NCBI GenBank assembly: GCA_002786855.1
Contig: PCUU01000026.1
Span: forward strand, 1 to 64,000
From: Cytophagales bacterium CG12_big_fil_rev_8_21_14_0_65_40_12
GTDB taxonomy: Bacteria > Bacteroidota > Bacteroidia > Cytophagales > Cyclobacteriaceae
DNA length: 64,000 bases
Reading direction: 5' to 3'
A model generated the notes under the pieces. The model was not told where the DNA came from. It made no database searches and saw only the letters and a list, made by a program, of their open reading frames with translations. Below are positions 1 through 64,000 of this stretch, piece by piece. The stretch's first letter is position 1. Each line of letters starts with the position of its first letter. A program made the position numbers and the translations under genes.

Positions 1-93
1 TATCAGTTATCAGTTATCAGTTATCAGTTATCAGTTATCAGTTATCAGTTATCAGTTATCAGTTATCAGTTATCAGTTATCAGTTATCAGTTA
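1..93. repeat. Tandem heptamer array (TATCAGT), about 13 copies, cut by window start
   Basis: Perfect 7-bp periodicity from base 1 to 93. Confidence 0.98.
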
Positions 94-172
94 AGGGGAA
101 TTTTTTTGAGGAACTTGAGTTCCCGATTTCCTGCTTTCTGATCAACTATTTTCCTTCGGTCTTCCGCCTTCA

Positions 173-1387
173 CTACCTCAGTTTAAGCGTAGCAAGCGTG
201 ATGATTGCGAGCAGTATGCCTACAATCCAAAATCTCGTTACAATTTTTGCTTCTGGTATTTCCATTTTTTGATAATGATGGTGAAGCGGAGACATCCTGA
301 AAATCCGTCTTCCTTCTCCATATTTTTTTCTAGTGTATTTGAAATAGCTTACCTGAATGATCACTGATAAATTTTCAACGACAAAAATTCCACACAACAC
401 AGGAATCAAAAGTTCTTTACGAAGTACCAATGCCAATACAGCAATGATTCCGCCCAATGACAGGCTGCCTGTATCTCCCATAAATACCTGTGCTGGAAAT
501 GAGTTGTACCACAAAAAGCCTACACAAGCACCGACAAAAGCAGTACAAAAAATTACCAGTTCCCCTGAATATGGGATGAACATGACATTGAGGTAATCTG
601 AGAAAATAGCATTACCAGAGATGTAGGCAAAAATGGCCAAGGCCAATCCAATTATGGCTGATGTTCCCGCTGCCAATCCGTCAATTCCATCTGTGATATT
701 CGCACCATTTGAAATGGCTGTCACAAAGAAAATCACCACCAAAATATAGATGGCGGCAGTGATCCATTCATTGTCTGTTGGGTTAAAGCTATCGTAATCA
801 AGTTCGTTGTCCTTAACAAAAGGAATTGTGGTGGTGGTGGATTTACTATCAGTATATGTAATAGCTTGATCGGCAGAAATACTTTGCTCTTGTTGAACTG
901 GTGTAAATTCTCTTACCACAACATCATCATTGAAGTAAAGCACCGCTCCTACAAAAAGGCCGATTCCTACTTGACCTACAATTTTGAATCGACCAGCTAA
1001 TCCTTCTTTGTTCTTTTTGAAAACCTTGATATAATCATCCAAGAATCCAATAGCTCCTAATCCAATTGTAGTGACTAGTAAGAGTATTACATAGATATTC
1101 TCCAGCTTCGCGAAAAGCAGGGTAGGAATTACGATACCCGCAATGATGATAAGGCCTCCCATGGTTGGAGTTCCCTTCTTCTGCATTTGACCTTCTAAGC
1201 CAAGATCTCTGATGCTTTCCCCCACTTGCTTTTTGCGGAGCATATTGATCAAATTCTTACCAAACGTAATGGTAATGAGCAAAGACAGCAATGTAGCCAT
1301 ACCCGCCCTGAAGGAGATATACTGGAAAACACCAGCTCCAATCAGGTCAAATTCTCTATCTAAATAATCAAATAGGTAGTATAGCAT
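173..1387 (-). CDS. mraY: Phospho-N-acetylmuramoyl-pentapeptide-transferase
   Basis: 404 aa multi-pass protein with MraY motifs ([16 protein letters not shown], [39 protein letters not shown]); dcw context. Confidence 0.97.
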
Positions 1388-1390
1388 TTT

Positions 1391-1500
1391 GTTAGAGTTT
1401 AGACTTTAGACTTTAGAATCTAGATTTTAGAATGTGCTGGTCTTATCAAAACCGAGGCTCTTCCCAATTCGTAATTCGTCATTCTAAATTCATCCTTCAT
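1391..1500. repeat. Degenerate heptamer tracts: six TTTAGAN-like units (1391-1432) and five AATTCGT-like units (1466-1500)
   Basis: GTTAGAG|TTTAGAC|TTTAGAC|TTTAGAA|TCTAGAT|TTTAGAA and AATTCGT|AATTCGT|CATTCTA|AATTCAT|CCTTCAT read directly. Confidence 0.7.
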
Positions 1501-2960
1501 TTATGGATTAGGTTCAACATTTCTTTAAGTACTTCTCTGTCGTCAAAAGGGAATCGCTCCCCTTTAATTTCTTGATAAGTTTCATGGCCTTTACCAGCCA
1601 CAAGGATTATATCTTTTGGTTCAGCCATAGAGCAAGCCATTTTAATTGCTTCCTTTCTATCTGCCATCACCAATGTCTTCTTGTAATTAGTAGGGCTAAC
1701 ACCCTTTTGCATATCTTCAATGATAGCTCCTGGCTCTTCGAACCTTGGATTGTCAGAAGTCAGCACCACTTTATCGCTAAGCTCACAGGCTATTTTTGCC
1801 ATTTCAGGCCGCTTGGTGGTGTCTCTATTTCCACCACAACCCACTACCGTAATTACCTTTTCATTGCCCGTTCTGAAAACCTTGATGGTAGAAAGTACAT
1901 TTTCGAGTGCATCGGGAGTATGTGCATAATCCACGATAGCAGTAATTCCTGTATCTGTTAAAACTTGCTCGAAACGACCTGATGCTGGATTAACTTCAGA
2001 CAAAGCGCGGAGCACTTCTTCCGCGTTTTCTTCAAGCAACAAGGCTCCACCATAGACCGCCATTAAATTGTAGGCATTGAAATCGCCAATCAATTTGAAC
2101 CAAACATTATGTCCAGCGATGTCAAGTTCTAGCCCGTGTAAAGTGTTTGAAAGTATCTTGGCTTTGAAGTCTGCCATAGACTTTAAAGCATATTTATGTT
2201 TGGAGGCCTTCGTGTTTTGCAACATTACGGCTCCTCGCTTATCATCGGCATTTATCAAGGCGAAAGCTGTCGATGGCAGGCCATCGAACAGCATTTTCTT
2301 CGCCTTAATGTACTCATCAAATGTTTTATGATAATCCAGGTGTTCGTGTGAAAGATTGGTGAAAATTGCTCCATTGAAACTCAGGCCGGCAACGCGATGC
2401 TGCACAATGGCATGAGAACTTGCTTCCATAAAACAGTGAGTACAACCTTTGGCCAACATCTTGGCCAATAATTCATTGATTTGAAGTGCATCTGGCGTGG
2501 TATGGGTTGCCACGATTACTTCTTCATTTATTTTGTTGACTACTGTTGAAAGTAGCCCAACATTATATCCTAATTTTCTAAATACCTGAAAAAGCAGTGT
2601 TACGCAGGTAGTTTTGCCGTTGGTGCCGGTTACGCCTACTAACTTGAGCTTTTCGCTGGGATTGCCAAAAAAGTTCGAAGCCATGATGCCCAAGGCTTCG
2701 CTGCTATTCTTCACCTCTACATAGGTAATATTGTCTTGAATGTTCTCTGGAAGCTTTTCACAAATAATGGCAATGGCTCCCTTTTCAATGGCTTGGTCAA
2801 TGTAATCATGACCATTGGATTGGGTACCTACTGTGGCGATAAAGGCTGTTCCATTTTGAACTTTTCGAGAGTCAAAGGCAAGCGCTAGCACCTCAACCTC
2901 AGTACTGCCTGCTGTTGATTGCAAAGAAACCTTATAAAGAATGTCCTTTAGCGCCTTCAT
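1497..2960 (-). CDS. murE: UDP-N-acetylmuramoyl-tripeptide synthetase (MurE)
   Basis: Mur ligase motifs GVTGTNGKTT, DYAHTPDALENVL, DNPRFEEP; dcw context. Confidence 0.96.
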   Translation of the reverse strand: MKALKDILYKVSLQSTAGSTEVEVLALAFDSRKVQNGTAFIATVGTQSNGHDYIDQAIEKGAIAIICEKLPENIQDNITYVEVKNSSEALGIMASNFFGNPSEKLKLVGVTGTNGKTTCVTLLFQVFRKLGYNVGLLSTVVNKINEEVIVATHTTPDALQINELLAKMLAKGCTHCFMEASSHAIVQHRVAGLSFNGAIFTNLSHEHLDYHKTFDEYIKAKKMLFDGLPSTAFALINADDKRGAVMLQNTKASKHKYALKSMADFKAKILSNTLHGLELDIAGHNVWFKLIGDFNAYNLMAVYGGALLLEENAEEVLRALSEVNPASGRFEQVLTDTGITAIVDYAHTPDALENVLSTIKVFRTGNEKVITVVGCGGNRDTTKRPEMAKIACELSDKVVLTSDNPRFEEPGAIIEDMQKGVSPTNYKKTLVMADRKEAIKMACSMAEPKDIILVAGKGHETYQEIKGERFPFDDREVLKEMLNLIHK

Positions 2961-5062
2961 TAACCTAGTTCTATTGAAATTCTCTCTCCTGTTGAAATTC
3001 GAATCCCGGGACTGACCGACTGCCGAAGCACTCGGCCAGTTCCAGTTATCGAAACTTTTAACCCTTTATTCTCAAGCAAATAAAGTGCGTCTTTGAGGGT
3101 CATTCCTTGCACATTGGGCACAAGTTTCCCTTCAGAATGATTGGCTTTCCAAGCAATCGCGTTATTGCTCACTCCGGCCCTTACCCATTCTACATTTTCT
3201 GTTTCTAAATGATTAGAAATTCCAAACTGATTCAACAGCTTATTAAGTTCGTCATACTTACCCGCCCTGATGGTTGGGAATGTGCCGTCATCGGCCCTGA
3301 ATTCCTTCTGGAAAGTGTCGTGTAAACCTAAATCCAGAGAGAAAATCATATCGGCTATTTCTTTGAAAACAGGAGCTGAAACGTCTCCTCCAAAGCGGTT
3401 CCAACCGTAAGGGTCGTCAATCACTACAATGGCAGAGTAGATTGGTTGATCAGCGGGGAAGTAACCCGCGAATGAAGCATAGTAACGCTGCTTATAATAG
3501 CGACCATCAATTAGTTTCTGCGCTGTTCCAGTTTTTCCAGCGATTTTGTAGTAGTCGTTTTTAATATTCTTCGCTGTACCTCTTTCTACCACCCCTTCGA
3601 GCATTACTTTCAATTTCTCGATCGTTGAACTAGAAGCAATTCTTCTTTCTAAAGTTTTTGCTTCAAATTCCTCCACCACCTTATTGCCGTCCTTGATGCT
3701 TTTGACAATGATAGGTTGAATCATTTTTCCATCATTGGCGACTGCATTATAAAAAGCGAGTGTTTGAAGTGGCGTAATGCTAGTTTCATAGCCCACCGAC
3801 ATCCAAGGAAGGCTTACTTTGCTCCATGATTTGTCATCGGCATCTTTGATATAAGGAATCGCTTCCCCCATCATCTGAAAATCTAAAGGCTGGCCAAAAC
3901 CTGTGGCTTTGATCAAGTCGATGAATTTTTGAGGGTTTTGACCAAAATATTGTTCTACCAATTTGGATACGCCAACGTTTGATGATTTTTCGAAAACCTC
4001 TTGAACGGTTATTTTTCCATAGCCTCCCTTTTCGGCACTCGCATCTTCCATGGTGCGGTCTGCAAATTCGTAGGTACCATCACCAGTATCGACAGAATCT
4101 GTCAACTCAATTTTATCGCTTTCAAGCAGGGCCAGCATTGAGGCCAATTTAAATGTAGAGCCCGGATCATTGGTGCCTTGCACAGCGTAGTTCAAGATTT
4201 CGGCATATTCGCCACTCTCCAGCCTGGTAAGGTTTGTCATTACTTTGATCTCGCCTGTCTTAACTTCCATCAGTACTACACAGCCATAATTGGCCCTATA
4301 CTGCTTAAGCGCTTTCAAAAGTGCGTTTTGCGCAACATCCTGAAGGTTGATGTCTATAGTTGTGTACACATCGTAGCCATCTCGGGGCTTTACATCGGAT
4401 GCCACGTTGAGAGGCTTCCAATTTCCACCTGCCACTTTTTGATACAGCCCTTTGCCATCTTGGCCAGAAAGCCAATTATTATAGCTCATTTCAATGCCAA
4501 CCCCATTATTGTCTTCATTCACATAGCCAATAGTGCGTTGTGCTAGCGTCTTAAAGGGGATATGCCTTTTATCTACTTTATCAAAAATCACCCCACCAAT
4601 CATTCTGCCTTCCCTAAAAATGGGCCAGTTTTCCATGAGTTGTTTTTGCTGGTAGTTGATCAAGTTATTATTGATGACCATGAACCTTTTGCGGGACTGC
4701 CGAGCTTCCGAGATCCTCTTTCTGTAAACTTCAGCAGAGTGATCTCGAAAAAATTTCGACAATAGGTGTGAAAGGGAGTCTATACCTGACTTAAAGGTTT
4801 TATCGTCTGCTAAAGACGGGTCAAATGACACTTTATAAAATGGCAATGAGGTTGCCAAAAGATCATTTCCGTCTGCATAAATGCTACCCCGTGTAGCTTT
4901 AATAGTTTTATAATCAAGACCGATTTCTTCGGCCATTTCGCGCCACATTCCTCCTTCTACGAATTGAATATCGCCAATGCGCCAAACGACTACCAAGACA
5001 AAGGCAATCACAGCCAAAAAGGCTATTCTTACTCTCAGTAATATCGATTGTTTAATATTCAC
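2960..5062 (-). CDS. ftsI: Peptidoglycan D,D-transpeptidase FtsI/PBP with C-terminal PASTA domain
   Basis: Transpeptidase motifs (STFK, SSN, KTGTAQ) and a PASTA-like C-terminus (LVPNVQGMTLKDALYLLENKGLKV). Confidence 0.95.
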   Translation of the reverse strand: MNIKQSILLRVRIAFLAVIAFVLVVVWRIGDIQFVEGGMWREMAEEIGLDYKTIKATRGSIYADGNDLLATSLPFYKVSFDPSLADDKTFKSGIDSLSHLLSKFFRDHSAEVYRKRISEARQSRKRFMVINNNLINYQQKQLMENWPIFREGRMIGGVIFDKVDKRHIPFKTLAQRTIGYVNEDNNGVGIEMSYNNWLSGQDGKGLYQKVAGGNWKPLNVASDVKPRDGYDVYTTIDINLQDVAQNALLKALKQYRANYGCVVLMEVKTGEIKVMTNLTRLESGEYAEILNYAVQGTNDPGSTFKLASMLALLESDKIELTDSVDTGDGTYEFADRTMEDASAEKGGYGKITVQEVFEKSSNVGVSKLVEQYFGQNPQKFIDLIKATGFGQPLDFQMMGEAIPYIKDADDKSWSKVSLPWMSVGYETSITPLQTLAFYNAVANDGKMIQPIIVKSIKDGNKVVEEFEAKTLERRIASSSTIEKLKVMLEGVVERGTAKNIKNDYYKIAGKTGTAQKLIDGRYYKQRYYASFAGYFPADQPIYSAIVVIDDPYGWNRFGGDVSAPVFKEIADMIFSLDLGLHDTFQKEFRADDGTFPTIRAGKYDELNKLLNQFGISNHLETENVEWVRAGVSNNAIAWKANHSEGKLVPNVQGMTLKDALYLLENKGLKVSITGTGRVLRQSVSPGIRISTGERISIELG

Positions 5063-5429
5063 TTTCGTCTATGACAATTTTATATGGCGGTTGTTTGCTT
5101 TCTTCTAATCCTAACTTTTCCACATTCTTAGCAACTTCTGATTGTTTGCTGCTGAACATATAGTCAGCTTCAAGGGTAGTTACATCGGCCCTTAAGTCTT
5201 CTACCTCCGTTTCCAATCTTTCCATGTTCCGATTGGCCTTTTCGGCATAATGACTGTTCCAGACATATACTATTCCGAGTGCAACCACAAATGCTACTTT
5301 TGGCAGGTACTTTACCGGAAGACCTGTTTCCAAGTTTCCGAATATTTTCAGCTTCGAAATCAATCCGAAAATCCCCCCGCCTGAGCTGGGTTTGTCATTC
5401 CTTTTTGCTTTGAACCTGTTTTCTGCCAT
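5052..5429 (-). CDS. ftsL: FtsL-like cell division protein
   Basis: 125 aa, one TM segment plus coiled coil, located between rsmH and ftsI. Confidence 0.75.
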   Translation of the reverse strand: MAENRFKAKRNDKPSSGGGIFGLISKLKIFGNLETGLPVKYLPKVAFVVALGIVYVWNSHYAEKANRNMERLETEVEDLRADVTTLEADYMFSSKQSEVAKNVEKLGLEESKQPPYKIVIDESEY

Positions 5430-5508
5430 TTTATGGTCATTTAAATGGTCAGTAGAAAAAATTATTCAATTCTACTTTCCTTGTTTCGGGCCCCAGCCCG
5501 ATTTTTCT

Positions 5509-6417
5509 TTATAATCTTTCTGCTATCCGAAGTTTTGCACTTCGTGCTCTTTTATTCGTTTTTAATTCTTCATCATTTGCAACAATTGGCTTTCTGTTGA
5601 CAGCAGCATAAGGTTTCAGTTGATTACCGAAAAAATCCTTGTCCACTTCGCCAAAGATTTTGCCCTTGCCTATGAAGTTTTTTACCATTCTATCTTCTAA
5701 AGAATGATAAGACTCTACCACTAATCGCCCACCAGGCCTTAGGACTTCTGCCGACTGCATCAGAAAATCCTCCAGCGCACCCATTTCGTCATTGACTTCA
5801 ATGCGGATGGCCTGAAACACCTGAGCATAATATTTAAACTCTCTATGCCTTGGCGCCAACTTATCAAGTAGTTGAATCAAATCTGCGGTGGTCCTGAATG
5901 GTTTGGCAAAGCGCTCTGATACGATAGCCGCGGCTAAAGTTTTAGCGTTTTTTACCTCTCCATACATACCCAGAATTTTGTGCAATTGCTCTTCTGAATA
6001 GTCATTCACCACATCCATGGCCCTGAGCGGAGAGTTCATATCCATTCTCATATCCAAATCCGCCTCGGCCCGAGTAGAAAACCCACGGCTTGGTTCATCG
6101 ATTTGATGAGAAGAAATACCCAAATCCGCCAAAATACCATCTACTTGCTTTACTCCATATAGTTTGAGGTAGCGCTTGATGTGCCTAAAATTGGCTTGTA
6201 CAAATGTGAAAGAACGATTTTGAATTTTCTCCGCATTCGCCTTGGCATCGCTATCTTGGTCGAAACCAAAAAGGCGGCCTTCGCTATTCAAATGCTTTAA
6301 AATTTCGGTTGAATGTCCGCCACCTCCAAAGGTGACATCGATATAGGTTCCGCTGGGATTGATCGAGAGGCCCTCAACGCATTCCTTAAGCATTACTGGC
6401 ACATGATATTTCGACAT
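5509..6417 (-). CDS. rsmH: 16S rRNA (cytosine1402-N4)-methyltransferase
   Basis: HVPVMLKECVEGL, DVTFGGGGHS, LADLGISSHQID, SYHSLEDRMVK. Confidence 0.97.
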   Translation of the reverse strand: MSKYHVPVMLKECVEGLSINPSGTYIDVTFGGGGHSTEILKHLNSEGRLFGFDQDSDAKANAEKIQNRSFTFVQANFRHIKRYLKLYGVKQVDGILADLGISSHQIDEPSRGFSTRAEADLDMRMDMNSPLRAMDVVNDYSEEQLHKILGMYGEVKNAKTLAAAIVSERFAKPFRTTADLIQLLDKLAPRHREFKYYAQVFQAIRIEVNDEMGALEDFLMQSAEVLRPGGRLVVESYHSLEDRMVKNFIGKGKIFGEVDKDFFGNQLKPYAAVNRKPIVANDEELKTNKRARSAKLRIAERL

Positions 6418-6425
6418 AGGCTTGG

Positions 6426-6872
6426 TTATTCTTCTGCCAAAAATTTCTCTGCCATCTTGGAGTATTCGCTCGCATCTTGAATGAGGTATTGCTCGTACAG
6501 ATCGGGGTTCCAGATTTCTATTCTGTTCCCGAGTCCTACCAAAATCACCTCTTTTTCCAGACTGGCAAACTCCATCATCCGCTTGGGAATGTTAATTCTA
6601 CCAGCTCCGTCCAACTCAACGTCTACATTTCCTCTGAAAAAACTGCGTTGGAACTTCCGGTAATCCTCATTGAATTCGCTCAATGATCGTACTCGCGAAT
6701 AAATCTTTTTATACTCAAGCATTGGATACAACACAAGGCATGGTTCGAAACCGCGCCTCATCACAAGCTCTTCGGATGCATTATCCGGCAGAGCAGCCCT
6801 TACCTTGGAAGGTAAAGCCAACCTGCCCTTTGCATCGAGCTTACAGTCATATTCACTTGTAAAAAAAGACAT
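6426..6872 (-). CDS. mraZ: Transcriptional regulator MraZ
   Basis: MraZ/AbrB-like duplicated domain (CKLDAKGRLALPSKVR; ELDGAGRINIPKRM); first gene of dcw cluster. Confidence 0.96.
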   Translation of the reverse strand: MSFFTSEYDCKLDAKGRLALPSKVRAALPDNASEELVMRRGFEPCLVLYPMLEYKKIYSRVRSLSEFNEDYRKFQRSFFRGNVDVELDGAGRINIPKRMMEFASLEKEVILVGLGNRIEIWNPDLYEQYLIQDASEYSKMAEKFLAEE

Positions 6873-6890
6873 TACACACCTTAATGTTTA

Positions 6891-6898
6891 CAAAAGTA
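6891..6898 (-). promoter_or_regulatory. Candidate Bacteroidetes -7 element TACTTTTG for mraZ
   Basis: Matches TAnnTTTG on the minus strand, about 20 bp from the mraZ start codon. Confidence 0.55.
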
Positions 6899-6902
6899 AG
6901 AT

Positions 6903-6942
6903 TTTTTCCCACACTCCACCACTTTTACTCACTTTTTCCCAC
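6903..6942 (-). promoter_or_regulatory. MraZ-box array: four 10-bp-phased direct repeats
   Basis: Minus strand GTGGGAAAAA|GTGAGTAAAA|GTGGTGGAGT|GTGGGAAAAA, 31-70 bp upstream of mraZ. Confidence 0.8.
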
Positions 6943-7319
6943 TTTGTATGAAAAGTAGGCGATTATCCGCTGAAAAGCAAGACCGAAACAGAAAAGAATG
7001 TTGAAAATGGACTCAGGCAATTATAGACAAGAGTGTGGTAATGAGTAATTTATTTGATCCATTGCGTCAAAAGGCCACTTTCAATAGAGTGTCGCGTATT
7101 CGTAGAAATGAATATGTGCTTTTGGCCAGGTGGGGAATTGTGGAGGAGTTGAGTTCAAAAATTTGACCTTTTCAAAAGAGTGGGAAAATCTGTAGTGGAT
7201 TTACCCCATTTCTAGGGTTAAAATCTATTTGGTTTGAAACCGAATTAGACGTTATGTAGTCAGTTTCAGGATCTGATTTAAAAAGAACCAAAAAAAATAA
7301 TTTAGGATAAGGTGATTTT

Positions 7320-7436
7320 ATTTTCGGGTTGTTAACTTAGCATGGCAGGACCCGAAGAAATTTTGTTCCCTGCCTATAATACAATTAGACTACTAACTAA
7401 CTGAAGAACGCCATGCTATTAAGTATGGCGTTTTTC
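7320..7436 (+). ncRNA. Candidate structured small RNA with intrinsic terminator
   Basis: Complementary segments AGCATGGC/GCCATGCT, GGCAGG/CCTGCC and TTCGGGT/ACCCGAA, then AACGCCAT-loop-ATGGCGTT with a T-run; no + strand CDS. Confidence 0.5.
7407..7436 (+). terminator. Intrinsic terminator (+ strand)
   Basis: AACGCCAT GCTATTAAGT ATGGCGTT TTT; the T-run is on the + strand. Confidence 0.75.
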
Positions 7437-7449
7437 GTTTCTGGCAAAA

Positions 7450-8424
7450 TTACTTGGAGCGCTCTATGGTATACGTCACCAATTGGCTTAAAGAATGACG
7501 GAAGGGACTTGGCTCGAATGCATTGAGAATTAGCATGGCTTCATCGTAATAATTATTCATCACAGATTTAGCGTACTCTATACCCCCAGAGTTTTTAACA
7601 AAAGAGATTACCTCTTTCACTTTTTGCGGCTGATCGCTTTTACTCTTGATGATTCGAATGATTTTTCGCTTCGTGCTACTATCTGCTTTTTGCAAGCCAT
7701 AGATTAACGGAAGAGTCATTTTCTTCTCCTTGATATCAATTCCAAGCGGTTTGCCAATCTCCTCATCACCATAATCAAAAAGATCGTCTTTGATCTGAAA
7801 GGCCATACCCACTTTGAGGCCAAAGTCTTTCATTTTTTCAATTACCGCATCATCTGATCCTGCACTAGTTGCACCTACAGCGCAGCAAGAGGCGATTAAT
7901 GAAGCCGTTTTCTGCCGAATAATATCATAGTATAAATCCTCGGTGATATCGAGGTTTCTTGCCTTGGCCATTTGAAGCAATTCGCCCTCGCTCATTTCTT
8001 TCATGGCTTGTGAGATTATTCTTAGCAAATCAAAATCTCCATTATCGACAGATAGCAATAAACCTCTGGACAATAGGTAGTCGCCTACCAATACAGCTAT
8101 TTTATTTTTCCATAGGGCATTGATTGAAAAAAAACCTCTTCGGTAATTAGAATCGTCTACCACATCGTCATGCACCAAGGTGGCGGTGTGTAATAACTCG
8201 ATGAGCGATGCTCCTCGATATGTTCTTTCAGAAATTTGGCCCGTTACCCCCGCACTCAGAAAAACGAACATTGGCCTCATTTGCTTGCCCTTTCGCTTGA
8301 CGATGTAACTCATGATTTGATCCAGGAGAAAGACTTTGCTCTTCATGAATGACCTGAATTTCTGCTCGAATTCGATCATTTCGTTAGCGATAGGTGCTTG
8401 TATTTCGGAGAGCTTTAGTGCCAT
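7450..8424 (-). CDS. Polyprenyl synthetase family protein
   Basis: Aspartate-rich motifs LVHDDVVDDSNYRRG and KDDLFDYGDE. ORF track start is 8469; the internal Met (MALKLSEI) is preferred. Confidence 0.93.
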   Translation of the reverse strand: MALKLSEIQAPIANEMIEFEQKFRSFMKSKVFLLDQIMSYIVKRKGKQMRPMFVFLSAGVTGQISERTYRGASLIELLHTATLVHDDVVDDSNYRRGFFSINALWKNKIAVLVGDYLLSRGLLLSVDNGDFDLLRIISQAMKEMSEGELLQMAKARNLDITEDLYYDIIRQKTASLIASCCAVGATSAGSDDAVIEKMKDFGLKVGMAFQIKDDLFDYGDEEIGKPLGIDIKEKKMTLPLIYGLQKADSSTKRKIIRIIKSKSDQPQKVKEVISFVKNSGGIEYAKSVMNNYYDEAMLILNAFEPSPFRHSLSQLVTYTIERSK

Positions 8425-8569
8425 TTTTGTAGGATGCCACAATATTAATAGGTAATGTACCAATGGCAAAGATTCGGCAGGTTTATTTCGTATCCCAGAC
8501 TACCTACCGTTGCAATTAATTTTGAGATTCTCGTACTCAGAATTAAGCGCCAAACTTCGTTTAGATTGA

Positions 8570-9505
8570 CTATTTGAACCGTAAAGCGAGCATAAAAGAG
8601 ATGTAAGTATTGTCTCTTGTTGATCTCAACTCTTGGCTAAACCAATGAAATACCATTTTAAAGGTGGCTATGTTGGAACTTGCAGCCCATCCAATTCTAG
8701 CCTCTTGCACCCAAGGCATGACCGTTTCGGTATGGGGGCTGTTGTCGTTGAACAGGCTTCCACCAACGGTTACGTCATGTGCCACATAACTCAATCCGTA
8801 ACCAGTAAAAAAATAAGTGTTTGCTATAAACTCCTCGCTGCCCTTGCCAATAATAGCATTTAAAAATGGGGAAGCATCCAAAGGCTTTAGACCACCTATT
8901 CGCAAATCCAACTTTTGATAGCCATTAATAAAACCTGTACCTATGGTTCCTCCCGTTGAACTCACTACATCCAAAAGTTGGGGTATCAGCACAAACTGCT
9001 TATTATATTCCCCAAATAAATTGAAGACCAAAGCCGTACGGATTTGGAAATCCCAACCGAGGGGTTTCTTAAAGCCCATGGCATTATGATACCACTTTTG
9101 CAAGGCCTCACCCAACGAAGGCTTGCCAGTTGTGCCCAGCTGAACTCCATATTTGAGCCTGCTTTTGGCGCTACTAAATATCGACTTGGATACCGACAAG
9201 TAAAGCAGACCTGCATAGGGCCTATCCAGATCTTCTATTTCTGTGAAGATTATACCATCTGGAGTAAAGAATTTGTGCCCGAGCTCAAAATCAATGATGC
9301 GCTTAATTGCCGAGCTCGCTGAATCCTTTTTGTTATGCAAAAACCGATAATTGAAGATTAAGCCATTCGAATAATATTCATCGCTACCATTGAGCAGGTA
9401 AACGTCATTTTCATTGATTAGCGAAAATTCGGTCTTTCTATAATCGCTTTGACCATTCAAAAGAAAACCAATCAGAAGAAAGATTGTGACAAGATGCGTT
9501 TTGAT
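8570..9505 (-). CDS. LpxR-like (DUF2219) outer membrane lipid A deacylase family protein
   Basis: NENDVYLLNGSDEYYSNG, DRPYAGLLYLS. The in-frame extension to 9505 adds a signal peptide but has no ATG/GTG start; the ORF track start (TTG, 9460) lacks one. Confidence 0.8.
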   Translation of the reverse strand: MKTHLVTIFLLIGFLLNGQSDYRKTEFSLINENDVYLLNGSDEYYSNGLIFNYRFLHNKKDSASSAIKRIIDFELGHKFFTPDGIIFTEIEDLDRPYAGLLYLSVSKSIFSSAKSRLKYGVQLGTTGKPSLGEALQKWYHNAMGFKKPLGWDFQIRTALVFNLFGEYNKQFVLIPQLLDVVSSTGGTIGTGFINGYQKLDLRIGGLKPLDASPFLNAIIGKGSEEFIANTYFFTGYGLSYVAHDVTVGGSLFNDNSPHTETVMPWVQEARIGWAASSNIATFKMVFHWFSQELRSTRDNTYISFMLALRFK

Positions 9506-9575
9506 AAGGCAGTAATTTAAAAGAAGTCGCTAAAGTCTTAATTATTTATAATTTTAGCGAATCTATCCGCAGCGA

Positions 9576-10706
9576 ATGCACAAGAATACTAAAAAAACAG
9601 ACCTACAACTGATAAAACGGGGCAATCTGGGCAACAAAAGAAGCTTGGGAATCCAGAATCCAACCTTAATTGACTTTTGCTCAAATGACTACTTGGGCTT
9701 TGCTAAATCTAGGGAACTGAAAAATAAAATAGTTTCGGCCTACGGCCAATTGGATTCAAAAAATGGTGCTACAGGTTCTAGACTTTTGACAGGCAATTCG
9801 GAATTAGCACAGCAAGTAGAACAGGAACTCGCTGCAAATTTTGGTTTTGAAAGCTGCTTGGTTTTCAACTCTGGCTATACTGCCAATCTTGGATTCTTTT
9901 CGTCCGTACCACAACGGGGCGACACGATATTCTACGATGAGCTTTCGCATGCTTGTATCAAAGATGGCTGCCGGCTAAGCTTAGCAAAAGCCATCCCTTT
10001 TAAGCATAATGATCTTGATGATTTGGAAAGAAAACTCAAGAATGCCGAAGGTGAAATTTACATTGCTTGTGAATCAATTTACTCAATGGATGGGGACTTT
10101 GCGCCCTTGGCCGCGCTCTGTGATTTGAGCGAGCGTTACGATGCCAGCCTAATCGTGGATGAAGCCCATAGCACTGGCGCTTTTGGACTCAATGGAGCAG
10201 GGCTTGTTGCTCAGCTAGAGCTTAGTGCTCGAGTTTTTGCAGTTATTTTCACTTTTGGAAAGGCCATGGGAGTTCATAGTGCATGTATTGCTTCAAATGC
10301 TCAGATTAGAGAATACCTTATTAATTTCTCAAGGCCATTTATCTATACCACTGCGCCATCTGATTTTGACTTTCTATCGATCAGAATGGCTTTCGAGCAC
10401 TTAAAACAAAATCCTTTGCTCCAGCAAGTTCTACATCAGCACATTGACCTGTTCAATGCATCACTTCAGGTAAAGCGCGATTCCCGATATATATCTCGAA
10501 GTGCGGTGCACGTGATCCTTACTCCTGGCAATGAAAACGCAAAAAGCCTTGCCCATCTGCTTTCCAATCAAGGTTATGACGTGAGGCCAATTTTGTCTCC
10601 GACCGTGAAGGTTGGCCAAGAAAGACTAAGGATTTGCTTGCACACTTTTAATGCTACAGAGCAGGTGATAAGTTTGACGCAAAGTCTTAATTCATTACTT
10701 TGTTGA
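9576..10706 (+). CDS. bioF: 8-amino-7-oxononanoate synthase-like PLP aminotransferase
   Basis: DFCSNDYLGFA, GATGSRLLTGN, VDEAHSTGAFG, TFGKAMG. Confidence 0.88.
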   Translation: MHKNTKKTDLQLIKRGNLGNKRSLGIQNPTLIDFCSNDYLGFAKSRELKNKIVSAYGQLDSKNGATGSRLLTGNSELAQQVEQELAANFGFESCLVFNSGYTANLGFFSSVPQRGDTIFYDELSHACIKDGCRLSLAKAIPFKHNDLDDLERKLKNAEGEIYIACESIYSMDGDFAPLAALCDLSERYDASLIVDEAHSTGAFGLNGAGLVAQLELSARVFAVIFTFGKAMGVHSACIASNAQIREYLINFSRPFIYTTAPSDFDFLSIRMAFEHLKQNPLLQQVLHQHIDLFNASLQVKRDSRYISRSAVHVILTPGNENAKSLAHLLSNQGYDVRPILSPTVKVGQERLRICLHTFNATEQVISLTQSLNSLLC

Positions 10707-10761
10707 TCACGCCAACAAGTGAAAAAATTTTTGTCATATCTTTAGGGTTTTTATATACTGA

Positions 10762-12465
10762 ATGAAGCCAATAGGCAAAGACTACGTAAAGAAAAAGTAC
10801 GACCAAGTCGTACCGGGAGGCATTGATGAGTGGCCGGTTGTCAACCTGAGTAAAAATCGGGAGGAATTCATAAAAGAAGTGACCCAAGAGAGTATCAAGC
10901 GGATTAAAAAGCTTACTCCTCGAAGGGCCAGCCTTATTGAAGAGATTGAAACCACTTTGTTCAGGGAGAAACTCCGTGTAAAAAGGAATTCATGGGCGGT
11001 AGATCCGCCAGATGAGGCTCAATTCTTGGACTCCATCAAAAGTCGCTTGGTCGAAATTTCGACCAATGACGATAAAGAAGAAATTGATGAAACCTTAGAA
11101 GCCATTTTGACTGAAATCATCAGTCGCTATGCTGCGGAAATTGCCGGAAACTTCAAAAAATCGCGCTACCGAATGGCCAGGTCCATCGTCACTTTTGGAT
11201 TTGCCAGACTCTTGAACGCCTCGCGTGCACGTGGTTTTTGGTCCATTTTGAGTACCCGTTTCTCGCTTCAAGATAAAATCCACATTACAGGCGAAGTTGA
11301 ACAACTTAGAAACCTGGCTAAAAAAGGAACCATCATTATGGTGCCCACCCATTTTAGCAATCTTGATTCAATTCTTATTGGCTGGGTCATCAGTGCATTG
11401 GGATTGCCTGCCTTTATTTATGGTGCCGGCCTCAACCTTTTCAACATTAAAATATTCGCCTACTTTATGGAAAGCCTTGGCGCTTATAAAGTAGACCGAA
11501 GGAAGAAAAACTTGCTTTATCTCGAAACGCTTAAAAGCTATTCCAGCCTTGCCATTCAAAAGGGCTGCCATAGCCTTTTCTTCCCAGGTGGAACACGTTC
11601 AAGGTCTGGTCAATTGGAAAAAAGGCTAAAACTTGGCCTGCTCAGTACGGCAATTGAAGCTCAAAGGGTAAATTACCAGAAAGGCAAACGCGATGGACTG
11701 CACAAAATATTTATTGTCCCCGTAACGCTCAACTATAATTTTGTGCTCGAAGCACCCTCTTTGATTCGAGATTACCTCAAATTAAAAGGGCAGGAGCGAT
11801 ATTATGTAGAGAATGACGAATTTTCCACTTCTTACAAAATTTCTGCTTTCCTTTTAAAATTCTTTACCAAAGGCTCTGACATTTCGGTTTCGATTGGCCG
11901 AGGTTTAGATGTTTTAGGAAACTACGTGGATGAAGCAGGAAACAGTTATGATAAAACTGGCCGCCAAATCGACACCCAAGAATACTTTACGAAAGATGGC
12001 CGCATCATTTCTCATGATCAACAAAGAGAAGACGAGTATACCAGAATGTTGAGCGACAGAGTGGTTGAAGAATACCACAGAATCAACAAGGTTTTTGCTA
12101 GTCATTTAGTGGCCTTTACTGCCTTCGAAATCCTTCAGAAAAAATACAGAAAGCTCGATCTTTATAATCTTTTGAGAATACCCGATGAAGACCAGGTGAT
12201 TCCTTACGAAGAATTTAGAGAGGTTTTTGATCGAATTTTGGCCCGCGTGTATGAAATGTACAACAAGGGAGAAGTGAGCGTTTCGCCTTATTTGACGGGT
12301 GATCCAGATAAAATTATTAATCATGGACTCGCCAACGTGGGTATGTATCACGCAAAGCGTCCATTGATAAAAAACAAGAAGGGTGACATTACCACCCAAG
12401 ATTTGAATCTATTGTTCTATTACCATAACCGACTTGTGGGCTATAATTTAGAAAGCTATGTCTAG
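10762..12465 (+). CDS. Glycerol-3-phosphate / 1-acylglycerol-3-phosphate acyltransferase
   Basis: HX4D acyltransferase motif (THFSNLDS) and FFPGGTRSRSG; overlaps gpsA. Confidence 0.88.
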   Translation: MKPIGKDYVKKKYDQVVPGGIDEWPVVNLSKNREEFIKEVTQESIKRIKKLTPRRASLIEEIETTLFREKLRVKRNSWAVDPPDEAQFLDSIKSRLVEISTNDDKEEIDETLEAILTEIISRYAAEIAGNFKKSRYRMARSIVTFGFARLLNASRARGFWSILSTRFSLQDKIHITGEVEQLRNLAKKGTIIMVPTHFSNLDSILIGWVISALGLPAFIYGAGLNLFNIKIFAYFMESLGAYKVDRRKKNLLYLETLKSYSSLAIQKGCHSLFFPGGTRSRSGQLEKRLKLGLLSTAIEAQRVNYQKGKRDGLHKIFIVPVTLNYNFVLEAPSLIRDYLKLKGQERYYVENDEFSTSYKISAFLLKFFTKGSDISVSIGRGLDVLGNYVDEAGNSYDKTGRQIDTQEYFTKDGRIISHDQQREDEYTRMLSDRVVEEYHRINKVFASHLVAFTAFEILQKKYRKLDLYNLLRIPDEDQVIPYEEFREVFDRILARVYEMYNKGEVSVSPYLTGDPDKIINHGLANVGMYHAKRPLIKNKKGDITTQDLNLLFYYHNRLVGYNLESYV

Positions 12466-13492
12466 AGAATTTGTAGGGGTAATCGGATCAGGTAGCTTTG
12501 GTACCGCCATCGCCAATATTCTTGCCAAGAATTCGAGTGTTTTGTTGTATTCTCGAACAGCCGAAACTGCAGAGAAAATTCAGGAAACACGGATTTCCTG
12601 CGGCCAACATCTTGACGATAAAGTGAAGGTAACCAATAGTTTAGAAGAGGTTGCCACAAATTGCAACGTCATATTTCCAATTGTTCCCTCTGCCAATTTC
12701 AGGGACTCAATTCAACAGCTTGCGCCTTACTTGCGCCCTTACCATGTGCTTATACACGGCACGAAAGGACTGGATTTGGTTTTCCCGAAGGAAAGGCCCA
12801 AAGACTTCAAAATCAATAAGTCCTGTATCAGGACCATGAGCGAGGTGATTAGGGAAGAAAGCTTGGTGGTGCGTGTGGGCTGTATGGCAGGCCCAAATTT
12901 AGCCAAAGAATTGGCCTTGGGTCATCCTGCTGCAACTGTTATCGCATCGCCTTTCAACGAAGTTATTGCCGAAGGAAAAAGACTTTTGCGTTCTGAAAAA
13001 TTCCAGGTCTACGGAAACCCAGACTTAAAAGGTGTAGAGCTTTGTGGCATTCTTAAAAACATAATTGCCATAGCTTCTGGAATAATCTCAGGCTTAGGCT
13101 TTGGTGACAACGCCAAGGGCTTGCTGATCAGCCGAGGCTTGATCGAAATGATCTATTTAGGCAAAGCTTTGGGGGGCGAAATTTCATCATTTATTGGTTT
13201 AGCTGGCATCGGTGATTTAGTAGCTACGGCTTCGAGCCAAACAAGCCGCAACTATACCATCGGCTATAAACTGGCACAAGGCAAAACCATGACCGAAGCT
13301 ATCGCTGAAATGGAAGAAATAGCGGAAGGGGTAAATACAATCCAAATCATCAAACAACTGGCAGACGCTCAGGGCATCAAACCACTTATTACCGATACCC
13401 TCTATAAAATTCTTTACGAAGGCATGACCCCTCAAGATGGCCTCAATTATTTGATGAAGTACCCCGGCAGCATCGATATCGATTTTCTGTAG
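12458..13492 (+). CDS. gpsA: NAD(P)H-dependent glycerol-3-phosphate dehydrogenase
   Basis: GSGSFGTAIANILAKN, GPNLAKEL, LKNIIAIASGI. Confidence 0.95.
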   Translation: MSREFVGVIGSGSFGTAIANILAKNSSVLLYSRTAETAEKIQETRISCGQHLDDKVKVTNSLEEVATNCNVIFPIVPSANFRDSIQQLAPYLRPYHVLIHGTKGLDLVFPKERPKDFKINKSCIRTMSEVIREESLVVRVGCMAGPNLAKELALGHPAATVIASPFNEVIAEGKRLLRSEKFQVYGNPDLKGVELCGILKNIIAIASGIISGLGFGDNAKGLLISRGLIEMIYLGKALGGEISSFIGLAGIGDLVATASSQTSRNYTIGYKLAQGKTMTEAIAEMEEIAEGVNTIQIIKQLADAQGIKPLITDTLYKILYEGMTPQDGLNYLMKYPGSIDIDFL

Positions 13493-13573
13493 TCTGCATT
13501 TTAGGCATACTTTTCTCTGTCTGTCATAAGCTTTTCAATTATATTGAGTAAAGCATAAATTCGTTAAAGCTTT

Positions 13574-15529
13574 ATCAAACGACTTATCCACCATATTCTT
13601 GTTTTAGGCTTCGTGTTAGCGATTTGTAATCAATGTTTTGCCCAGACCAAGAAGGTAAAATATGATACCTTAATTCTGCCAAAAAACACCACAATAATTT
13701 TAAAAGACTACAGCTTAAAGTTCGAAAGGGATACCGTGCTCATTTTAGCCGATACCCTTTTTTACAGAGTGAGCGGTAACTTCTACCAGCGTTTGCATCA
13801 AAAATGGGGAGACAGAAAGTGGACCAAAAACCTTTTCAAACTACTGTTTAGGCTGCCCTCGGAAGAACTAAAGCTAGATACCGCCAATTTTGTGAGAAGT
13901 GAAAATCCTTATTTGAAATTTGGAGATCAAAAGATAGGCGAAATCACTTTGATTAAGTTGCAACCTTTAGGCACATCACTGGAAAGGCCCAATGTTCGGC
14001 CTAAATCAATCGTACAAAAAGCAGGCAATACCATCAATTTCAAGACCAGAGATCGGGTTATTTTGAATAACCTTTTATTCAAGACTGGAGATTTGGTCAA
14101 CCCATTACTCATTGCTGACAACGAGCGGATTATAAGGGAACTTCCCTTCATCAAGGATGCCCGGATTTATTTGAAACCGAGAAATGACGGTTCAGACGTT
14201 GTAGACATTGAAATACTCACCAAAGATGTGCTCGCCCTATCTTTTGATGTGGACGCAAGGGATTTTGACGCTGGCCTTCTTAGGGTTAACCATAGAAATA
14301 TTTTTGGCTCAGGCCATGAGTTTGACAACCGCATTGGCATAGACAATAGCTCTAATCAAAAATTGAGCTATGAACTTAGGTACCGAGTGCCTAACATCAA
14401 AAAATCATTCACTTCGCTTGAAATCAACTACTCCAATACTGTTAATCGAGATTTCAGCCGAATTCTGCTTCAGCGCGACTTTGTAGCTCCTAAAATCAAA
14501 TTTGCAGGAGGTATAGAAATAAGCAATCAACGCTTAAGAACTCAACAACTTTCTAATATTGAATCCGATCAGGAATTTGATAGCCAAATCATTAATGAGT
14601 GGTATGATTTTCAAGATATTTGGTTGGCGCGGGCCTTTTCTTTGGGTTTGAAAGATCCAATATTAGATCAAAGAACGCGATTGATTATCTCAGGCAGGCT
14701 TAGCAATATCGATTATTCCTTGCGCCCTCCTGTCGACATTGACTTGAATCAACGTTTTCACGACAGAACCTCAGCCCTATTGTCTATCGGAGTATCTCAG
14801 CGAAGGTACTTCAAGGATCAATTGATTTTTGGGTATGGAAGAACTGAAGATATACCTTATGGCGCCTTGATCGAAATCACAGGGGGATACGAATGGGGAG
14901 AATTCAAAAACCGATATTTTCTAGGTGGGAAATTAAGCAAGGGAGGATATGTAGGAAATGCTGGGTACTTCTTAGGCAGCCTATCACTCGAAAGTTATTT
15001 GTACAATCAACGCTTTGAACAAGGCGCCTTTGGTGCGGATTTTAGGTTTTTTAGTCCACTGATTGATATAAAACGCTGGAAATTCAGACAGTTTATCAAC
15101 ATAAGTTATGATTATGGAATCGGAAGGTTACCCAATGAATTCGTTGATATCCGCGACAGGAATGGCATTCGAGGACTCAAAAGCAATACATTAAGAGGTA
15201 CTCAAAGGTTTTTGATGAACATTGAAACCGTGAGTTTCACCCCTTTAGAAGCGCTCAACTTTAGGTTTGCCGTTTTTGGCTTTGTAGATATTGGTTTTGT
15301 TAACGATGGAGAGCGAGATATTTTTAGAGAGAAAAGTCAAAAAGGGATTGGCTTAGGAGTAAGGATTCGAAACGATAACTTGACCTTCCGTGCCATAGAA
15401 ATCCGATTTGCCTACTATCCCGATGCCCCAATTGGCATCCCACTGACTGATTTTGATTTATCTGGCAACAGCGGTTTCCGCTTTACCGATTTTCTACTGA
15501 ACAAACCCAGTGCTTCGGAATTCAGATAG
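13574..15529 (+). CDS. BamA/TamA-like outer membrane protein (surface antigen family)
   Basis: POTRA-like N-terminal region and beta-barrel C-terminal region. ORF track start is GTG 13613; the in-frame extension from ATC 13574 restores a signal peptide (IKRLIHHILVLGFVLAICNQCFA). Confidence 0.82.
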   Translation: MKRLIHHILVLGFVLAICNQCFAQTKKVKYDTLILPKNTTIILKDYSLKFERDTVLILADTLFYRVSGNFYQRLHQKWGDRKWTKNLFKLLFRLPSEELKLDTANFVRSENPYLKFGDQKIGEITLIKLQPLGTSLERPNVRPKSIVQKAGNTINFKTRDRVILNNLLFKTGDLVNPLLIADNERIIRELPFIKDARIYLKPRNDGSDVVDIEILTKDVLALSFDVDARDFDAGLLRVNHRNIFGSGHEFDNRIGIDNSSNQKLSYELRYRVPNIKKSFTSLEINYSNTVNRDFSRILLQRDFVAPKIKFAGGIEISNQRLRTQQLSNIESDQEFDSQIINEWYDFQDIWLARAFSLGLKDPILDQRTRLIISGRLSNIDYSLRPPVDIDLNQRFHDRTSALLSIGVSQRRYFKDQLIFGYGRTEDIPYGALIEITGGYEWGEFKNRYFLGGKLSKGGYVGNAGYFLGSLSLESYLYNQRFEQGAFGADFRFFSPLIDIKRWKFRQFINISYDYGIGRLPNEFVDIRDRNGIRGLKSNTLRGTQRFLMNIETVSFTPLEALNFRFAVFGFVDIGFVNDGERDIFREKSQKGIGLGVRIRNDNLTFRAIEIRFAYYPDAPIGIPLTDFDLSGNSGFRFTDFLLNKPSASEFR

Positions 15530-16763
15530 CCAATTTATCCATTGCCTCTAACCTTTGCAGTAAAGTTGGGTGCGAATAATTGACAAAAACATAGGTCGGG
15601 TGAGGTGTCAGATTACTCAAATTATCTACCGAAAGTTTTTTCAAAGCACTTTTTAAGGGACTAGCCTCATAAGTTAATGAAGCATAGGCATCCGCCTCGT
15701 ACTCATTCTTTCTACTGAGCATATTCATGAGTATTCCCGTCAGTTTAGATATAGGAGTGTACAAAAGGCCAAAAGCAATCAAATTAATTGGCACTGACAA
15801 AGCCTGAGCACCAAGCGCAGCCGACAATTCCTCATTAAAAATCAACCAAGAAAGCAGATAGAGCATTAGCGCCATTTGTCCAAATGAAATGATCATACTC
15901 AAAACTATATGCTTCTTTTTAAAATGACCTACCTCATGAGCCAACACAGCTACTAATTCTTCTTCCGTGTGATTTTCAATTAAAGTATCGTACAAAACAA
16001 TTTTCTTTTTTTTGCCCATTCCTGAGAAAAATGCATTGGCCTTGCTCGACCTTTTAGACCCATCGATTACAAAAATGCTATCTAAAGGAAAGTCTACCTT
16101 TTTTGCATATGCTTTGATCTGCTCCTTGAGACTACCCTCTTCTAAAGGTCTAAGTTTATTGAAAAGAGGGAGAAGAAGAGAGGTGTAAAAAACATTCATG
16201 AATAATGAAAAGGCTGCAATAACAATGAGCGCTGTCCACCAAAACTGCTGTTGAAGTTCAAAAATTAACCAAAGAAGTGAATAACCCAGCAGCCCACCAA
16301 TAATAATCCCAATGAGGTATCCTTTAAGCTTATCCATTACAAAGGTTTTGGCACTCGTTTTATTGAACCCAAATTTCTCTTCAATTACAAATGTGGAGTA
16401 TAGCTGAAATGGTAAATTCAAAATATCAGAAAGGATGAATAATGAACCAAAAAAGGCAAGCGAAAGGACAATTGGATCTGAAATATAAGTACTTATCGAA
16501 TTTTCTAGCCAGCCAAAACCCCCAAAAATAAGCACGAGTAAAGAAAGGCTTAGGCTGAAAGCAGTAGTAATGAAGGAAAACCTCGATTGAGTTTTAAGGT
16601 AATTTTGGGACTTAGCGTATTGCTCAGGTTTATATAACCCAGTCAGCTTTTGAGGCAGTTCTGATTTAGACGACTTAAGGTTTAGAAAATCCAGGCTTTG
16701 ATCAAAAATGTAATCGGCCACAACAATGCCGATGATCAAATACAAAAGCTGAACGCTAGTCAT
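15522..16763 (-). CDS. M48 family (Ste24-like) membrane metalloprotease
   Basis: Zn motif VLAHEVGHFKKKH; multi-TM; C-terminal EYEADAYA. Confidence 0.95.
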   Translation of the reverse strand: MTSVQLLYLIIGIVVADYIFDQSLDFLNLKSSKSELPQKLTGLYKPEQYAKSQNYLKTQSRFSFITTAFSLSLSLLVLIFGGFGWLENSISTYISDPIVLSLAFFGSLFILSDILNLPFQLYSTFVIEEKFGFNKTSAKTFVMDKLKGYLIGIIIGGLLGYSLLWLIFELQQQFWWTALIVIAAFSLFMNVFYTSLLLPLFNKLRPLEEGSLKEQIKAYAKKVDFPLDSIFVIDGSKRSSKANAFFSGMGKKKKIVLYDTLIENHTEEELVAVLAHEVGHFKKKHIVLSMIISFGQMALMLYLLSWLIFNEELSAALGAQALSVPINLIAFGLLYTPISKLTGILMNMLSRKNEYEADAYASLTYEASPLKSALKKLSVDNLSNLTPHPTYVFVNYSHPTLLQRLEAMDKLAI

Positions 16764-16766
16764 TGA

Positions 16767-17801
16767 TTAATTTTTCGGACAAGGGATTTTCCATTTGTCC
16801 CTTGGCACTTTTAGAGGCTTGCCCAACTGCAAGAAATAAGCAATTGAAATTTCATGGGCTCCTCCAGCCGCAATTCCCAGATCAGAGAGGGTATAGTCGT
16901 AGCTGTAGCCAAAATTAAAATCATCTTTGGTCACCCCAAAAGTGAATATAAGTGCCTCATTATTAGGGAAGTTCTCGAATTTCTTATGTGGAAGCCCACG
17001 GTATTGAAGGCCCAAATTGATAGGTTCTAGATGTAGGTAAAAGCCCAAATCCAACTGGCTAAACTCGCCTTGAGTTTTGTACTGAAAAACTGGCGTGATG
17101 CTTCTTTCCTTTCTAGAATACGTCAAATCCCTTCTCAATGCACCTTCCTTGAGATAAATCTTGTAACCACCATGTATGCTGATCCTTTGCGGTAACGGAC
17201 TATTGCCATCCAGCAGAGACTGGTTTGGTTCAGTTAAATGTTGTACCGAAGCCCCAATGAATAGATTTCTTGAATAAAGTACACCGCCAAACGCCAAGTC
17301 CAAATAGCTTACGTTGAGATTGCTTGCCGTTACGCTTGGATCGCCAGGTCGGCTGGGGTCAAAACCGTTGATTGGATCAATTTGGCTGGCAAAAATTAAG
17401 TCGGTAAAATTGGTATTCCGTAAAACATAGCTGGCCTGAAAACCTGGCCTAAACACTAGATTATCATTGATTTTAAGCTCGTAGGCATAACTAAGACCGA
17501 TATTTGTACTCTGCAAATTTTGCTTCCCGGCTCTATCTGTGGTGATAATAAAACCGACCCCACTTTTATATTTTTCAATATAATGATCGGCATAAAAAGA
17601 AAAGGTGACGAAAGAGGCATCAAGCGAAGGCCACTGATTTCTATAATTCACTCCAAAGCGAGTAAAGCCAGAGGCGCCAGAAAAAGCGGGATTTATATAA
17701 AGAGGAGCGGCATAAAATTGAGAGAACTGAGGATCTTGCGCTTGAGCACCTTCTATTCCAATTCCAAAAAAAACCACAAGCAGTAGTAAAATTCTACGCA
17801 T
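16767..17801 (-). CDS. PorP/SprF family type IX secretion membrane protein
   Basis: QDPQFSQFYAAPLYINPAFSG, NYRNQWP, SYDYTLSDL. Confidence 0.95.
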   Translation of the reverse strand: MRRILLLLVVFFGIGIEGAQAQDPQFSQFYAAPLYINPAFSGASGFTRFGVNYRNQWPSLDASFVTFSFYADHYIEKYKSGVGFIITTDRAGKQNLQSTNIGLSYAYELKINDNLVFRPGFQASYVLRNTNFTDLIFASQIDPINGFDPSRPGDPSVTASNLNVSYLDLAFGGVLYSRNLFIGASVQHLTEPNQSLLDGNSPLPQRISIHGGYKIYLKEGALRRDLTYSRKERSITPVFQYKTQGEFSQLDLGFYLHLEPINLGLQYRGLPHKKFENFPNNEALIFTFGVTKDDFNFGYSYDYTLSDLGIAAGGAHEISIAYFLQLGKPLKVPRDKWKIPCPKN

Positions 17802-18015
17802 TTAACACTTTTAACCTTTAACGTTTAAAAACCCTTTATCTATTGTGAACCGTAAAGTTATTTTTTTTCTCGGTAACCCAACTAGCATTAAGTATCTTCC
17901 TAATAGAAATCCCTTATCTTAGGGCTTGATTTTAGAAGCGATGAATATACTAAAAACTCCATTAACCACGTAATAGAGTAGTGTTTTAAGCTTCATTATT
18001 TCACAACTAGACAGA

Positions 18016-21000
18016 TTGAGCGTGGTAGAAAAAAATCGATTTTTACTTCTTTTATTGGGCATTACTTTTGCATTTGGGGCAAATGCTCAGAATTTCACAC
18101 GTCATAATTGGTATTTCTCCAACAATAATCAGGCACTTGTTTTTGGTAAAGCTCGAGGTTCGGATGCTTTTCTGGCAGATGGTAAATTAGCCCAAGGCAA
18201 CCTCGGAGAAAAAATCACGGCTACCGATCCCACTACGGGCGATTTGCTGTTCTATTCTGACGGTATCAACATTTATGATGCCACCAATACGATCATGCCC
18301 AATGGCAGTGGTTTGACCACAGCCAACGAAATTCAGGCGATGGCCATTAGCCCTGTTCCTGGCAGTAACAGTCAATATTACCTCTTTCATCGTGATAATG
18401 CAGGAGTTGTACTCTTTACTGTGGTTGATATGGCTCAGCAAGGAAACAGAACAAATGGGCCACCATCCGGAGTTGTCACCGCCCAAAAGAATATTCCAAC
18501 TTTAATTACTTCTAGGGGGGGTGGAATGCTGAGCATCGCTTCTGGAAACCTATCCCAGTTTTGGCTCATCACTCAAAACTCAGCGAATGGCAATTTTGAA
18601 ATTCACGAAATTCCAGCACTTTCGGGCAGTTTCGACCCTCAAGGCGCTCCTACTTCCTTGGCCGTGAATATTCAAGCGGCTCATCTCTCTATCAATCCGT
18701 CAGGAACACAAATTGCCGTTTTGCCTGCCAATAACATGAACATTCAAATTTTGGATTTCAACAGGAATGCTCCAGAATTGATGTTCAACCGTGCCGTTGC
18801 TAATTCATTCGTTCCCAATCAAACCCTCACAGGCTCCATAGGATGGTCTTTAGATGGTTCAAAGCTTTTTTTCAGTAGAAATTCTGCTGCCAACGGAAAT
18901 GTATATCGAATCGATTTGAGTGATAGCTTGGCTTCTGTGGAGCCCATTTTCAGTAGCCCTGTGGGCGAAAGCCAAAGTTTACTTTTGGCACCAGATAGCT
19001 CAATTTATCATATTTACAGGGAAACCTTAGCTGGCCCAAGGCGATTAGGAAGGATCACCCAAGCCGACAGTGCCATTGCGAACTTGGCTTACGAACCGGC
19101 ATTATTCGAAGAGGCAGACCCTGTATCTAATTATTTTCAGCAGTTTATGCCGGCTTCGGCCATTGGCCCCATCGTAACAATTGCTGAAAATGGCGACTAC
19201 TGTATGAATAACCCAGTTCAGTTCTACGTTAACATTGATCCGCCAACTGCCATTCCAATTTCATATAATTGGGATATTCAACCCTTCGGGCTTAGCTCAA
19301 ATGCTGTCGCTCCCATTTTTACTTTTGAAGAGGCCGGCTTTTATTCCGCTACTTTGACAGTAGAATTTGAAGGCTTAGGCGGCCCCGTATTGTCTAATAC
19401 TATTATGGGGGAAATCCTTGAAAATGATATTCAAGTAAGCCTAAATGACGCCACGATTTGCCCAGGTGAAACACTCAACCTGGATGCAGAACCTCAATCG
19501 GGAGGTCAAGGCCAATCGGGAGGTGCTACTGGTGGCCCGTTTACTTATCGCTGGAATACTGGTGAAACCACATCGGCTATTGATGTTACAGAGGCTGGTA
19601 ATTATTGGGTTGTTATAACACCCACAACAGGTTGTCCAATTTATGAAACTGTCGAGGTTACTGTATACGGAGACGAAAACCCTACTGCCAATATCTGGTA
19701 TTTTGGAAATGGAGCGGGAATAGATTTCAATGAAGTAGACGGACTTGACCCGCCTCCAAGAAGTATTACGGTTGCTCATGCAATGGACGCTCCTGAAGGC
19801 ACTTCGACCATTTCGGATGCCAATGGAGATGTACTTTTCTACACCGATGGCTCAAGCGTTTGGAATGCCAGCAATACGCTCATGCCAAATGGAACTGACA
19901 TCGGGGGCGATATCAATGCTACACAATCGGTTTTAATTGTGCCATTTAGCGATGATGAGACCTTATTTTACCTTTTCACAACTCAGGAGATTTATGGCAC
20001 AAATACCTATATGCTCAAATACTCGGTGGTGGACATGAAAGAAGACAATGGTTTAGGTGATGTAATTGCCAAAGACAATGTTTTGTTTACAAAAAGTACC
20101 GAAAAACTCGCAGCACTTGAAGGAGGCAACGGCTATTGGTTACTTTCTCACGAGTATGGTACCAACACTTTTAGAGCTTATCCTGTGACGAATGAAGGGA
20201 TTGGGGCGCCAGTGCTTTCGTCCGTGGGTTCCATTCATAGTTTGAATGATGCCCTGAGTGGACAAGCTGGAATGAAATTTTCTGGTGACGGCTCACGAGT
20301 TGCAGTAGCTTTGATTGAAGGCAATGATGATTATATCGAATTGTTCCAGTTTGATCAAAACAGTGGTGAATTGACGGAGTTCGAATATCAAATTGATTTG
20401 AGTGTTGGCGGACCAGCGGCTAATGATCAGCTGTATGATGTGCATTTTTCTCCTGGTGGAGGTAAAATATTTGCCACATTGAACAACAGAAACGGGGGGA
20501 CTCCTGGTGGAAGAATTTTGGAATACAGGATTGACACTGCCTCTACAGAAGATTCTCGAAACGCTTCAAAAGCCAATATTGCCGCCAGTGCTACCGCGAC
20601 AGTCAATTATGGTGCAATACAAACAGGCCCTGATGGTCAATTGTATGTTGCCATGGAGGTGGCTGGCAACCCAGGAGCAACTAATTTTGTGGGCGCAATT
20701 AACCCGAATGAAGATACCGCCTCGGTTTCCACATTCAATCAAATGCAAATAATGCTCACCACTGGGAATTCAAGACTTGGACTTCCAAATTTTGTTCAAA
20801 ACAACGCGAACCCTCCTATGGAGCCCGCCATTTCTGCGCCAGACACCACTTGTGTAGAAGAAAGAATTGCATTATCGGGCATTGGCACCTCAGATATTGA
20901 TGAGTTTCTCTGGACAATCATTGATGAGGCCAGTAACACTGTTTTCAGTGCTGCTGGTCAAGACACTGCTTATGTCTTTCCACAAGGTCAGGCTGGAAGA

Positions 21001-23319
21001 TTTAATATTTCGCTCAATATCTCTAATCGATGTGGCTATGATACCACATTTGTTCAACAGATCGATGTGTTTGATATCCCTCCGCGACCTGCAATTCCAA
21101 CCGCTGTTGTCATTTGCGAAGGTGCTAGTTTTCCACTAGATGCCTTAGGCGGTGCCCCTGATGACCCAAGCCTGAGTTTTAGATGGACCAACAGCCAAGG
21201 GGCGGTAGTAAGTACGTCAAGATTTTACACCGTTGATCAAGAAGAAATTTATACGGCAACAATCACAAGCATTGGCGGGGGAGGCTGCGTTTCTTCGGCT
21301 TCAGTCTTTGCAGCACCTCCTTTTGAAATAGAACTTCCACCCACGGCAACCATTTGTCAAGATGAAGCTTTAACGCTTGATCCGAGGGTAAATGCCAATA
21401 ACTATCAATGGTCGCGAATTAACCCAGACAATAGCACCAGTACTTTGGCCACAACGCGTACCATAGCAGTGGATTCCAGTGTACCAGGCATATATACCTA
21501 TATCATCTCGATTGAAGATCCAGCTTCTGCTGGTTGCTTCGTGAATGATTCAACCGTGGTAACGATCAATGGGTCACCCAACCTGACACAAGGAGCCATC
21601 ACAGATCCTACTTGTGGAAATTCAGATGGAGCTTTCAGCTTTAACATTGGAGGAACAGGCAATTACAGTTACACTGTAACTGATGCTGGCGGTGCAGTTG
21701 TATCTCAAAACAATGCTACCGATGGGCCAATCAGCGTACCTGTGAACGGCTTGGATGGAGGTACATATTCTGTGAGCATTACTGATAATAGCACAAATTG
21801 TACGGATACCCTGACAGGTATTGCGCTTCAAAACAACAATTTTACCGTAACTGCGGTTGCAGCAAATGCCAATTGTAATACCAATGATGGTTCGATTACG
21901 GTAACGTTAAGTGACGCCACTAATTTTCCCGTTACTTACATCTTGACACGTGCCGAAGCTGGTTTTGCTCCACTCTCTGGAAATGCTGCTGCAAATGGCT
22001 TTTCTATTCCCAACCTTGGTGGGGGCACCTACTCGATAGAAGTAACTTCTACGGCCAGCGGTTGTGTTGCCAGTGCAACCAATATTGTACTTAGTCAACC
22101 TACAGATGTTCAAAATCTTCAGATTGCCGTAGATAATTCCAATGCTTGTGCGGTTACTAATCCTTCCGCCCAATTAACAGCATCATCTACTGATGGGACA
22201 ATCTACAATTGGATATCTCCAAGTGGTGCTTCTCTAAGTGGTGCTTCAATTACGGCAACAGAATCCGGAACCTATACTGTAACGGCCAGTGCACCGACTG
22301 CATGCCCAGTCTCAACTTCCACCATTGTTACCCTAACGATTCAACCCAATGTAGATATCATTGTGAATGGCGATGTCTGTAGCGGAAGTATTGAATTAGA
22401 AGCAAGGATTTTGAATGAGAATCCAAGTACTACCTATGACTTTTTGTGGTCTACCGGTGAAAATGGAAGGAGAATAACTGTTAGTGCTAGTGGTACTTAC
22501 GAGGTTACGGTGAGAGAATCAGGTGACCTAACTTGTTCCGCTACAGCTTCTGAACCCGTTACAATACCAGAACCTTTAGATGCAACACTGACCTCTGGCC
22601 CAGCTTGTGATGACGGCCAACCCATAACATTGACTGTAACCCCCCTTTCGGGAAATGCCACAAGTTTTACCTGGACAAGAGACGGACAATCTGCAGGAAC
22701 CGGCAATCCTTTCGTGACTAGTGAAGAAGGTTCATATACTGTTACCATTAGCGATGGCACTTGCTCAATAGAGAGGAGTATACTCATCAGGAGGTCAGGG
22801 ATTCCTGAAGGCTTATTAGCAGATGAAGATTTTTACTGCCCTACTTCCACAAATAGTTTGGTTGTGCTGGCTGGAATTGGATTTGCCACTTATGAGTGGA
22901 CATTAGATGGCCAACCTATTGCCAATTCAACGGGTAGTTTAACCGTGGCTGCAGGAGGCCTGTATGAAGTAACCATGACAACAGCGGCAGGTTGCGTAAG
23001 AATCGATCAAATTAATATTATTGAAAGCTGCGACCCAGTAGTTCATGTCCCCAATGTTTTGCTTCCCGAGGGCTCACCTCCCAACAATGTGTTCAAAGCT
23101 TTCCCTAATGGGTTTGTCTCGGACTTTCAAGTCTTTATCTACAACCGTTGGGGTGAGCTAATTTACCAAAACTCTTCTCCAGAATTTGAATGGGATGGCA
23201 CCTTCAATGGCCAAATTGTTCCAATAGGCACCTATCCTTATGTCATTAAATTCAGGAGTCGCTTTGAGCCAGAGAGGGGTGAGTTTGAACAGCGCGGGGC
23301 AGTTACGGTGATAAGGTGA
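18016..23319 (+). CDS. Large secreted protein with beta-propeller-like repeats, PKD/Ig-like domains, SprB-like repeats and CHU_C-type (gliding motility-associated) C-terminal domain
   Basis: 1767 aa; signal peptide; SprB-like TCGNSDGAF...GGTYSVSITD; C-term NVFKAFPNGFVSDFQVFIYNRWGELIY...WDGTFNGQIVPIGTY. Start is non-ATG (TTG 18016 or GTG 18022). Confidence 0.93.
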   Translation: MSVVEKNRFLLLLLGITFAFGANAQNFTRHNWYFSNNNQALVFGKARGSDAFLADGKLAQGNLGEKITATDPTTGDLLFYSDGINIYDATNTIMPNGSGLTTANEIQAMAISPVPGSNSQYYLFHRDNAGVVLFTVVDMAQQGNRTNGPPSGVVTAQKNIPTLITSRGGGMLSIASGNLSQFWLITQNSANGNFEIHEIPALSGSFDPQGAPTSLAVNIQAAHLSINPSGTQIAVLPANNMNIQILDFNRNAPELMFNRAVANSFVPNQTLTGSIGWSLDGSKLFFSRNSAANGNVYRIDLSDSLASVEPIFSSPVGESQSLLLAPDSSIYHIYRETLAGPRRLGRITQADSAIANLAYEPALFEEADPVSNYFQQFMPASAIGPIVTIAENGDYCMNNPVQFYVNIDPPTAIPISYNWDIQPFGLSSNAVAPIFTFEEAGFYSATLTVEFEGLGGPVLSNTIMGEILENDIQVSLNDATICPGETLNLDAEPQSGGQGQSGGATGGPFTYRWNTGETTSAIDVTEAGNYWVVITPTTGCPIYETVEVTVYGDENPTANIWYFGNGAGIDFNEVDGLDPPPRSITVAHAMDAPEGTSTISDANGDVLFYTDGSSVWNASNTLMPNGTDIGGDINATQSVLIVPFSDDETLFYLFTTQEIYGTNTYMLKYSVVDMKEDNGLGDVIAKDNVLFTKSTEKLAALEGGNGYWLLSHEYGTNTFRAYPVTNEGIGAPVLSSVGSIHSLNDALSGQAGMKFSGDGSRVAVALIEGNDDYIELFQFDQNSGELTEFEYQIDLSVGGPAANDQLYDVHFSPGGGKIFATLNNRNGGTPGGRILEYRIDTASTEDSRNASKANIAASATATVNYGAIQTGPDGQLYVAMEVAGNPGATNFVGAINPNEDTASVSTFNQMQIMLTTGNSRLGLPNFVQNNANPPMEPAISAPDTTCVEERIALSGIGTSDIDEFLWTIIDEASNTVFSAAGQDTAYVFPQGQAGRFNISLNISNRCGYDTTFVQQIDVFDIPPRPAIPTAVVICEGASFPLDALGGAPDDPSLSFRWTNSQGAVVSTSRFYTVDQEEIYTATITSIGGGGCVSSASVFAAPPFEIELPPTATICQDEALTLDPRVNANNYQWSRINPDNSTSTLATTRTIAVDSSVPGIYTYIISIEDPASAGCFVNDSTVVTINGSPNLTQGAITDPTCGNSDGAFSFNIGGTGNYSYTVTDAGGAVVSQNNATDGPISVPVNGLDGGTYSVSITDNSTNCTDTLTGIALQNNNFTVTAVAANANCNTNDGSITVTLSDATNFPVTYILTRAEAGFAPLSGNAAANGFSIPNLGGGTYSIEVTSTASGCVASATNIVLSQPTDVQNLQIAVDNSNACAVTNPSAQLTASSTDGTIYNWISPSGASLSGASITATESGTYTVTASAPTACPVSTSTIVTLTIQPNVDIIVNGDVCSGSIELEARILNENPSTTYDFLWSTGENGRRITVSASGTYEVTVRESGDLTCSATASEPVTIPEPLDATLTSGPACDDGQPITLTVTPLSGNATSFTWTRDGQSAGTGNPFVTSEEGSYTVTISDGTCSIERSILIRRSGIPEGLLADEDFYCPTSTNSLVVLAGIGFATYEWTLDGQPIANSTGSLTVAAGGLYEVTMTTAAGCVRIDQINIIESCDPVVHVPNVLLPEGSPPNNVFKAFPNGFVSDFQVFIYNRWGELIYQNSSPEFEWDGTFNGQIVPIGTYPYVIKFRSRFEPERGEFEQRGAVTVIR

Positions 23320-23425
23320 GGGAAATGAGGCTTTTATAGTTCGCTGAATATTTTGACATCACCTGCTTATGAGGCACTGCTTTTCGCTAAGAATCAGTCA
23401 ATCGCCATTGTCCAGAAAGGATAAA

Positions 23426-23462
23426 AAAAAAGCCCATGAAAATTAATTTCATGGGCTTTTTT
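23426..23462 (+). terminator. Intrinsic terminator downstream of the CHU_C gene
   Basis: GCCCATGAAA-ATTAA-TTTCATGGGC flanked by A- and T-runs. Confidence 0.85.
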
Positions 23463-23509
23463 GTAGCGTTTGTCCCGTCCTGAAATAGCGTTACACAAAA
23501 AGTAATGTT

Positions 23510-23944
23510 ATGAAAGAAGACAATGAAAGAGAGTATGTTAAGCGTACACAGCGAGACTACAGTTACGCTTTTAAATTGAGTGTAGTAAAAGAGATTGAAA
23601 ACGGAGAATTAGGAATAAAAGCCGCAGCAAGGAAGTACGGTATTCAGTCCCATTCGACTGTTACCAATTGGCTGAGAAAATTTGGTAGCTTTGATTGGGT
23701 GAACAAATCAACAATGCAGATGCCTAAATCAAAGGATCAACGACTTTTAGAACTAGAGCAGAAAGTGCTTTTACTTGAAAAGCAGAAAAAGGAACTTGAA
23801 AAGCGAGTCGAAACATCAGATAAGAAGGTGATTTTCTTTGATATGATGATAGATATCGCTGAAGAGGAGTTTAAAATCCCTATCAGAAAAAAGTCTTTAC
23901 CCGAACAGTTGATCGCTTCAAAGTCGAGCAAAAAGAAGGCTTAA
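23510..23944 (+). CDS. IS3-family transposase OrfA (HTH)
   Basis: HTH plus leucine-zipper-like coiled coil. Confidence 0.92.
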   Translation: MKEDNEREYVKRTQRDYSYAFKLSVVKEIENGELGIKAAARKYGIQSHSTVTNWLRKFGSFDWVNKSTMQMPKSKDQRLLELEQKVLLLEKQKKELEKRVETSDKKVIFFDMMIDIAEEEFKIPIRKKSLPEQLIASKSSKKKA

Positions 23945-24795
23945 CGGCCACCTGTAGGTTGTTCGGGGTCAATAGACAGGTTTATTACCGAAGTATAAAT
24001 AGAGAAAGAAATAGGCAGCAAATAGCCACTGAAGTGGTGGCTATGGTCGAGCAAGTCCGGATGAGAATGCCTCGTTTGGGCACAAGGAAGCTATATCACC
24101 TTCTAGAGGAAAGGCTAAGTCCTCTTGGGGTGGGTAGGGACAGATTATTTGCTATTATGAAGGCTAATAACCTTCAAATTACTCCTAAAAGACAATACCA
24201 CATTACAACAGACTCTCACCATCGTTTCAGGAAATATAAAAACCTGATCGAATCATTAGAGATCAATAGGCCTGAACAGGTTTGGGTATCTGATATTACC
24301 TATATCGGCACCAGAGTCAACCCAATGTACTTGTCGTTGGTCACTGATGCTTATTCAAAAACAATAATGGGCTTCAATGTATCAAAGAGTCTAGACGCAT
24401 CAGGAGTTGTGTCGGCAATGGAACAAGCACTTAAAAAGCGCATATACCCTGAGCAGAGGCTTATTCACCATTCCGACAGAGGTTTGCAATATTGCTGTGA
24501 CGCCTATCAGGAGCTGCTCAGTAAGCACAAAGTAGCTTGCAGTATGACTGAAAGTTATGATCCTTATCAAAACGCAGTTGCTGAAAGAATCAATGGAATA
24601 TTGAAACATGAATTTATACTGGGCATTACAACGAGTGATCTAAAGCTCATGCAGAAACTTATCGATCAGTCTGTCCATATATACAATGAAGAAAGGCCTC
24701 ACTTGAGCTGTTCAATGAAAACCCCAAACTTAATGCACACACAAAAAGCTGTAAAAATCAAAAGCTATAAAAACAAAATAGCCAATGGGTCATGA
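23929..24795 (+). CDS. IS3-family transposase OrfB (DDE integrase core), probably expressed by -1 frameshift
   Basis: VWVSDITYIGT, HHSDRGLQYC, YNEERPH; the -1 frame stays open from the CAAAAAG slip site at 23929-23935 (ORF track start 23959). Confidence 0.92.
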   Translation, partial: QKEGLTATCRLFGVNRQVYYRSINRERNRQQIATEVVAMVEQVRMRMPRLGTRKLYHLLEERLSPLGVGRDRLFAIMKANNLQITPKRQYHITTDSHHRFRKYKNLIESLEINRPEQVWVSDITYIGTRVNPMYLSLVTDAYSKTIMGFNVSKSLDASGVVSAMEQALKKRIYPEQRLIHHSDRGLQYCCDAYQELLSKHKVACSMTESYDPYQNAVAERINGILKHEFILGITTSDLKLMQKLIDQSVHIYNEERPHLSCSMKTPNLMHTQKAVKIKSYKNKIANGS

Positions 24796-24807
24796 CCCAT
24801 TGGCTAT
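24778..24807. repeat. Perfect 30-bp palindrome over the orfB stop codon
   Basis: ATAGCCAATGGGTCATGACCCATTGGCTAT equals its reverse complement. Confidence 0.97.
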
Positions 24808-24865
24808 TAATATTTATCCTTGTAAAACTGTATCGCTTATTTAGGACGGGACAGTTACAATAAGA

Positions 24866-25564
24866 CTATTTTTTACTCTCGAAGTAACTCAATAACTCAA
24901 CAAGATCAGCCTCATCCTTAATCTTAATCTTATTTTTTTTGAAGTACTGCTTCAATTCAGTCTCGTTTGGCAAGGCATTAACTATTGCATTTGTATTCAA
25001 CTTTAGTTCAGTTACCTGATTATCAGCATCTACTAAAAAATAAAAAGCTTTAGTGTCGAACCTATCATTTACCACCAGTCCAGCAAACCCTGGATCTGAA
25101 TTTTCGACCAAGACGGTTTGAATTGCTTTTAAAATCTTGGCCTTGCTATTCGAAAAAAGTACCTGTGAATACTTGTTTTTCTTTTGACCTGGAAGAACGT
25201 AAGTGTTGCTGAACTCTCTGCTCACTACTTTCTTTAATTCTAAATCTATCTCTTCGATAACAAATTTTGGATAAATTTCTTGAGCAATCAAGATCACTTG
25301 TCCATCCATTAAGAGTTCTACTTCATCTCTATAGGTATCATATTTCAAAACGACATCCCTAACCTTGCCATCCTTATCAAAAATTTTACCCGGCAAATAT
25401 TCCTCGTTATAATAAGGACTGCCATCGGTATTCTTGTATTGCTCTGAGATTAAAAGGGGCTTATTCATTGAACCCAAAACATTTGATATTTGAGCTTGAG
25501 CAATTTGTGATTGAGCCAGAATGCATAATGAGGCTATATAAAGGAATTTTCTAATTGATTTCAT
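24866..25564 (-). CDS. Secreted protein of unknown function
   Basis: 232 aa with signal peptide (FLYIASLCILAQSQIAQA); located just downstream of the subtilase. Confidence 0.75.
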   Translation of the reverse strand: MKSIRKFLYIASLCILAQSQIAQAQISNVLGSMNKPLLISEQYKNTDGSPYYNEEYLPGKIFDKDGKVRDVVLKYDTYRDEVELLMDGQVILIAQEIYPKFVIEEIDLELKKVVSREFSNTYVLPGQKKNKYSQVLFSNSKAKILKAIQTVLVENSDPGFAGLVVNDRFDTKAFYFLVDADNQVTELKLNTNAIVNALPNETELKQYFKKNKIKIKDEADLVELLSYFESKK

Positions 25565-25568
25565 CTTC

Positions 25569-28500
25569 TTAGTTTATGATTAATTTCTTTTGCACCACAA
25601 ATTCCGATCCAAGCGACAGCTTAATGAGGTAAATACCTTTTGAGAATTTAGAAGTATCAAATCGTCTCTTGAACTCCTGACTATTTTTGAAGTCTTCATT
25701 ATCCAATTGAGATTTACCGTTCATATCGATAATTTCAATTTGAACCTTCCCAAAGTAGTCATTGACCATATCTATTTCAAAGTCTTTATTAGAAGGATTA
25801 GGATATAATCTGGTCGATCTATTGATCAAGGCTATCTCATCATCTGTGGCATTCACAAGGAGCACAAAATCTGAAGATTTGAGGCTGCAGTCGCTATTAA
25901 AAGTGACAACGAAATAAGTGCCCTCAATATTTTGTGAGTCAAATGTTCTTGCCGTAGCCCCTTCTACTTTTACACCATCTTTATACCATTGAAAAGATGT
26001 AGCGGATTGCTGACTTGCCAAAACACCATCGTTATTCACAATTGAGTTTGGATTTAGGGAGTTCTCGGTAATTTCAATTGGTGCTACAAAAGAAATTTCG
26101 ATATCTCCTTCCTTTACTACCAAAGTCACATTATAAGCCCCAGTTTGCAAATATTGATGGACTGGATTCTGGTCTGTTGACGTTGCACCATCTCCAAAAT
26201 CCCACTCCCAGCTATCTATAGAGCCTGTGCTGTTATCTATGAATGTGGTGAGCGCATTTTGGCAGGTATAGTCAAAAGAGAAATCTGGGAAAAGCACATT
26301 CTCACAACTCACATTTTGCCAATTATTGGCATTGACCAACGTACTGTTGACTCCTGTGGTAATTGATGCCGTCCCCGCAAAATCAACATTTGAGATAGAT
26401 AAAAAATCCAGACAAATGACCCTGTGGCCATCTAATTGAATTGCGGCATTGCCTGATCCAGCATTGGAAATTACAACTGGATTTTCGGCATTCCCGCTGG
26501 CAACAAAGTTGTTAATCAAATCCAGCTTTTTTCCACCACTTAAAATAAGATTACCTGCTTCTGATATCGTCAAAGAGGAAATTTCAATGTCATCTGTAAG
26601 CTTTAGAATCCCTGATGAGTGAATAGAAACACTGTCAAGTACATTCGAAGTGCCAGATATACTTAACTCGCCTTTCACATTAAAAGTAGACTTTGAATCT
26701 ACTCCACCAGCAATGAATTCAACTTGTTGGCCAGTGGATATATTTATTGTTGATCCCTCGTCAAAATAAGATAGCTGTGGATTGGAAATATCGAGTTTCA
26801 CCTTCAAATCTAAGGTAGAGCCCATGAATGACACATTCAAGGGTGATGTAGCCGTTGCGCTTAAAGTATTGAGCGTTACTGTACTGTTCTCGATGGCAAG
26901 GTTACCAGAAATTATATTGAGATCACCTAAAATCAAAGAACCTAGCAAATTCCAAGTAGCGTCATTGGCATCCAAAACAAGATTCACACCTGTCAGATCA
27001 ACTCCATTTTGAACTAGTCGATGTGTTGGAGAATTACCCTTTCCTAAAATGATTGTTCCATTTGAAATTGAAACAAGTTCGTTCGATAAAATTAAATCTC
27101 CATTTACCTTAAGGCTTGAGTTATTCATATTGACTGCCACATTCTCGCTCGAAAGCCAAACAAGCGTACCTACCTCTTGATTAGCCCCAATAGTAATGAG
27201 TTTATTTTGAGATTGATCGAAGGAATTTTCATCAAAAAACACTAAGTCGTTTGCACTAGGAATCGTGCTGGCAGTGGTTCCGCCTGACGTATTAGACCAA
27301 TTTGAAGGATCAGTCCAGGAACCACCACTTTTCCCAATCCAATAGTAATTTGAAGATTGTATCGTAGCTGATTCGTAGGTGAGTATAATAGAAAAACGTT
27401 GACTACCTCCCAATAATGGAAACTTATGAGACACTACAAGACTTTGAGGCGCAGCACTCGTTGGAGTAAAAACAATTTGCTCTGAATTATCTCTAAAATT
27501 ATCGCCTAATGTAGCGCCTGCACCAGGGTTAGAAGGATCCAATATCCATGGTAATTGGGTGGTCGTTCCATCGGATATTCTCATGTCCAAATCATTCACC
27601 AACATAAGCTTTATAGGATCCAAAGAAACCGGAGGGGGTGATCCTGGTAAGTCGGTCCAAACGATTGTTGCCTTTACTTCTGTGTTTTCTTTAGGAGTAA
27701 AGAGTAATTCATAATTATCCCCATCGTTAAGACTAACCTCTTTTATCACTTTATTAAAGCCATTCTGCTGAAGCAATAGACGAGCAGCCGCCTCAGTGTT
27801 CATTACTCCCCATCCATAAATGTAATCTGGGCCAGCAGCACCAGCTTCGTTGGCTGTATGAAATATTAAGCTCTTCACTGTTGCCGAACGCATGAACTGA
27901 CCACCATTAAGTTTGCTATGCAATTCTTGCAAAAGCGCTATAGAGCCTGTAACGTTTGGAGCAGACATTGATGTACCCTGTAAATTTCCATAAGCATCAT
28001 CAGCACTTGAATAAGCTGAGGAAATTGCCACACCAGCCCCCACGATGTCTGGCTTAATTCTACCGTCATCCGTTGGCCCCCAACCGCTAAAACTACTCAT
28101 TACAACACTATTCAAACCGTCATAGCCTCCGTTGATTTTTTGAACCGCACCAACCGTAATAATATTTTTGGCAGTGCCATAGGTCGATATGATATCAAAT
28201 GGGCCGTCAGCCGGCCTTGTTCCATTGCCCGCATCAGATCGATCATTTCCTGCCGACTTAACAATTGTATAAAAAGGTGCTTTATGTGCTAATTCATCCC
28301 AGTCTCTAGCAGTAGCATTATAAAAACCGAACTTCCAGTCTTCATCCTCGCTGATACTAGCATCACCAAACCAAGTCCAAGCATTATTGTTGAAGTTCCA
28401 ACCTGCAAGTGTACCATAGGAGTGATTGGATAAGATAAGGTTATCAGTCGGTGTTAGGGCAACAGCAGTCATTTCCAATAAGTCACTATTAAAACCGTAG

Positions 28501-29039
28501 GACAAACCAATGGCTTGAGGCGCCATGCCCTTGGCATTGGTGTTTACCCCACTCGCCAAAATGGTGCCCATGACGTGAGTAGCATGATTACTAATGCCAA
28601 ATTCGTTACCATCACTGGTCAATATTCTTCCAATATATTCTTGATGGCTTTCTCTTGCATATCCTCCATCCCAGACTCCAATCTTTATTCCGTTACCCGT
28701 CAAATTCAAACCTAAATTTCCTCCAGAATGTAGTTGATTAGTACCCAAAGTCTCAGCCGCCCCTTTGTTATAAGTTACCGTATATTCTGGTAGTCCATTG
28801 ACGATATCATACATTACAGCAAGCCGATCATCATCTAAGATAAGCGTCCGATTGGCAGACTTATTGGTTTTCAAATACGCTTCAATCCGAGCGCTTCTTG
28901 CCGCCCTATCGTTATTGAATGATTTAATCATCTCCTGAAGTTCTATCGCTTCTTGAGCATTGGAAGTGAAGACAACCATGCTGGATAAATAAACAACAAA
29001 GACAATGAATAAACTCTGAATAGTTAATTTCCTTCTCAT
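25569..29039 (-). CDS. S8 subtilisin-like serine peptidase with PKD domain and T9SS type A C-terminal sorting domain
   Basis: GVWDGG, HATHVMGT, GTSMSAPNVTGS; PKD WDFGDGATSTDQNP; C-term YPNPSNKDFEI...GIYLIKL. Confidence 0.95.
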   Translation of the reverse strand: MRRKLTIQSLFIVFVVYLSSMVVFTSNAQEAIELQEMIKSFNNDRAARSARIEAYLKTNKSANRTLILDDDRLAVMYDIVNGLPEYTVTYNKGAAETLGTNQLHSGGNLGLNLTGNGIKIGVWDGGYARESHQEYIGRILTSDGNEFGISNHATHVMGTILASGVNTNAKGMAPQAIGLSYGFNSDLLEMTAVALTPTDNLILSNHSYGTLAGWNFNNNAWTWFGDASISEDEDWKFGFYNATARDWDELAHKAPFYTIVKSAGNDRSDAGNGTRPADGPFDIISTYGTAKNIITVGAVQKINGGYDGLNSVVMSSFSGWGPTDDGRIKPDIVGAGVAISSAYSSADDAYGNLQGTSMSAPNVTGSIALLQELHSKLNGGQFMRSATVKSLIFHTANEAGAAGPDYIYGWGVMNTEAAARLLLQQNGFNKVIKEVSLNDGDNYELLFTPKENTEVKATIVWTDLPGSPPPVSLDPIKLMLVNDLDMRISDGTTTQLPWILDPSNPGAGATLGDNFRDNSEQIVFTPTSAAPQSLVVSHKFPLLGGSQRFSIILTYESATIQSSNYYWIGKSGGSWTDPSNWSNTSGGTTASTIPSANDLVFFDENSFDQSQNKLITIGANQEVGTLVWLSSENVAVNMNNSSLKVNGDLILSNELVSISNGTIILGKGNSPTHRLVQNGVDLTGVNLVLDANDATWNLLGSLILGDLNIISGNLAIENSTVTLNTLSATATSPLNVSFMGSTLDLKVKLDISNPQLSYFDEGSTINISTGQQVEFIAGGVDSKSTFNVKGELSISGTSNVLDSVSIHSSGILKLTDDIEISSLTISEAGNLILSGGKKLDLINNFVASGNAENPVVISNAGSGNAAIQLDGHRVICLDFLSISNVDFAGTASITTGVNSTLVNANNWQNVSCENVLFPDFSFDYTCQNALTTFIDNSTGSIDSWEWDFGDGATSTDQNPVHQYLQTGAYNVTLVVKEGDIEISFVAPIEITENSLNPNSIVNNDGVLASQQSATSFQWYKDGVKVEGATARTFDSQNIEGTYFVVTFNSDCSLKSSDFVLLVNATDDEIALINRSTRLYPNPSNKDFEIDMVNDYFGKVQIEIIDMNGKSQLDNEDFKNSQEFKRRFDTSKFSKGIYLIKLSLGSEFVVQKKLIIN

Positions 29040-29224
29040 TCCTCAAAAATATAGTTTGATTTCAAAAGCCGTAATAAAATAAACGAAAATCATTATAACG
29101 ATAACGCAATCCCAGGCTTGTAGTTTGTTTTGGATTGGTAAATATATCAATTCTTAATTGGGACTTACCTCCGCTGTTCATCTAAAAACTTCCCAAAATA
29201 GCAGGCTACCCAAGCCCTAAAAAA

Positions 29225-29250
29225 AAAGGCTCCGATAAATCGGAGCCTTT
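29225..29250 (-). terminator. Intrinsic terminator downstream of the SusC/D-lipoprotein operon
   Basis: AAAGGCTCCGAT-AA-ATCGGAGCCTTT with a T-run on the minus strand. Confidence 0.8.
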
Positions 29251-29269
29251 TATTAATATTTGAACTCGA

Positions 29270-30112
29270 TTATTGAGGTGTCAATACAACGTTACCAGTA
29301 TCTCCCCAAGTATTACTCCAAGTTAAGGTAATAACCCCAGTTGCAGCATTTCTAGTAGAGTTGATAGTAAATGGATCACCAAAACGATCTTGATTACCCA
29401 AACCAGCACCAGAAACTCTATCACAAATATCTCTCAATCTACCAGTTGGTGTAGTATCACCATATCCTTGATCATAAAGACCGAAAGAAATGTCGTTGAT
29501 CGCATATACACCCGCAGTAGCTGTTGGAGTGAAAGTGATTACAGAGGCAATATCAGAGTATGTCCCTGCTGAACCTCCAGAACCATCACCAAAGTCACCT
29601 GATGCTAACGCATTGTAAGTACCACCAATGTCTGAATTACAAGTAATCTGAATTCTGTGAGTAGCCTGACTAAGTCTAGGCTCTAGATTTACAGAAGATG
29701 ACACTAATCTGATCACAATATCGAAAGTCTCACCTGCTTCAATACCATCAACGATGATATCAATTGGTAAATTTACAACATTCTCACCAGCAGGAATTGT
29801 TACAGAAGTACTGTTCACTACATAATGCACATTGGCAATAGCAGTAGTTGAAGCTGCAACAATCTCATATGTTACATTAACATCAGTAGACAACGGAGCA
29901 GAAGCCAAATTCAATTTAAATCCACTTGGTTTATTATTTCCGTTGTTTTCTCTCAAATAAGAGTACACTCTTCTCGCACTTGGTGCTGTCGCAGCATCCA
30001 ATTCTACAAAAGATTCTGAGAAAAGAGTAGAAGATCCAGGCTCATCACAACTCGTAACAACGAGCAATGCAGCCAATATATAGGTTAATAAATTTAGTTT
30101 TTTCATTTTCAA
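29270..30112 (-). CDS. SusCD-associated surface lipoprotein of unknown function
   Basis: Lipobox LLVVTSC; Ig-like/Calx-beta-like segment; third gene after susC and susD. Confidence 0.75.
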   Translation of the reverse strand: MKMKKLNLLTYILAALLVVTSCDEPGSSTLFSESFVELDAATAPSARRVYSYLRENNGNNKPSGFKLNLASAPLSTDVNVTYEIVAASTTAIANVHYVVNSTSVTIPAGENVVNLPIDIIVDGIEAGETFDIVIRLVSSSVNLEPRLSQATHRIQITCNSDIGGTYNALASGDFGDGSGGSAGTYSDIASVITFTPTATAGVYAINDISFGLYDQGYGDTTPTGRLRDICDRVSGAGLGNQDRFGDPFTINSTRNAATGVITLTWSNTWGDTGNVVLTPQ

Positions 30113-30118
30113 TTAATC

Positions 30119-31540
30119 TTAGTAACCAGGGTTTTGAACCAATAGGGTATTATTTCCAAGTGCGTTATCTGGGATTGGTGCCAACACTCTAAAATCAGTA
30201 TAAGGCACTGGATTTCCACCTTGTGCAGCTGCTTTTGTAATGTCTAGTCCAAGTCTCTTAAAGTCAAAGAATCTATGTCCTTCCAATACTAACTCAACTC
30301 TTCTTTCATTCATGATCAATGAAATTAAAGCTGCTCCAGTGTCAGTAGAATTAGCTAAACCTCTGTTCGTTCTTAGTCTATTGATATGCGTTAAGGCAGC
30401 ACCATCGTTTCCTGAACGGGCTCTTCCTTCCGCAGCGATCAATAGCATTTCAGAATATCGAATGATTGGAATGTGTTCTCTAAAACCTCCAAGCTCACCA
30501 TTCCATTTTCTGGCTTCCCAGTTATTTGGTCCAGTGGTAGCTACCCAAAGATCTCTACGAACATCACCTGGCTCGTAAGCTGCAAGTAATTCAACAGAAG
30601 CTCTTAACACGCCCTGTGCAGAATTCAAACCTCTACTTGGATCGTTTGTATTCGTCATTGATGCCAATGAGTTGTTTACACCGTCTACAGTAGACCAATC
30701 CAAAGTTGAAATATTGAATGCCATAATGGCCTCAGGATGATTTGCAGCAGCAAATGTACCAACGTAATCCGCAGCGTTAGAAAGCGTAGCACTAGTTTCA
30801 GTCATTACCTCTTCAGCCAATTGAGCTGCAGTAGCAAAACTTCCCTCGTATAGGTTCACTCTGGCCAATAAGGCTTTCGCAGCAGAACTAGTTGGAAGAT
30901 AAGGGCTGTTTGTACTAGTAGCAGGTAAAAGTGAAATAGCACTTTGCAAATCAGCCTTTACCAATGAATATACTTCAGTATTGGTAGCTCTAGCTGTTTC
31001 AACAATGTTTGAAGTTCCAAGCACTGCCTCAGGAGAAATAACCACGGCTGTGTTAAAGCCTGCCACTTCTCTGCTTGGCTCGTAGCCATATACTCTCGCC
31101 AAATCAAAGTAAGCCAAAGCTCTTGCAAATTTAGCTTGACCTTCTAACAGACTTGCTCTAGCAGGATCTTCAGCTGCCAAATCAGGCAATACTGCCAAGG
31201 CAATATTCACGTCATTGATGATCTGATAACCTACAGTGTAAATGTTATTGTGTGCTCTTGCGGCATTCACCAGCTGAGTCACATAACGGCCTGTATTGTT
31301 CAAAAGATTCACGTTGTCGGCTAGGGCATCTTCATTCAAAATGAATTGCTGACCATAATAACCAAAACCATGAAACCTGTTATAAGCTGAGGCCACATGA
31401 CTTGAAACACCGTTCAAATCAGAAAGTGCGATGTCTCTAGTTAATCTATCCTTTGGCTCTGGCTCAAGGAAAGAAAAGTCCTCGCAGCTGTATACAGTTG
31501 CGATAAGTAATAGGGTAAATATTGATAATACTTTTTTCAT
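30119..31540 (-). CDS. RagB/SusD family nutrient uptake lipoprotein
   Basis: Lipoprotein signal; ARALAYFDLARVYG; C-term NERRVELVLEGHRFFDFKRLG. Confidence 0.96.
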   Translation of the reverse strand: MKKVLSIFTLLLIATVYSCEDFSFLEPEPKDRLTRDIALSDLNGVSSHVASAYNRFHGFGYYGQQFILNEDALADNVNLLNNTGRYVTQLVNAARAHNNIYTVGYQIINDVNIALAVLPDLAAEDPARASLLEGQAKFARALAYFDLARVYGYEPSREVAGFNTAVVISPEAVLGTSNIVETARATNTEVYSLVKADLQSAISLLPATSTNSPYLPTSSAAKALLARVNLYEGSFATAAQLAEEVMTETSATLSNAADYVGTFAAANHPEAIMAFNISTLDWSTVDGVNNSLASMTNTNDPSRGLNSAQGVLRASVELLAAYEPGDVRRDLWVATTGPNNWEARKWNGELGGFREHIPIIRYSEMLLIAAEGRARSGNDGAALTHINRLRTNRGLANSTDTGAALISLIMNERRVELVLEGHRFFDFKRLGLDITKAAAQGGNPVPYTDFRVLAPIPDNALGNNTLLVQNPGY

Positions 31541-31553
31541 GATTCCTAATTAA

Positions 31554-34500
31554 TTAGAATTTAATTGAAACACCACCAGTGTATTGTCTACCAACAGGGA
31601 ACACTCCAAAAGTAGAAGGGGCATTGGCAGTTCTGTTGGTATCGCTATTATTAGTGATAACCTCTGGATCAATACCATCAAAGTTAGTCACTGTCAATAA
31701 GTTAACGGCAGTAACAAAGAAGCTTACATTGTTCATACCTATCTTAGTAGTGATTGCCTTTGGTAAATTGTAAGTCAGGGTTACTGTTTTCAATCTAGCA
31801 TAAGAAGCATCGGACATATATCTCGCAGTGTTGTTTCCACCTCCTGGCGTAGCAGAATTGATACCATCAATTACACCCCCTTGGAATGGACGACCAGTAG
31901 TCGTAACATCACCTGGTTGTTTCCAATAATTAAGATTTCTTCTTAACTGATTGTTCTCAGCGTTACCTTGACGATCCAAGTTGAACAAGTCACCATTAAT
32001 GGCCTCGTTGCCTCCTTGGAACTGAATTAAGAAATCCAATGACAAGTTTTTGTAGCTCACGGTGTTCGTTAAACCACCATAATAATCAGCGATTGGAGAT
32101 CCAATGATATAACCATCTGCTAAACCAAGATTACCATAGGTAAGATCACCTTGTCTGTCATAATACAATTCTCTACCGTTAGCAGGATTGATACCAGCAT
32201 AATTAACACCCCAAATGAAACTAATGGGTTGTCCTACAATTAGAGTATTAACCCCTAATGTATCTACGCCACCTGGTAAAGACAACACTTCATTTCTTTG
32301 GAAAGTAATGTTGAAACCTGAGCTCCATCTGAAATCACCAGCATCTACGTTCACAGATTGAATTTCGATTTCAATACCTTCAGATCTTACTTCACCTACG
32401 TTACCTCTGATAGAAGAGAAACCTGATTCAATTGGAAGTGGTGTATTGAACAATTGATCCCCAGTGTCATTTCTAAAGAAATCAAAAGCACCAGAAATTC
32501 TATTATTTAAAATAGCGTAGTCAATACCGATGTTAGATTGTTTTGATCTCTCCCAAGTGATTTGGTCGTTGGCTAAGTTCAATACTTGGCCAGCAGTGCC
32601 TAAATATTGTCTTTGTGCAGAGAATGAAGGCACGGCCTCGAAATTGCCAAGACCATTGGAGTTACCCAATACACCATAGCTCAATCTTAATTTCAAATCA
32701 TTGAATAAAGACTGGTTAGCCATGAAGTTTTCTTCGATCAATCTCCAAGAAGCTCCAATAGAGTAGAATGTACCAACCCTGTTCTGCGCACCAAACCTTG
32801 AGCTACCGTCACGTCTGATAGTTCCATTCAAATAATACTTGTTCTTGTAGTTATAGCTACCTCTCATGAATACACCCGCTCTTGTGTAGTAAGACTCAGA
32901 TCCACTTGGAGCACCAAAATAATTAGTAGCTTGGCTTAATAATCTTAGCGCTTGGTTAGAGAAACCTCTTGCAGTTACACTTTCGAATGAGTTCAAAGAT
33001 TTGAAAATCTCACCACCGGCAATACCTGAAACAGTGTGATCACCATATACTTTGTTGAAATTCAAAGTACCACTAGCATTGTAATTCAAGAATTTTTGGT
33101 TTTGATTGAATACTTGTCCACCAGTTGCTGCAAAAACAGGGATTGTAGCTGGTCTTTCGTTGATAGACTTGGTAGCCGCCCAGTCAATACCACCTAATGC
33201 GTTAAAAGTAAAGGCATCAGAAATTTTGTATTGAATGTTCATTGTTCCTTGTACTTGTCCACCATCGTTTTCTCTTCTCTCTTGTTGCACACCTTGAAGG
33301 ATGTTATAACCGAATAAGTGAGAACCTGGGGCTGCCACTGGATAAGGATTGAAATTACCGTTTTCATCCAATGCTGGAGAATTAGGCTGTGAAGTAAAAG
33401 CTGCTTGGAATGGACCGTTTACGAAGTTACCGTTGGCGATTGAACCAAATTGTGTTTGTCTTGAAACACCCAAAGAAGTAGTAACTTTTACTCTGTCATT
33501 CGCTTGATGAGTCACGTTCAATCTTAAAGTTTGACGCTCCCAATCTGATTGAATGATAAATGCTTCTTGCATCTCTGTAGAAACTGACATATAAAATTGA
33601 GTCTTCTCGTCACCACCAGATAAACGTGCATTGGCAGAGTACATAGAACCTGTTCTGAATAGTGCATCAGCCCAATCATAGTTGTTCAATGTTGATGGAT
33701 CGTTTGGATTACCATATAAGGCATGAGACGTTGCGGCAGACTGTCCAGCATTCACATAAGCAGCTTCTTTGATAGTAGCAAGCTCTTGTGCGTTCATCAT
33801 GTCATACAAATTCAAAGGAGTAGAATAACCACCTTGGAAAGAAACAGAAAGCTCACTTTGGTTGGCTTTACCTCTCTTAGTAGTAATTACCACAACACCG
33901 TTTGCAGCTTGAGCTCCATAAATGGCAGCAGCAGCCGCATCTTTCAACACTTCAATAGAAGCGATATCGTCTGAGTTCAAACCTGCTAAAGCGTTGTTTG
34001 AAGCTTGACCAGCTATATTACCTGAAATTGCTTGCACACCATCGATGATATAAAGCGGAGTGTTGTTAGCCAATGAACTTTGTCCACGAATTTGGAAACT
34101 CAAGGCACCACCTGGTTGTCCAGATGCAGCCTGTACTTGAACACCCGCAATTCTACCTTGTACAGCTCTATCGAAAGATTGTAAAGGAAGATTTTCGATG
34201 TCTTCTGCTTTCACTTGAGCAATTGCACCAGTAATGTCTCTTTTAACCTCAACACCATAACCAGTTACAACAACCTCTCCTAGAGAAGTTACATCTGGCT
34301 GCATAGGCACGTTGATGATTGTTTGATTACCAATTACAATCTCTTGAGTTACATAACCCAAGAAGCGGAATATCAGCGTTCCGCCATCTGCTGGCACTGA
34401 TAGTCTGTAAGTACCGTCCACTTCGGTGGCAACACCGGTATTAGTACCTTTTAACAAAACTGTTACCTGTGGCAAAGGTAGGCCGTCATCGGCTCCTGTT

Positions 34501-34592
34501 ACCTTACCGGAAACAGTTCTTTCTTGTGCTGACACTGCTAAAGAAAATAGCATGAACGTCAACATAAAACAACTGAGTAAAATCCTCTTCAT
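31554..34592 (-). CDS. SusC/RagA family TonB-linked outer membrane protein
   Basis: Carboxypeptidase-D-like N-term; VVVTGYGVEVKRDITGAIAQV plug; VLKDAAAAAIYGAQAANGVVVITTKRG. Confidence 0.97.
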   Translation of the reverse strand: MKRILLSCFMLTFMLFSLAVSAQERTVSGKVTGADDGLPLPQVTVLLKGTNTGVATEVDGTYRLSVPADGGTLIFRFLGYVTQEIVIGNQTIINVPMQPDVTSLGEVVVTGYGVEVKRDITGAIAQVKAEDIENLPLQSFDRAVQGRIAGVQVQAASGQPGGALSFQIRGQSSLANNTPLYIIDGVQAISGNIAGQASNNALAGLNSDDIASIEVLKDAAAAAIYGAQAANGVVVITTKRGKANQSELSVSFQGGYSTPLNLYDMMNAQELATIKEAAYVNAGQSAATSHALYGNPNDPSTLNNYDWADALFRTGSMYSANARLSGGDEKTQFYMSVSTEMQEAFIIQSDWERQTLRLNVTHQANDRVKVTTSLGVSRQTQFGSIANGNFVNGPFQAAFTSQPNSPALDENGNFNPYPVAAPGSHLFGYNILQGVQQERRENDGGQVQGTMNIQYKISDAFTFNALGGIDWAATKSINERPATIPVFAATGGQVFNQNQKFLNYNASGTLNFNKVYGDHTVSGIAGGEIFKSLNSFESVTARGFSNQALRLLSQATNYFGAPSGSESYYTRAGVFMRGSYNYKNKYYLNGTIRRDGSSRFGAQNRVGTFYSIGASWRLIEENFMANQSLFNDLKLRLSYGVLGNSNGLGNFEAVPSFSAQRQYLGTAGQVLNLANDQITWERSKQSNIGIDYAILNNRISGAFDFFRNDTGDQLFNTPLPIESGFSSIRGNVGEVRSEGIEIEIQSVNVDAGDFRWSSGFNITFQRNEVLSLPGGVDTLGVNTLIVGQPISFIWGVNYAGINPANGRELYYDRQGDLTYGNLGLADGYIIGSPIADYYGGLTNTVSYKNLSLDFLIQFQGGNEAINGDLFNLDRQGNAENNQLRRNLNYWKQPGDVTTTGRPFQGGVIDGINSATPGGGNNTARYMSDASYARLKTVTLTYNLPKAITTKIGMNNVSFFVTAVNLLTVTNFDGIDPEVITNNSDTNRTANAPSTFGVFPVGRQYTGGVSIKF

Positions 34593-34736
34593 ATTGCTTT
34601 GTTTAAGTTAGAATGTTTAAAATAGTTTATTTGTATGCTTACTGAACAGCGAATGTAAGGCATTTCCCTTATTCTGCAATTCAAAATTTTAAAGATTTTT
34701 TAAACGGCAGTTAACATTTATTAACGCAGATTCTTT

Positions 34737-36647
34737 CTAATTAAGCCCTTTTTGCAGATTTAAGATGATGAGTTCAATCCTTCTATTCTTGCTGTTTTGA
34801 TCTGAAATTGGGGTATTCTGAAGTAATTGACTTTCTCCATATCCCTTATAGACCAAGCGCTCGGCTGGTATTTTTTTGTTAATAAAAAAGTCATAGACTG
34901 ACTTTGCTCTTTCAGTTGAAAGGTTCAAATTATAGTCCTCTGCGCCTATGCTATCGGTGTGACCTCCAATTTCAATCACTAAGTCCGGATTATCTTTCAA
35001 AAATTCAACCGCAATCTGTAGTTCCTTGGTGGCTGTTTTGCTTAGTTCCGCACTATTTAGGTCGAAAAGTATGTCATTCAAGACGATTCTCTCGCCTACT
35101 TTAATGGGTTGAAGATAAATGGTGGCGTCATTTTTTTCTTGCCAAAGGTCTGTCAGATTACTCTTATATAGTAGGTAACCTCTTCGTCTCAAATAAATGT
35201 TAGCCATTGATTCTTTAGGAAATACCAAATTGAATCTGCCCGACTCAAAATCTGAATAAGTCCTTGAGATAATTGAATCGCTTTGAATATCAGCTACAAA
35301 AACCTCGGCCAGTACAGGTGTACTGTCTGCGGCACTTAACACCAATCCTCTTTTATAATCTACAAGGTTTTTTGGAATGAATTCTTCCGGAAGTTTAAAC
35401 TTAAAAAGCTCAGATACTCCACCGAATTGATTATCGCTGTAGTAAGCCCAACCATCTAGGCTAATGGTATAGCCCACTTGATTGCGATGGTTATTGATTG
35501 GATAACCTAAGTTTTTAACTTCAGCCCAGGTTCCGTTGTGGTTTTCAGTTGTATACAGGTCATATCCACCAAATCCCAGCCTTCCCCTCGAAGCAAAATA
35601 GAGGTTAACTCCATTGGGATGTATATAAGGTGAGCAATCATCGAAGCGCGTATTGATTGATTCTCCTAAGTTTTCGGACTCTGTCCATTTGCCATTGACT
35701 TTTTTAGATTGCCAAAGGTCCTGGCCACCCATTCCATTAGGTCGGCTACTCACAAAATAAAGCAAGCGCCCATCTTGCGATAAAGAAGGTTGTGATTCCC
35801 AATGAATCGTATTTACAGCCCTGCCCAAGTTTTTCGGGACAGTCCAATCGCTGCCTTCTTTATAACTCACGTATAAATCGCAGCTACCTAAACCATCAGG
35901 GGCATTGCAGGCAGTATAAACAAGGGTGTTGCCATCCGCAGAAATGGAGGCGGTCCCTTCGTTTCTATCTGAATTAATTTTTTTTGAAATACTCACAGGA
36001 GTTTGCCACGATTCGCCCTGCTTTTTAGAAAAATACAAATTTTCATCTCCAAGGCCTTGTCTTTCTCTAACCGTAAAAACCAACATACCTGAAGCTGTAA
36101 TGGAAGGAAAATATTGTTGCCCTTGCTTATTCAGTGGGTCTGGAAGTTTTTCAAATTCGATATCCAATGTTTTCGCCTTTTCTTGAATGGCATAATCAAT
36201 AGAGGAGGCAACTAAATTAAATAGTGTCTCATCCACATTTTGGACTTTACCTTCGATTTGATCTTTGAGTCCTTTAGCTCTTTCATATTCTCCATTTGAA
36301 AACATAAAAAAAGCAGCATCGGCAAGCATTCGGTTTTTAAACTCTTGATCTACCTTGGACTTATATTTTTCATAAACACCAAGAGCCACTTCAATTTCAC
36401 CTCTTTTAATGAGCACCTGATGCAAAAGCAAAACGGCTTCATCAAAACTATCATCGCGTTGAAGTATCTCTTGTAGCAAGTCATGCGACTTGAAAAAATT
36501 TCCTACATGGTCAAATTCCTGGGCTTGCTTAAAAAGTTCTAGTGCTTTTCGGTTTCGAGAATGGAGTTTATTCTCCTCTTGTTGACCTTGAGTAAATAGA
36601 CAAATACTTAAAAGGAATATGGTTAGAAAATACTTCAATAGAATCAC
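34737..36647 (-). CDS. OmpA family protein with TPR, PD40/WD40-like propeller and CRD domain (PorE-like architecture)
   Basis: TPR-like N-term; repeated LYFVSSRPNGMGGQDL; C-term OmpA motif GHTDSIGAEDYNLNLSTERAKSV. Confidence 0.88.
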   Translation of the reverse strand: MILLKYFLTIFLLSICLFTQGQQEENKLHSRNRKALELFKQAQEFDHVGNFFKSHDLLQEILQRDDSFDEAVLLLHQVLIKRGEIEVALGVYEKYKSKVDQEFKNRMLADAAFFMFSNGEYERAKGLKDQIEGKVQNVDETLFNLVASSIDYAIQEKAKTLDIEFEKLPDPLNKQGQQYFPSITASGMLVFTVRERQGLGDENLYFSKKQGESWQTPVSISKKINSDRNEGTASISADGNTLVYTACNAPDGLGSCDLYVSYKEGSDWTVPKNLGRAVNTIHWESQPSLSQDGRLLYFVSSRPNGMGGQDLWQSKKVNGKWTESENLGESINTRFDDCSPYIHPNGVNLYFASRGRLGFGGYDLYTTENHNGTWAEVKNLGYPINNHRNQVGYTISLDGWAYYSDNQFGGVSELFKFKLPEEFIPKNLVDYKRGLVLSAADSTPVLAEVFVADIQSDSIISRTYSDFESGRFNLVFPKESMANIYLRRRGYLLYKSNLTDLWQEKNDATIYLQPIKVGERIVLNDILFDLNSAELSKTATKELQIAVEFLKDNPDLVIEIGGHTDSIGAEDYNLNLSTERAKSVYDFFINKKIPAERLVYKGYGESQLLQNTPISDQNSKNRRIELIILNLQKGLN

Positions 36648-37264
36648 TAAGGTATATTCATAAACTTATGAGTTTGTAGCGATATTTTCCACTTCGGGTT
36701 ATTTTTTACGTATTCGATTACTTCTGGAAGCATTTTGTCGGACTTGTCCCATTCAGGTTGCATATATAAGATACAATCCTTGCGCACTTTGGCAGCATGA
36801 CCTTCGGCCCAGGCAAAATCACTCCTATTATATATAATGACTTTCAACTCATCGGCAGCCTCGTAAAACTCCTCTTTAGGCGCCATGAATTTCTTGGGAG
36901 AAAAACACAGCCAATCCCATTCACCAGAAAGTGGATGTGCCCCTGAAGTCTCAATATTTGTTTTGAAGCCTTCAGCATGAAGTCGACTTGTTAAATCTGT
37001 CAAATCATACATTAAAGGTTCGCCTCCCGTAACGACTGCTAATCGAGCAGGATGGGATAAAGCGCCTTCAAGAATTTCGTCAATTGATTGTTTTGGCCAA
37101 CGGTCAGCATCCCAAGAATCCTTGACATCGCACCAAACACAGCCGACATCGCAACCTCCTAAACGAATAAAATAAGCGGGATTTCCAGTGAAGTGACCTT
37201 CACCTTGAATTGTATAAAAAGCCTCCATAAGCGGAAGCTTGAGCGTTTCATTAATTACAGACAT
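36647..37264 (-). CDS. queE: 7-carboxy-7-deazaguanine synthase (radical SAM)
   Basis: EAFYTIQGEGHFTG, CDVGCVWCD cluster motif, TGGEPLM. Confidence 0.93.
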   Translation of the reverse strand: MSVINETLKLPLMEAFYTIQGEGHFTGNPAYFIRLGGCDVGCVWCDVKDSWDADRWPKQSIDEILEGALSHPARLAVVTGGEPLMYDLTDLTSRLHAEGFKTNIETSGAHPLSGEWDWLCFSPKKFMAPKEEFYEAADELKVIIYNRSDFAWAEGHAAKVRKDCILYMQPEWDKSDKMLPEVIEYVKNNPKWKISLQTHKFMNIP

Positions 37265-37333
37265 CTCAATTTTTTAAAGCAGGTGTTGAAACTGCTAGGT
37301 TAAAAGATCCTTAACATTTTGTTAAGTGACTTA

Positions 37334-37366
37334 TTACGGATTCTTTCGCTTCGCTCAGAATTACGG
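37334..37366. repeat. Possible dispersed intergenic repeat with TTACGG direct repeats and hairpin potential
   Basis: TTACGG-ATTCTTTCGCTTCGCTCAGAAT-TACGG; ATTCT/AGAAT complementary ends. Confidence 0.4.
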
Positions 37367-38248
37367 TTAAACAAGCTTTTGATTAGTCAAATAAGTATTC
37401 CAAAGCAATGAAGCAATTGTCATTGGACCAACACCGCCTGGCACTGGGGTGATGAAAGAACATTTTGGTGCTACTTCGTCAAACAAAACATCACCCTTCA
37501 ATTTAAAGCCTGACTTAGTTTCTGAAGACTCTACTCTATGAATACCAACATCAATTACGACAGCTCCTTCTTTCACCATTTCAGCAGAAACAAAGCCTTC
37601 TCGACCAATGGCTACGATTAATATATCCGCTTGGCGGGTGATCTCTGCTAAATTCTGAGTTCTGCTATGGCAAAGCGTAACCGTTGAATTACCTGGATTG
37701 CTATTTCTGGACATCAGCACACTGATTGGTGTTCCGACAGTATGACTTCTACCAATGACTACACAATGCTTACCTGAAGTTTCAATGCCATTTCTTTCAA
37801 GTAATAGCATCATCCCTTTTGGGGTCGCAGGCAGAAGTGTTGGTAAGTCCAGTAGCATTTTACCCAAGTTGGCTGGGTGAAATCCATCAACATCTTTGTG
37901 GGGCAATATGGCTTCAACGACTTTATGTTCATTGATATGCTTTGGCAAAGGCACTTGAACAATAAAACCGTCAATTTCAGGGTCATTATTCAATTTGTTC
38001 ACGGTGGCCAATACTTCTTCTTCCGAAGTATCTGCACTTAGATGAATTAAAGTTGAGCCAAAACCTATTTGCTCGCAGGCTTTAACTTTGGCATTGACGT
38101 AGGTAACGCTTGCGCCATCTTCGCCCACCAAAACCGCAGCAAGGTGAGGGACTTTTCCTCCCTTAGCTTTTATTTCGATTACCTTTTGAGCCAACTCATC
38201 TTTAATTGATTGAGCTGTCGCTTTTCCATCAAGTAATTGGTATGCCAT
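37367..38248 (-). CDS. folD: Methylenetetrahydrofolate dehydrogenase/cyclohydrolase
   Basis: [36 protein letters not shown]. Confidence 0.97.
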
Positions 38249-38250
38249 AA

Positions 38251-40038
38251 TTAATCAAGTTTTAAAACGGCCATAAAGGCTTCTTGCGGAATTTCCACAT
38301 TGCCTACCTGGCGCATTCTCTTCTTACCCTTTTTCTGTTTTTCAAGTAATTTCCTCTTTCTCGAAATATCACCACCATAACATTTAGCCAAAACGTTCTT
38401 ACGCATCGCCTTTACCGTTTCTCTAGCAATAATCTTGGTTCCAATCGCTGCTTGAATGGCAATTTCGAACATTTGGCGAGGAATCAATTCTTGTAATTTT
38501 TCACAAAGTCTTTTTCCCCAATCATAGGCCTTATCTCTATGCACAATGGCCGAAAGTGCATCCACTTTATCGCCATTCAATTGTACATCGAGCTTCACCA
38601 TATTGGACTGTCTAAAACCTATCAGTTCATAATCGAGTGATGCATAACCTCTTGAGATTGTTTTTAGTCTATCAAAGAAGTCAAATACAATTTCAGCCAA
38701 AGGCATTTCGAAAGTTAATTCGACTCTATCACTAGTTAAATACACTTGGTTTTTAATAATGCCCCTTTTGTCCATACAAAGGCTAATGATACCTCCGATA
38801 TACTCCGATTTAGAAATGATCTGAGCTCGAATAAAAGGCTCTTCTATATGAGAAAAATGAGTTTGTTCTGGTAATTCAGATGGCGCATTGATCTTTTGGA
38901 TCGACCCATCATGTTTTACAATATGAAACTGAACTGACGGTACAGTGGTGATCACCGTCATATTAAATTCACGTTCCAAACGTTCTTGCACAATTTCTAA
39001 GTGAAGCATGCCCAAGAAACCACAACGAAATCCAAAACCTAAGGCCGCTGAAGTTTCAGGTTCCCAAACCAAAGAAGCATCGTTCAACTGTAGCTTCTCC
39101 ATTGAAGCCCGCAGTTCTTCAAACTCAGAAGTTTCCACTGGATATATACCCGCGAATACCATCGGTTTAACATCTTCAAAACCCTTAATAATTTTAGAAG
39201 TTGGGCGATCGGCATGGGTAACCGTATCTCCTACTTTTACTTCTTTGGCCACCTTAATTCCCGAAATAAGGTAACCCACATTACCTGCACTAATTTCTTG
39301 TTGAGGCGATTGTTTGAGTTTCAGAATGCCAATTTCATCGGCATTGTAAATTTTGCCTGTATTAACGAATTGGATTTTATCTCCTTTTCTGATCGTTCCA
39401 TCAAAAATCCTGAAGATTACTTCGATTCCTCTGAAAGAGTTAAAAACAGAATCAAAAATCATGGCGCGAAGTGGTTCCTTCGGATCACCTTTTGGCGCAG
39501 GAATCTTTTCGCAAATGGCGGTGAGGATATCTTCAATACCAATTCCTTCTTTACCCGAAGCGCGGATTACATCATCGTATTCACAGCCCAAAAGTTCAAT
39601 CACCTGATCGGTCATTTCTTCGGGCATGGCCCCAGGCAAATCGATTTTATTCAGCACTGGAATGATTTCCAAGTCATGGTCCAAAGCCAAATATAAATTT
39701 GAAATTGTTTGAGCTTCAACCCCTTGCGAAGCATCTACAATCAAAAGTGCACCTTCGCATGCTGCAATTGAACGGGATACCTCATAAGAGAAATCCACGT
39801 GTCCGGGAGTATCGATTAGGTTGAGGGTATATTCCTCACCCTTGTGCATATATTTCATTTGAATGGCGTGGCTCTTGATCGTGATGCCACGTTCGCGCTC
39901 CAAATCCATATTATCCAACAGCTGAGCCTGCATATCGCGATCGCCTACTGTTCCAGTAAACTGTAATAGTCTATCGGCCAGTGTACTCTTGCCGTGATCT
40001 ATATGTGCAATAATGCAGAAGTTCCTAATTCTCTCCAT
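38251..40038 (-). CDS. lepA: Elongation factor 4
   Basis: [36 protein letters not shown]-term [18 protein letters not shown]. Confidence 0.98.
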
Positions 40039-40111
40039 AGCTTTTAAAAGATTGCAAAAATAGAAAATTATGATGCATTTGCTTTGTGGGGATAACCATT
40101 AATTTTGGGCT

Positions 40112-40636
40112 ATGTTATTGGCTGAGAAGAAAAAACAACAGAATCTTTCCGAATACATCATCTATATGTATCAAACCGAGGCTTTGTTAAGGAGTTTCGA
40201 TTTAGACATAGCGCAAATTAAAGCAAGGGTGATCGACAATATTCCTCGTAAAAGTCTTAATGATGAAGGAAAAGCAGCACTTTTAGATTGGTATCGGGGG
40301 ATTATTTCTGAAATGAAATCTGAAAATCTTGAAAAAGAAGGACATTTAAGTTTTGTGCAATCAGAAGTAAAACGCCTTTCAGACCTCAGTCTTCAATTAC
40401 AAGTGGAAGATGAAAATTACAGAGTGCTTTTCAATCGAGCTCGCCCTGCCATCCGAGCTTCCATTGTTGAATCCGAGGGATTGATCAACGACCCTATCCA
40501 AGCTTGCCTCAATGGTGTTTTTGGTTTGCTCTTGGCTCGCCTAAATGGTAAAGAAATTATGGATGAAACCCTAGCACAGCTAGATCACTTCGGGAATGTG
40601 CTTTCGTATTTGTCGGTGAAGGTTAGGGGTAATTAG
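40112..40636 (+). CDS. DUF4924-like protein of unknown function
   Basis: 174 aa intact ORF (LLAEKKKQQNLSEYIIYMYQTEALLR) resembling Bacteroidetes DUF4924 proteins. Confidence 0.7.
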   Translation: MLLAEKKKQQNLSEYIIYMYQTEALLRSFDLDIAQIKARVIDNIPRKSLNDEGKAALLDWYRGIISEMKSENLEKEGHLSFVQSEVKRLSDLSLQLQVEDENYRVLFNRARPAIRASIVESEGLINDPIQACLNGVFGLLLARLNGKEIMDETLAQLDHFGNVLSYLSVKVRGN

Positions 40637-40639
40637 TTG

Positions 40640-40748
40640 ATCAGGGAATCAGGAGATCAGGGAATCAGGGGATCAGGGGATCAGGGGATCAGGGGATCAG
40701 GGGATCAGGGGATCAGGGGATCAGGGGATCAGGGGATCAGGGGATCAG
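40640..40748. repeat. Tandem octamer array (GGGGATCA), about 13 copies
   Basis: 8-bp periodicity; begins 3 nt after the stop codon of the preceding CDS; the first three units are variant. Confidence 0.98.
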
Positions 40749-40900
40749 TTAGTGAGTCTTTTCGAAAAACTTGAGTTCCCCTTTTGCCATTTTCCACTCA
40801 ATTATATTTCCGATTCACGCAACAACGTTTATACTCTTTACTGACTCCTGATCACTAATAACTGATCCACTAATCAACCAATTCACTAACAACTAATCAA

Positions 40901-41710
40901 CTACTTCCCAAAAGGAGAATCAGGTTCTTTAGCGAAAACATTGAATACGATCTTGTCCATTCGGGCGGGTATCCATTTATTTAAGAAAACGGCCATTTTA
41001 CCTTGGGCGGTTAAGACTAAATCACGCTTTCGTTTTTGAATTCCTTTGATGATCGCCAAGGCTACTTCATCGGCTGTCATCATTTTTTCTTCATCGCGAG
41101 GCGAATCTCCTTGCGAAGTGCCATCTGCCGTAAGTGCAGCATTTCGAATATTTGTACCCGTAAAGCCAGGACAAGCCACTAAAATATGCACTCCGCGATG
41201 CATCACTTCGGTACGTAGCGATTCAAAAAAGCCATTCATCGCATATTTAGAAGCAGTATAAGCGGTTCGAGCAGGCGTGCCTCTGTAACCGTTAATTGAA
41301 GAAACCCCAACAATGGACCCTTTGGTTTTCAAAATTTCTGGCAAGCAATATTTTGTGGCGTATAATGTGCCGTAGAAGTTAATATCCATCACTTTTTTGA
41401 AGACATCAAGTTCAATCTCCTCGAAGAGGGCACGCATGGAAATACCTGCATTATTGATGAGGATATCAATTTTACCGAAAGCCTTAAGGGTTTCAGAAAC
41501 CATCAATTGGGTGTCCTTTTCATTGGCCACATCCAATCTCAAACAAAGGTTTGGTACTTTATGGGCATCGAGAATTTGGCCCACTTCATTGAGCCTTGCT
41601 TCATTCCTACCTGTAATGACCACTTTGGCCCCCAGCTTTCCCATTTCAATGGCCAAGGATTTACCAATTCCAGAAGAAGCTCCAGTGATAATAACTACTT
41701 TGTTTTTCAT
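40901..41710 (-). CDS. Short-chain dehydrogenase/reductase
   Basis: ITGASSGIGKSLA, NNAGIS, YTASKYAMNG. Confidence 0.95.
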   Translation of the reverse strand: MKNKVVIITGASSGIGKSLAIEMGKLGAKVVITGRNEARLNEVGQILDAHKVPNLCLRLDVANEKDTQLMVSETLKAFGKIDILINNAGISMRALFEEIELDVFKKVMDINFYGTLYATKYCLPEILKTKGSIVGVSSINGYRGTPARTAYTASKYAMNGFFESLRTEVMHRGVHILVACPGFTGTNIRNAALTADGTSQGDSPRDEEKMMTADEVALAIIKGIQKRKRDLVLTAQGKMAVFLNKWIPARMDKIVFNVFAKEPDSPFGK

Positions 41711-41760
41711 GAGTCAGGTTTATGCAAAATTAGACTTTCAGTTATCGTTTTCCCAAAAAA

Positions 41761-43035
41761 TCAGTTTGGAATCGTAAGTTGAATTGGATCAAGTATTTTT
41801 TCTGTCAAGCCATAGGCATCATATGTTTGATTTAGAAAACCAACGATTGAATAGCCTAGCTCTCTCGCCAAATTAACGGGAACAGCATTACCTATCTGTC
41901 TATACTGACTGGGAACCGAGCCAGCAAATTCCCATTCATCGGGAAAAGTTTGAATGCGGGCATATTCTCTAACCGTAAAAGGTCTAGTTTCATCGGGATG
42001 ACAACGTTCCGTTTGTTTTTGGGATGGACTACAGGTCAAGGTTAGACTTGGTTCATCCCAGCTAATTCTCCTTGCCATACCAGTTTTACCCCCTCCTAGG
42101 TAAAAACTCTTCTGCATGTACTCCTGTTGAATGTCAAGCGGTAAATCTCTCCAATATCCACCTGGAGGCACCATGTCTAAAATCTCTTTCTTTCTTTTTG
42201 GATAGGTCGGGCCTTTGGATTCAGGTACATCCGAATCGAACAGCTCCCCTTTTTTTAGGGCGTCTGCTAAATTGTAAATTTTCTTATGTGGTTTTGGGAA
42301 TGAAAAGTCAACATTAATATCCTTCCTGATACCAATCAAAATAAGCCTTTCCCTTTTTTGAGGAACTTTATAAAAAATGGCTTTAAGTACTTTAGGGTCA
42401 AGCGGTTTGTAACCGATTTCGTCTAGGATGGAAATCATCCCTTCCAAGGTCCTGCCTCCATCATGGTTCAAAAGGCCCTTTACATTTTCACCAACACAAA
42501 TCAATGGCTGGGTCTCTTGCACTACCCTGGCAAATTCATAAAACAAGGTTCCTCTAGCATCACTCAACCCTAATTTCTTACCAGCATAGCTAAATGCCTG
42601 ACATGGGAAACCACCAGTGACTACATCTACTTTGCCTTTATATTCTTCGAAACCAACATTTCGAATATCTTCCTCAATTACCCTCCAATTAGGTCGGTTT
42701 TTTCTCAACGTTTCTGCAGCCCAATGATCAATTTCATTTAAGCCGATGCAGTTCAATCCTGCTTTTTCTAATCCAATCGCTAAGCCACCCGCTCCTGCAA
42801 AAAGCTCCAAAACCGAGTATTTTCTTTCAGGCTTCATTTCATTACCTTTTTCTGAAGGGTTAAAGAGAAAACTGAGTTCATCGAAAATTTTAAGCTGCTC
42901 CTTTTTATACACTCGATAGTTGCTCATTGGTTCGCGCACTGCGCTGAGCTTTCCGCTTCTATCCCAATTCCTTAGGGTTTCCTTCGTCTTCCCTAACAAA
43001 TCTGCAACTTCTGAGAGTGTATAGTATTCTTTCAT
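41761..43035 (-). CDS. DNA (cytosine-5-)-methyltransferase with N-terminal MerR/excisionase-like HTH
   Basis: LFAGAGGLAIGLEKAG, GGFPCQAFS, ENVKGLL, QKRERLILIG, RQIGNAVP; N-term YTLSEVADLLGKTKETLRNWDRSGKL. ORF track start 43041 is TTG; ATG at 43035. Confidence 0.95.
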   Translation of the reverse strand: MKEYYTLSEVADLLGKTKETLRNWDRSGKLSAVREPMSNYRVYKKEQLKIFDELSFLFNPSEKGNEMKPERKYSVLELFAGAGGLAIGLEKAGLNCIGLNEIDHWAAETLRKNRPNWRVIEEDIRNVGFEEYKGKVDVVTGGFPCQAFSYAGKKLGLSDARGTLFYEFARVVQETQPLICVGENVKGLLNHDGGRTLEGMISILDEIGYKPLDPKVLKAIFYKVPQKRERLILIGIRKDINVDFSFPKPHKKIYNLADALKKGELFDSDVPESKGPTYPKRKKEILDMVPPGGYWRDLPLDIQQEYMQKSFYLGGGKTGMARRISWDEPSLTLTCSPSQKQTERCHPDETRPFTVREYARIQTFPDEWEFAGSVPSQYRQIGNAVPVNLARELGYSIVGFLNQTYDAYGLTEKILDPIQLTIPN

Positions 43036-43047
43036 AACCAATTACCA

Positions 43048-43095
43048 AAACCTTATAAATGGTTACAAATATAAGGTTTGAATTTGTAAGTCAAA
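43048..43095 (-). promoter_or_regulatory. Methylase promoter (TTTG-N18-TATATTTG) overlapped by inverted repeat AAACCTTATA-N12-TATAAGGTTT
   Basis: IR arms 43048-43057 and 43070-43079; -7 at 43066-43073; -33 at 43092-43095 (minus strand). Confidence 0.7.
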
Positions 43096-43117
43096 CTGAA
43101 AATTTCGATATTTTGAA

Positions 43118-43603
43118 ATGTCCAAATTCTATTCCTCTGACAGAATAAAAGTACCTCGCTTTGAAGAATCAGCAGGCTTTTATACAACGGAGCAAAGAAG
43201 TGGCATGATGTCTAAAATCAGGGCCGAAAACACTAAACCTGAGCAGATGTTTCGAAAAGCACTTTGGGCATGCGGGGTTAGATATCGGCTGAATTCTAAA
43301 TCAATTCCCGGTAAGCCCGATATTTCAAATCAAAAACTGAAGTTCGTAGTGTTTATTGATGGAGAGTTCTGGCATGGCTACAATTGGGAAGAAAAGAAGC
43401 ACAAGATCAAATCCAACCGTGGGTTTTGGATCCCAAAGATTGAACGCAATATGCAGCGAGATCGAGAAATTAATAGGCTCTTAACCGCTGGAGGATTAAA
43501 GGTTTTTAGATTCTGGGAATCTGAGGTTAAGAAAGAGTTGGGCAGGTGTGTTAATGAAGTTTTACAGTTTATTCATCCGACATTTCCATACAACGACCAT
43601 TGA
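43118..43603 (+). CDS. vsr: Vsr-like very short patch repair endonuclease
   Basis: MMSKIRAENTKPEQMFRKALW, GKPDI, FIDGEFWHGY, FWIPKIERNMQRD; divergent from the C5 methylase. Confidence 0.9.
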   Translation: MSKFYSSDRIKVPRFEESAGFYTTEQRSGMMSKIRAENTKPEQMFRKALWACGVRYRLNSKSIPGKPDISNQKLKFVVFIDGEFWHGYNWEEKKHKIKSNRGFWIPKIERNMQRDREINRLLTAGGLKVFRFWESEVKKELGRCVNEVLQFIHPTFPYNDH

Positions 43604-43650
43604 CTTTGAAATGACTTAGTGGGTTTGGAAAACAACATTCTCATCAGCAC

Positions 43651-44865
43651 TTATTTCAAAACTGAATTGACGATAAGTCCATGGCTAAGCGTTTTATGCA
43701 CTGGGCATTTGTCGGCAATTTGAAGAATTCGTTCTCTTTGTTCTTGCGTAAGATCACCCGTCAATTCGATTTCTCGATCAATAAACTCCATTTGGCCGCC
43801 TTCTGCCTCGCCTTTTCCTACATCTTCTGCGTATCGTTTTGCCCTGGTCAAATGTACTTTCACCTCGCTTAGGTCAATTTTTTTATGGTTGGCGTATAGC
43901 CTTATGGTCATAGCCGTGCAGGCGCCAAGTGCTGCGACCAAATAATCATAGGGCGTTCCTCCCAAATTTGTACCGCCAACATCTTCGGGTTCATCTGCCA
44001 CCATATAATGCCCATTGGCCATGATTTCGGACAAAAGCCCATGTTGTTTTTCGTTGCGCACCACCACTTGATGGTTCGTTCTCAACTCCTTCTTTTCAAC
44101 CTTCAAGTCAATATATCGAGTTGCCCAAGAGGCAATCACATCACCTACGTAAAGCGAGTCCTCCTTCTTTGATAACAAGTGATCTGCGCCATCTAATGAA
44201 ATGTAGCTTTTTGGATGATGGGCAGCCAAATAGATTTTTTCAGCATTCTTGATCCCTACCGTATCATCTTGCGGTGAATGAAGTATTAACAATGGTTTTC
44301 TGATTTCCCCAATAATTGAATTCAAACTATTCTTCTCAAGGTCATCTACAAATTGCTTTTTAATCGTAAAAGGTCTTCCTCCCAATGAGACCACCGCCTT
44401 CCCGTTGGCTTCAATTTCTTCCAAAGAGCTGTGAAAAAGTTTTTTTACATGGGGCGGATCGGCTGGGGCTCCAATAGTGACCACTGCCCTGAGCGATGGA
44501 ATTTCGGCTGCGGCCATCAGCACCGCTGCGCCCCCTAGCGAGTGGCCAATAATGATCTCGGGAGCTTGGTAATTTTGCTCCAAGTATTTGGCAGCTACCA
44601 CCAAATCTTGCACATTTCCAGAAAAATTAGTGTCGGCAAAATCTCCTTCGCTTTCTCCTAACCCAGTAAAATCGAAACGCAACACTGCAATTCCTTTTGC
44701 CGTCAGTGCGCGGCTGATGTTGGTAACCGCCAATAAATTTTTGGTACAAGTAAAGCAATGGGCAAAAATGGCGTAAGCAGTGGGCAGTTTGTCTACAGGA
44801 TGTTCGAGCCTTGCAGCTAACATGAGGCCTTCGGCATTTTCGAATTGAAGTTTTACGGTTTTCAT
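43651..44865 (-). CDS. Alpha/beta hydrolase fused to OsmC family domain
   Basis: GHSLGG nucleophile elbow; C-terminal OsmC half (GGTPYDYLVAALGACTAMTIRLYA, CPVHKTLSHG). Confidence 0.93.
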   Translation of the reverse strand: MKTVKLQFENAEGLMLAARLEHPVDKLPTAYAIFAHCFTCTKNLLAVTNISRALTAKGIAVLRFDFTGLGESEGDFADTNFSGNVQDLVVAAKYLEQNYQAPEIIIGHSLGGAAVLMAAAEIPSLRAVVTIGAPADPPHVKKLFHSSLEEIEANGKAVVSLGGRPFTIKKQFVDDLEKNSLNSIIGEIRKPLLILHSPQDDTVGIKNAEKIYLAAHHPKSYISLDGADHLLSKKEDSLYVGDVIASWATRYIDLKVEKKELRTNHQVVVRNEKQHGLLSEIMANGHYMVADEPEDVGGTNLGGTPYDYLVAALGACTAMTIRLYANHKKIDLSEVKVHLTRAKRYAEDVGKGEAEGGQMEFIDREIELTGDLTQEQRERILQIADKCPVHKTLSHGLIVNSVLK

Positions 44866-45024
44866 ATCTCTGGATTGAACTTCAATTTAACAATCATCAG
44901 CAAGAAATGAGTTCAAGAACTTTGAATGAAAAGGCATTTCTATACCATATGGGCTCAACAACCCAAAAAAGTATTTGAAACGTCAGATAAGCAACACCAA
45001 ATAACTTTTCTTGATTTTTTTCTT

Positions 45025-45188
45025 CTTCCAAATAAGGGTAGATCAAATCTCATTTGTTTCCTTTTTGATCTACCTATATTGTGATCGTTTGGAAGCAAAA
45101 TCTAGAAATGGAGGAGATTACTAGATTGAACAAAAGCATTTAAGCGTGATATAGATCGAGCATTATCTTAATTGGTAATGCTTTTTTT
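45025..45188 (+). ncRNA. Candidate structured ncRNA ending in an intrinsic terminator
   Basis: Nested CTTCCAAA/TTTGGAAG and GGTAGATCAAA/TTTGATCTACC, then AATCTAG/CTAGATT, then terminator; no + strand CDS. Confidence 0.5.
45159..45188 (+). terminator. Intrinsic terminator
   Basis: AGCATTA-N10-TAATGCT followed by TTTTTT. Confidence 0.7.
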
Positions 45189-45232
45189 ATGCCCTATTGA
45201 AAGGATCAATTAGCCTTACATCTCAAAACAAA

Positions 45233-45240
45233 TATCTTTG
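45233..45240 (+). promoter_or_regulatory. Candidate -7 element TATCTTTG for hemH
   Basis: Perfect TAnnTTTG 30 bp upstream of the start codon; no good -33 seen. Confidence 0.45.
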
Positions 45241-45270
45241 CAAGCTGTTTCCGAAAGGTAAATCAAAGTT

Positions 45271-46290
45271 ATGCGAAAAGAGAAAATTGGTGTTTTGTTG
45301 ATCAATCTAGGCACACCGGATAGTCCTTCCACAAAAGATGTAAGAAAATACCTTCGTCAATTCTTAATGGATGGCAGGGTGATTGACATACCGGCCTTTC
45401 CGAGGTATTTGCTGGTCAACGGGATAATTGCTCCGTTTAGGGCACCGAAATCGGCCAAGGAGTACGCGAAACTTTGGGTAGAACGTGGAAGTCCGTTAAA
45501 GTTCTATGGCTTCGATGTATGTGATGCACTTCAAAAATCACTTGGCGAAGATTACAAAGTTGTTTTAGGCATGCGCTATCAGAATCCAAGTATTGAATCT
45601 GCGCTGAACGAGCTTAGGAATGCCAACGTTTCTCGCATGATCGTTATTTCTCTTTTTCCTCAATACGCATCAGCGTCTACGGGTTCGGCTGTTCAAGAAG
45701 TGAATGACGTAGTCAACAAATGGCAAATTGTACCTTCGATCAATTATATCAATCAGTTTATGGACCATCCCAAATTCATTGAAGCTTTTGCAGCGAATGG
45801 ATTGAAGTTAATGGCAAAAACGGACTATGACCATGTGGTTTTCAGCTACCATGGTTTACCAGAGCGCCATATCAAGAAAGGATCAGTAGGAAACCAATGT
45901 CAATTGGGGGCATGCTGCAATCACTTTCATGAGAAAAACAGGTATTGTTATCGCGCTCAATGTTTTTATACCTCAAGATTATTGGCCGAAAAACTAGGTT
46001 TGTCAGAAGATCAGTATACGGTTTCTTTCCAATCTAGATTGGGCAAAGACCCTTGGGTACAGCCATACACGGATGAAATTTTGGCCGAACTTCCGAAACA
46101 AGGAAAGAAAAAAGTATTGGCCTACTCCCCCGCTTTTGTTGCAGACTGTTTGGAAACTACTGTTGAGGTTGGTGGACAGTTCAAAGAAGAATTTGAAGAA
46201 GCGGGTGGAGAAGTTTGGGACTTGGTGCCAAGCCTAAACGATTCTGAAATCTGGATTGAATGCCTTAAAGATTTGGTTGAGAATGGCTAA
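45271..46290 (+). CDS. hemH: Ferrochelatase
   Basis: GVLLINLGTPDSPS, VVFSYHGLPERH, AYSPAFVADCLETTVE. Confidence 0.97.
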   Translation: MRKEKIGVLLINLGTPDSPSTKDVRKYLRQFLMDGRVIDIPAFPRYLLVNGIIAPFRAPKSAKEYAKLWVERGSPLKFYGFDVCDALQKSLGEDYKVVLGMRYQNPSIESALNELRNANVSRMIVISLFPQYASASTGSAVQEVNDVVNKWQIVPSINYINQFMDHPKFIEAFAANGLKLMAKTDYDHVVFSYHGLPERHIKKGSVGNQCQLGACCNHFHEKNRYCYRAQCFYTSRLLAEKLGLSEDQYTVSFQSRLGKDPWVQPYTDEILAELPKQGKKKVLAYSPAFVADCLETTVEVGGQFKEEFEEAGGEVWDLVPSLNDSEIWIECLKDLVENG

Positions 46291-46613
46291 TTGTCTGCGC
46301 TAATTTGCTCAATTCGTAAGAGACGGCCATTCCCAGATCCGTTTGCACAGTCCGCAAACAGATCTAAAATTTCTCCCTTGATAAAAACGCTTGTTCCATC
46401 CACTCTAAAATTGAGTGGCAAAAACTGTGGCACCAAATAATTTCCGGCATCAGGCTGAAAAATGTATTCACAATCTAAACCCAGGCCTGCACCTTCGGTA
46501 ATCACTCCTCTTAGTTCTACAATTGAGATTTCATCATTGGAACAAGCAAGGATTGCCATGACGGTGAGTCCTAGCATAAAAAACAACCTTATTTTACCTG
46601 CTAGCTTTGCCAT
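46287..46613 (-). CDS. Small lipoprotein of unknown function
   Basis: 108 aa; lipobox MAILAC; overlaps the hemH stop by 4 bp. Confidence 0.6.
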   Translation of the reverse strand: MAKLAGKIRLFFMLGLTVMAILACSNDEISIVELRGVITEGAGLGLDCEYIFQPDAGNYLVPQFLPLNFRVDGTSVFIKGEILDLFADCANGSGNGRLLRIEQISADN

Positions 46614-46622
46614 TGGCTTGAT

Positions 46623-47765
46623 TTAAACCTGAATGGGAGCAAGAATCTCCGATAGTTTTTCGATGGTGTAATCTATCTCTTCCATAGTCGTAAATCTACC
46701 GAATGAAAAGCGAATTCCTTGGCGAGCGGGGTCAGCTTTGATCCCGGTTAGCACGTGTGAGCCCGTGTTTGCACCGCTGGAGCAAGCACTTCCGCCAGAG
46801 GCGGAAATGCCATTAATATCCATATTGAAGAGCAGCATATCGTTATCTTCATGTGCAGGGAAACTAGCATTCAAAACCGTGTAAAGGGAATGCCCTTCGC
46901 GAATATCACCATTGAATTCAATTCCTGGTACAGAAGCTCTTAACTTCTCGATCATGCTGGATTTTAAACCTTGGATGTGTTTGGTATGTTCGTCCATTTC
47001 GCTGTAAGCGATTTCCAAAGCTTTAGCCAAACCAATAATCCCATACACGTTTTCAGTACCTCCACGGTGGTTTCTTTCTTGGCCGCCTCCTTCAATGAAT
47101 CGACCTATTTTTTTGCTCTTGCACACCCTCAAAAAGCCAATGCCTTTTGGCCCATGAAATTTATGCCCAGCACCAACTATAAAATGACAAGCGAGTTGCT
47201 TTAAGTCGTGCTTAAAATGACCCATGGTTTGAACTGTGTCAGAGTGAAACACGGCATCGTACTCCTGGCAGATCAAGCCAATCCTCTCGATATCATTCAA
47301 TGTGCCAATTTCATTATTGGCATGCATCAGCGACACCATCGATCTGGAATTTGACTTCAACAGTGCATCCAGATGGTCATAATCTAAATGGCCTTGATGG
47401 TCAACATCTACATAGCTGACCTTAATTTTGCCACTTGCTCCCAACTTTTGAGCGGTTTCGAGCACCGCTTTGTGCTCAATTTTAGAGGTGATTATGTGCC
47501 TTAGATCATAAGCCTCAACACTGCAAGTAATCGCAGTATTATCAGCTTCTGTGCCACCAGAGGTAAAGAAAATTTCAGAAGGAACGGTATTCAATAATTC
47601 AGCAACGGTTTTTCTCGCCTTTTCCACCTTGGTCCTAACCTCACGGCCATGGGCATGGGTTGAAGATGGGTTTCCGAACATCTCCAACATCATCGGCTTC
47701 ATCGTTTCAAAAACGGCCGGGTCGAGTGGAGTAGTTGCTGCATTATCAAGGTATACCTTCTTCAT
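46623..47765 (-). CDS. Cysteine desulfurase
   Basis: YLDNAATTPLDP, SGGTEADN, GAGHKFHGPKGIGFL, SGGSACSSG. ORF track start 47789; the MKKVYLDNAATT start is preferred. Confidence 0.95.
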   Translation of the reverse strand: MKKVYLDNAATTPLDPAVFETMKPMMLEMFGNPSSTHAHGREVRTKVEKARKTVAELLNTVPSEIFFTSGGTEADNTAITCSVEAYDLRHIITSKIEHKAVLETAQKLGASGKIKVSYVDVDHQGHLDYDHLDALLKSNSRSMVSLMHANNEIGTLNDIERIGLICQEYDAVFHSDTVQTMGHFKHDLKQLACHFIVGAGHKFHGPKGIGFLRVCKSKKIGRFIEGGGQERNHRGGTENVYGIIGLAKALEIAYSEMDEHTKHIQGLKSSMIEKLRASVPGIEFNGDIREGHSLYTVLNASFPAHEDNDMLLFNMDINGISASGGSACSSGANTGSHVLTGIKADPARQGIRFSFGRFTTMEEIDYTIEKLSEILAPIQV

Positions 47766-47769
47766 TTTT

Positions 47770-49161
47770 CTAGAGTTTTGAAGAAACAATTTCTTTTATG
47801 TCTGAGATGATTTTATTCGCCAGATGGTCTGCTGTGGCATGAGAATCAGACTCAGAATAAATTCTAATAATAGGTTCGGTATTTGATTTTCGAAGATGCA
47901 CCCATTCCGAACCAAATTCTATTTTTACACCGTCAATTGTATTGATGGGCTGCTTTGCATATTTCTTCTGAATGCCCAACAGCACTTTGTCCACATCAAT
48001 TTCAGGAGAAAGATCAATTTTATTTTTTGAGATATGATAATTCGGGTAGCTCGCTCTTAACTGCGACATCTTCTTTTTAGATTTGGCCAAATGTGTTAAG
48101 AACAGTGCAATACCGACCAGGGCATCGCGACCATAATGAAGTTCTGGATAAATAATACCGCCATTACCTTCACCGCCAATCACCGCATTAGTTTCTTTCA
48201 TTTTGGTGACTACGTTCACTTCACCAACTGCAGCAGCCTCGTATTTACCTCCTCTTTTCTCAGTTACGTCTCTTAGTGCGCGTGTTGAAGAAAGATTCGA
48301 AACCGTATTGCCTTTAACTTGAGACAATACATAATCTGCCACAGCAACAAGTGTATACTCCTCTCCAAAGCAATCTCCATTTTCCGAAATGAGTGCTAAG
48401 CGATCAACATCTGGGTCAACTACAATGCCCACGTCATGAAGCCCTTTTTCCATAATGCCACAAATCTGGCCCAAGTGCTCTGGAAGTGGCTCTGGATTGT
48501 GCGGAAAGTGGCCATTAGGTTCGCAATAAAGTTCTTCAACTTTGGCTACTCCCAAGGCTTTCAACAATGGTGGGAGAGAAATTCCTCCTGTTGAGTTCAC
48601 ACAATCAATCACCACTTTGAATTTTGCAGCTTTAATCGCGTCAGCATCCACCAAAGGCAGTTTCAAAATGGCTTCAATGTGTTTTTGAATATATGAATCG
48701 TCTTTTTTGTACGAACCGAGTGATTTTACTGGGGCGAAATCATAGGCGTCCTTTTTAGCAATTTCCAAAACGGCCAACCCATCTGCTCCACTAATAAATT
48801 CCCCTTTAGCGTTCAAAAGCTTTAAAGCGTTCCACTGTATTGGATTATGACTTGCCGTTAGGATAATTCCACCGCAAGCATTTTCGGCAGGAACAGCCAT
48901 TTCGACTGTAGGGGTAGTGGAAAGACCTAAGTCGATCACATGAATGCCTAAACCCTGAAGTGTAGATGAAACCAATGTCGAAATCATTTCGCCAGAAGGT
49001 CTGGCATCTCGACCAATAATGATAGTATTGCCTTTCGAGTTTTGCTTGGCCCATGTTCCAAAAGCCGCAGCAAACTTAACAACATCAATTGGAGTAAGTG
49101 CTTCGTCCACCTTACCCCCTATTGTTCCTCTTATACCTGAAATTGACTTTATTAACGTCAC
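47770..49161 (-). CDS. glmM: Phosphoglucosamine mutase-like phosphohexomutase
   Basis: SGIRGTIGG, LTASHNPIQWNALK, DPDVDRLAL, GGEGNGG, RKSNTEPIIRIY. Confidence 0.9.
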   Translation of the reverse strand: MTLIKSISGIRGTIGGKVDEALTPIDVVKFAAAFGTWAKQNSKGNTIIIGRDARPSGEMISTLVSSTLQGLGIHVIDLGLSTTPTVEMAVPAENACGGIILTASHNPIQWNALKLLNAKGEFISGADGLAVLEIAKKDAYDFAPVKSLGSYKKDDSYIQKHIEAILKLPLVDADAIKAAKFKVVIDCVNSTGGISLPPLLKALGVAKVEELYCEPNGHFPHNPEPLPEHLGQICGIMEKGLHDVGIVVDPDVDRLALISENGDCFGEEYTLVAVADYVLSQVKGNTVSNLSSTRALRDVTEKRGGKYEAAAVGEVNVVTKMKETNAVIGGEGNGGIIYPELHYGRDALVGIALFLTHLAKSKKKMSQLRASYPNYHISKNKIDLSPEIDVDKVLLGIQKKYAKQPINTIDGVKIEFGSEWVHLRKSNTEPIIRIYSESDSHATADHLANKIISDIKEIVSSKL

Positions 49162-49246
49162 GTAGTTCTGTGTTAGTTACAAGTGCAAATCTAGCAAAAA
49201 CCAAAGACCAGTGTCAGATTTATACGACTTTTGAAAGGAAGAAAAC

Positions 49247-49477
49247 TCATTTGAATTTAGCCATGACCTTGTCTACTTCGTTATCTGGATTCCCGCAAGA
49301 TTCTCCGGCTTTCATGTCTTTGCCACAATAGCCACAACGAACACCTTCTTTGTTGAGAAAGGGGCTTTGCGATGCGCAGGTGCCTTTGAATTCGCCATTT
49401 TTGAGCAGAATAAGTCGCACCGACATGAATACGAAAAATATACCTACAAGCCCTAGAGTCAATAAGAAAGTGGTCAT
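49247..49477 (-). CDS. Small single-TM protein with Cys-rich CxYCGKDMKAGESCG motif
   Basis: 76 aa; N-terminal TM and four C-terminal Cys. Confidence 0.65.
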   Translation of the reverse strand: MTTFLLTLGLVGIFFVFMSVRLILLKNGEFKGTCASQSPFLNKEGVRCGYCGKDMKAGESCGNPDNEVDKVMAKFK

Positions 49478-49564
49478 AGTCGACTAATTTTTTTGCAAAT
49501 TTAAGATAGTTGTCGGTAGAACGCTACCTTTGAATAGTAAGTTTCTTAAAAAGCCTTTATCTGA

Positions 49565-50374
49565 ATGATTCAGCCAACAAAAGACCTCAAAAGAAAGGAA
49601 AAACTCGCGGCATTCGACAGGCTGCTTACCATCATGGACGAATTGAGGCTCAATTGCCCATGGGACAAAAAGCAGACCCTCGAAAGCATTCGTCATTTGA
49701 CCATCGAAGAGACTTATGAACTTTCGGAAGCCATTCTAGAAAACAACCTCGAAGACATCAAAAAAGAAATCGGTGACTTAATGCTCCATTTGGTTTTCTA
49801 TTCCAAAATCGCAGACGAGCAAGGTGCCTTCGATATTGGTGATGCGCTCAATGCCATTAGCGAAAAACTTATTCACCGCCATCCCCATATTTATAGTGAT
49901 GTTGAAGCCGCTGATGAGGAAGCTGTTAAATCCAATTGGGAAAAAATAAAGCTCAAAGAAAAGGGGAATACCTCCGTACTGGGTGGTGTGCCCAAAGGAT
50001 TGCCGGCCATGGTCAAAGCCATTAGAATCCAAGACAAGGCACGTGGAGTTGGTTTTGATTGGGAAAAGAAAGAGCAGGTTTGGGAAAAAGTGGAAGAGGA
50101 AATGCAAGAATTCAAAAATGAATTCAATATTGAAGATGCGAGCGAAATAGACAAAGAAAAGGCCCTAGGAGAATTTGGTGACCTTTTGTTCTCGTTAATC
50201 AATTACTCCCGCTTTATTGACATTGATCCAGAAGAAGCCCTTGAGCGCACAAATCTCAAATTCATAAAACGTTTTCAATATTTGGAATCCGAAGCTAAAA
50301 AGGACGGAAGAAATATAGCTGACATGAATCTTTCAGAAATGGATAAATACTGGGAAAGAGCAAAAAAACTTTAG
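49565..50374 (+). CDS. mazG: Nucleoside triphosphate pyrophosphohydrolase
   Basis: LNCPWDKKQTLESIRHLTIEETYEL, EEIGDLMLHLVFYS-type motifs, GDLLFSLINYSR. Confidence 0.96.
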   Translation: MIQPTKDLKRKEKLAAFDRLLTIMDELRLNCPWDKKQTLESIRHLTIEETYELSEAILENNLEDIKKEIGDLMLHLVFYSKIADEQGAFDIGDALNAISEKLIHRHPHIYSDVEAADEEAVKSNWEKIKLKEKGNTSVLGGVPKGLPAMVKAIRIQDKARGVGFDWEKKEQVWEKVEEEMQEFKNEFNIEDASEIDKEKALGEFGDLLFSLINYSRFIDIDPEEALERTNLKFIKRFQYLESEAKKDGRNIADMNLSEMDKYWERAKKL

Positions 50375-50394
50375 ACATTTAATGCTCGCCAACT

Positions 50395-52170
50395 ATGAAA
50401 CCAAATAAATTCCTTACTACTTTTTTAATCTGGAGGATTCGGCACGTCAGCACGCGAAACTTCCTGATTGTGATCAGCGGAGTGGTGGGCCTAATTGGTG
50501 GAATCGCAGCAGTAACCCTTAAAAGTACGGTTCATTATATTCAGTATTTGCTTCGCAATTTCAGGTCAGATTTTTCTGACTATTTATACCTTATCTACCC
50601 AGCCATCGGTATCCTCATTACCGCCCTAGTGGCCGACAGGATTCTTAAAGAAAAATTGGGGCATGGAATCACCAATATTCTTTACGCGATATCGAAAAAA
50701 TCGAGTATTCTGGGCCGAACTAAGATGTACAGCAGGATGATTACCTCTGCCATTACCGTGGGGTTTGGTGGCTCAGTAGGTTTGGAAGCTCCAATCGTGG
50801 TTACTGGCTCAGCGATTGGTTCAAATATCGGAAGATGGATGCATCTGAGCTATCGGCAAAGAACTTTAATGATAGGTTGCGGAGCGGCAGCGGCTATTTC
50901 AGGCATATTTAATTCGCCTGTGGCAGGTGTCATTTTTAGTATCGAGGTAATCCTGACGGATGTAACCGTTGCGGCCTTCATTCCGCTGCTCATTGCCTCG
51001 GTAATTGGGGCTTTGGTGTCAATGCTTACCTTAGGTTCAGATGTACTTTTCTCCTTTAACCTTCAAGATCCTTTTGAGGCCTCAGATTTTCCTTTCTACT
51101 TATTGCTAGGTGCATTTTGTGGTCTGGCCTCAGTATATTTTACACGTGTAACCTTATACACCGAAGCTTTGGCCATGAAAGTCAAAAGCAAGACTTGGCG
51201 TGCCCTGCTAGGCGGTCTGGGCTTGGGAGTAATTATTTTTATTTTTCATCCTATTTATGGCGAAGGCTACGATTCCATTACCACAATCCTAAATGGAAAC
51301 CCAGAACAACTTTTGGAAGATAGCTTCCTGTTGAAAGATCTAGACAGCACGCTTTATCTCATTCTTTTTGCATTAGGAGTACTCCTCATAAAACCTGTGG
51401 CCACAGGATTAACAATTGGTGCCGGGGGCAATGGAGGGATTTTCGCGCCCTCGCTATTTATCGGTGCCATCACGGGTTACATCTATTCCCAAAGTGTAAA
51501 TACTTTAGGATTCGGCAAAGAGCTTTCCATCAGCAATTTCACACTTGTGGGAATGTGCGGAGTAATGAGTGGTGTAATGCATGCCCCCCTCACTGCGATA
51601 TTCCTTATTGCGGAGATTACCAGTGGATATACCTTATTCTTACCCTTAATGCTAGTGTCGGCTGTAGCCCTAAGTACTTCTCGTTACTTTGAGCAATACT
51701 CGTTCTACACGGGTAAACTCATCAAAGCAGGCGACCTGATTCAGCATGACAAAGATCGACAGGTGCTTAGTTTGATCAAAATCGAAAAACTCATTGAAAC
51801 CGACCTTCTTACCATTGAGCCAGATAAGAAGCTGGAAGATCTGGTGGCCTTAGTTCGTATGTCTAAAAGAAATATATTTCCCGTTGTAAATACCGAAAAT
51901 GAACTCCAAGGGATCATCACATTAGACGATATCCGCGATATCATGTTCGATCCTAATTCCCAAAAAAGTGTAATTGTGGAAACACTGATGCACAAACCTC
52001 CGGCCACAGTTTCTCCAGAAGATGGAATGGCAGAAGTTATGAATAAATTTGAAAGAACTGGCGCTTGGAACCTTCCCGTAATTTCGGAACAAGGCTATTT
52101 GGGAATCGTTTCCAAATCGAGAATATTCAATGCCTATCGCACCAAACTAAAGCGACAAAATAAAGAGTAA
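50395..52170 (+). CDS. ClC-type chloride channel with C-terminal CBS domains
   Basis: GSVGLEAPIVVTGSAIGS, GGNGGIFAPSLFIGA, CBS repeats. Confidence 0.95.
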   Translation: MKPNKFLTTFLIWRIRHVSTRNFLIVISGVVGLIGGIAAVTLKSTVHYIQYLLRNFRSDFSDYLYLIYPAIGILITALVADRILKEKLGHGITNILYAISKKSSILGRTKMYSRMITSAITVGFGGSVGLEAPIVVTGSAIGSNIGRWMHLSYRQRTLMIGCGAAAAISGIFNSPVAGVIFSIEVILTDVTVAAFIPLLIASVIGALVSMLTLGSDVLFSFNLQDPFEASDFPFYLLLGAFCGLASVYFTRVTLYTEALAMKVKSKTWRALLGGLGLGVIIFIFHPIYGEGYDSITTILNGNPEQLLEDSFLLKDLDSTLYLILFALGVLLIKPVATGLTIGAGGNGGIFAPSLFIGAITGYIYSQSVNTLGFGKELSISNFTLVGMCGVMSGVMHAPLTAIFLIAEITSGYTLFLPLMLVSAVALSTSRYFEQYSFYTGKLIKAGDLIQHDKDRQVLSLIKIEKLIETDLLTIEPDKKLEDLVALVRMSKRNIFPVVNTENELQGIITLDDIRDIMFDPNSQKSVIVETLMHKPPATVSPEDGMAEVMNKFERTGAWNLPVISEQGYLGIVSKSRIFNAYRTKLKRQNKE

Positions 52171-52803
52171 CAAGTGTTTAGCTCAAAGACTGAAATTAGT
52201 ACTTCAATCGTCAATCTAATGGCTGAAAAACCACCTCAGGTTTGCTCAACAATAATTTTTTAAAAACTTATCAACAAAAGCAGAAATATATTTTTTTATT
52301 TCAACCATCTGATTTTAAGGCTATTAAGTTTATTCTCAATAATATTGTGGATAACTTCTTCATTTTGTGGAAAAATAGATTTGACTTTATGCAATCTTCT
52401 TTTTGTCTAAAAAATGACAAACTAACTACTCAAAATAAGCGGCCATTTGCTGCATAAAAAGGCCAAATTCATTTCTCTGAAATTGCATTTTCGTCAGCCA
52501 TAATTGACTCTTGCTAAAATTTAAAGAAATGCACTTGAAAGGCAGCCAATGTTAAGCCAGTATTACGGCCATATGAGCGGTTTAGGCATTTGTAAATCAA
52601 AGCCAAAAATTCGCCTTTGATCACGATTGCTGCAAAATTGACAAACTTAGAATATTTATATTTTTAAAATGCACTCAAAAAATCAGAAATCGAGTCATGT
52701 CGGATACAGAGCGTATTCTTGAACTAGCATAAAGACTATCGTATTTAGCTTGAAATTAAGATCAGAATAACGAACTTCCCCTTTCTACCAATTCCTTCTA
52801 GTT

Positions 52804-53406
52804 ATGAAAATTTTGAAATCTCTTATCCTTCTTCAGGCCCTATACATATTCCTAATGCCTAAAGTTGAAGGTTTAAAAGTGGGTGATATCGCACCAAATT
52901 TCAGTCTAAAGAATGTTGATGGAAAAATGGTTTCACTGGAAACAGGGAGTAATATCAAAGGTTATATTGTCGTCTTCACCTCTAATTCTTGTCCCTATTC
53001 TATTTTGTATGAGGACAGATTAATTGCGCTAAACACCAAGTATGAGAGCCAGGGCTATCCATTAATTGCCATTCAATCCAATAACCCAACTACCACTTCT
53101 GGAGACTCCTTTGAGGAAATGAAGGAAAGAGCAACTCAAAAAGGCTTCAATTTTCCGTATTTGATGGATGCTGATGGTCAAGCTACCGTGAAGGCTTTTG
53201 GAGCAACTAATACACCTCAAGTGTATATTCTAAATAAAGAAGATGCGCGCTTTAAAGTAGCCTATATTGGAGCAATCGATAATAACAGCCGTAATCCGTT
53301 GGATGCTACGAAAAGGTATGTAGAAAATGCTTTGGATCAGCTGTTGGCGGGTCTTCCAGTCGAAACGCCAAATACAAAAGCGATCGGCTGTGTAATTAAG
53401 CACTAA
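52804..53406 (+). CDS. Thioredoxin-like / AhpC-TSA family redoxin
   Basis: GDIAPNFSLKNVDGKMVSLE; FTSNSCPYS; signal peptide-like N-term. Confidence 0.88.
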   Translation: MKILKSLILLQALYIFLMPKVEGLKVGDIAPNFSLKNVDGKMVSLETGSNIKGYIVVFTSNSCPYSILYEDRLIALNTKYESQGYPLIAIQSNNPTTTSGDSFEEMKERATQKGFNFPYLMDADGQATVKAFGATNTPQVYILNKEDARFKVAYIGAIDNNSRNPLDATKRYVENALDQLLAGLPVETPNTKAIGCVIKH

Positions 53407-53421
53407 ACCAAGGTAGAAAAG

Positions 53422-54957
53422 CTACTTCTTACCTTGATTGACAAGCATCATCTCAAGAATGTCGTCTAGGTATTCTCTAGTATTGGAGAGTCTCGGCACT
53501 TTGTTTTGCCCACCAAGTTTGCCTCTCTTCTTCATCCATTCGTAGAAAGTACCCATTGGCGCTTTATTGATAATGGGAGATTGAAGTGCCATATCTTTGT
53601 ATCGTTTGGCATCGTAGTCAGAATTAATTCTTCTAAGGGTCTCATCTAGAATGCGAGCGAAATCATCTATGTTGTCTGGCTCCTTTTCAAATTCTACCAC
53701 CCATTCATGGCTGGCCCTTTCATTATGACTGAAGTATTTTGGGGCAGCTGTAAAATTATTGATCAACGCGCCTGTTCGTTCAGCGGCCTCAGCAATGGCC
53801 CTTTCAGCGTTTTCAACCACCACTTCTTCTCCGAAAGCATTAATGAAGTGTTTTGTTCTTCCTGAAATTTTAATTCTGAACGGATCTACAGAAGTAAACT
53901 GAACGGTATCGCCAATTTTATAGCGCCACAAACCAGCGTTGGTCGATATCAACAATGCATAATTGCCACCTTCTACCACTTCGGCTAAACCCAGTACTTT
54001 AGGCGATTCAGAATGAATTTCGTGGAACGGGATAAACTCATAAAAAATACCGTAATCCAACATTAGCAACATATCATCACGGTTTGGGTCGTCTTGGATC
54101 CCAAAAAATCCTTCGGAGGCATTATAGGTTTCCATATACTGCATCTTATCTGAAGGAATCATTTTCTTGAAAATATTGCGATAAGGGCCAAAGGCCACTG
54201 CGCCATGAAAAAAGACTTCCAGATTTGGCCAAACGTCAAGGATATTATCTGTCTTTTTTAGCTCCATAATTTTCTGGAGCAGAATAATTGTCCAAGTGGG
54301 TACGCCCGATATACTGGTCACGTTTTCTTCCATGGTGGCCTTTGCCATCATATCAATTTTTGATTCCCACTCGTCCATCAGCGCTATTTCCAAGGCTGGC
54401 GTACGCACAAACTTTGTCCAATAAGGCAGGTTAGACATGATGACCGCAGAAACATCACCGTAAAATGACTCGCGGTTAGCATCAAACTGATTCAATTGCT
54501 GGCTGCCACCAATGGTAAGGCCTTTGCCATCAAACATCATCGTTTCTTGATGATTGTTGCAATACAAAGACAGCATGTCCTTTCCACCCTTGAAATGGCA
54601 TTCCTCAAGGGCCTCAAAAGAAACTGGGATGAATTTACTTCTGGCATTGGTGGTTCCTGAAGATTTGGCGAACCATTTGACGTCCGATGGCCAAAGCAGA
54701 TTTTGCTCCCCCATCATATTCCGTTCTATGTACGGGTTGATGTCTTCATAAGAAAAGACGGGGATAATCCTCTTAAATTGCTCTTGATTATTAAGCTCAC
54801 TAAAGGCGTAATTTTTGCCAAATTCCGTATTCTTGGCCGAGGTGACCAAGCGTTTGAATAGCTCATCCTGCACTTCCAAAGGGTATTTCATAAAGAGGTC
54901 GATCTGATGCATCCTCTTTTTCATCACCCAAGTCAATATGGAATTCAGTATGGCCAA
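53422..54957 (-). CDS. GH3 auxin-responsive promoter family protein (acyl-adenylating)
   Basis: FAKSSGTTNARSKFIPVS, YNASEGFFGIQDD, ISGRTKHFINAFGEEVV. Confidence 0.93.
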   Translation of the reverse strand: MAILNSILTWVMKKRMHQIDLFMKYPLEVQDELFKRLVTSAKNTEFGKNYAFSELNNQEQFKRIIPVFSYEDINPYIERNMMGEQNLLWPSDVKWFAKSSGTTNARSKFIPVSFEALEECHFKGGKDMLSLYCNNHQETMMFDGKGLTIGGSQQLNQFDANRESFYGDVSAVIMSNLPYWTKFVRTPALEIALMDEWESKIDMMAKATMEENVTSISGVPTWTIILLQKIMELKKTDNILDVWPNLEVFFHGAVAFGPYRNIFKKMIPSDKMQYMETYNASEGFFGIQDDPNRDDMLLMLDYGIFYEFIPFHEIHSESPKVLGLAEVVEGGNYALLISTNAGLWRYKIGDTVQFTSVDPFRIKISGRTKHFINAFGEEVVVENAERAIAEAAERTGALINNFTAAPKYFSHNERASHEWVVEFEKEPDNIDDFARILDETLRRINSDYDAKRYKDMALQSPIINKAPMGTFYEWMKKRGKLGGQNKVPRLSNTREYLDDILEMMLVNQGKK

Positions 54958-55692
54958 TTATACTTTGCGTTTGAGCTCAAAATTCCTTCCCAAATATACT
55001 TTTCTTACCTGTTCATCGGCTGCCAATTCTTCGGCCGTACCGGCTTTCAGAAGTTTTCCTTCAAACATAAGATAAGCCCTGTCGGTAATGGAAAGTGTTT
55101 CATTAACATTATGATCGGTGATCAAAATACCAATATTTTTCTTTTTAAGTTTGAAAACAATGGTTTGAATTTCTTCTACCGCAATGGGGTCAACCCCTGC
55201 AAAAGGCTCATCCAATAATACGAATTTTGGATCTACTGAAAGTGCCCTGGCAATTTCTGTTCGCCTTCTTTCTCCACCAGAAAGTACTTGACCTTTGTTC
55301 TTTCTTACATGCGTAAGGCTGAACTCTTCTAGCAGCGATTCCATTTTTTCTTTTTGCTCCTTGCGAGGCAAATCGGTCATTTCGAGAACGGCCATGATGT
55401 TTTCCTCAACGGTAAGTTTTCTGAAAACGCTTGGTTCTTGCGCCAAATACCCGATACCAAGTTGTGCTCTTTTGTACATTGGCAAAGGCGTAATGTTTTC
55501 CTCTTCCAAATAAATGTTGCCTTCATTAGGTTTTATTAAGCCTACAATCATGTAAAAGCTTGTGGTTTTTCCAGCCCCATTAGGGCCGAGCAAACCAACG
55601 ATTTCACCCTGTTCAACATGCAGTGAAACATCGTTGACCACTTTTCTTTTTTTATAAATCTTTATGAGATTATCGGCTCTTAACTTCGTCAT
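54958..55692 (-). CDS. lptB: LPS export ABC transporter ATP-binding protein
   Basis: [55 protein letters not shown]. Confidence 0.96.
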
Positions 55693-55713
55693 GGATTGGC
55701 AAAAATATAATAA

Positions 55714-57414
55714 TCATTCAAACTTAATATCCTTGATGAAGAGTTGTAGACTTCGGTGTCCTCTAAAGTCGTTTTCTTCAATGGTATAAGCCATGTGAAA
55801 TTTCATGCCAGAACTGATCAAATCGGCATAATCTCCTAAACCAAAGCCAATCGCATCGAACGCAGTATCTGTTCCTTCTTGTTTGACAATGAACTTAAGA
55901 TGTTGCCCTTTCAATACTTTCACGTTTTCGGCATGAACATTTTCTGAAACAAACAAGGGCTGCATATTTTGTGGCCCAAAAGGCCCCATTTGCTTGATTG
56001 TATTGAAGAATTTAAAGTCTATATCGTCCAAGAAAATTATGGTATCGACATTAATCGCAGGAATGAGCTGATCCTCAGTGATCTGCCTAGCAACTACCTC
56101 TTCGAACTTAATTTTGAAAGCTTCTACATTGCTGAGGTCCATGGTAATCCCTGCGGCATACATGTGCCCGCCATATTGCTCCAGTAAATCTGCACATTCT
56201 GAAATGGCATTGTAAATATCAAAACCGAGTACAGAACGCGCAGAGCCTGTCGCTTTGTTGTTCGATTCTGTAAGAATAACAGTCGGGCGGTAATACTTCT
56301 CAACGCAGCGCGAAGCAACAATACCAATCACTCCCTTATGCCAATCTTCCTTATAAAGTACAGTCGATTTCGCGTTGACCATTTCTGTATCTGACTCGAT
56401 CATCATCAAAGCCTCTTCTGTTATTGAACTGTCGAAATCCTTTCTGGCATCATTCTGATCATTGATTGCCTTGGCCATATTGGTGGCCTCCTCTACGGTT
56501 TTTGCCAAAAGTAAATTGACAGAAGCCCCTGCATGGTCCATTCTGCCCGCTGCGTTGATCCTTGGCCCAATTCCAAAAACGATAGTAGTAACCGTCAAGT
56601 CGTTTTTGTTCTTATAAAGTTCAATCAGCGCTTTTAATCCAGGCCTTGGATCTTGATTTAACTTTTTGAGGCCGTAGTAAGTAAGTACCCGATTCTCGCC
56701 AGTGATTGGAACGATGTCTGAGGCAATACTTACCGCCAAAAGATCTAAATATTGAAAGAGTTCTTCTTGTGCTAAATCACTTCTTTGGCAAAAGGCTTGA
56801 AGCAGCTTAAAGCCCACTCCACAGCCTGAAAGTTCTTTGTACGGGTATTCGCAATCCATGCGCTTAGGATCGAGCACCGCATAAGCTGGAGGTAGTTCTT
56901 CACCGGGCGTGTGGTGATCGCAAATGATTACGTCAATACTTGCAGCAGCTGCATCTTTAACTCTATCGCAAGCCTTAATACCACAGTCTAGGGTAACAAT
57001 AAGGCTAAAGCCGTTGTCTATCGCATATTGAATTCCAGCTTTGGAAACACCATAACCTTCGCTGTAGCGATCGGGGATATAGAATTCTAGGTTAGAGAAT
57101 CTTTGGGAAAGGAAGCCATAGAAGGTGGCTACAGCGGTTGTGCCGTCTACATCATAATCTCCATAAACGAGAATATTTTCTTGGGTTTCCAGGGCTCGAG
57201 CTAATCGATCAACAGCCTTACCCATATCCTTCATCAAAAAAGGATCATGAAGTTGATCCATTTGAGGCCTAAAATAGGCTTTGGCCTCTTCGTAATCCTT
57301 GATTCCTTTTTTAGCAAACAAAAACGCAAGGTTTTCGCTAATGCCCAAGTCTTGCTGAAGTGATTCAACAAGGTCGGGATTTGCCAGTTCACCAAATAGC
57401 CATCTTTTTTGCAT
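55714..57414 (-). CDS. recJ: Single-stranded-DNA-specific exonuclease RecJ
   Basis: VYGDYDVDGTTAVA, CDHHTPG, GPRINAAGRMDHA. ORF track start 57483; MQKRWLF start preferred. Confidence 0.95.
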   Translation of the reverse strand: MQKRWLFGELANPDLVESLQQDLGISENLAFLFAKKGIKDYEEAKAYFRPQMDQLHDPFLMKDMGKAVDRLARALETQENILVYGDYDVDGTTAVATFYGFLSQRFSNLEFYIPDRYSEGYGVSKAGIQYAIDNGFSLIVTLDCGIKACDRVKDAAAASIDVIICDHHTPGEELPPAYAVLDPKRMDCEYPYKELSGCGVGFKLLQAFCQRSDLAQEELFQYLDLLAVSIASDIVPITGENRVLTYYGLKKLNQDPRPGLKALIELYKNKNDLTVTTIVFGIGPRINAAGRMDHAGASVNLLLAKTVEEATNMAKAINDQNDARKDFDSSITEEALMMIESDTEMVNAKSTVLYKEDWHKGVIGIVASRCVEKYYRPTVILTESNNKATGSARSVLGFDIYNAISECADLLEQYGGHMYAAGITMDLSNVEAFKIKFEEVVARQITEDQLIPAINVDTIIFLDDIDFKFFNTIKQMGPFGPQNMQPLFVSENVHAENVKVLKGQHLKFIVKQEGTDTAFDAIGFGLGDYADLISSGMKFHMAYTIEENDFRGHRSLQLFIKDIKFE

Positions 57415-57509
57415 GTATAAAAATAAGAATATTTTACTTTGAAATTCAGGTATAAAAAAAGCAGTGCCTTCTTTCAAAAACACTGCTAAAATATTTTAAT
57501 TAAAAAGGA

Positions 57510-58172
57510 CTAGTCGTTCGCCTTTGCGTTTGGCAGAACATCTTTGAGTGGCACCCTTACGCCATCTCTGTAAGGCACAATCCAAGCATCTTCCACACCC
57601 ATTTCTCTTAAATAGCGCTTCAAGATGTTCGCATCTTCGTAGTTACGGAAGTTGCCAATAATGTATTTTCTTAAGTCGTCCGTTTTTTCTTCGGCAAAAT
57701 CCTCTGAGGTATCAGCATACTTTTTCAAATCCACTTTTCTGAAAGCGCCTACTTGTACTTTGAACACAACGCCAATACCAAAATCTTCGCCATTGATCAA
57801 ATCTGGGTTGTAGGCAGGACGATTTGCGAGTTGGGCTTTTAAATTCTCAGTTTCCTTTTGAGCTGCCTGATAAGCCGCTTGCATTCTCGTAGCTTGCTTT
57901 TGAAGGTCTATGATTTGATTATCCTTTTCAGAAACTTGCTTCTCCAAAGTTTCTATATCACCAACTGCGGCAGCATTTGAGGCCTTTAGCTTTAAATGCT
58001 CCTCTGATAATACTTTGAAGTCTTCAGGACTCATGGACTTTTTCTTTTTCTTCCATTCCTTCATTTCAATTTTGAAGGCTTTTTTCTCGGCTTTGGTCAT
58101 TTCTTGACCTATTGCAGCTGTCGCAATAAAAATACCCAAGGCAATGGTAAAAAGTACTTTAGAAGTTTTCAT
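57510..58172 (-). CDS. Secreted coiled-coil protein with SPOR-like C-terminus
   Basis: Signal peptide; Lys/Glu coiled coil; VFKVQVGAFRKVDL...GNFRNYEDANILKRYLREMGVEDAWIV. Confidence 0.8.
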   Translation of the reverse strand: MKTSKVLFTIALGIFIATAAIGQEMTKAEKKAFKIEMKEWKKKKKSMSPEDFKVLSEEHLKLKASNAAAVGDIETLEKQVSEKDNQIIDLQKQATRMQAAYQAAQKETENLKAQLANRPAYNPDLINGEDFGIGVVFKVQVGAFRKVDLKKYADTSEDFAEEKTDDLRKYIIGNFRNYEDANILKRYLREMGVEDAWIVPYRDGVRVPLKDVLPNAKAND

Positions 58173-58228
58173 CTTATATCGATTTGATTGAGTTTAAACT
58201 CATTTAATCACAAATTATAACTTTAATG

Positions 58229-59629
58229 TCAGCTTTTCAAACTTCCGATCATATCTTCTGGCTTCACCCACTCATCAAATTCATTTGGAGTTAAGTAGCC
58301 AAGGTTAACTGCCTCCTCTTTCAAGGTTGTTCCATTCTCATGTGCTGTTTTGGCAATTTTAGCCGCCTTTTCGTAGCCAATTTTTGTATTCAGCGCTGTG
58401 ACGAGCATCAGCGAATTGTTCAAATGCTGTTTGATGCTTTTATAATCTGGCTCTATGCCAATGGCGCAGTTATCATTAAAAGACACACAAGCATCACCAA
58501 TCAAACGTGCAGACTGCAATAAATTATAGGCCATTACGGGTTTAAAAACATTCAATTCATAATGCCCCTGCGCACCACCAAAGGTAACGGTAACATCATT
58601 GCCTATGACCTGAGCGCAAACCATCGTCATTGCCTCGCATTGCGTAGGGTTAACTTTGCCTGGCATAATCGATGACCCTGGCTCGTTAGAAGGAATGATA
58701 ATTTCTCCAATACCAGATCTTGGCCCAGAGGCAAGCATTCTAATATCGTTCGCGATTTTATTCAAAGAGACCGCCATTTGCTTTAGTGCCCCATGCGTTT
58801 CTACAAAAGCATCGTGGGCGGCTAAAGCCTCAAATTTATTTTCTGCTGTAATAAATGGGTGACCAGTAAATTCAGCAATTTTTTCGGCAACCAATTCTGA
58901 ATAGCCTGCTGGAGTATTGATACCAGTACCCACAGCCGTTCCACCAAGTGCTAGTTCGGAAAGGTGTTCTAAAGTATTTTTTATAGCCTTCAATCCATGG
59001 TTAAGTTGTGAAACATACCCAGAAAACTCTTGGCCTAAGGTCAATGGTGTCGCATCCATTAAATGGGTCCTGCCAATTTTCACCACATTCATAAACTCCT
59101 TAGACTTGGCTTGAAGCGTATCTCTCAACAGCTCCACTCCCGGAATTGTGTTTTCAACTATCAATTTATAAGCAGCAATGTGCATGCCTGTAGGGTAAGT
59201 ATCATTAGAAGATTGTGATTTATTCACATCGTCATTGGGGTGTACTTCTGTTTTGCCTTCGCCCAATTTATGGCCTGAATTTACATGCGCCCTATTAGCG
59301 ATCACCTCATTCACATTCATATTTGACTGTGTGCCAGAACCAGTTTGCCAGATCACAAGTGGGAATTGATCATCTAGTTTACCTTCTAAAATCTCATCAC
59401 AGACTTTCGAGATCATGTCGCGCTTTTCTACTGAAAGCACTCCCAACTGATGATTGGTATGGGCAGCGGCCTTTTTCAAATAAGCGAAGCCATGAACAAC
59501 TTCTAAAGGCATGCTTGCTTCCGGGCCAATTTTAAAATTGTTTCTAGAGCGTTCGGTTTGAGCTCCCCAATATTTATCTGCGGGAACTTGTACTTCCCCC
59601 ATCGTATCTTTTTCGATTCTGTATTCCAT
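58229..59629 (-). CDS. fumC: Class II fumarate hydratase
   Basis: [56 protein letters not shown] track start 59662; [11 protein letters not shown] start preferred. Confidence 0.97.
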
Positions 59630-59745
59630 AGGATGAAATTTGTGCTGGCCAAAATTAGTCAATGAAGAAGGAGTAAGAAAGCATTTCGAAAGCGGAATTC
59701 ACCGATTTTAAAATAAAGCTAAAAAGCCTTGACGAATAGTTCGTT

Positions 59746-59777
59746 CGTTTACCGATGTTGGCCGTGCGTTTACCGAT
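59746..59777 (+). promoter_or_regulatory. Direct repeat CGTTTACCGAT x2 at 21-bp period, candidate LytTR operator
   Basis: 59746-59756 and 59767-59777 identical 11-mers upstream of TACATTTG (-7 candidate, 59808-59815). Confidence 0.55.
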
Positions 59778-59887
59778 TTGCGCCAACAGCAAAGCGACCA
59801 ATGCACGTACATTTGAATGTATTTAAAGCCCAAAGGTCAAAAACGAGGCAATAAAAGAAACGACAAACTCAAACAACAACACAACAA

Positions 59888-59909
59888 GCAGGCAGTGAAA
59901 GCTGCCTGC
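59888..59909 (+). promoter_or_regulatory. 5' UTR hairpin GCAGGCAG-TGAAAG-CTGCCTGC
   Basis: Perfect 8-bp stem, 6-nt loop, no T-run, 19 bp before the ATG at 59929. Confidence 0.6.
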
Positions 59910-59928
59910 CACTAAAACAACGAAAACT

Positions 59929-60627
59929 ATGTCACAGTCAGTTAACAAAAGGTACATTATCGGAGCGATCTTCCTTGTAATAGGTTCGCTTTGGACACTC
60001 GACAATCTTGATATTCTGAGTTTCAGAATTCCTTGGTACTTCCGTCAGTGGTATTCCATCATGATCCTTATCGGTTTATTGGTAGCCACCGTCCGCGAAA
60101 AAGTCGGATTTGGACTTACACTTATGGCCATAGGTACGGCCTTCTTACTCAGAGATGTCTATTACCTAGATTTCAGGGATATTTTTGACTTCTGGCCAGT
60201 TGTGTTCATCATTATCGGTGTCTCGTTGATCTTCCGAAGAAATAAAGAACACAGTGGGGTAAACGAAAAAAAAAATACTGACTCAGAATTAGATATGGTA
60301 GACGAAATTGCCCTTTTCGGAGGTGCAGAAAGAGTAGTTACCTCAAAGCAGTTTAAAGGCGGAAAGTTGACCTCTATTTTCGGAGGCACCGACTTAAACC
60401 TGATTAACGCAGAGCTTGCCAGCGGCACGAATGTTTTGGATGTATTCGTTTTGTTCGGTGGAACTGACATTAGAGTTCCTTCCGATATGAATGTCAAGGT
60501 AAAAGTAACTGCCATTTTCGGAGGATTTTCAGATGAACGTAAAATCCTTGCGGAAAACGAAGCCAACAATGGAAAAGAATTGATCATCAAAGGATTAGTG
60601 CTTTTCGGAGGCGGTGAAGTAAAATAA
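59929..60627 (+). CDS. LiaF-like membrane protein (cell wall-active antibiotic response domain)
   Basis: N-terminal TM helices; repeated LFGGAERV / IFGGTDLNL / LFGGTDIRVP / IFGGFSDERK beta-helix. Confidence 0.88.
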   Translation: MSQSVNKRYIIGAIFLVIGSLWTLDNLDILSFRIPWYFRQWYSIMILIGLLVATVREKVGFGLTLMAIGTAFLLRDVYYLDFRDIFDFWPVVFIIIGVSLIFRRNKEHSGVNEKKNTDSELDMVDEIALFGGAERVVTSKQFKGGKLTSIFGGTDLNLINAELASGTNVLDVFVLFGGTDIRVPSDMNVKVKVTAIFGGFSDERKILAENEANNGKELIIKGLVLFGGGEVK

Positions 60628-60725
60628 TAATTGGTTAAAATGAAATGGGTATTGCGACTGGTCATTGCAATACCCATCAATTTTTTCTCGCTACTATTTC
60701 ATAATTTAGGGTTCACATCAATTCA

Positions 60726-61781
60726 ATGAACCACCCTTTTCTCAAAAACAAAGGCTTAATTTTTTACTCGGCAGCATGGTTATTTGTAGCCATACTCTTC
60801 GGCTTGGGACTTCATTATTTCTATGATGCCCCTACCAAAGAAGCGCTGATTGATAGCTTCATCTTTAACGGCATTTTCTATGGACTCGGTTTGGCTTATT
60901 GGTTTGTGGTTCGTTATAACTCATTCGATTCTTCTCAAATTCTCAATCTTTTTGTCAGCCATTTGGCTGCTGCAGCCCTCTCGGTAACAGTAGGCGTTTT
61001 TCTCACCATTACCATCATTAAAAGTTTACTGCCGCAGGATGAAGTTTCTCTGGCCCTACTCAATATTTCAATGGCCTGGCGGGCAGCGCTTGGTTTGCTC
61101 TATTATGCTGTGATCATTCTGGTGTATCACCTTATCAAATACTATGACGATTTAAGGGAAAGAAGCCAACAACAAACCCAACTAGAATCCATGCTGAAGG
61201 AGTCGGAATTGGAAATGTTGAAATCACAGATCAATCCCCATTTTATCTTTAATAGCTTAAATTCAATTGCTTCGTTGACCATTACTGCCCCAAGCCAAGC
61301 CAGAGAAATGGTGGTCAAACTATCAGATTTTTTACGCTATTCTCTTGGCAAGGAAAACAAACAATTGAATAGTCTGGAAGAAGAACTGGCCAACCTTCTA
61401 CTCTATTTAGAAATTGAAAAAGTACGCTTTGGCGATCGTCTAAAAGTGGAAACTGAAATTACCGAAGCCGCAAAACACTTAGACCTTCCCAACCTTATCC
61501 TTCAACCTTTGATCGAAAACGCAATCAAGCATGGTATTTATGAAAGCTTGGGCGATGTCACTATCCGTTTAAAAGCATCAGAAGAAAATGGCGTTCTGCG
61601 CGTGTTTATGACCAATGAATTCGATCCTGAAGCAATAAGCAAAAAAGGAAAAGGTATAGGACTTAAAAACGTGCGAGAACGATTGAGGGTGATTTATGGG
61701 GTGCCAAAATTGGTTTTCACCGAAACGAATGATAATTTATTCACTGTCCGATTGGACATTCCACAATTAACCGAGAAATGA
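60726..61781 (+). CDS. LytS/YehU-type sensor histidine kinase
   Basis: LKSQINPHFIFNSLNSIASL H-box; LPNLILQPLIENAIKHGI; GKGIGLKNVRERL. Confidence 0.95.
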   Translation: MNHPFLKNKGLIFYSAAWLFVAILFGLGLHYFYDAPTKEALIDSFIFNGIFYGLGLAYWFVVRYNSFDSSQILNLFVSHLAAAALSVTVGVFLTITIIKSLLPQDEVSLALLNISMAWRAALGLLYYAVIILVYHLIKYYDDLRERSQQQTQLESMLKESELEMLKSQINPHFIFNSLNSIASLTITAPSQAREMVVKLSDFLRYSLGKENKQLNSLEEELANLLLYLEIEKVRFGDRLKVETEITEAAKHLDLPNLILQPLIENAIKHGIYESLGDVTIRLKASEENGVLRVFMTNEFDPEAISKKGKGIGLKNVRERLRVIYGVPKLVFTETNDNLFTVRLDIPQLTEK

Positions 61782-62524
61782 TCAAAGCACTTATAGTTGA
61801 TGACGAAAAATTAGCCCGAGATATTATCAAGGCCTATTTGAAAAACTTTGCTCAAATCGAAGTGGTTGCAGAATGCGCTGATGGTTTTGAAGGTTTAAAA
61901 TCTATTCAAGAGCATAAGCCAGATTTACTCTTTTTGGACATTCAAATGCCAAAAATTACGGGTTTCGAATTGCTCGAACTCATTGAAAATCCTCCTGTGG
62001 TTATTTTCAGCACTGCCTTCGATCAATATGCCATTAAAGCTTTCGAACTCAACGCTACCGACTATTTACTAAAGCCTTATGCCGAAGAGCGATTCAAAGG
62101 AGCAGTTCAAAAGGCGGTTAACAAAATTGAAAGCCATGTACCCGCCCAAGCCGAAATTGAAAAGCTTACCGAAAAACGCGAGGAGTTGGCCGAAGGTATC
62201 GACCGAATGGTGGTAAAAACAGGCAATAAAATCCACATTCTTGGTTTAGATCAAATCACCCATTTCGAAGCGCAAGATGATTATGTAGCTATTCATTCTA
62301 CCCAAGGAAAATTTTTGAAGCTATTGCGCATGAAGCATTTAGAGGACAATCTTCCTCAAACTGAATTTATCCGCATTCATCGTTCTCATATCGTGTCTAT
62401 CAAGCATATTGAAAAGCTCGAACTTTACGAAAAAGACAATTACTTACTTAGCCTTAAAAATGGAGTTCAACTGCCTGTAAGCCGCAATGGGCATGCTAAA
62501 CTGAAAGAGGTTTTGAAGTATTAG
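61778..62524 (+). CDS. LytTR family response regulator
   Basis: Receiver domain (DDEK, LLFLDIQMP) and LytTR domain (FIRIHRSHIVSIKHIEKLELYEKDNYLLSLKNG). Confidence 0.95.
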   Translation: MIKALIVDDEKLARDIIKAYLKNFAQIEVVAECADGFEGLKSIQEHKPDLLFLDIQMPKITGFELLELIENPPVVIFSTAFDQYAIKAFELNATDYLLKPYAEERFKGAVQKAVNKIESHVPAQAEIEKLTEKREELAEGIDRMVVKTGNKIHILGLDQITHFEAQDDYVAIHSTQGKFLKLLRMKHLEDNLPQTEFIRIHRSHIVSIKHIEKLELYEKDNYLLSLKNGVQLPVSRNGHAKLKEVLKY

Positions 62525-62562
62525 TCGGGAGTCGGGAGTCGGGAGTCGGGAGTCGGGAGTCG
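62523..62562. repeat. Tandem heptamer array (AGTCGGG), about 5.7 copies
   Basis: Perfect 7-bp periodicity starting within the TAG stop of the LytTR gene. Confidence 0.97.
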
Positions 62563-62736
62563 TTTAATAATTTTTTTAAGGAGAAAAGGTTCTACTAATT
62601 CGAACAAGAATTAATGTTTATTGAGAATAATTTAAACAGTCTCGAACCGTACATCAATCAACGAGAGCTTAGAGCTGAGTTTTTGAAACTTTGGGTCGAA
62701 AATCAAAAGAAGTGAAATCTCGTTATATTTGACACC

Positions 62737-63039
62737 ATGAAAATCGAGCAAAAACAGCTAGACGAAATTATACAACTCTGTGCTTCAAATAGGGTAAGAT
62801 CACTTTCTGCTTTTGGTTCGGTAACTAGAGAAGATTTCAATGATCAATCAGACATCGATTTATTGGTTGATTTTGAAGAAGAAGATCCTTACAAGTACAC
62901 AGACCTCTACTTTAACCTAAAAATGAAACTTGAGAAGTTGTTAAAAAGAAAGGTTGATTTAATTGAGGAGAGAGGCATAAAAAATCGCCTATTCAGAAGC
63001 CAATTAGAAAAGTCGAAAGTTCAAATTTATGGATTATAG
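62737..63039 (+). CDS. mntA: MntA-type minimal nucleotidyltransferase antitoxin
   Basis: SAFGSVTREDFNDQSDIDLLVDF (GSxxR...DxD) and C-terminal MNT features. Confidence 0.88.
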   Translation: MKIEQKQLDEIIQLCASNRVRSLSAFGSVTREDFNDQSDIDLLVDFEEEDPYKYTDLYFNLKMKLEKLLKRKVDLIEERGIKNRLFRSQLEKSKVQIYGL

Positions 63040-63361
63040 AATTCAGACATGGCTGCTAAATATCGAACAGGCCATCAATTAAATCTTTGAATTTCTACCC
63101 GACCGCATGGACTTCTTTGCTTATAAAAAAGACCTCAAAACAAAGAAAGCCATTGAGCGCAACCTAGAAATCATTGGCGAAGCGGTGAAAAGAATTCTTG
63201 ACATAGATGAGCACTTCCCAATTGAAAATGCACGACAAATAGTCAACACTAGGAATAGAATTATCCATGATTATGACAACATCTCGGATGAAGTAATCTG
63301 GACAATCGTCACTCGGGAGCTACCTAAACTCAAAAAGGAAGTTGATCATCTATTGAAGTAG
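63029..63361 (+). pseudogene. hepT: HepT-type HEPN ribonuclease toxin interrupted by in-frame TAA (63080-63082)
   Basis: MDYRIQTWLLNIEQAIN*IFEFLPDRMDFFAYKK...RNLEIIGEAVKRI...TRNRIIHDYDNI; ATG overlaps the mntA stop; the 3' part remains open from ATG 63107. Confidence 0.82.
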
Positions 63362-63391
63362 CTAAAAAAGCGTTTTTCTCAAACCCCAATC

Positions 63392-64000
63392 CTACTTCTT
63401 CAATTTCCCTTTAAGGTCGTTCAGTTTTAATAAAGCTTCTACTGGTGAAATGGTATTGATATCTAGGTTTTCCAAAATTTCTTTGATTTCCAGGAATGTA
63501 GGATCAGCTTCGAAAAGGTTGAGTTGAAAGTTGTTTTTCGGAATGTCTTTGATTTTCTGATTCGTGTTATTTCGGATTTTATCCTTTTCTAAATGGCGCA
63601 TAATTTCAGCTGCCCTGATTACCACAGGGTTGGGCATGCCCGCCATTTGTGCCACATGAATTCCGAAGCTGTGTTCGCTGCCACCCTCCTTAAGCTTACG
63701 CATAAAAATCACCTTGTTGCCCACTTCCTTTACCGACACATTGAAGTTTTTAATGGCAGGAAAATCTTCTTGCAATTGGTTCAACTCATGATAATGGGTA
63801 GCAAAAAGCGTTTTGGGCTTAAATTTTTCGTGGTTGTGCAAGTACTCCACAATGGACCATGCGATCGAAATACCATCGTAAGTGCTGGTACCGCGACCAA
63901 TTTCGTCCATCAATACCAAGCTGCGATTGCTCAGGTTATTCAGAATACTGGCCGTTTCTGTCATCTCTACCATAAAAGTGGACTCTCCTTTTGACAGGTT
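63392..64000 (-). CDS. mutS: DNA mismatch repair protein MutS, C-terminal part (continues beyond window)
   Basis: [58 protein letters not shown]. Confidence 0.97.

Follow-up and report, generated by a model that had tools for sequence, protein, structure and literature searches.

A small intergenic repeat family of Roseivirga with a conserved flank and a tandem tail probably regrown from local words

The tandem arrays at positions 1–93 and at 40.6 kb of the window (the whole 64,000-nucleotide stretch of DNA analysed here) probably belong to one small dispersed family of intergenic 3′-spacer repeats with a tandem tail regrown by slippage from local words. It was found that the arrays are joined to a related flank, that this flank has the same orientation as the preceding gene wherever this was checked, that it occurs in four sister species, and that the units behind it differ at orthologous sites. 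The original prediction of one dispersed element with a variable tandem core was thus partly supported.

Genomes and models

The genome is a 4.06 Mb draft of 99 contigs, in which the window makes up the first 64 kb of contig C69. By MraY, the closest named relative is Roseivirga echinicomitans (90%). The comparison set consisted of 18 further Roseivirga genomes, among which the sister species are labelled G001, G002, and G005. Profile and BLAST rankings in the present genome cover sampled stretches of about 1.17 Mb. The names of the mraY, murD, trpF, short-chain dehydrogenase (SDR), DUF4924, and LytTR regulator genes are based on Pfam, while the trpC, S1-domain, phasin-like, and permease labels are putative and come from my reading of the sequences. 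The flank was searched with a covariance model, R1, whose training set included the window copies. For this reason, a left-out profile (HMM) was also built from nine copies of other species, which share ancestry and in part also loci among themselves; it includes no copy from the present genome, the mraY locus, or the 40.6 kb locus.

A conserved flank beside the arrays

TRF found tandem arrays at all three predicted sites of the window: TATCAGT ×13.3 at 1–93, GATCAGGG ×13.8 at 40639–40748, and AGTCGGG ×5.7 at 62523–62562. The first is a (TAACTGA)n array on the minus strand, which is cut at the contig end and resumes on contig C48. Since the matching half on C48 lies ahead of murD, the array fills the mraY-murD spacer. 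On the minus strand, mraY (173–1387) is followed by post-stop words of the GAAGACC type and then AGTTGATCAGAAAGCAG (132–172), and these lead into the flank GGGAACTCAAGTTCCTCAAAAAAATTCCCCTTAAC (86–133), a training copy of R1 (E 1.5e-12). The second is an octamer array, (CTGATCCC)n on the minus strand or (GGGGATCA)n on the plus strand, whose right arm adjoins the stop codon of the convergent DUF4924 gene (40112–40636, plus strand). The gene upstream of this copy is the SDR gene (40901–41710, minus strand), and its degenerate post-stop words, TTGATTAGTTGTTAGTGAATTGG..GATCAGGAGTCAG (40838–40900, minus strand), precede the flank GGGAACTCAAGTTTTTCGAAAAGACTCACTAACTGAT (40744–40789, minus strand; R1 E 1.8e-9, also a training copy). 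A short palindrome of the CCCGAAGTATCGGG type recurs between the post-stop words and the flank in several spacers (L153, after mraY; L292; L025).

The identical 13-mer that had been reported beyond the first two arrays, AACTTGAGTTCCC, was confirmed as an exact plus-strand match at 112–124 and 40768–40780. These are its only two occurrences in all 4.06 Mb of the assembly, and both are beside an array; copies away from arrays, which would have spoken against the element, were not found in the assembly. The common flank exceeds the 13-mer and is about 40 nt long, with the minus-strand consensus GGGAACTCAAnTTyCTGAAAAAAnTCnGCnTTAAC. A third TAACTGA array, located in the trpC-trpF spacer (C70:2792–2918), has the same flank; beyond the array itself, the match is 78% across 67 nt (E 8e-8 in the 1.17 Mb). 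Exact TAACTGA direct repeats are present at window 1–93, on C70, and on C14, and the 40.6 kb copy is without that unit. The top three hits of the left-out profile in the 1.17 Mb were the flanks at mraY (E 2.8e-5), trpC (0.012), and 40.6 kb (0.096), of which the latter two values are modest when taken singly; the fourth hit had an E-value of 0.53. This ranking bears out the weaker similarity noticed past the 13-mer.

A genus search with the trpC-trpF spacer revealed further spacers in G001, G002, and G005, whose common stretch was aligned. R1 has 3–6 matches per genome in the present species, G001, G002, and G005, and no convincing match in the remaining 15 Roseivirga genomes. Together, the whole-genome and genus searches gave 16 strong and about three weaker flank copies, nearly all of which lead into arrays with differing units. 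The expected set of loci with variable arrays exists, but the abundance implied by the original prediction was not supported. A separate flank-only pattern had 15 matches in the four species, 14 in spacers and one that is probably due to chance. In 12 of the 14 spacers the match enters an array with roughly two or more units; one match is without an array, and one is stopped by a contig end inside the flank. In a family scan of 119 genomes, two genomes matched, namely the present one and, weakly, one of another genus; the weak match was discounted since no array lies behind it. The flank family is confined to the four sister Roseivirga species. At every locus checked, the flank is on the same strand as the preceding gene, mostly 46–136 nt past its stop codon. 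There was no Rfam match to the flank up to E 0.5, no match in plasmids and viral contigs, and no strong over-representation of 11-mers in the first 400 kb of spacers.

The (AGTCGGG)n array (62523–62562, plus strand) overlaps the stop codon of the LytTR regulator gene. A related flank had been claimed for it as well, but it has no R1 match and is absent from the left-out profile's list, and the T-run behind the array is unlike the flank model. This array is the same kind of repeat but not a member of the flank family. The idea of a dispersed element whose core differs between loci therefore holds for several non-homologous loci and for units that differ at orthologs, and fails for (AGTCGGG)n. 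Behind this array, at 62737–63039, lies a small ORF resembling nucleotidyltransferases, which I read as MntA-like.

Exchange of units at a conserved flank

The units found behind the flank are TAACTGA, TAACCGA, TACCTGA, TTACCTGA, TTAACCC, TAACTCC, CTGATTC, and CTGATCCC. In three orthologous spacers, the flank is kept and the unit is different; several arrays are cut by contig ends, where the number of units may not be the true total. The SDR spacer has the 8-nt CTGATCCC in the present genome, the 7-nt CTGATTC in G005 (the contig breaks within this array on both sides), two units in G001, and none in G002. The spacer between the S1-domain gene and its convergent phasin-like neighbour has TTAACCC ×8 in G001 and TAACTCC ×5 in G002. 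Behind an ABC-type permease gene, G002 has TAACTGA and G005 has TTACCTGA. The mraY-murD spacer is mostly short in more distant species.

G002 retains a single CCCTTAAC, the word amplified in G001, while G001 retains single GGGGAATCAGGGGTCAGG words where the present genome amplified GGGGATCA and G005 amplified GGAATCA. Because in these two spacers the amplified word of one species is a single copy in a sister species, the sequences of these few loci suggest that the arrays grew out of local words and were not imported ready-made.

Folding of the spacers

The small hairpin of the flank was formed in 82% of cells, and its covariation was not beyond that of shuffles. Long hairpins, in which the left words pair with the array, were predicted for the trpC-trpF (z −6.5) and 40.6 kb (z −4.4) spacers of the present genome. 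The trpC-trpF spacer of G005 folds less (z −3.8), and six other spacers do not clearly fold. An intrinsic terminator was rejected, as A and not T follows the hairpin on the sense strand. A general purpose of the arrays in supplying stop codons in all frames was dropped because the GAAGACC and AGTCGGG units contain none.

IVP genes at the same sites

The mraY-murD spacer has the flank element in the present genome, G001, and G005; in G002 and G010, its place is taken by a gene for a four-helix-bundle protein (IVP, PF05635). In the trpC-trpF spacer, the present genome, G002, and G005 likewise have the flank element, whereas G016 and G018 have an IVP gene. Throughout the genus, IVP genes lie in short spacers, where the upstream words match the reverse complements of the downstream words at the same locus. 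The match of these inverted arms was 15.2 at 23 loci, against 9.2 for mismatched pairs (permutation P < 2e-4), and 14.2 against 9.1 at 30 further loci in other species (permutation P < 2e-4). Arms taken from the same species also match better than arms swapped between orthologs (P 0.006). At PF05635 loci of 14 Roseivirga genomes (L315–L340, L342–L371), the IVP genes have locus-specific inverted heptamer or octamer words on either side and lie in operon spacers, for example at ftsA-ftsZ, suf, trpE-trpG, and metF. In a Fulvivirga genome (L106, from 3706), an apparent IVP-like gene lies behind mraY, after the heptamer-like words TAAGAATTATGAGTTACGATTTAAG.

It is known that 23S rRNA intervening sequences (IVSs), for example in Coxiella, contain an S23/IVP ORF and that their inverted ends form a stem (PMC4990558). 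The Roseivirga IVP cassettes share with them the inverted termini around a four-helix-bundle ORF. They differ in lying between protein genes and in the degenerate heptamer words that make up their arms; the flank element lacks an ORF.

Origin of the repeats

The favoured explanation is a dispersed repeat, possibly neutral, with a slippage-grown tail. Read in the direction of the preceding gene, a copy consists of the stop codon, degenerate 7- or 8-nt words (AGTTGATCAG type), the flank, and the tandem array in this order. The flank is about 40 nt long, contains an A-run and a weak hairpin of the GGGAA-CTCAA-TTCTC type, and ends with TTAAC(TGAT). It is probably the stable dispersed part, while the array would be regrown in place when replication slippage amplifies a 7- or 8-nt word at or near the TTAACTGAT end of the flank. 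The unit would then differ by locus and species because slippage amplifies whichever word is local. The flank may have spread by copying between word-sharing spacers, through template switching or gene conversion. Alternatively, it may have moved as a small non-autonomous cassette; such mobility is only a candidate, as the analysis revealed no associated enzyme, no target duplication, and no clear-cut left end. The spacers and the empty mraY-murD sites showed neither a transposase nor a target-site duplication, and the copy number of the flank is low (3–6 per genome).

Could the shared 13-mer be a chance match between two independent heptamer arrays, with no family at all? If two mismatches are allowed, about two matches to the 13-mer are expected per window, and a BLAST search of the sampled genome with the 40.6 kb flank alone gave nothing significant. 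Nevertheless, chance is highly improbable; the left-out ranking of the three array flanks in my view already refutes it, and the 16 strong copies in four species and the conservation at orthologous loci speak against it too. The flank might instead be a functional and conserved signal, in a 3′-UTR or leader, that selection has preserved in several operons, with the arrays beside it being incidental slippage. Such a signal would agree with the constant orientation at the checked loci and with the location of several copies within operons, among them mraY-murD and trpC-trpF, but it is quite unlikely given the lack of the flank in 15 other Roseivirga genomes, the absence of an Rfam match, the hairpin without covariation support, and neighbours without a common function.

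The spacers may also be IVS-like cassettes, whose inverted arms of heptamer words surround an IVP gene in some cases and the 40-nt flank in others. Once transcribed, the arms would pair into a stem like that of the 23S rRNA IVSs, and the flank elements would be relatives without an ORF. The locus-specific arms of the IVP genes, which match more closely within species than when orthologs are swapped, the alternation of flank element and IVP gene at mraY-murD and trpC-trpF, and the folding of the present trpC-trpF and 40.6 kb spacers are in line with this. On the other hand, the flank elements lack locus-specific arms (11.6 against 11.8 when mismatched), most other copies fold no better than shuffles, and no common sequence was seen between the flank and the IVP genes, which makes a common IVS-like nature unlikely. 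It is also unlikely that Roseivirga has self-renewing intercistronic cassettes, whose heptamer- or octamer-word inverted arms are re-invented in each species with left and right arms co-varying. Such cassettes would enclose a 40-nt noncoding module or an IVP gene and would travel from one operon spacer to another in the manner of IVSs.

REP/BIME elements are small, dispersed, extragenic mosaic elements with palindromic parts, and the Roseivirga repeat resembles them in all these respects. It differs from them in its low copy number, the lack of a conserved palindrome pair, and its tandem core. Since the repeats of 7 or 8 nt behind one and the same flank differ among the sister species, these sites provide a natural set of loci for testing the origin of the units and the bacterial preference for 7 nt. 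They also link heptamer repeats to the four-helix-bundle IVP genes.

Heptamer and octamer arrays in the genome and in other bacteria

In the spacers of the present genome, there were 22 runs at lag 7 and four at lag 8, against none of either in shuffles. Only 7, 8, and their multiples were clearly above shuffles, while other lags had at most one or two runs. A 7- or 8-nt array is present in 24 of 558 spacers, with many different units. Ten of 20 testable arrays lie within 15 nt of a stop codon (5.6 expected), a modest excess (P 0.01).

Heptamer arrays as such are known. In MacGregor 2015 (PMC4679880), TAACTGA direct repeats are described as intergenic and known from Beggiatoaceae, Cyanobacteria, and Bacteroidetes, while related heptamers are rarely repeated in the Beggiatoaceae genome studied. 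These repeats share with the present ones the identical heptamer, the intergenic location, often ahead of start codons, the long arrays in some Bacteroidetes, contig breaks in the repeat, and other heptamers in the same spacers. The sections covered here report neither a conserved flank nor an exchange of units at one. G-rich heptamers, GGGAATC in Xanthomonas and GGGGA(C/T)T in Nostoc, lie near stop codons on the sense strand (Rehm 2015, PMC4692102). This placement also fits (GGGGATCA)n at 40.6 kb and (GGGAGTC)n at 62.5 kb, and unit and length vary between related genomes in both cases. In contrast to the many unit families and the octamer found here, PMC4692102 has one unit family per genome, and no shared flank is reported. 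The remark that no such Bacteroidetes element had been described must be qualified with regard to the arrays, which are described, TAACTGA in Bacteroidetes included (PMC4679880, PMC4692102). It may be right for the conserved flank with exchanged units, of which I could not find a report in the literature covered (subscription journals were mostly outside it).

Some spacers of the survey have chains of unlike heptamer arrays arranged head to tail (L005:15539–15660; L198:18431–18486), for example AATTCGT ×3.7 running into GCCTAGT ×4.6.
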